Positions 1 to 23,178 of a stretch of 23,178 nucleotides of DNA are shown here, piece by piece (position 1 is the first letter of the stretch; each line of letters begins with the position of its first letter). Position numbers and translations under genes: made by a program. Source of the stretch: a virus. The notes under the pieces are model-generated. The model searched no databases. It had not been told where the DNA came from and saw nothing but the letters and a program-made list of their open reading frames with translations. Location: IMG/VR virus record IMGVR_UViG_3300030085_000897, positions 1-23,178 of that record. One strand, given 5' to 3'.

Positions 1-3000
1 ACATTTAGAACACTAGAATATCTTCCAACACTTGGTTCAACAAACAATATAACTATTGCATATTTTCAAAGACAAGATACAGATACTATTATACAAGCGG
101 CTGGATCAGATACATTTACTCTCTTTCATGATCCTAGTGTTTTAAAATTTCAATTAGATACTGCAAACACTGATTTATTTTATGCAGAAGATTTACAAGA
201 CCAAGAAGACATTCTTGCATTTACTAAGTTAAAAATTACAGATGCTACAGAAGAACTTATTGCACCTAGACCAGTTCATTATGTCATTAAAATGACTTTA
301 AATCCTACAACAGAAATATTTTTCCACAAAGATTATGCTGAGTCAGGTGTTCTTGAAAGTGACGTAGTAGAAGAAAAAGCAAGTGAAATTACATTTACAG
401 GTAGCAAATCTTTCTGTAATCAAAAAATACGAAATTTAAAATTTAGTGGTAATCCTGACCAAGTAGATGATGTTGCTATTGTTTATACTCAAGAAAGATA
501 TGTTGATAATGCTTTTAGTGAATTACAAGCAAACGCCGTAACAGCTTTGACACTTAGGGCACAAGGCGGAGGAACAGCGGAAGCAGTATTCTCTACGGCT
601 AAACAATACTTTACAGTAAATTCAGCAGTAGGTGAAAACAATGAAGTTGTAAATCCAAAGTTCTTAGCAAATAATTTTGATGAAGATGGTTATTTAATAC
701 CAGTAGTAATCGTTGATTCAGCGGTTGAAACAGGTGGGCCAACTCTATACAAATTAGAAGTTGTATCATCTAACTTACCGACAGGTGTTACGATTGATGA
801 TATTCCATTCAAAACAAAAACAGACTTTAAAGAAGCAATTTCAAACGGTATGGTTCCACAAAATGTATCAGACAGTTTTATAGAATCATTGCAGTATGGA
901 TCTGAGTACGAAGTTCATTTTAAATTGACTAGAAGACTAGGTAATGGAACAGAAGCAGAAATTGAGTTTAATAAACTTACTTACAAATTTATTACACCTC
1001 CACAAGTATTTGAATTTAAAGATACTACTCCTACTGTTAGAATTTCAACAAACACAATAGATTATAATCAAAGCACACACGCTCGTATTAATGGACGTGA
1101 TCCTCAAGATGTTACCGTAATTGGAGAAAATACACTTGATAGATACTTTTTTGGTTATGTTAAAAAAGACACAGGAACAAATGAATTTTACGGAAGAGAT
1201 ATAGGAAATTCTTTAAAATCTTTAACATTTACTGAAATATCAAACGATGGTTTCAGTTTAAAAGAACAATCTGAAACATCACTAATATCATATAATCCGT
1301 TTAATGACCCACTTGTTCCATCATTCACTGACACTTATAAAACATTTACACCAAATAGTTTTGGGGATACAGAAGTATCAAAAGCAGAACATGTATGTAT
1401 AGATAAATTTGGATTAAAAACTACTTTGACTATTAATTATAGTGAAATTGGTTTAAAATATAGTCATCCATTTTACTCTGAAGGATCTTTTGTAGAAATT
1501 GCCGATCCTGGTTCCGGCATAACAAGATTTAATAGGTCAATCTATGCACATCATACTGGTGACCAAGATGGTGCATTTACAATTACATCAGCAAATGGTT
1601 TGTATCCAGAGGTATCTAACACTAATTTAGAAAATAATAATTTTGTAAAAGTTTCAAATTATTGGATGAGTCAGAATGATATTGGTTCATTAATCAGAAA
1701 TTTTGGTAATTTAGATGAACAAAGAAATACTCCTAGAAGTGTTGTTGATGTAACTCGCTCAACTCCTGTTGCTGGAAGATTACAGTATAATGCTAGTTCA
1801 GATTATCCAAATGATAAAGAATTTGCCGACTTTAATCCAAATAATGCATTTCCTGGATTAACAGCGTCCGCTAGCAACCTTTTAAAAGTTAATCAAGTAG
1901 GGCCTTATAAAAGTCCATATGGTTCGCAAGTTAATGCTGATTGGACATTTAGAACAGGTTTTCAAGAGAGGTCAGAACTCGTTAGCGATTCTGTAAGGGC
2001 TAATCCTGTTTTTGCATATGGTATGGGAGCTGATAAACCATCAAATCCTTTCTTATATCGTGTTAATGCTTTTACAACATCTGTAGCTGGAAAAACTGGA
2101 CAACAATCAACTGGTAATGATTTTCTTATTGCACGTAATCGTTTAACAACACATTTACATACAGTATCTAATCCAAATACTCAATTAACACGTGGATATT
2201 TTTTTCATAGTCATAACATGGATTCTGGAGCTTTTCCTGTTATGTTACACATTAAAGAAGGTTATAACTTTATGTCTGGTGATGGTATAAATTTTGCTGA
2301 TCCAGAAACTTATATAGAAAATATTCAACAATGGTTTGATTATAGATTTAACTCTCAAGCAACTTATGATTTTGCTGTCGATTCAAGTGATTTAAATGAT
2401 GTAAAAATATTATTAGTTAGAACTACTAGAACATCATCGTTCCTTCAACATTTTTTAAATGAAGCAATAGTATTAAGACAAAAAGGTTCAAGCAACACAT
2501 TTGAACAATTAGCTTATCTAAGACGTTTTAGCGCCCCAACTGCTGACGGTGATATATTTGTTCATGGGGTTCCAAGTTCAAATACAAACATAGCTCCTAA
2601 TCAAAGCAGAAATATATTCCAGGCACCAGATAAAAATAGATGGGCTAGAAGAAACGCTAATGATAATGTTCCAAGAATAAAAGTATATAATGGAAAATTT
2701 GTATTACCAACAGGACATGTAATTGAACCAACAGCAAACATTACTAGCGGAGAACCAACTTTTTCAAGAAGTCAAGAATATTCACTTACAATTCCAAAAT
2801 CAATATTTGGCATAGATATTACAGACAACAAACGTATTGACCAATATATCATTATGCCAGATAATAAACTGGCTTATGTTTCAGCGGCAGATGGGTTAAT
2901 CTCTAATCCTAAAGAAGGTATAAATATTAGACTAGATAGTAATAAATTTGATTATATCTACATCACTAATGATGCAATAAATTCTTTTGAATTTTATGGG

Positions 3001-3096
3001 ATTATGATAAAACACACTCATCATAACACTTTAGGTGAGGCTCCTGGTGGTGATACTAAAAAACTGTTTATGTTTAACGCACAAGGAAAATTATAA
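1..3096 (+). CDS. Large virion/tail-fibre-like protein, 5' end outside the window
   Basis: The reading frame is open from the first base, so the first in-frame ATG at 292 is internal: about 97 sense codons precede it without a stop. The visible part is 1031 residues and ends at TAA 3094-3096. The protein is rich in Asn, Ser, Thr, Phe and Tyr, almost without Cys, with no signal peptide or membrane segment in view, which fits a large beta-rich extracellular virion protein. I recognise no catalytic motif or named family. It sits 12 bases ahead of another fibre-like gene on the same strand, within a block of late genes. A tail fibre, spike or other host-contact or decoration protein is inferred from size, composition and position. 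It could equally be a large baseplate or capsid fibre protein. Confidence 0.75.
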   Translation, partial: TFRTLEYLPTLGSTNNITIAYFQRQDTDTIIQAAGSDTFTLFHDPSVLKFQLDTANTDLFYAEDLQDQEDILAFTKLKITDATEELIAPRPVHYVIKMTLNPTTEIFFHKDYAESGVLESDVVEEKASEITFTGSKSFCNQKIRNLKFSGNPDQVDDVAIVYTQERYVDNAFSELQANAVTALTLRAQGGGTAEAVFSTAKQYFTVNSAVGENNEVVNPKFLANNFDEDGYLIPVVIVDSAVETGGPTLYKLEVVSSNLPTGVTIDDIPFKTKTDFKEAISNGMVPQNVSDSFIESLQYGSEYEVHFKLTRRLGNGTEAEIEFNKLTYKFITPPQVFEFKDTTPTVRISTNTIDYNQSTHARINGRDPQDVTVIGENTLDRYFFGYVKKDTGTNEFYGRDIGNSLKSLTFTEISNDGFSLKEQSETSLISYNPFNDPLVPSFTDTYKTFTPNSFGDTEVSKAEHVCIDKFGLKTTLTINYSEIGLKYSHPFYSEGSFVEIADPGSGITRFNRSIYAHHTGDQDGAFTITSANGLYPEVSNTNLENNNFVKVSNYWMSQNDIGSLIRNFGNLDEQRNTPRSVVDVTRSTPVAGRLQYNASSDYPNDKEFADFNPNNAFPGLTASASNLLKVNQVGPYKSPYGSQVNADWTFRTGFQERSELVSDSVRANPVFAYGMGADKPSNPFLYRVNAFTTSVAGKTGQQSTGNDFLIARNRLTTHLHTVSNPNTQLTRGYFFHSHNMDSGAFPVMLHIKEGYNFMSGDGINFADPETYIENIQQWFDYRFNSQATYDFAVDSSDLNDVKILLVRTTRTSSFLQHFLNEAIVLRQKGSSNTFEQLAYLRRFSAPTADGDIFVHGVPSSNTNIAPNQSRNIFQAPDKNRWARRNANDNVPRIKVYNGKFVLPTGHVIEPTANITSGEPTFSRSQEYSLTIPKSIFGIDITDNKRIDQYIIMPDNKLAYVSAADGLISNPKEGINIRLDSNKFDYIYITNDAINSFEFYGIMIKHTHHNTLGEAPGGDTKKLFMFNAQGKL

Positions 3097-3108
3097 AGGA
3101 AAAACACT

Positions 3109-3819
3109 ATGACAATAACATTAAGAACAAACAAAGACGCGGCGTTGTCCTTTGGTGAATTAGACGCAAACTTTACAACGCTAGGCTTAACACACGGTAT
3201 GACTACTTCAAATGTCGCAGTAGGAGTCAATACAGTAACAGCGACAACTGGTACTATCACAACTAACAACGTAACTACATTAAATGTTGCAGATGTTGAT
3301 GTATCTAGTAAAATAATTATTAATGAAACAATTGGCAATTATCCAAATGCAAAGTTTGTATGTTCATCACCTGCTTATGATTCTAATTTAGTCATAAGAA
3401 CTTCAGGTGCAGTAGCTGGAAATATTGCTCTAACTTATCAAAGAGAACATGATGGCAATGCAGAGGCTGGTATAGGTGTAGGCTACTTTTCTCAATTTAA
3501 AGCAAGTGATGTTTCTACTGCACAATTTTTAGGTAGAGTTGAACACAATATCAATGATTTTACAGATAACAATGATTATAATACAAAGTTGAGAATAAGC
3601 ACATATACTAATGTAGCTGGAACACAGACAGAAGTATTTCCAATAGCTATTGAACATGATAACATTGAAGCTAATGCTCCTGTTCAATTAAAATCATTGA
3701 GCAATACAGACAGAAACGCACTAACAAACTTGAAAAACGGTCAGTTAATTTTTAACACAGACACTAGCAAAGTCCAAGTAAGAATTAACGGTGATTGGTA
3801 TGATATCACTCATTCATAA
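3109..3819 (+). CDS. Tail-fibre-like structural protein (236 aa)
   Basis: Starts at ATG 3109 after the purine-rich AAAGGAAAAA at 3096-3105. The N-terminus (residues 4-25, ending in ELDANFTTL) resembles the short ELDANF motif that often opens fibre and adaptor proteins of marine phages. It is followed by a low-complexity TTGTITTNNVTTLNV segment of beta-helix character. The C-terminus (about 200-236) has the pattern LKNGQLIFNTDTSKVQVRING followed by W, common at the ends of phage fibre subunits. It lies 12 bases after the giant virion gene and probably shares its transcript. Role as a fibre or fibre-tip subunit is inferred from these motifs and position; the exact receptor or structural role cannot be told. 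Confidence 0.7.
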   Translation: MTITLRTNKDAALSFGELDANFTTLGLTHGMTTSNVAVGVNTVTATTGTITTNNVTTLNVADVDVSSKIIINETIGNYPNAKFVCSSPAYDSNLVIRTSGAVAGNIALTYQREHDGNAEAGIGVGYFSQFKASDVSTAQFLGRVEHNINDFTDNNDYNTKLRISTYTNVAGTQTEVFPIAIEHDNIEANAPVQLKSLSNTDRNALTNLKNGQLIFNTDTSKVQVRINGDWYDITHS

Positions 3820-3837
3820 TAGGTATAATTTACACTA

Positions 3838-4092
3838 ATGGCTAAGAAAATATCAGATACAGCTAAAAAGGCTTTGAGAGCGAAAGCAAACAAGTCTAAA
3901 AAATATACACTTACTGACTTACAGAAAGTTTATCGTAGAGGTCAAGGTGCATATTTAGGCAGTGGCTCTAGACCAGGTGTCTCTATGGCGGCTTGGGCTA
4001 TGGCAAGGGTAAATAGCTTTATGAGAGGTTCTAAAAAACATGATTTAGACCTACAAGCAAAAGCAAGAAAGCGTAACAGGAAAAAGAAATAA
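3838..4092 (+). CDS. Small basic phage protein, DUF5824-like
   Basis: An 84-residue, very basic protein with Lys-rich ends. The centre (residues 30-62) has VYRRGQGAYLGSGSRPGVSM and then AWAMARVNSF, a signature I associate from memory with the DUF5824 family of marine and other tailed phages, whose function is not established. The start ATG 3838 is preceded only by a weak purine run. Its stop overlaps the next start by one base (TAATG), so it is translationally linked to the following two small basic genes. The basic charge suggests nucleic-acid or capsid-interior association, which is inference only. The family assignment needs a profile search. Confidence 0.7.
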   Translation: MAKKISDTAKKALRAKANKSKKYTLTDLQKVYRRGQGAYLGSGSRPGVSMAAWAMARVNSFMRGSKKHDLDLQAKARKRNRKKK

Positions 4093-4298
4093 TGGCTAAG
4101 AAGAAACGTAGAGCAGTTCCAAAAGATAAAAAGACTGGCTTACCAAAGAAATATCTTTCTGGTGTAAAAGGCGGCAAACGTTCTGAATTAGCCAGTGTAT
4201 TAGCACAAATATCTGCATTATACAAAGCAGGTAAAAGAATACCTAAATCACTATTAGATAGGAGAATGAAACTTGGTCAGAAGAAGAAAAGATCCTAG
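4092..4298 (+). CDS. Small basic phage protein, DUF5872-like
   Basis: A 68-residue protein with more than a third Lys/Arg. It contains PKDKKTGLPKKYLSGV (residues 10-25), followed by a Lys/Arg-rich helix and a basic tail. This PKDKKTGxPKKYxSG pattern recalls a small uncharacterised phage family (DUF5872-like, from memory). The start overlaps the previous stop by one base, and the 3' end overlaps the next gene by 26 bases, so the three small genes form a tightly coupled unit. No enzyme motif is present. Binding to DNA or an acidic virion partner is plausible from charge but unproven. Confidence 0.65.
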   Translation: MAKKKRRAVPKDKKTGLPKKYLSGVKGGKRSELASVLAQISALYKAGKRIPKSLLDRRMKLGQKKKRS

Positions 4299-4557
4299 AT
4301 TAGCAAGATTTGGGTTAGCAGGTTTTAACAAACCAAAAAGAACACCAAAACATCCAACCAAATCGCATATCGTACTTGCTAAAGAAGGTAGTAAAATAAA
4401 ACTTATTCGCTTTGGACAACAAGGTGTAAAAGGTTTTGGTAAAGTAAAAACAAAAGAAGGCGCAGAAAAAAGAGCGGCTTTTAGAGCAAGACACGCCAAG
4501 AATATTGCTAAAGGCAAAATGTCAGGTGCGTATTGGTCGAATCGAGTAAAATGGTAA
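4273..4557 (+). CDS. Small basic phage protein, DUF6321-like, TTG start
   Basis: A 94-residue basic protein. Residues 7-31 (DPRLARFGLAGFNKPKRTP onward to KSH), IRFGQQG in the middle and the C-terminal KGKMSGAYWSNRVKW match a compact family frequent in marine phages (DUF6321-like, from memory), of unknown function. The frame has no early ATG. The likely start is TTG 4273, placed 7 bases after AGGAGA at 4260-4265; the nearby ATG 4266 is in the frame of the upstream gene. It overlaps both neighbours, as expected of a translationally coupled string. The strong conservation of this small protein suggests a real, possibly virion-associated, role that is not yet named. Confidence 0.7.
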   Translation: MVRRRKDPRLARFGLAGFNKPKRTPKHPTKSHIVLAKEGSKIKLIRFGQQGVKGFGKVKTKEGAEKRAAFRARHAKNIAKGKMSGAYWSNRVKW

Positions 4558-4817
4558 GAATAGTGAATTTAAAAAATTACTGGGACTTAGAGTCTAAAAA
4601 ATGGGATAGACAAGCAGAAATGAAACACAGTTATGTGTTGATGAAACTTGACATGATGCTCGCCCAACACAAAAGCATCGGAGTAATAGATATTCATGAT
4701 TTACATGAATTTATTGTTTTGTTTAGAACACTAGACAAAAGAAGACAAAGATTGTATGCACATCTCGTAGATGAGATGGCTGAGTTGTGGGATAGTTTTG
4801 ACGAAGTGGATAATTAA
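4551..4817 (+). CDS. Unrecognised small protein (88 aa)
   Basis: I place the start at ATG 4551, overlapping the end of the previous gene (ATGGTAA), rather than at TTG 4533 further upstream, because neither has a convincing ribosome site and ATG is the commoner start. The 88 residues are helical and charged, with Trp and Tyr early (NYWDLESKKW) and an acidic C-terminus (DEMAELWDSFDEVDN). No signal peptide, membrane segment or known motif is visible. It contrasts with its three basic predecessors by being near neutral to acidic. It is probably on the same late transcript. Function unknown. Confidence 0.6.
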   Translation: MVRIVNLKNYWDLESKKWDRQAEMKHSYVLMKLDMMLAQHKSIGVIDIHDLHEFIVLFRTLDKRRQRLYAHLVDEMAELWDSFDEVDN

Positions 4818-4819
4818 CA

Positions 4820-5065
4820 ATGCCTTACACAGTACTAGATCCTGTAAGAATGAAAAACATCACAGGGCGTGCTAAAACTAGAAAATCACCGCTAAAACAT
4901 ACAGCAGGTGTATTACTAATTACATCATCAACAGATATTCACAAGATACCTGAAAATTGCTTACTGCAAAAGAGCAATGATGTATGGGAACTACACATAC
5001 CAAAAGATTATAATAAATCATTAAAAAAATTAGCAAAAACACTTGACGCGGTCGCTTATATGTGA
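4820..5065 (+). CDS. Unrecognised small protein (81 aa), last of its transcript
   Basis: Starts at ATG 4820, two bases after the previous stop, and ends at TGA 5063-5065, about 13 bases before an intrinsic terminator. It is a small alpha/beta protein: a basic N-terminal third (GRAKTRKSPLKHTAG), a hydrophobic strand GVLLITSS, and a helical Lys-rich end. There is no membrane segment and no motif I recognise. Position at the end of the late block suggests it is transcribed with the fibre genes. Function unknown. Confidence 0.6.
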   Translation: MPYTVLDPVRMKNITGRAKTRKSPLKHTAGVLLITSSTDIHKIPENCLLQKSNDVWELHIPKDYNKSLKKLAKTLDAVAYM

Positions 5066-5078
5066 TATAAATATAATT

Positions 5079-5106
5079 GTAGCCCTGACATAAGGCTACG
5101 TTTTTT
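5079..5106 (+). terminator. Intrinsic terminator ending the first late block
   Basis: Perfect 6-bp stem GTAGCC (5079-5084) / GGCTAC (5094-5099) with a 9-base loop, followed by G and six T (5101-5106). It lies just after the last gene of the first late block. Confidence 0.8.
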
Positions 5107-5164
5107 AAACACGTGTCTTTTTTCTCCTGATAAAAAGTTGAAAGGCACACTCCTTGTTTAGACT

Positions 5165-5215
5165 AGTCCCCTCTCTGTCCTTTCGTTGATTTGCATAACA
5201 GAGGGGGACTTTTTT
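5165..5215 (+). terminator. Second intrinsic terminator, abutting promoter P1
   Basis: Arms AGTCCCC plus TCTCTG (5165-5177) and CAGAG plus GGGGACT (5199-5210) pair with one bulge, and a run of T (5210-5215) follows. The T run ends two bases before the -35 box of promoter P1, so it insulates the next unit from read-through. Confidence 0.75.
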
Positions 5216-5216
5216 A

Positions 5217-5245
5217 TTGACAACACCCAAAATATATGATATTAT
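5217..5245 (+). promoter_or_regulatory. Sigma70-type promoter P1
   Basis: TTGACA (5217-5222), 17-base spacer, TATTAT (5240-5245): a perfect -35 and a one-mismatch -10 at ideal spacing. The start is predicted near 5252, exactly where a long hairpin begins. No convincing ORF lies between it and the terminator at 5431-5467. Confidence 0.8.
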
Positions 5246-5251
5246 ATAAGA

Positions 5252-5467
5252 ACAATCTAAAGTGATTCGTTGCATCCATACTTGTCCAAATCATGGTGAA
5301 TCACTTAGATTGTGCATATGTAGTTTCATATGATATCCCCTTGAAACCCAGATTTGAAAGTGGTCTGGGTTTCGCATAAATAACTATAACTAAACATGTT
5401 CGCATTTTTAGTTTCTCTTTAAAATCGATTCGCCCTGCTATACGAGTGTATGGCGGGGTGTTTTTTT
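5252..5467 (+). ncRNA. Candidate structured noncoding RNA (about 215 nt)
   Basis: The unit is bounded by promoter P1 and an intrinsic terminator. The predicted RNA starts with a 16-bp stem carrying one bulged A: left arm 5252-5268, right arm 5298-5313, 29-base loop. A second perfect 10-bp hairpin, GAAACCCAGA (5343-5352) / TCTGGGTTTC (5364-5373), follows, then the terminator. The only ORF of note (5293-5379, 28 codons) has no ribosome site and overlaps the hairpin arms. No tRNA-like T arm or cloverleaf is visible. A regulatory or decoy RNA is inference. The alternative is a leader that was once upstream of a gene now lost, or a DNA-level operator in the first inverted repeat. Confidence 0.5.
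5431..5467 (+). terminator. Intrinsic terminator closing the P1 unit
   Basis: A stem of up to 13 bp with wobbles, CGCCCTGCTATAC (5431-5443) / GTATGGCGGGGTG (5448-5460), 4-base loop GAGT, followed by seven T (5461-5467). It ends 12 bases before the -35 box of promoter P2. Confidence 0.8.
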
Positions 5468-5479
5468 GTATTTTTTCTA

Positions 5480-5508
5480 TTGACTTGTTTAGCTAAATAA
5501 TGTATAAT
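5480..5508 (+). promoter_or_regulatory. Sigma70-type promoter P2 for the accessory operon
   Basis: TTGACT (5480-5485), 17-base spacer, TATAAT (5503-5508): near-perfect consensus. Predicted start is near 5515. It reads into a leader of about 155 nt and then the six-gene block 5669-7553. Confidence 0.82.
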
Positions 5509-5668
5509 GATAAATAATATGAATACTAGAATCACGCATTCTACTACATGTAACAACATGTAACTATTAACAACATGTAATACATACGTGATTACATGAC
5601 TATACGACATGTGTGCTTCGCACTTTCCTCTTTGAGGAAAACAAGAGAAACTAGAAAGGGAAACGAAC
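5509..5668 (+). promoter_or_regulatory. Repeat-rich, structured 5' leader of the accessory operon
   Basis: Holds three direct copies of ACATGTAA (5546, 5556, 5573), plus related ACATG at 5594-5598 and ACATGT at about 5607. A long-range inverted pair AATCACG (5530-5536) / CGTGATT (5587-5593) encloses the direct repeats. Two short hairpins follow: GTGC/GCAC at 5613-5623 and TTTCCTC/GAGGAAA at 5624-5640. A 14-codon ORF opens at ATG 5519, close to the predicted RNA start and without a ribosome site. The ribosome site of the first gene is the purine run AGAAAGGGAAA at about 5653-5663. The ACATGT repeats could be protein operators or RNA pairing elements; which one cannot be told by eye. Confidence 0.5.
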
Positions 5669-6244
5669 ATGAGAAAACAAATAACGGACGATTTCGGAAC
5701 ATACGAAACAAAAACAAAGAATAGGCTTCCGGTCGAGGAAGCAAAAAGCATCTATCTTAATATCTTTGATAATAAAGAAAGAGATAACGCTTGTAGATTT
5801 AAACTGGTGTTGAGTTTAGTTATGGATGATGATTATCAAGATTACATCTGTCCAGTACTAAATCACTTTGAACCTGCAAGATGGTTACGTTTAGTTCCTG
5901 ATGGCATCAAAGATGAGCCATTCTACAGAGACTTTCATCGTGCAATCAATCATATAAAAAAGCAAGATGTAGAGTTTGAAAAACTTCCAAGTGCAGGATT
6001 TTTTAGACCGAAAAGAACAAAAACATTACAACAAACAAAACAGATTATGAGCATACCTAATGCAATAGCAATGATGACACATCAAACAGACTGTGATCCT
6101 TTTGTTGCAATTAGATTTGTTGATTTTACTTGGTCAGGAAGTGTTAAGTCAAATGAAAAAACAACAGGGCCTGATTATTCAGTTTGCATAAAATCAAGTG
6201 CAACAGAAGACTTAAATGATGTAGATTTTTCGGAGTATTTCTAA
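5669..6244 (+). CDS. Unrecognised 191-aa protein, first gene of accessory operon
   Basis: First gene after promoter P2. Start ATG 5669 follows a purine-rich ribosome site (AAAGGGAAACGAAC). It is a soluble, mixed-charge protein with a helical N-terminal half containing RFKLVLSLVMDDDYQDYICPVL, a PSAGFFRPKRTKTLQQTK segment in the middle and an acidic tail. No signal peptide, membrane helix, Walker motif or recognisable catalytic motif is visible. The stop overlaps the next start by one base (TAATG), so it is coupled to the following small gene. Its separate sigma70 promoter suggests timing different from the flanking structural genes. Function unknown. Confidence 0.7.
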   Translation: MRKQITDDFGTYETKTKNRLPVEEAKSIYLNIFDNKERDNACRFKLVLSLVMDDDYQDYICPVLNHFEPARWLRLVPDGIKDEPFYRDFHRAINHIKKQDVEFEKLPSAGFFRPKRTKTLQQTKQIMSIPNAIAMMTHQTDCDPFVAIRFVDFTWSGSVKSNEKTTGPDYSVCIKSSATEDLNDVDFSEYF

Positions 6245-6423
6245 TGAAGAAAATAAAACTAAAAGATATCAATATATGTGAAAGCGGGCCACATCTTGCA
6301 GAACATAGGGTTAATGGCAAGTGGAAAAAGTGGATAGGTAGAGAAGAACTAGAATCTATTACGGCTCAACCTATACGTCAATTTATCAAAAAGATAAATA
6401 ATAACAAAGGAGAAACAAAATGA
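6244..6423 (+). CDS. Unrecognised 59-aa basic protein
   Basis: A complete ORF of 59 residues, ATG 6244 to TGA 6421-6423. It overlaps the previous stop by one base and the next start by four (ATGA), the arrangement expected of a real coupled gene. The sequence has a CESGPHLAEHRVNGKWKKW stretch (residues 12-30), then IGREELESI and a Lys/Asn-rich end. The GKWKKWIG part could form a small beta-hairpin. The ribosome site of the downstream gene (AAAGGAG) lies within its last codons. Too short for a confident family call. Confidence 0.6.
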   Translation: MKKIKLKDINICESGPHLAEHRVNGKWKKWIGREELESITAQPIRQFIKKINNNKGETK

Positions 6424-6746
6424 AAGAACAATGGATATTATACGATATATCCGATAGAATGACTGCTAGAAACGGTGTAGATGAATATTTCATCGTTTAT
6501 TTCTTTAATACAAAAACAAAAGAAAAAGCATCAACTTATATTACTATTGGATATAGAAATAATGACTGGTGGGGAGATATTATTCTCAATGACCGTTATG
6601 GAATATACAAATTTGAAATACTCAGATTTGACAGTAAATCATCAGGCAAATACGGTAAAATAATCAACGGTGATAGTATTCCGTCACTAGTAAAAGAATG
6701 CACTAAACGAGAAGCAACCTCGGTTATAGACATAATAAAGGCATAA
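6420..6746 (+). CDS. Unrecognised 108-aa protein
   Basis: Starts at ATG 6420 after AAAGGAG with good spacing, overlapping the previous stop by four bases. The 108 residues are rich in aromatic and beta-forming residues (YFIVYFF, STYITIGYRNNDWWGDIIL, YKFEILRF), suggesting a small beta-sheet protein. A basic helical end (KECTKREATSVIDIIKA) follows. There is no signal peptide, and the hydrophobic stretches are too short and polar for membrane helices. No family recognised. It sits two bases before the HNH-like gene on the same transcript. Confidence 0.65.
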   Translation: MKEQWILYDISDRMTARNGVDEYFIVYFFNTKTKEKASTYITIGYRNNDWWGDIILNDRYGIYKFEILRFDSKSSGKYGKIINGDSIPSLVKECTKREATSVIDIIKA

Positions 6747-6748
6747 AC

Positions 6749-7222
6749 ATGGGCAAAGAAAAATGTGGTAGAAAACCAAAAGAATGGACTTTAAAAGATA
6801 TTACAGATAAAGGCAGACCATTCAATGATTGTTTAATATGGACTGGCGGCAAACATTCGCAGTTAGGTTACGGTATGATGCGTTACAAAACTAAAATGCG
6901 TACGGTTCATTCAGTAATAGCAGAAATAAAATATGGAACCAAACCAACCAAATATTCCGGGACTAGAGTATCAAGAACATGCGATGAACCTGCTTGTTGC
7001 AATCCAGAACATATCATTATTGTAGATGCTGGTTCATTACAAAGAGGTAATGCAACAGAACGTGGCAGATTTACAGATGAAGAAGTCATAGAAATAAGAC
7101 GTAGATATGATAACGAATGGTATTGGGGTATTGTTTCAGATATGGCACGTGAGTACTCAGTAACAGGAAATCACATGAGTTCAATTTGTAGAAGATGGAC
7201 ATACAAAAAGGTAGGACAATGA
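6749..7222 (+). CDS. HNH-family endonuclease-like protein with C-terminal HTH
   Basis: The first two thirds resemble the small phage HNH nucleases with pattern WTG..GYG...H...(C)HxCDxPxCxNPxH: here DCLIWTGG (27-34), LGYG (39-42), VHSVIAEIKYG (53-63) and a Cys-rich core CDEPACCNPEHI (78-89). The C-terminal part, GRFTDEEVIEIRRRY plus SDMAREYSVTGNHMSSICR (106-148), looks like the helix-turn-helix that often follows this domain. The position usually held by the general-base His before CDxP is Arg76 (codon 6974-6976), so cleavage activity is doubtful although Cys78, Cys83, Asn85 and His88 remain. Family role: nicking or cutting DNA, often homing. It may instead act as a DNA-binding protein. It is embedded in the accessory operon, overlapping the next gene by four bases. 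Confidence 0.75.
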   Translation: MGKEKCGRKPKEWTLKDITDKGRPFNDCLIWTGGKHSQLGYGMMRYKTKMRTVHSVIAEIKYGTKPTKYSGTRVSRTCDEPACCNPEHIIIVDAGSLQRGNATERGRFTDEEVIEIRRRYDNEWYWGIVSDMAREYSVTGNHMSSICRRWTYKKVGQ

Positions 7223-7347
7223 AAATAAACACAGATACAGACCTAGATTTAAGATACAAAAAACTAAGAAACTCAGTATTTGCATTAATATTTTGGAATA
7301 TTATTGTGATTGACATTGCTTTGATTTACAAAGCATTCAGTATGTAA
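7219..7347 (+). CDS. 42-aa single-pass membrane peptide
   Basis: Starts at ATG 7219, overlapping the previous stop (ATGA), with AGGA just upstream, and ends at TAA 7345-7347. A charged N-terminus (MKINTDTDLDLRYKKLRN) leads into one hydrophobic segment, about residues 19-38 (SVFALIFWNIIVIDIALIYK), then a 4-residue tail. That is a typical small phage inner-membrane protein. Positive charges before the helix predict the N-terminus in the cytoplasm. Possible roles are superinfection exclusion or membrane perturbation, both inference. The next gene has its own strong AAGGAG site shortly after. Confidence 0.6.
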   Translation: MKINTDTDLDLRYKKLRNSVFALIFWNIIVIDIALIYKAFSM

Positions 7348-7358
7348 AGGAGATAATT

Positions 7359-7553
7359 ATGGACTTATTAGAACAAAAACTAGAAAATGCACGTGTTCGT
7401 GCAGAAAAAGCCGGTGAAGAATACTACTCATTAGTTCCAAATGAACAGTATTATGATAGTGTAGAAGAACAATTAAAACGCAGACAAGACTATATTGACG
7501 TATTAGAAAGCGTTATTTTAGAACTTTTAACAGTAAAAAAGACAAAACGATAA
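7359..7553 (+). CDS. 64-aa coiled-coil protein
   Basis: Starts at ATG 7359 after AAAGGAGATAATT, the strongest ribosome site in this block. The whole protein looks helical: residues 1-20 (LLEQKLENARVRAEKAGEE) and 33-58 (YDSVEEQLKRRQDYIDVLESVILELL) have heptad-like hydrophobic spacing, consistent with a dimerising coiled coil. A basic end (KKTKR) closes it. It is the last gene of the accessory operon, 26 bases before the late-promoter element. No terminator is evident after it, so read-through into the late genes is possible. Function unknown. Confidence 0.6.
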   Translation: MDLLEQKLENARVRAEKAGEEYYSLVPNEQYYDSVEEQLKRRQDYIDVLESVILELLTVKKTKR

Positions 7554-7579
7554 TTGAACTTTCTTCAGAGATATTGTGC

Positions 7580-7611
7580 AATTTATCTGTATTACAACAA
7601 GCATAAATACA
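7580..7611 (+). promoter_or_regulatory. Putative phage late promoter, copy 1
   Basis: AATTTATCT (7580-7588) and GCATAAATACA (7601-7611) at a fixed distance. 26 of 32 positions are identical to 16591-16622, which stands in the same place before another structural block. CATAAATA is one base from the T4-type late -10 TATAAATA. There is no sigma70 consensus here. The first codon of the next gene is 36 bases downstream. Confidence 0.65.
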
Positions 7612-7646
7612 GTTAGGCGCTAAAAAAATAATCTCTGGAGAATTCA

Positions 7647-7982
7647 ATGGCAATTCACGATATAACGATTCAGCAAGGTGCAGACTTTGCCAAAACACTT
7701 ACAATTAAAGATGACTCAGATGCAGTCATAAATGTTTCAAGTGATACATTTCGTGGTCAAGTAAGAAAACTACATTCATCTACAGATATTCAAGCAACTT
7801 TCACTTTTGATTCAGCTACAAATGGTGCATCAGGTATAGTTGCATGGACTTTAACTGCGGCACAAACTGCGGCTATGGGTAATGGAAAATTTGTTTATGA
7901 CGTTGAGTGGGTAAAATCATCTGGCTCAGTAGTTAGACTATTAGAAGGTGTTGCAGACACAACACCGGAGGTGACCAGATAA
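7647..7982 (+). CDS. BppU-like / tail-associated Ig-type protein (111 aa)
   Basis: First gene after the late-promoter element, with ribosome site CTGGAG at about 7635-7640. The start, ITIQQGADFAKTLTIKDDSDAVINVS (residues 6-31), then FRGQVRKL and a C-terminal KFVYDVEWVKSSGSVVRLLEG, follow the layout of small beta-sandwich proteins seen before phage fibres and in N-terminal baseplate upper protein (BppU) domains: an ordered-donor strand, then a ligand-like domain, then an EGV end. A tail or baseplate-associated role is inferred. Its stop overlaps the next, much larger fibre gene by one base, so the two are probably made together and may interact. Confidence 0.6.
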   Translation: MAIHDITIQQGADFAKTLTIKDDSDAVINVSSDTFRGQVRKLHSSTDIQATFTFDSATNGASGIVAWTLTAAQTAAMGNGKFVYDVEWVKSSGSVVRLLEGVADTTPEVTR

Positions 7983-10900
7983 TGACAAAAGTAACAATAT
8001 CAGATACAACACAATCGGTAACTGTTCAAGAAGCAGTTTATCAAGTTCAAATAGCCAGTGCGGCGGCAGACACCCAGGTCAATTCAGGTGGATCGGGAAC
8101 AAGTCTAATAAAGTCAAGCACTGGTGGTGTTACCACACTGAAGTCAGTCGCAGGTGGTAGCAACGTAACCCTCACTGATGATGGTAATGGCACTATTACT
8201 ATCTCCGCAGTAGAGGATGACTTGTCAAACAATACAACTGACAATCTCAGTGAGGGTTCTTCTAATCAATATTTCACAGATGCAAGAGTAATGACTGCAC
8301 TAGAAACAGTTTCTGGTCATGTTATTCCTTCAGCAAACGTGACATATGATTTAGGTTCAACTACTCACATGTGGCGTGATGTTTATGTAGGGCCAGGATC
8401 TCTTTTTGTAAATGGTAAGAAAGTTCTTTCTGCCGATACAGGAGAAATCAATGTTACTACAGATGATGATGAAAACTTAAATATTTCAGCGGGCGGTTCA
8501 GGTTCATCTGGTGATGTTACAATTTTTTCAGCAGGATCAACAACACAATTAAATGATAATACAATTAATCTTGGGCCTGCTCTTAATACTGCAACTGTAA
8601 ATGTTCGTGGAACTTTAGATGTTGTTAATAAAATTGAAATGGGAGACTTAGATTTAACATCAGGTCAAATCCACCAAGATTCTACAAACGGCAACCTAAC
8701 AATAAAAACAAACGGAACAGGTAAAACGGTTGTTGATACAAGCACCTTAGTTGTAGGAACACTAGACGGTAATAATCAACAAATTACACCAACAGGTATT
8801 ACAGGCACTCTAACAGGAACTGTTTCAAGTATTTCAAATCATGACACAGATGCATTAAGTGAAGGTAGTACTAATTTATATTTTACAAACGCACGTGCAG
8901 ACGCAAGGGCACAATTAAAAGTTGATGCATTAGTAGATTCAGCACCAGGCGCCTTAGATACACTAAATGAACTAGCGGCGGCTTTAGGTGATGATGCAAA
9001 CTTCTCAACAACAGTAACAAACTCTATTGCTACAAAATTAGCAACAGCAGATTTTAATTCTACATTTGATACACGATTAGCAACAAAAGACACAGATAAT
9101 ATTAGCGAAGGTTCTTCTAATTTATATTATACCGACGCAAGATTCAATACTGCCTTTGGAAACAAATCTACATCAGATTTAAGTGAAGGCACAAATTTAT
9201 ATTACACAGACTCAAGATTTGATACAAGACTTGGAACAAAAAATACAGACAACTTAAGTGAAGGGTCAAGTAATCAATACTTTACAAACGCAAGAGCAGA
9301 TGCAAGAGTAGATGCAGGCTTTAGTTCAAAAAATACAGACAACTTAAGTGAAGGGTCAAGCAATCAATACTTTACAACAGCAAGAGCAAGAGCAAGTATT
9401 TCAGCAAGTGGTAGTTTAGCATACAATAGTTCAACAGGTGCTTTAACTTATACACAAGGAAATACTGATACTGTAAGTGAAGGTTCTAGTAACCTTTATT
9501 TTACAAATGCAAGAGCAGATGCAAGAGTCAATAATGCAATTTTAGATGAAGATGATTTTAGTTCTGATTCAGCAACTAAAGTCCCATCACAGCAATCAGT
9601 AAAGGCTTATATTGCTACACAGATTGCAACAAAAGATAACACAGATGAGATTACAGAAGGTTCATCTAACTTATACTTTACAGATGCAAGAGCAAGAGCG
9701 GCAATCTCAGAAAACTCTACACAACTATCATACAACAACAGTACGGGTGTTTTAACTTATACACAAGGCGATACAGACACAGTAAGTGAAGGTTCAAGCA
9801 ATCTTTATCATACAAGTGCAAGAGCAATCGCGGCAGTAGAAGGCGAAAGCACACTAGATTTAACAGGCGCACTAACTGTAGATGGTCAAATATCTACAGA
9901 CAATGTTTTAAAAGTAGATGATGGTTTTGTTCAAACTGCTTTTAACCCATATGGCGCAGGAACAAATATGCCTACAAGAGTTTCAGGTATCGGTGCCGAT
10001 GATGGTGGATGGGCGGCAATGCACATTCGTTCTCGTGGGTTGCATGACTTTGGTATAGGATCACAGTTTAACTTAACACCAAGAGCATTAGTAACGCTAA
10101 GTGCAGGTCGTGAAAGTTCTGGTAGTGATGACTATCTTGACAATGGCGACACATTTGGTGCAGTTCTTTGGAATCCTTATGCAGGATACAGAACAGGCAC
10201 AGAATGGCTAACACCTTCAGCAAGTATCTATGGTATAGCTACAGAGGATCATAGTGCAAGTGGTATGGGAACTAAATTAGAGTTTGCAACAACAGAAAAT
10301 ACAAACAAAGCAGGCTCGTCAGATTTAGCACACACAAATAAAAGTATATTCTTACAAGACGATGATTTACAAATAACAGGTGATATCGGTAATAACGGTT
10401 CGGCAGTAGATTTTGACGATCCAATAAAAGTCACAGGTAATGTTTCAACAAAAACAGCTACTATTGGTGACTTTCAAAGTTCAAGTTCTCAAGCATACGC
10501 AAATATGGGTATTCAGATAGATGCTGGAGATACATCATGGCCTACAGTCACATTCAAAGAGTTTGCAGGAACAGATGGCGGTGGTAATAAGCCAGTCAAT
10601 CTATTCACAAACCCAGGCTTTGAAACAGAAGTATTTGGAGGCACTCCTGCTTCCCCAGCCGCACTAGGTGACGCTAAAAGAATATTATCTGTAAATGGTA
10701 ATGCGGCAGATAGTTCAACACTACCGAACTTGGCAAACATTCGCCTCCTTGGACAAACTGTAGGAGTCCAGTCTGGATCAAATAGAGGGTCGGAGTTTAT
10801 ATTTCAAACAACACCGGCAAATGAAACTACAATCAGAGAAACACTAAAACTAACTGATGGTAACATCCTTCAGATTGGTGAAGGTGGTTATGATAGTGGT

Positions 10901-11290
10901 CACGGTATTATTAGAGCAAATGGTGGTGACTTAAAACTTGGTGATAGATTAGACACAAACGGTAACAATATCCTAAATAGTTCAGGTGATGTAACTGTAG
11001 ATGATAATCTAAAAGTAAATACAAACTTAACAGTAGATGGTAATACAGTATTAGGTAATGATGCAACCGCAGATACAGTAACCGTAAATGGTAAAATAAC
11101 AGCTAATGGTGGTTTAGTACTAACAAGTTTAACAACAACAGAAGCAAATACATTCGCAGGCTTAGGTATTATTGATGAAGGTGCAATAAGTTACATCACA
11201 GATGGTGATAGCGGATCAAAATGTATAGCTGTATATGATGGGTCAAATTGGAAACGAATTTCACTAGGCGCAAACATCAGTAGTTCATAA
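7982..11290 (+). CDS. Large repeat-containing tail fibre protein (1102 aa)
   Basis: Residues about 85-620 carry nine copies of a motif close to LSEGSSNxYFTxAR, separated by short linkers. One linker holds the GALDTLNELAAALGDD segment and another the KVPSQQSVKAYI segment that recur in fibres of marine and other phages. The middle and C-terminal parts alternate Gly/Asn/Thr-rich beta-helix-like stretches (LTVDGNTVLGNDATADTVTVNG) and end with DGDSGSKCIAVYDGSNWKRISLG, a common distal closing motif. There is no C-terminal peptidase S74 chaperone motif that I can see. Receptor-binding fibre is the likely role. It is followed, with a one-base overlap or a short gap, by a holin-like gene. Two of the repeats are almost identical in DNA, indicating recent duplication. 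Confidence 0.85.
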   Translation: MTKVTISDTTQSVTVQEAVYQVQIASAAADTQVNSGGSGTSLIKSSTGGVTTLKSVAGGSNVTLTDDGNGTITISAVEDDLSNNTTDNLSEGSSNQYFTDARVMTALETVSGHVIPSANVTYDLGSTTHMWRDVYVGPGSLFVNGKKVLSADTGEINVTTDDDENLNISAGGSGSSGDVTIFSAGSTTQLNDNTINLGPALNTATVNVRGTLDVVNKIEMGDLDLTSGQIHQDSTNGNLTIKTNGTGKTVVDTSTLVVGTLDGNNQQITPTGITGTLTGTVSSISNHDTDALSEGSTNLYFTNARADARAQLKVDALVDSAPGALDTLNELAAALGDDANFSTTVTNSIATKLATADFNSTFDTRLATKDTDNISEGSSNLYYTDARFNTAFGNKSTSDLSEGTNLYYTDSRFDTRLGTKNTDNLSEGSSNQYFTNARADARVDAGFSSKNTDNLSEGSSNQYFTTARARASISASGSLAYNSSTGALTYTQGNTDTVSEGSSNLYFTNARADARVNNAILDEDDFSSDSATKVPSQQSVKAYIATQIATKDNTDEITEGSSNLYFTDARARAAISENSTQLSYNNSTGVLTYTQGDTDTVSEGSSNLYHTSARAIAAVEGESTLDLTGALTVDGQISTDNVLKVDDGFVQTAFNPYGAGTNMPTRVSGIGADDGGWAAMHIRSRGLHDFGIGSQFNLTPRALVTLSAGRESSGSDDYLDNGDTFGAVLWNPYAGYRTGTEWLTPSASIYGIATEDHSASGMGTKLEFATTENTNKAGSSDLAHTNKSIFLQDDDLQITGDIGNNGSAVDFDDPIKVTGNVSTKTATIGDFQSSSSQAYANMGIQIDAGDTSWPTVTFKEFAGTDGGGNKPVNLFTNPGFETEVFGGTPASPAALGDAKRILSVNGNAADSSTLPNLANIRLLGQTVGVQSGSNRGSEFIFQTTPANETTIRETLKLTDGNILQIGEGGYDSGHGIIRANGGDLKLGDRLDTNGNNILNSSGDVTVDDNLKVNTNLTVDGNTVLGNDATADTVTVNGKITANGGLVLTSLTTTEANTFAGLGIIDEGAISYITDGDSGSKCIAVYDGSNWKRISLGANISSS
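9237..9377 (+). repeat. Near-identical 51-bp direct repeats in the fibre gene
   Basis: Copies at 9237-9287 and 9327-9377 differ at a single base (T9271 versus C9361) and are exactly 90 bp apart, that is 30 codons. They encode two consecutive NTDNLSEGSSNQYFT units. Confidence 0.85.
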
Positions 11291-11301
11291 TGGAGAAGTC
11301 A

Positions 11302-11544
11302 ATGAAATCAGAAGCAGTTGAACAAGCTAAAATCATTGGTAAAAGCCAGATTGAACAAGATATAGAAATAAAGATAATCAAAAAAGATATTGAAACTATA
11401 CGTGACAATCACCTCGTTCATTTGCAACAGGATGTTCGTAGAGTTGAAAATAAAGTAGATAAGATAGACATGAGAATATGGGGCATACTCATAATCATTA
11501 TTGCATCTACGGTAGGCACTGTTTTAGCAGGACTATTTACGTAA
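11302..11544 (+). CDS. XhlA/holin-like coiled-coil membrane protein (80 aa)
   Basis: I prefer ATG 11302, five bases after GGAGA (11292-11296), over ATG 11290, which would place that ribosome site inside the gene; the latter would add four residues. A long amphipathic helix (residues about 1-55, with QIEQDIEIKIIKKDIETIRDN and VRRVENKVDKID) leads to one membrane segment near the C-terminus (IWGILIIIIASTVGTVLAGLF). This is the plan of haemolysin XhlA-type phage membrane proteins, some of which aid lysis. Its place between the fibre gene and the terminase, with no endolysin beside it, makes a holin role possible but unproven. Confidence 0.65.
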   Translation: MKSEAVEQAKIIGKSQIEQDIEIKIIKKDIETIRDNHLVHLQQDVRRVENKVDKIDMRIWGILIIIIASTVGTVLAGLFT

Positions 11545-11568
11545 CCAACGGTAAAATGGGAGACAACG

Positions 11569-11895
11569 ATGGCAAAAGAAAAGAAGATGGGTCGTCCCGT
11601 CAAAGAAATTGATGAAGACCTATTGTATAAACTAGCACAGATTCATTGCACTATGAAGGAGATGGTAGATATCATAGGAGTCAGTGAAGACACGTTAAAA
11701 CGCAGATATGCGGGTATTATAGACAAAGGGAAAGCAGAAGGCAAAATGCGTCTAAGAAGAAAACAAATAGAAGTAGCTATGCAAGGAAATCCAGCACTTC
11801 TTATCTTTTTAGGTAAGTCTATGTTAGGACAAAGTGAAACGCCTGTTGCAGAACAAGATAAAATACTCCCTTGGTCAGACGATGCCACTGAATAA
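11569..11895 (+). CDS. terS: Terminase small subunit
   Basis: Starts at ATG 11569 after GGGAGACAACG. A 108-residue basic protein: GRPVKEIDEDLLYKLAQIHCT (residues 8-28) followed by a helix-turn-helix, KEMVDIIGVSEDTLKRRY (30-47), then RLRRKQIEVAMQGNPALLIFLGKSMLGQ (63-90). This order matches phage terminase small subunits that recognise the packaging site. It overlaps the large subunit gene by 14 bases, the usual order. No cos or pac site could be pointed to by eye. The usual partner is TerL, and the complex acts at the portal during DNA packaging. Confidence 0.85.
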   Translation: MAKEKKMGRPVKEIDEDLLYKLAQIHCTMKEMVDIIGVSEDTLKRRYAGIIDKGKAEGKMRLRRKQIEVAMQGNPALLIFLGKSMLGQSETPVAEQDKILPWSDDATE

Positions 11896-13111
11896 AGCAC
11901 AAAAGGCAGTTGCTGGTTCAGATGCACGTTTTAGAGTGTTTGTTGCAGGAAGAAGAACAGGTAAAACCTTCTTTGCTATCAGAGAGTTGGCTAGGTTTGC
12001 AAGACACCCAAACAAAACAGTTTGGTATGTTGCACCAACGTACTCTCAAGCTAAAAACATTGTATGGGAAGAATTACAAAGTAAAATGACAAAACTAGGA
12101 TGGGCAGATAAAATCAATCAGAACGAATTAAGCATTCGTTTAATTAATGGTAGTAAAATATCATTAAAAGGTTCTGACCGCTATGATACCCTTCGTGGTG
12201 CAGGCGTAGATTTTTTAGTGCTTGATGAATTTGCAGATATGAAAAGAGAGGCATGGGAAGCAGTTCTTAGACCAACACTATCTGCACAAACACCACCTGG
12301 TCATGCACTATTCTGTGGAACTCCTCGAGGCTTTAATCATTTTAAAGACCTTTATGATTATGGACAAACAGATGATAAAGACTGGGCTTCATTTCAGTTT
12401 CGTTCAATAGATGGCGGTAATATACCAGCAGATGAAATAGAACGTGCAAAAGCAGATATGGACAAAAGACAATTTGAACAAGAATATTTGGCAAGTTTTA
12501 TTAATTTTACTGGACAAATATATTACAATTTTGATAGAGAAAAACACGTAGTAAAACAAGAATTTGTTAAAGATGCACCAATACACATCGGGATTGATTT
12601 TAATATTGACCCAATGTCAGCAAGTGTGTGTCAAATAGTAAATGGTAAATTACACCAGTTTGATGAGATTTCAATCTACGGTTCTAATACAGAAGAACTA
12701 GCACAAGAGATTATGAACCGTTATGATAGAACAAAAGTTATTTGTTATCCTGATCCTGCAGGTCATCAGCGTAAGACCTCAGCTAACGGAAGAACAGATA
12801 TTACTATTCTACAACAATACTTTAAAGTAGAAGCAAAAAGAAAACATGATGCAGTAAGAGATAGAATAAATGCAGTAAATAGTCTTATGGAAAGTGCAGA
12901 TGGAACAATAAGATTTTCAATAGACCCAAATTGTATGAATTCAATTCGTTGTTTAGAGCGTCATGTTTATAAAGAAGGGACTTCTATTCCAGATAAAGAC
13001 GGAATAGAAAATCACCAAAATGATGCACTTGGTTATCTTGTGGCTCACATTGCGCCAATTACTAAACCAGTGAGAGCAATTAATAAACCAAAACGATTTA
13101 CGCATATGTAA
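11882..13111 (+). CDS. terL: Terminase large subunit (ATPase/nuclease)
   Basis: The start ATG 11882 gives 409 residues and places the ATPase at the usual distance from the N-terminus; an upstream GTG at 11834 lies deep inside terS. Walker A is GRRTGKT (23-29) and Walker B is LVLDE (112-116, catalytic Glu116); CGTP (145-148) is the likely coupling motif. The C-terminal RNase H-like nuclease begins at IGIDFN (Asp239), with a second acidic site in CYPDPAG (Asp291) and a third near the end (ENHQNDALGY). This is the motor that translocates and cuts DNA into the prohead. It is followed 12 bases later by the portal gene, as usual. Confidence 0.95.
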   Translation: MPLNKAQKAVAGSDARFRVFVAGRRTGKTFFAIRELARFARHPNKTVWYVAPTYSQAKNIVWEELQSKMTKLGWADKINQNELSIRLINGSKISLKGSDRYDTLRGAGVDFLVLDEFADMKREAWEAVLRPTLSAQTPPGHALFCGTPRGFNHFKDLYDYGQTDDKDWASFQFRSIDGGNIPADEIERAKADMDKRQFEQEYLASFINFTGQIYYNFDREKHVVKQEFVKDAPIHIGIDFNIDPMSASVCQIVNGKLHQFDEISIYGSNTEELAQEIMNRYDRTKVICYPDPAGHQRKTSANGRTDITILQQYFKVEAKRKHDAVRDRINAVNSLMESADGTIRFSIDPNCMNSIRCLERHVYKEGTSIPDKDGIENHQNDALGYLVAHIAPITKPVRAINKPKRFTHM

Positions 13112-13123
13112 AGGAACAGCACT

Positions 13124-14539
13124 ATGGATTATGATAACATTATAAAAAAGCATAATATGTATAAGAAACATATTTACCGTTGGAGATACTATTACGATAG
13201 TTACTATGGCGGGCAAGATTACCAACAAGGTCAATACCTAAGAAAATATTTACAAGAAGAAGATGATGGCTACAATGAATACGGCAAACGTATTATGAGT
13301 ACGCCATTAGACAATCATTGTCGTTCAGTAGTTGATACGTATAGTTCATTCATCTGGCGAGATACACCTCAAAGAGAGTTCGGTGTTTTAGCAGATAATC
13401 CTGCTCTACAACCTTTCTTGCGTGATGCAGATTTAGAAGGTCGTTCATTTGATGCTATAATGCGTGAAGCCACTACACTTGCAAATATCTATGGTCATGT
13501 GCTGTTGATGTTAGATAAACCTGCAAGTGAGGCATCAACACTAGCAGAAGAATTAGCTATGGGCATTAGACCATATCTTTCAGTTATCACACCAGAAAAT
13601 ATTATTGACTGGCATTTTGAAAGAATGTCAAACGGTCGTTACATGATTGACTATCTAAAACTAAAAGAGTTTGAAGATGAAGAAAAATGTATCTACAGAG
13701 TATGGACACCAGAAACTGTTTCAGTTTATGAAGTAGATGAAGAAAATGCAGAAATGGTTCTTATGGAACAGTACGATAATTCAATGGGTCATATACCTGC
13801 TGTATTCTTGTATGGACAACGCTCACATGAAAGAGGTATAGGCATCTCACAAATCGCTGATGTGGCAGATGTTCAGAAATCAATTTACAATGAGTTGAGT
13901 GAATTAGACCAGATAGTGAGGCTATCAAATCATCCAAGTATCGTTACTACAGAAGGTGTAGATTTAATGGGAGGAGCTGGTTCAGTTATTACTATTGAAG
14001 ATAGAGATATTGATCCTGCACTAAAACCTTACATGCTTCAACCATCATCACAATCAATTAGCAGTATTTTAGAATCAATCAAAACAAAAACTGCAATGAT
14101 TGACAGAATGGCTAACTTAAGTTCAATGCGTTCAACATCAAAAGCAACAGCATCAGGTGTTTCTTTAAAGATAGAACGTGAGTTATTGAACGTTAAACTA
14201 GCACAGATAGCCGATAACCTAGAGATTGCAGAAGAACAAATCTGGCACCATTTCTTACACTTCTATGATCCAGAAGGACACTTTGATGGTGTTATTGATT
14301 ATCCAGATAACTTTGATATGACTGATACATACACCGAACTAGATTTCTTAATGAAAGCAAGTGCGGCACCTGTATCAAGTTCTTTATACTCTACAGAGAT
14401 TGCAAAACAAATTGCACGTATCACAATAGAAGATGAAGAAGCAATGGATACTATTATTCAAGAGATTGAGAACGGTTCTCAAGCACCAGAGTTCGGAGCA
14501 AACTTAGATGGCGACACAGACACAGATACAACAGCATAG
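13124..14539 (+). CDS. Portal protein
   Basis: 471 residues, directly after terL with an AAGGAAC site. The N-terminus has RWRYYYDSYYGGQDYQQGQYL, then STPLDNHCRSVVDTYSSFIW. The centre has ATTLANIYGHVLLMLDKP, the LSVITPENIIDWHF block and a GIGISQIADVADVQKSIYNELSEL helix (about residues 240-265), matching the plan of phage portals of the SPP1/HK97 superfamily, where this helix follows the stem. The C-terminus is acidic. It forms the dodecameric vertex through which DNA passes. The MuF-type gene begins 32 bases before its stop. Confidence 0.88.
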   Translation: MDYDNIIKKHNMYKKHIYRWRYYYDSYYGGQDYQQGQYLRKYLQEEDDGYNEYGKRIMSTPLDNHCRSVVDTYSSFIWRDTPQREFGVLADNPALQPFLRDADLEGRSFDAIMREATTLANIYGHVLLMLDKPASEASTLAEELAMGIRPYLSVITPENIIDWHFERMSNGRYMIDYLKLKEFEDEEKCIYRVWTPETVSVYEVDEENAEMVLMEQYDNSMGHIPAVFLYGQRSHERGIGISQIADVADVQKSIYNELSELDQIVRLSNHPSIVTTEGVDLMGGAGSVITIEDRDIDPALKPYMLQPSSQSISSILESIKTKTAMIDRMANLSSMRSTSKATASGVSLKIERELLNVKLAQIADNLEIAEEQIWHHFLHFYDPEGHFDGVIDYPDNFDMTDTYTELDFLMKASAAPVSSSLYSTEIAKQIARITIEDEEAMDTIIQEIENGSQAPEFGANLDGDTDTDTTA

Positions 14540-15386
14540 TGATTTAATCGATTCAATCTTAGATGATTTTGACGAGTTTATGGAAAGTTCTGAAAAGACA
14601 CTTGAGAATAAAGTTGCCAAAAGAATACTAGAAACAAAGACGATTGACGAACTATTAGAATTACGTGTCCCTATCACAGAAGACTATAGAAAACTCGTTC
14701 AGGAGCGTGTGAGAGCGTATATAGACAACTTTGATACACTAGCACGTGATACTGCACAAATGACAGGTGATGGTATTACTCCTGTTGATAACAGAATAGT
14801 TGCAGAACTAAAAGCACAATCGTACGCCAGACTAGATGAAACTGTAAAGCAGAATAAAGAGTCTATCAATTCAGAAATAGTTGTAGGCGCACTAGCAGGT
14901 CTCGCCGTTCAACAGATTGCTACAAACACCAGACATGCAATATCAGGACTTATGATTACAGTTGATGATATTGAGATTACAAGATTACAAAACAAATTAA
15001 GAAAACTGCGAAACGCCGCAGATAAAAATGAAGAAGAAATTGCATTAATACTAGGAAGACTTAAAAACAAGTTTGCAGGTGTTAATGTGGGCACAAGTCT
15101 AAGTAAAAAGATGAGTGCCGAAATGCACGACACAGTGATGGACTTTGATGGTGTATTTGTTAAACATCGTGCCAGACAAGCAGGTCTGAATAAGTTTAGA
15201 TACGCAGGAACATTAATATCAGAAAGCAGAGATTTTTGTATCCGAAATCAAGGTAAAACATTTACAGAAGCAGAAGCAAGAAATCTATGGTCAAGTGAGA
15301 GTTGGTCAGGAAAACGCAGTGGTGATCCTTTCGTAGTACGAGGAGGACATCGTTGCAGACACTTCTGGATACCAGTGGAGGACTAA
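14508..15386 (+). CDS. MuF-type minor head / head morphogenesis protein
   Basis: 292 residues, starting inside the portal gene at ATG 14508, with GGAG nine bases before it (about 14495). The N-terminal two thirds are helical. The C-terminal domain has KHRARQAGLNKFRYAGT, SRDFCIRNQGKTFTEAEA, then W, GDPFVVRGGHRCRHFWIPV; the pattern of RxAG, DFC, G(K) and GGxxCRHxW is that of the phage Mu F / SPP1 gp7 family (Phage_Mu_F). These proteins join the portal to the capsid during assembly, with some carrying cargo. No C-terminal toxin domain is fused here. A small Lys-rich ORF follows immediately. Confidence 0.85.
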   Translation: MATQTQIQQHSDLIDSILDDFDEFMESSEKTLENKVAKRILETKTIDELLELRVPITEDYRKLVQERVRAYIDNFDTLARDTAQMTGDGITPVDNRIVAELKAQSYARLDETVKQNKESINSEIVVGALAGLAVQQIATNTRHAISGLMITVDDIEITRLQNKLRKLRNAADKNEEEIALILGRLKNKFAGVNVGTSLSKKMSAEMHDTVMDFDGVFVKHRARQAGLNKFRYAGTLISESRDFCIRNQGKTFTEAEARNLWSSESWSGKRSGDPFVVRGGHRCRHFWIPVED

Positions 15387-15387
15387 G

Positions 15388-15528
15388 ATGGCTGAAACTA
15401 CTAATGTTAAACAAAGACCAATACTAGGAGAGCAAACAATGCCTTATCATACAAAACCAAAAACAACTAAAAAGAAAACAACTAAGAAGAAGAAAAAGAA
15501 AACTATGAATAAAAAAAAGAGCTACTAG
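15388..15528 (+). CDS. 46-aa Lys-rich peptide, stop codon inside the terminator loop
   Basis: ATG 15388 starts one base after the MuF stop, with GGAGG at 15377-15381; a shorter start at ATG 15439 also has an AGGAG site and would give 29 residues. The protein is nearly half Lys (KPKTTKKKTTKKKKKKTMNKK). Its TAG (15526-15528) forms the loop of the terminator hairpin, so coding and termination are intertwined. A nucleic-acid-binding or capsid-interior role is a guess from charge. It could also be a simple-sequence by-product of the A-rich terminator region, but two good ribosome sites argue for translation. Confidence 0.5.
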   Translation: MAETTNVKQRPILGEQTMPYHTKPKTTKKKTTKKKKKKTMNKKKSY

Positions 15529-15540
15529 GTAGCTCTTTTT
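15514..15540. terminator. Bidirectional intrinsic terminator between converging genes
   Basis: A perfect 12-bp stem AAAAAGAGCTAC (15514-15525) / GTAGCTCTTTTT (15529-15540) with loop TAG. The A-run on one side (from 15511) and T-run on the other make it a terminator for both the head-gene transcript (+) and the minus-strand cassette. Confidence 0.88.
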
Positions 15541-15552
15541 AGTTTGCGGAAG

Positions 15553-15570
15553 AGACCCTTTGCAGGGTCT
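15553..15570 (-). terminator. Second hairpin after the minus-strand cassette
   Basis: Perfect stem AGACCCT (15553-15559) / AGGGTCT (15564-15570), loop TTGC, eight bases beyond the stop of the 148-aa minus-strand gene. There is no T run on either strand, so it may act with the hairpin at 15514-15540 or stabilise the mRNA end. Confidence 0.45.
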
Positions 15571-15578
15571 AATATTTA

Positions 15579-16025
15579 TTACGCTACCTTCTCTTGTTGT
15601 TCTGTGTATTCCCAATAATCAATACACTTGTTCCAGTCACCGTTATTGATCCTGTGATTTACTTGAATTTTGCTATACTGATCCATATGACCACAAGTTT
15701 CATCATCAATTTCACAATCTAAATTCATCAATGTGTCATATACTTTATTGATTAGTTTTTCTGTGCCATAGTTTTCACTGACCAAGTATCTCAAACCCAT
15801 ATCAGCCTCACCGCTCAGTGAAATCTTTTCTTCACCTTCAAATTGACAGCCATCAACCATAACAACCTGTCTTGGCATAATTTTTGCTTTTGCTAATTTG
15901 GCAAGAGCCACAGCACAGTCTATAGAACCGCCAAGTCCTCTAAAAAACACACTGATATCAACAGTATCAACTTTACCGTTTTCTGGGCTTATATACCACT
16001 CATGTCCTAAATCATATTTGTTCAT
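15579..16025 (-). CDS. Unrecognised 148-aa protein of the minus-strand cassette
   Basis: ATG at 16025 (minus strand), with AAGGAG seven bases upstream. Acidic, soluble, 148 residues. Visible segments are HEWYISPENGKVDTVDISVF, a Gly-rich FRGLGGSIDCAVALAKLAKAKI, MPRQVVMVDGCQFEGEEKIS and a Cys-containing NLDCEIDDETCGHMD. Five Cys are scattered, without a clear zinc motif. No membrane segment or signal peptide. It is driven by its own sigma70 promoter lying in the 3' end of the 77-aa gene before it. Opposite orientation to the surrounding head genes marks it as a moron-type cargo gene. Function unknown; counter-defence or host takeover is inference from context only. Confidence 0.7.
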   Translation of the reverse strand: MNKYDLGHEWYISPENGKVDTVDISVFFRGLGGSIDCAVALAKLAKAKIMPRQVVMVDGCQFEGEEKISLSGEADMGLRYLVSENYGTEKLINKVYDTLMNLDCEIDDETCGHMDQYSKIQVNHRINNGDWNKCIDYWEYTEQQEKVA

Positions 16026-16057
16026 TTTATTACTCCTTGTTTTCTGATTATGTAATT

Positions 16058-16085
16058 ACTATAACACGATTCGTTATTTTGTCAA
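16058..16085 (-). promoter_or_regulatory. Sigma70 promoter for the 148-aa minus-strand gene
   Basis: On the minus strand: TTGACA (16085-16080), 16-base spacer, TATAGT (16063-16058). GAATC lies 7 bases after the -35. The stretch 16030-16085, through the AAGGAGTAA site, matches 16308-16363 at about 45 of 56 positions by eye count, so the two promoters are duplicates. Confidence 0.78.
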
Positions 16086-16301
16086 GTTTTCAACAAGATT
16101 ATCATCTTCATCATAAAAGTCAGGTGATTCAACTTCATTCATGCTGTTTGTGTCATAGTCAAACCATTGACCCTCAAGTTCATAGTTGTTGTGTAATTCA
16201 AGAATTTTAGCATTTGCTTCTTCTTGTGAATTTGCTTCAATCTCAAAATGTTGTTTAACAACAACAGTTCGCCAACCTTCAAATGTGTATTTTTTTGACA
16301 T
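16074..16301 (-). CDS. 75-aa acidic DpnD/PcfM-like protein
   Basis: I choose ATG 16301 (MSKKYTF), nine bases after AAGGAG, over ATG 16307 (MIMSKK), only three bases after it; the latter adds two residues. The pattern KYTFEGWRTVVVKQHFEIEA, then NSQEEANAKILELH, resembles the beta-hairpin plus helix of DpnD/PcfM-like proteins (Pfam PF14207, from memory), small proteins of phages and conjugative elements with no firm function. The C-terminal half is strongly acidic (VESPDFYDEDDN), giving a net charge near -12. Its promoter contains the perfect inverted-repeat operator, so it is probably tightly regulated. DNA mimicry is possible from the charge but is inference. Confidence 0.65.
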   Translation of the reverse strand: MSKKYTFEGWRTVVVKQHFEIEANSQEEANAKILELHNNYELEGQWFDYDTNSMNEVESPDFYDEDDNLVENLTK

Positions 16302-16323
16302 AATCATTTACTCCTTGTTTTTT

Positions 16324-16363
16324 GATTACAGAATCAATATAACATGATTCTGTAATCTGTCAA
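16324..16363 (-). promoter_or_regulatory. Sigma70 promoter with perfect 12-bp inverted-repeat operator
   Basis: Minus strand: TTGACA (16363-16358), 16-base spacer, TATATT (16341-16336). A perfect palindrome, GATTACAGAATC (16324-16335) and GATTCTGTAATC (16346-16357), 10 bases apart, covers the spacer, flanks the -10 and runs into the transcribed start. Half-site centres are 22 bp apart, two helical turns, which fits a dimeric repressor blocking RNA polymerase. Confidence 0.82.
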
Positions 16364-16367
16364 GTTT

Positions 16368-16520
16368 TTAATTGTATGCAGAATGCCAGTTATTGATTAT
16401 CTGCATAGTTGCTGGACTTGAAAGCACATCTACTAAGCAGAATTCAATTTCTCCTCGCATTTCATAGCACCAATTTACCAAATTTACCAAAGTTTCTTCT
16501 GTTATTGTTTCATAAGTCAT
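16368..16520 (-). CDS. 50-aa unrecognised protein, first gene of the minus-strand cassette
   Basis: I place the start at ATG 16520, eight bases after AAAAGGAG, not at 16652: the longer frame would run through a clear sigma70 promoter (16551-16579) and the ribosome site. The 50 residues are MTYETITEETLVNLVNWCYE, then RGEIEFCLVDVL and a polar end. The composition is acidic with two Cys and a likely helix-strand-helix layout. It ends (TAA 16368-16370) five bases before the -35 box of the next gene's promoter. No family recognised; its size and regulated setting fit a small host-interaction protein, which is inference. Confidence 0.55.
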   Translation of the reverse strand: MTYETITEETLVNLVNWCYEMRGEIEFCLVDVLSSPATMQIINNWHSAYN

Positions 16521-16550
16521 TGTGTTCTCCTTTTTGCTAAACACATCTAC

Positions 16551-16579
16551 TTTATAGCGGTGATTCGTCAAATAGTCAA
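16551..16579 (-). promoter_or_regulatory. Sigma70 promoter for the 50-aa minus-strand gene
   Basis: Minus strand: TTGACT (16579-16574), 17-base spacer, TATAAA (16556-16551). GAATC (16566-16562) is again 7 bases after the -35, as in the other two promoters of the cassette. It lies back to back with the late-promoter element at 16591-16622 on the plus strand. Confidence 0.75.
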
Positions 16580-16590
16580 TAGTTTGACCC

Positions 16591-16622
16591 AATTTATCTT
16601 CCAAACAAAAAGCATAAATACA
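16591..16622 (+). promoter_or_regulatory. Putative phage late promoter, copy 2
   Basis: AATTTATCT (16591-16599) and GCATAAATACA (16612-16622), same spacing and 26/32 identity with 7580-7611. It stands 45 bases before the scaffold gene, the first gene after the minus-strand cassette, and can restart late transcription after the terminator at 15514-15540. Confidence 0.65.
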
Positions 16623-16667
16623 ATCATACACTACTAATATAGTAGGTTTCACTCAATGGAGGTATTA

Positions 16668-17333
16668 ATGACTGAAGATAATCAGGTAGAAAATGTAGTA
16701 ACGGAGACTACAGAACCAACGAATTCTCTGGATAGTAATGAAAATAAGGGCTTCTCTCAAGAGGAAGTTAATCGTATTGTAGCAGACAGAGTTGCAAGAG
16801 AACGTAAAAAGTTTGATGGCATTGATGTTGAACAATACAAGAATTGGCAATCTCAAGAAGAAGAACGAAAAGTAGAGCAACAAAAACAACGTGGTGAATT
16901 TGAGAAAGTACTAAAAGAACAAGCTGAAAAGTTTAGTTCAAAAATTTCCGAATTAGAAGGCACGTTGAAGCGAGAAAAAGTAGATGGAGCATTATTAAAT
17001 AGTGCGGCATCACTTAAAGCGATTGCTCCTAGTCAAGTCGCAGACTTACTAAAGAACCGAGTTCGTTTGAACGAACAAGGTGAAGCAGAAGTTCTTGATG
17101 AAACAGGAACACCAGCTTACACAGATAACGGTTCAGCAATGCAAGTAAAAGACTTGGTAAAAGATTTTCTTACTAAGAACCCGCACTTTGCGGCTCCAAG
17201 TGCTCCAGGCACAGGGTCACAATCAAAAGTCGGAGGCGATGTTGCATCAGAATTAGATGTAACAAAATTAGATATGAGCAATCCTGCTGATAGAGCCAAA
17301 TATAAAGAATGGCGAACTAAGCAGAGAATGTAA
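16668..17333 (+). CDS. Head scaffolding protein
   Basis: ATG 16668 follows GGAGG (16658-16662) by five bases; the upstream ATG 16656 overlaps that ribosome site and is less likely. The 221 residues are highly charged: an acidic N-terminus, the FSQEEVNRIVADRVARERKK motif (about residues 29-48) typical of phage scaffolds, and a long coiled coil (about 50-105). A less charged middle with TKNPHFAAPSAPGTGSQSK and a basic C-terminal end (RAKYKEWRTKQRM), the likely capsid-binding tip, follow. It lies just before the major capsid gene, as usual. It guides prohead assembly and then leaves or is degraded; no protease gene is seen in the window. Confidence 0.9.
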   Translation: MTEDNQVENVVTETTEPTNSLDSNENKGFSQEEVNRIVADRVARERKKFDGIDVEQYKNWQSQEEERKVEQQKQRGEFEKVLKEQAEKFSSKISELEGTLKREKVDGALLNSAASLKAIAPSQVADLLKNRVRLNEQGEAEVLDETGTPAYTDNGSAMQVKDLVKDFLTKNPHFAAPSAPGTGSQSKVGGDVASELDVTKLDMSNPADRAKYKEWRTKQRM

Positions 17334-17365
17334 TTTAATAACGCCAAGATAATAGGAGAATTACA

Positions 17366-18223
17366 ATGGCTAATGAATCAACAACAACAACCCTGAACGA
17401 CCTTTTGCCACAAATCGTAGCAGAAGCAATGTTCCAAGCAAACGAAAAATCAATCATGCGTGGGCTTGTAAAAAACTTTACAATGCCACTAAACAGTGGT
17501 AAATCAATCGTAGTCCCAACTTATCCAAAAGTTTCGGCTGCGGCAGTGGCAGAAGGCACTGACTTATCAAACACAGCGGTATCAACTGACGGTGCAACAC
17601 TAACTGTATCAGAAGTTGGTGTAATGACAACTGTTACTGACCTTGCTCTAAGAACAAGTTCATCAAATGTTATTGCAGACGTAGGACGTTTATTCGGTGA
17701 AGCTATCGCGGCTCGTATGGATAAAGACCTAACTGCACTATTTGGTTCGTTCTCAGTAGGCGTAGGTGGTGCATCAGAAACTATCACTGTAAATAAAGTA
17801 TTTGAAGCAGTAGCAAATCTACGTAAAAACGGTGTTCCAGCAACAGACCTAGCATGTGTTCTACACCCAATGGTAGCTTATGATTTAAAAGCGGCTATCG
17901 GCACACAAGCATTTGCAGGTGGTGATTTCCAAACAGAAGCACTACGTTCTGGTTATGTAGGAACTCTAGCTGGTGTTCCAATCTTTGAATCATCAAACAT
18001 GACAGATGCATCAGACAACGATCCAGGAACAACTGGTGACTACAAAGGTGGATTATTCCACAGAGATGCTTTAGGTCTAGCAATGATGCAAGACATTCAA
18101 ATTGAGCAACAACGTGATGCTTCATTACGTGCAACTGAACTAGTAGCAACAGCAGTTTATGGTAAAGGTGAAATCTTCGATTCTTACGGAATTGAGATGG
18201 AATTTGACTCAACAATTCAATAA
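17366..18223 (+). CDS. Major capsid protein (HK97-fold)
   Basis: 285 residues after AGGAGAATTACA. The start MANESTTTTLNDLLPQIVAE, the GKSIVVPTYPKVSAAAVAEGTDL segment (about 45-67), DLALRTSSSNVIADVGRLFGEAIAARMDKDL (about 93-123, the long spine-like helix), ACVLHPMVAYDL and a C-terminal TELVATAVYGKGEIFDSYGI fit HK97-fold coat proteins of tailed phages. There is no N-terminal delta domain of HK97 type; a separate scaffold gene does that job. Codon choice is somewhat richer in strong codons than in neighbours, as expected of a highly expressed gene. A hairpin follows the stop. Confidence 0.88.
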   Translation: MANESTTTTLNDLLPQIVAEAMFQANEKSIMRGLVKNFTMPLNSGKSIVVPTYPKVSAAAVAEGTDLSNTAVSTDGATLTVSEVGVMTTVTDLALRTSSSNVIADVGRLFGEAIAARMDKDLTALFGSFSVGVGGASETITVNKVFEAVANLRKNGVPATDLACVLHPMVAYDLKAAIGTQAFAGGDFQTEALRSGYVGTLAGVPIFESSNMTDASDNDPGTTGDYKGGLFHRDALGLAMMQDIQIEQQRDASLRATELVATAVYGKGEIFDSYGIEMEFDSTIQ

Positions 18224-18245
18224 TCTGAATTGATTAACTGAAACC

Positions 18246-18267
18246 GAGAGGGGAGCAATCCCCTCTC
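18246..18267 (+). terminator. Intercistronic hairpin after the capsid gene
   Basis: Perfect 8-bp stem GAGAGGGG (18246-18253) / CCCCTCTC (18260-18267), loop AGCAAT. No T run follows (ATAAACGC), so it is more likely a 3'-end stabiliser or a partial terminator lowering expression of the connectors than a full stop. Confidence 0.5.
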
Positions 18268-18292
18268 ATAAACGCTACTAGGAGAACGCACA

Positions 18293-18748
18293 ATGGCAAT
18301 GTCAAGCGATGCTGATTTAATTAAATATCAGCCAGATATACTAACGTACGGTATAGATGAATTCACTGATGAACATGCAAAAGCACGTGATGATATATTA
18401 CGTAGATTGCGTGAAGAATGGTGGGTTCGTAGCCGTAATGTTACAAACTATGATATTTCTCGTTCATTACCTAGTTTAGAAATGGATAACTCCAAACTTA
18501 CTGAATCTCAATTTACTCGTTGTGCAGTGTATCGTGTTCTTTCAGAATACGCTCTACCTATGCTAACAAAGTGGAATGCAGAAGGAAACGAAGATAAGTT
18601 TCAAGTCATGATGATGCACTATCGTAAAAAGTATGATGAAGAATTTAACGCAATCTTACGTGATGGTGTTGATTATGATTTTGATAATGATGGCACAGTA
18701 GAAGATACTGAGAAACAACCGTTTCACACAAGAAGGATTATTCGTTAA
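18293..18748 (+). CDS. Head-tail connector / adaptor protein (151 aa)
   Basis: Starts at ATG 18293 after AGGAGAACGCACA, with an alternative ATG two codons on. The N-terminal half is helical (DEHAKARDDILRRLREEWWVRS), followed by a QFTRCAVYRVLSEYALPML helix, typical of phage head completion adaptors. Residues about 128-139 (DFDNDGTVEDTE) match an EF-hand-like loop: Asp at 1, 3 and 5, Gly at 6, Val at 8 and Glu at 12, suggesting bound Ca2+. It follows the capsid gene and overlaps the next by one base. The connector identity is inferred from position and helical make-up. Confidence 0.7.
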   Translation: MAMSSDADLIKYQPDILTYGIDEFTDEHAKARDDILRRLREEWWVRSRNVTNYDISRSLPSLEMDNSKLTESQFTRCAVYRVLSEYALPMLTKWNAEGNEDKFQVMMMHYRKKYDEEFNAILRDGVDYDFDNDGTVEDTEKQPFHTRRIIR

Positions 18749-19179
18749 TGGCAAAGGTTACTATCAACACCAGTCGTTTTAAAAGATTTATATCTCAATT
18801 TACGGCTGACTTAGATAGGGCAATCCCAAAGGCTCTAAATAGAAGTGGAGAGAAAATGCGTGAAACTATCTTAGATAGAACATCACGTGGAGTGGGGTTG
18901 AGAGGAAGATTTAAACGTTACTCAAAAGGCTATGCAGAGTTTCGTAAAGAAAATGGTAGAGGCACTACACCAGACTTAAACTTTTCTGGTAGAATGCTTT
19001 CTAACTTGGATGTTGAACGTAAAGGTCGCAATAAAGTTATTGTGGGCTTTAAAAGAAAACAAGAACAAGAGAAAGCAAAATTCAATCAGAAAACAAGACC
19101 TTTCATAGGTGTTCGTTCAGGTGAAGTTAAATTTATCGCAGATGCTTTTGAGAGACAATTACAGAGAGAATTGAGATGA
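18748..19179 (+). CDS. Neck / tail-completion protein, HK97 gp10-like
   Basis: 143 residues, very basic. The features DRAIPKALNRSGEKMRETIL (about 22-41), GLRGRFKRYSKGYAEFR, TPDLNFSGRMLSNLDV (about 74-89) and the closing RPFIGVRSGEVKFI resemble the HK97 gp10-like/virion morphogenesis family: helical start, then DLxxSGxMxxS and RPFxG(xS). It probably caps the tail or joins it to the head. Its start overlaps the previous stop by one base (TAATG), and its end overlaps the next gene by four (ATGA). Confidence 0.72.
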   Translation: MAKVTINTSRFKRFISQFTADLDRAIPKALNRSGEKMRETILDRTSRGVGLRGRFKRYSKGYAEFRKENGRGTTPDLNFSGRMLSNLDVERKGRNKVIVGFKRKQEQEKAKFNQKTRPFIGVRSGEVKFIADAFERQLQRELR

Positions 19180-19604
19180 GCAAAACAAGTTATAGAGAAA
19201 ACATTGCGAAAAACATTGTTTCAGAACTAAAAGAAATTAAATCTATTAGATTTGTAACACGTGATGTTTTTGAACCTGACGAGTTAAGCGATGCTCAAGT
19301 TCCTGCAGTCTTAGTTCAAAGTGGATCAGAATTAAAAACTGATAATTCACTGACAACAAGACAAGGGATTATAGAGTATATTCTAACAGGGTTTGTTAAA
19401 GGCAAGTTTTTAGATACTGCCAGAAACAAATTGTTAGATGACATTGAAACAAAATTGTATGAAGATGTTACCAGAAATGGCTATGCAACTGATACAATGG
19501 TAAGGGAAGTAAATACCGACGAAGGTGTTATCTTTCCTTTAGGTGCGGTTCAAATAATCGTGCGTATTGAATACTATCACCCAAAAGGTGATTTAGACAA
19601 ATAA
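19176..19604 (+). CDS. Tail terminator-like protein (lambda U-like position)
   Basis: 142 residues. The start has a helix (RENIAKNIVSELKEI), a strand block IRFVTRDVFEPDELSDAQVPAVLVQSG, a helix KGKFLDTARNKLLDDIETKL (about 87-106) and closing strands AVQIIVRIEYYHPKGD. This alpha/beta order matches small tail terminators (lambda U / minor tail component families). Its place between the gp10-like gene and the tail tube supports this. Assignment rests on order and fold pattern rather than a signature motif. Confidence 0.65.
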   Translation: MSKTSYRENIAKNIVSELKEIKSIRFVTRDVFEPDELSDAQVPAVLVQSGSELKTDNSLTTRQGIIEYILTGFVKGKFLDTARNKLLDDIETKLYEDVTRNGYATDTMVREVNTDEGVIFPLGAVQIIVRIEYYHPKGDLDK

Positions 19605-19622
19605 CATTAATAGGAGCAAACA

Positions 19623-20042
19623 ATGGCAGTTCAAAAAGGTAACAGCGGAATTGTAAAGATTGGTTCAACAACAGTTGCACAAGTCACATCATTTTCCGTT
19701 ACAGAAGAAGCAGATATGTTAGAAACTACTGCAATCGGTGACGTAGCAAGAAACTACGTTCCTGGTCTAAGACAAATCTCAGGCACAGTTGAGTGTAATA
19801 TGGATCTTGCAGACGCAGGTCAAGAACTATTAGAAGTTGGCGATACAGTCAATCTAATATTAGGTTTTGACACTTCAGCAACAGAAAATATTTCAGGCTC
19901 TGTTATCATCACAGCGGCAAACGTTGAGATGGCACCAGACGGTTTGGCTACAGTAACTTTTGATTATCAAACTTCTTTAACTGGTTCATCTGGCACAGCA
20001 TATACAAAAACTATGCGTGGTGATTTGACAGAAGGTAACTAA
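19623..20042 (+). CDS. Tail tube (major tail) protein
   Basis: 139 residues with ATG 19623 after AGGAGCAAACA. The start MAVQKGNSGIVKIGSTTVAQVTSFSV, then EEADMLETTAIGD, RNYVPGLRQISGTVEC and a closing VTFDYQTSLTGSSGT are typical of phage tail tube proteins: alternating strands with an ETTAxGD turn. Many copies stack to form the tube around the tape measure. It lies directly before the tail chaperone genes, the classical order. A missing C-terminal Ig domain keeps it short. Confidence 0.85.
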   Translation: MAVQKGNSGIVKIGSTTVAQVTSFSVTEEADMLETTAIGDVARNYVPGLRQISGTVECNMDLADAGQELLEVGDTVNLILGFDTSATENISGSVIITAANVEMAPDGLATVTFDYQTSLTGSSGTAYTKTMRGDLTEGN

Positions 20043-20063
20043 AATAAAGAATAGAGGTTAATT

Positions 20064-20402
20064 ATGAATGCAATACACAATGCTACCAAGCATTTCAAAA
20101 CAAAATTGGCTAATGGACTTGAGTGGATAGATGTCCCTGAATGGGATACAAAAGTATATTTCACTGCAAGTGCTACGCTAAAACAAACAGAGGAAGTGGT
20201 AAAGTTACACCAAGAAAAAAAGGTAATGGAAGCACTCGTCACCGTGGTAATTATGAGAGCATTAAACGAAGAAGGAAAACCGTTGTTCAAAATGGTTGAT
20301 AAATTTGAACTAATGAATAACGTAGATCCAGAAGTCGTTATACGTGTTGCTAATCATATTCTGAATCAAGAACCGAAAGCGGACGAAATCGCAAAAAACT
20401 AA
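20064..20402 (+). CDS. Tail assembly chaperone, lambda G-like
   Basis: 112 residues, ATG 20064, between tube and tape measure, exactly where lambda G sits. Contains GLEWIDVPEWDTKVYF (about 19-34) and a helix-rich remainder (TLKQTEEVVKLHQEKK, MEALVTVVIMRALNEEG). The last codons GCA AAA AAC TAA contain the slippery heptamer A AAA AAC (20393-20399), where a -1 shift adds the T-like part. The short form and the long fusion are both needed in the lambda family, binding the tape measure protein and recruiting tube subunits. Not a virion component in that family. Confidence 0.82.
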   Translation: MNAIHNATKHFKTKLANGLEWIDVPEWDTKVYFTASATLKQTEEVVKLHQEKKVMEALVTVVIMRALNEEGKPLFKMVDKFELMNNVDPEVVIRVANHILNQEPKADEIAKN

Positions 20403-20490
20403 AGTCCGACACTGACCTGTTTTTTAGGTTTCAACTAGCAGAAGCACTACACAAAACGGTATCAGAAATATCTGAGATGTCAGTGTCGGA
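20393..20490 (+). promoter_or_regulatory. Programmed -1 frameshift signal (slippery site plus stem)
   Basis: Slippery heptamer A AAA AAC at 20393-20399, in the right phase (gcA AAA AAC). The 0-frame stop TAA follows immediately. After a 5-base gap a perfect 12-bp stem begins: TCCGACACTGAC (20405-20416) pairs with GTCAGTGTCGGA (20479-20490). The 62-base loop holds a smaller hairpin TCAGA/TCTGA (about 20463-20475). Confidence 0.85.
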
Positions 20491-20569
20491 ATATTTAACT
20501 TGGTCTGAGTACTATAAGATTAAAGAAGACCAAATGAAAAAACGGAGTAGGATAAATGGCAAACGCTGA
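20399..20569 (+). CDS. T-like extension of the tail chaperone (G-T fusion by -1 frameshift)
   Basis: In the -1 frame the sequence after the slippery site is open from CTA 20399 to TGA 20567-20569, 56 residues, with no start codon or ribosome site of its own at the front. It reads FFRFQLAEALHKTVSEISEM, then SVSEYLTWSEYYKIKEDQMKK: the pattern of an FRxxxAxxLHxTVxE helix followed by W(S)EYY seen in lambda gpT-like chaperone extensions. The fusion would be about 168 residues. The end overlaps the tape measure start by 14 bases. Confidence 0.82.
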   Translation, partial: LKSDTDLFFRFQLAEALHKTVSEISEMSVSEYLTWSEYYKIKEDQMKKRSRINGKR

Positions 20570-22196
20570 AATACAAATTGAAATTACGGCTCTTGACAAC
20601 GCAACATCGGCACTAAAAAAGATTGATAGAAATCTTGCTCCAATCAAGAAAAAAGTCGGCGGAGTTGAAAAAGAATTCAACAAAGTTGATAAAAGCATAC
20701 AAAAAAGTTCTGGCTCTTTCAGCAAGTTCAAAGGACTACTTGCTGGTGCTATTACAATAGGCGGACTTACTGCATTTACTAAATCAGTAGTTGAAGCAAG
20801 TTCAAGAGCAGAAGATTTAAAAACTACATTAGAAACTGTTACTGGTTCAGCAAAAGCAGGCGATGAAGCATTTAAGTTTATTAATGACTTTGCTACTCGT
20901 ACGCCTTTTGATATTGAGACTTTAACAGAAACATTCATCAAATTAAAAGCGGCAGGCATTGAACCAACTGAAGAATTACTTACACAGTTCGGTGATATGG
21001 CGGCTGTTACTACAGACCGTATAGGGTCACTTAACGCTATCACAGACTTGTTCGCAAGAACAACAGCAGGTGGTTTAGGTCTTGAAGATTTAAACAGACT
21101 TGCAGATAGAGGTGTTCCTGTATTTGATATCTTCCAAGAAAAGTTAGGACTAACAAGACTTGAAGTATCAGAGTTTGGTAAAACAGCAGAAGGTGCCGCA
21201 AAACTAAAAGACGCATTACTAGAAGGACTTGATGAGAAGTTCGGTGGTGGTATGGAAAAAGCATCACAAAACTTATCAGTGTCACTATCTAACTTAGGCA
21301 TTGCGGCAAACAACGCCTTGATTGCAGTTGGTGAAGGTGGCCTTTCTGACGCAATCAATAACGCCGCAAAAAGAATGAGTGACTTTATTGTTAATAACGA
21401 AGACTTAGCAATGGCACTTGGTGAAAAATTAGGGCAAGCTGTTACATTTGTTGTAGATGGTATTGCCTCACTTTCTTCAGGAATGGAAAAAGCACAACCC
21501 GTATTTGAATTACTAGGAACTATCTTTACTGACATTGTTGCTCCTGCTCTAAGTCTAGCTTTTGATGTTATAGTAAAAATCGCTGAGGCGTTGGGCCCAC
21601 TTGTAGAAACAGTAGCACCATTGGCACAAGAAGCATTCAAAGGCATAGCTAGTGTTATGACAGACATTGTTATACCAGCGTTTGAAACAGTTATAGGAAC
21701 TATCGGAACAGTTATTGACAAGATACAAAGCATGATTGATTTCATCGGTGCAGGTATCGGTAAAGTCAAAGAGTTCGGTGGTGCAGTAGGTGATAAAGTT
21801 AGCGGAGGCTTTCAAAAAGCCGGAGATGCAATCGGTGGATGGGTTGATAGTGGTAAAGAAAATATTCAAGGCTTATATGATTGGGCAGTTGGTAATTCAG
21901 TTATCCCTGATTTAGTAAATGACATTGGTAAGTTTATGGACAAACTACCAAACAAAATGGTTAATCCAATTGAAAAAGGTGTGATGCAAAGTAAGAAAGC
22001 ATTTGGGCCTTTACAAACAGGTATGGGTAATTCAACAGCAAATTCAAATGTTAATTTTAATATATCGGGCGTCAATGCAGGAGGTTCTGCAGGACAATTT
22101 AAACAACAACAAATGAGACAGTATGTAGAAGGTATTGCTTTACAAACAGCACACCAAGTTCTTAGACAAAATACTAGATTTGGAGGGTTAATTTAA
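20556..22196 (+). CDS. Tail tape measure protein (546 aa)
   Basis: ATG 20556 with GGAG at 20544-20547. The N-terminal part has the hallmark ASSRAEDLKTTLETVTGSA, then KFINDFATRTPFDIETLTE and FIKLKAAGIEPTEELLTQFG (about residues 83-150) of phage tape measures. Hydrophobic stretches (GLLAGAITIGGLTAF, the long central VVDGIASLSSG and PALSLAFDVIVKIAEALGPL) would insert into the membrane during DNA entry. At about 0.15 nm per residue the length predicts a tail of roughly 80 nm, short for a siphovirus. No lytic transglycosylase or peptidase domain is visible. Confidence 0.92.
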   Translation: MANAEIQIEITALDNATSALKKIDRNLAPIKKKVGGVEKEFNKVDKSIQKSSGSFSKFKGLLAGAITIGGLTAFTKSVVEASSRAEDLKTTLETVTGSAKAGDEAFKFINDFATRTPFDIETLTETFIKLKAAGIEPTEELLTQFGDMAAVTTDRIGSLNAITDLFARTTAGGLGLEDLNRLADRGVPVFDIFQEKLGLTRLEVSEFGKTAEGAAKLKDALLEGLDEKFGGGMEKASQNLSVSLSNLGIAANNALIAVGEGGLSDAINNAAKRMSDFIVNNEDLAMALGEKLGQAVTFVVDGIASLSSGMEKAQPVFELLGTIFTDIVAPALSLAFDVIVKIAEALGPLVETVAPLAQEAFKGIASVMTDIVIPAFETVIGTIGTVIDKIQSMIDFIGAGIGKVKEFGGAVGDKVSGGFQKAGDAIGGWVDSGKENIQGLYDWAVGNSVIPDLVNDIGKFMDKLPNKMVNPIEKGVMQSKKAFGPLQTGMGNSTANSNVNFNISGVNAGGSAGQFKQQQMRQYVEGIALQTAHQVLRQNTRFGGLI

Positions 22197-22546
22197 TGAC
22201 AGCATTACCATTGCAAACAAAATTATCAGTCACAACAAGTTATCAAGCAACACCAAGACATAGACTAGTAGAGTTCGGTGATGGGTATATCCAAAGAACA
22301 CCTTTAGGTATCAATCATCAAAGACGTTCAATATCAGTTACACATGACAATTTAAGTTCTACAGATGCCGCGGCTTTAATTTTATTCTATGAACAAAGAT
22401 TACAAGATGCAGGAAAAATAGATATCTCAGCAAATGGGTTGTTACGTACTGATGGTCAATTTTACTTAGAAAGTTTTGACGTTCAAATGGCAGACACAAA
22501 CAAACGAACAGTAACAGCAAATTTGATTGAGGTATTTGATTTATGA
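22196..22546 (+). CDS. Minor tail protein, lambda M-like
   Basis: 116 residues overlapping the tape measure stop by one base (TAATG). The early motif RHRLVEFGDGYIQRTPLGIN (about 22-41) is the FGDGYxQR signature of lambda gpM (Phage_min_tail). The mid part has EQRLQDAG, and the end RTVTANLIEVFDL is also characteristic. In lambda it sits at the tail tip after the tape measure, as here. Overlaps the next gene by four bases (ATGA). Confidence 0.88.
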   Translation: MTALPLQTKLSVTTSYQATPRHRLVEFGDGYIQRTPLGINHQRRSISVTHDNLSSTDAAALILFYEQRLQDAGKIDISANGLLRTDGQFYLESFDVQMADTNKRTVTANLIEVFDL

Positions 22547-23067
22547 GTTCAGAACCAAAAATAGAAGCACAAAAACTTGTTACACAATCTATTGTCCAAC
22601 TTATGGAGTTTGACTTTCGTGCAATAGGCGGAACTGCCAGAGTTTTTCTTGCCAATGAATTAGAAGGTGATGGTGGTAGTGGTAAGCAAATTTTAGACTT
22701 ACAAGGTTGGGATGGTCAAAGTGACTCAACAAATAGACAGTTTCAATACATAGATTTTACTTTAAGTAATCTACGTTCAGACTTGACAGGTCAAGTTTCA
22801 GAACCAACAATATCTATAGCCGCTCATGATTTATGGCAAATATCAGGTTGGTCAAGTGCAACATCAGGATTTGGTATGGTTGATTATCGTGGGTTAAGAG
22901 TAAAAAGAATGAGATTATTTTACGAAACTGATACGCCTATTGATCCTCAAACATACTTTGTTAAATCAGTAGATGAATTATCACCAGAACAAATTGTTTT
23001 TACTCTTACTCCTAGTTTAGGAACAGAGAATGGCAACAAACCAAGTGCCAGAAAGTTGGAGATATAA
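22543..23067 (+). CDS. Minor tail protein, lambda L-like, lacking Fe-S cysteines
   Basis: 174 residues, right after the M-like gene, as in lambda. The start EAQKLVTQSIVQLMEFDFRA and the middle FTLSNLRSDLTGQVSEPTISIA (then RMRLFYETD, EQIVFTLTPSLGTE) match the N-terminal domain of lambda gpL. Lambda gpL is about 232 residues with a C-terminal domain whose cysteines hold an Fe-S cluster; here the protein is shorter and has no Cys at all. So the second domain is missing or replaced. It probably acts at the tail tip beside M. Confidence 0.82.
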   Translation: MSSEPKIEAQKLVTQSIVQLMEFDFRAIGGTARVFLANELEGDGGSGKQILDLQGWDGQSDSTNRQFQYIDFTLSNLRSDLTGQVSEPTISIAAHDLWQISGWSSATSGFGMVDYRGLRVKRMRLFYETDTPIDPQTYFVKSVDELSPEQIVFTLTPSLGTENGNKPSARKLEI

Positions 23068-23068
23068 A

Positions 23069-23178
23069 ATGAAATTTAATTTTAACTTTGACTTAGGACA
23101 ATTTGTAAAAACAAAAGTAGCACAACAAATTCAACAATCACAGATTGGAAACTTTGTTAAACAAAAAGGTGCTCCTGC
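23069..23178 (+). CDS. Start of a further tail gene, cut by the window edge
   Basis: ATG 23069, one base after the previous stop, with GGAG seven bases upstream, and open to the end of the window (36 full codons). The visible start is MKFNFNFDLGQFVKTKVAQQ, then a Gln-rich QIQQSQIG, without a recognised motif. In lambda the position would hold K, but nothing of an NlpC/P60 or JAMM domain is visible yet. Probably another tail-tip or accessory virion gene. Confidence 0.6.
   Translation, partial: MKFNFNFDLGQFVKTKVAQQIQQSQIGNFVKQKGAP

Follow-up and report, generated by a model that had tools for sequence, protein, structure and literature searches.

Flayer and Mulch are virion-encoding satellites of Streptomyces phages, with small genomes that hold terminase, portal, capsid, scaffold and HNH nuclease genes, no replication genes and a large helper (PMC10690885). 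In cluster K mycobacteriophages a short conserved repeat termed SAS/ESAS, partly an inverted repeat, precedes many small genes of different families (PMC3203893). Promoters with an internal GANTC are known from the GcrA/CcrM system of alphaproteobacteria (PMC7987155, PMC3667746, PMC3973325), where GcrA activates promoters bearing methylated YGAKTCG/YGAKTCK sites (PMC7987155), and CcrM has been reported in SAR11 (PMC3973325). T4-type phages combine early promoters with an extended -10 and a distinct late element, which is NATAAATA in the cyanomyovirus S-PM2 (PMC2984593). The phage described here, represented by a 23,178-nucleotide stretch of viral DNA (the window), resembles each of these in part. 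Like Flayer and Mulch it has a small genome with the same virion and HNH nuclease genes and a large candidate helper, and no replication gene was recognised on a map joined from two strains; unlike them it has a larger genome with a full tail module, a variable early array, a promoter module common to the candidate helpers and T4-type late elements, while its candidate helpers are T4-like marine phages and its dependence on them is putative. SAS/ESAS also differs from the repeat of this phage, which is an entire promoter that includes GANTC and stop codons and recurs in unrelated phage types. In contrast to GcrA/CcrM promoters the GANTC promoters here precede phage rather than cell-cycle genes, and methylation and GcrA binding are putative. 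The T4-type signals, finally, occur here in a small phage from a different lineage, in which no late sigma gene was recognised.

Three small genes lie on the minus strand between the MuF and scaffold genes, namely g1 (15579-16025, 148 aa), g2 (16074-16301, 75 aa from the most likely start at ATG 16301, 77 aa if ATG 16307 is used) and g3 (16368-16520, 50 aa), each behind AAGGAG, and we found no further convincing minus-strand gene in the whole window. This cassette is probably a three-gene instance of a hypervariable modular early-gene array of a small marine tailed phage; its anatomy, its conserved module, the variable content of the slot and the occurrence of the module on T4-like contigs are read directly from the DNA. 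g3 is the anchor gene on the scaffold side, and at the other end a Lys-rich 46-aa gene on the plus strand (15388-15528), the final late-operon gene before the array, forms a conserved fixed border of the slot.

None of g1, g2 and g3 matched Pfam, PHROG (E<0.01) or PADLOC, so that all three are unrecognised and not two as the preliminary description had it. Relatives of g1 were identified on four contigs (L001-L004) at 99, 85 and 79 % identity with L004 also at 79 %, while no relatives of g2 were found among viral contigs and the sole similarity to g3 among isolate phages was at chance level. Structure and profile searches, proposed earlier as a check, yielded a fold for g3 only, a predicted three-helix protein for which no structural match was found; the AlphaFold model of g1 (pLDDT 48) was too poor for use and its profile search against PDB was empty. 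No PADLOC (defence) model matched any of the cassettes, and a host-interaction or counter-defence role is putative; Rfam and tRNA searches gave no match, and a single GNAT acetyltransferase was the only array protein with a known function.

The promoters of g1 (16058-16085, minus strand, TTGACA-16-TATAGT, GANTC at 16068-16072) and g2 (16336-16363, minus strand, TTGACA-16-TATATT, GANTC at 16346-16350) each match the consensus at 11/12 positions with a TG preceding the extended -10, and a second GANTC at 16331-16335 gives the g2 module a perfect dyad, ATTACAGAATC..GATTCTGTAAT. The g3 promoter (16551-16579, minus strand, TTGACT-17-TATAAA, GANTC at 16562-16566) was found by eye, the rule of the scan missing this arrangement, and is conserved in relatives. 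As the sigma70 consensus scan alone performed at chance level (9 sites found, 8.8 expected), weight rests on the conservation of the module across relatives. A terminator-like hairpin on both strands with T-runs on either side (15514-15540) closes the array as well as the upstream late operon, and a second hairpin, AGACCCTTTGCAGGGTCT (15553-15570), scored as terminator-like on the plus strand only, lies just inside the first; terminator-like sites numbered 6 against 1.7 expected. Genes, promoters, bidirectional hairpin and CATAAATAC late element all lie where the preliminary description had put them.

We identified 40 unique copies of the junction module in small-phage loci, consisting of an A-rich flank, CTTGACA, approximately 7 bases, GANTC, rTG, TTATAnT, a conserved leader and GGAG. 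GANTC is either GAATC or GATTC and keeps a fixed position, and stops are present in 2 or 3 reading frames of every one of the 40 modules. It is the module that ends the upstream gene, with KT-stop, NLTK-stop or a TAA at the -7 position. In the window g2 terminates with ENLTK-stop within the g1 promoter, its last codons and stop coming from the module. NLTK ends were present in 9/89 unique array proteins and EETA-like ends, which derive from a second junction GGAGACAGCGTAATG, in 22/89. Leader similarity was 0.656 for homologous genes across genomes and 0.685 for different genes within a genome; that the former is not above the latter fits exchangeable leaders, though as a weak indication.

In the small-phage loci GANTC occupies the spacer in 29/33 unique strict TTGACA/-10 promoters, where 0.026 would be expected per spacer. 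A search of whole large contigs with ≤3 mismatches, in which sites were counted by hand, found GANTC kept at 87/90 sites on 19 contigs, 9 of them as GATTC; these contigs overlap, so the 90 sites are not independent, and since they were chosen because they bear the module, the frequency of GANTC promoters on them partly reflects that selection. The promoter ahead of g1 in L003/L004 is without GANTC. TTGACA, an extended -10 and A-rich flanks are enough for strong sigma70 initiation, and the module could accordingly do no more than drive strong constitutive transcription in a shared host, with neither a factor acting at GANTC nor a function in exchange. We hold this for rather doubtful, as the bases of such a spacer should drift and yet GANTC is near-invariant with the middle base alone varying between A and T, and GANTC is under-represented genome-wide (44 against 68 expected in the window, 257 against 425 in the large contigs; 32 against 36 in a T4 stretch). 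A YGAKTCG-like GANTC lies inside the sigma70 promoter, and CGAATCG here reads as CGATTCG on the other strand, in agreement with the GcrA motif YGAKTCG. GANTC may tentatively be regarded as a candidate CcrM/GcrA-responsive host-promoter signal and is offered as a lead only.

Some 20 related marine contigs have a minus-strand array in the same slot, with 1 to ~10 small genes that are mostly of unknown function. Clustering placed 138 array ORFs in 60 families, ~50 of which are credible as array genes. A single gene occupies the slot in L010 and L011 and eight genes the same MuF-array-scaffold slot in L002, while in the more distant phage of L003/L004 g1 is located between portal and TerL. g3 was detected in 15 loci and adjoins the scaffold gene in all near relatives whose contigs show that end, other array content varying; in a more distant relative, G003 (L099), g3 and the array lie at separate sites. 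One array carries two paralogous cassette genes of ~235 aa (L096 1846-2550; L097 14966-15676), which suggests duplication of units. In two cultured pelagiphages portal and a MuF-like gene are separated by one minus-strand gene of unrelated kind, HTVC111P gp32 (L021 4203-4661) and HTVC202P gp29 (L024 4410-4622), so opposite-strand insertions recur in the lineage.

The cassette had been likened to a moron. A classical moron would consist of extra, self-expressed genes inserted in the late region and dispensable for the phage. Its own promoters and terminator and its opposite strand agree with this, as far as sequence features go, and g1 and g2 are missing from most relatives while the slot is empty in HTVC026P and HTVC112P. 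However g3 is constant in the near relatives whose scaffold end can be seen, and so is not extra DNA absent from close relatives, standardised genes number from 1 to 8 or more per slot, most non-structural genes on the genome map belong to the array and no lysogeny genes were seen, which leaves a classical moron unlikely. The conserved promoters, the terminator and the relatives support the accompanying claim that these genes are expressed separately from the late ones: comparison of gene content at the locus found the minus orientation kept and no plus-strand operon, the arrangement that had been named as contrary to that claim.

As an early-gene array, the locus seems to represent the bulk of the phage's early region, because few other non-structural genes are on the map, g3 is constant and the genes are standardised. 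Each transcription unit sits behind a standard junction that provides stop codons, TTGACA, a GANTC spacer, an extended -10, a ribosome binding site and ATG, and host sigma70 RNA polymerase would read the units at once upon infection. Virion genes run the opposite way from two T4-type late-promoter elements, with a late sigma presumably supplied in trans and GANTC possibly read by CcrM/GcrA. Identical junctions may allow units to be exchanged by recombination without boundary design, and the products are possibly host- or helper-takeover factors. For timing, recombinational exchange and protein function alike we infer this scheme from sequence. It leads to the testable claims that early genes can be traded between unrelated phages as standard promoter-gene units and that host DNA methylation may gate the early promoters of ocean phages.

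Both structural operons begin at a T4-type late-promoter-like GCATAAATAC, in the window and in the related 31-kb contig G001 alike; in the window these elements lie on the plus strand, that of tail fibre-TerS-TerL-portal-MuF at 7601-7610 and that of scaffold-MCP-tail at 16612-16621. The scaffold-side element is kept in 12/12 loci with a visible upstream region (the window and 11 others). No sigma70 site was seen before the scaffold operon, and ATAAATA precedes the late operons without a -35. When counts are compared with those for every permutation of its letters, ATAAATA is over-represented in the intergenic DNA of small and large contigs, with the top intergenic-to-coding ratio among the top words in both, and not in HTVC111P. 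No match to a gp55-like sigma was found in the window, G001 or the other small contigs.

We found the exact pattern of the module in 74 viral stretches. In 257 Gb of cellular genomes it was present on two contigs only, from Doudnabacteria and Oscillibacter MAGs, and both matches were dismissed as chance since their flanks do not fit; no full-length match was found among 50,697 isolate phages. Large contigs encoding nrdA/nrdB, ligase and helicase account for many of the viral carriers, and four of these carry gp23 together with a gp55-like late sigma, their gp23 being closest to that of jumbo T4-like phages. These candidate helpers have the same early module, and ATAAATAC ahead of structural genes. 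We rejected the idea of the cassette as DNA belonging to a T4-like helper, the common genes being tail-fibre pieces only. In the large contigs L026-L093 GANTC-bearing early promoters are confined to one strand per contig, and may serve to map the early genes of uncultured jumbo T4-like phages from the sea.

The window and G001 can be joined as maps into one circle of ~27-31 kb. Positions 23030-23176 of the window are identical (100 %) to the start of the 1317-aa tail gene of G001, which runs on via a fibre gene to the genes that open the window; the window breaks in the tail genes, and G001 within the array that is closed in the window. The joined map holds structural genes, among them TerS, TerL, portal, scaffold and MCP for its own capsid and packaging, together with HNH and unknowns. 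Family searches of this two-strain map found no recognisable polymerase, primase, helicase, DnaD, late-sigma, integrase or endolysin gene. Outside the array the non-structural genes form a short patch at ~5.7-7.6 kb of HNH and small ORFs. Besides small tail-adjacent ORFs, those conserved between window and G001 are the HNH endonuclease (6749-7222, 84 %), a 64-aa ORF and g3. Two phages cultured on Pelagibacter, HTVC111P and HTVC026P, possess an early region that includes a DnaD-domain gene; this region is missing from the phage described here, in which TerS alone of the HTVC111P early proteins has a homologue. Among complete relatives that have no annotated replication genes DSL-LC06 is the closest; this metagenome-assembled complete genome (PMC10611076) is a 29.8-kb circle of the same lineage with ATAAATA before scaffold.

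These findings raise the possibility, at somewhat below an even chance, that the phage is a virion-encoding satellite needing a T4-like phage for replication and for a gp55-type sigma at its late promoters, the array serving coexistence with or exploitation of the helper. Such a reading concerns the whole genome and is compatible with a modular early-gene array. Few conserved non-structural genes, a circular map with no recognisable replication, late-sigma or endolysin gene, the missing DnaD-type region, two structural operons starting at the late element and an independent circle likewise lacking annotated replication genes all argue for it, as do candidate helpers that share the early module and ATAAATAC and carry gp23 and a gp55-like sigma. 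Against this, closure joins two strains, with a gap of ~3.6 kb in the phage of the window and an array gap in G001, most relatives are fragments of <13 kb, and replication proteins may be unrecognised or host-supplied. Only one metagenome was noticed as common to small phage and candidate helper, and the genes common to small and large phages are limited to tail-fibre pieces. More tentatively still, the full scenario from sequence would be an ocean lineage related to SAR11 phages that turned satellite, keeping its virion genes and losing replication and late sigma, with a helper sigma reading its T4-type late promoters and a takeover array under the helper's methylation-linked early module. 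Giant T4-like marine phages may then have virion-encoding satellites, a testable claim, and these would belong to a lineage related to cultured SAR11 phages.

A 600-base noncoding region of the window (5066-5668) contains a sigma70-type promoter and structured-RNA-like stretches, and gave no match in Rfam. It is partly conserved in G001 (79-87 %), where some stems differ in sequence with pairing seemingly kept and the loop TTTGAAAGTG is present in both. The 3′ part (5376-5480), from CATAAATAAC to a terminator, has a folding z of -5.2 and also occurs within the array of L002 and L009 at 94 %.
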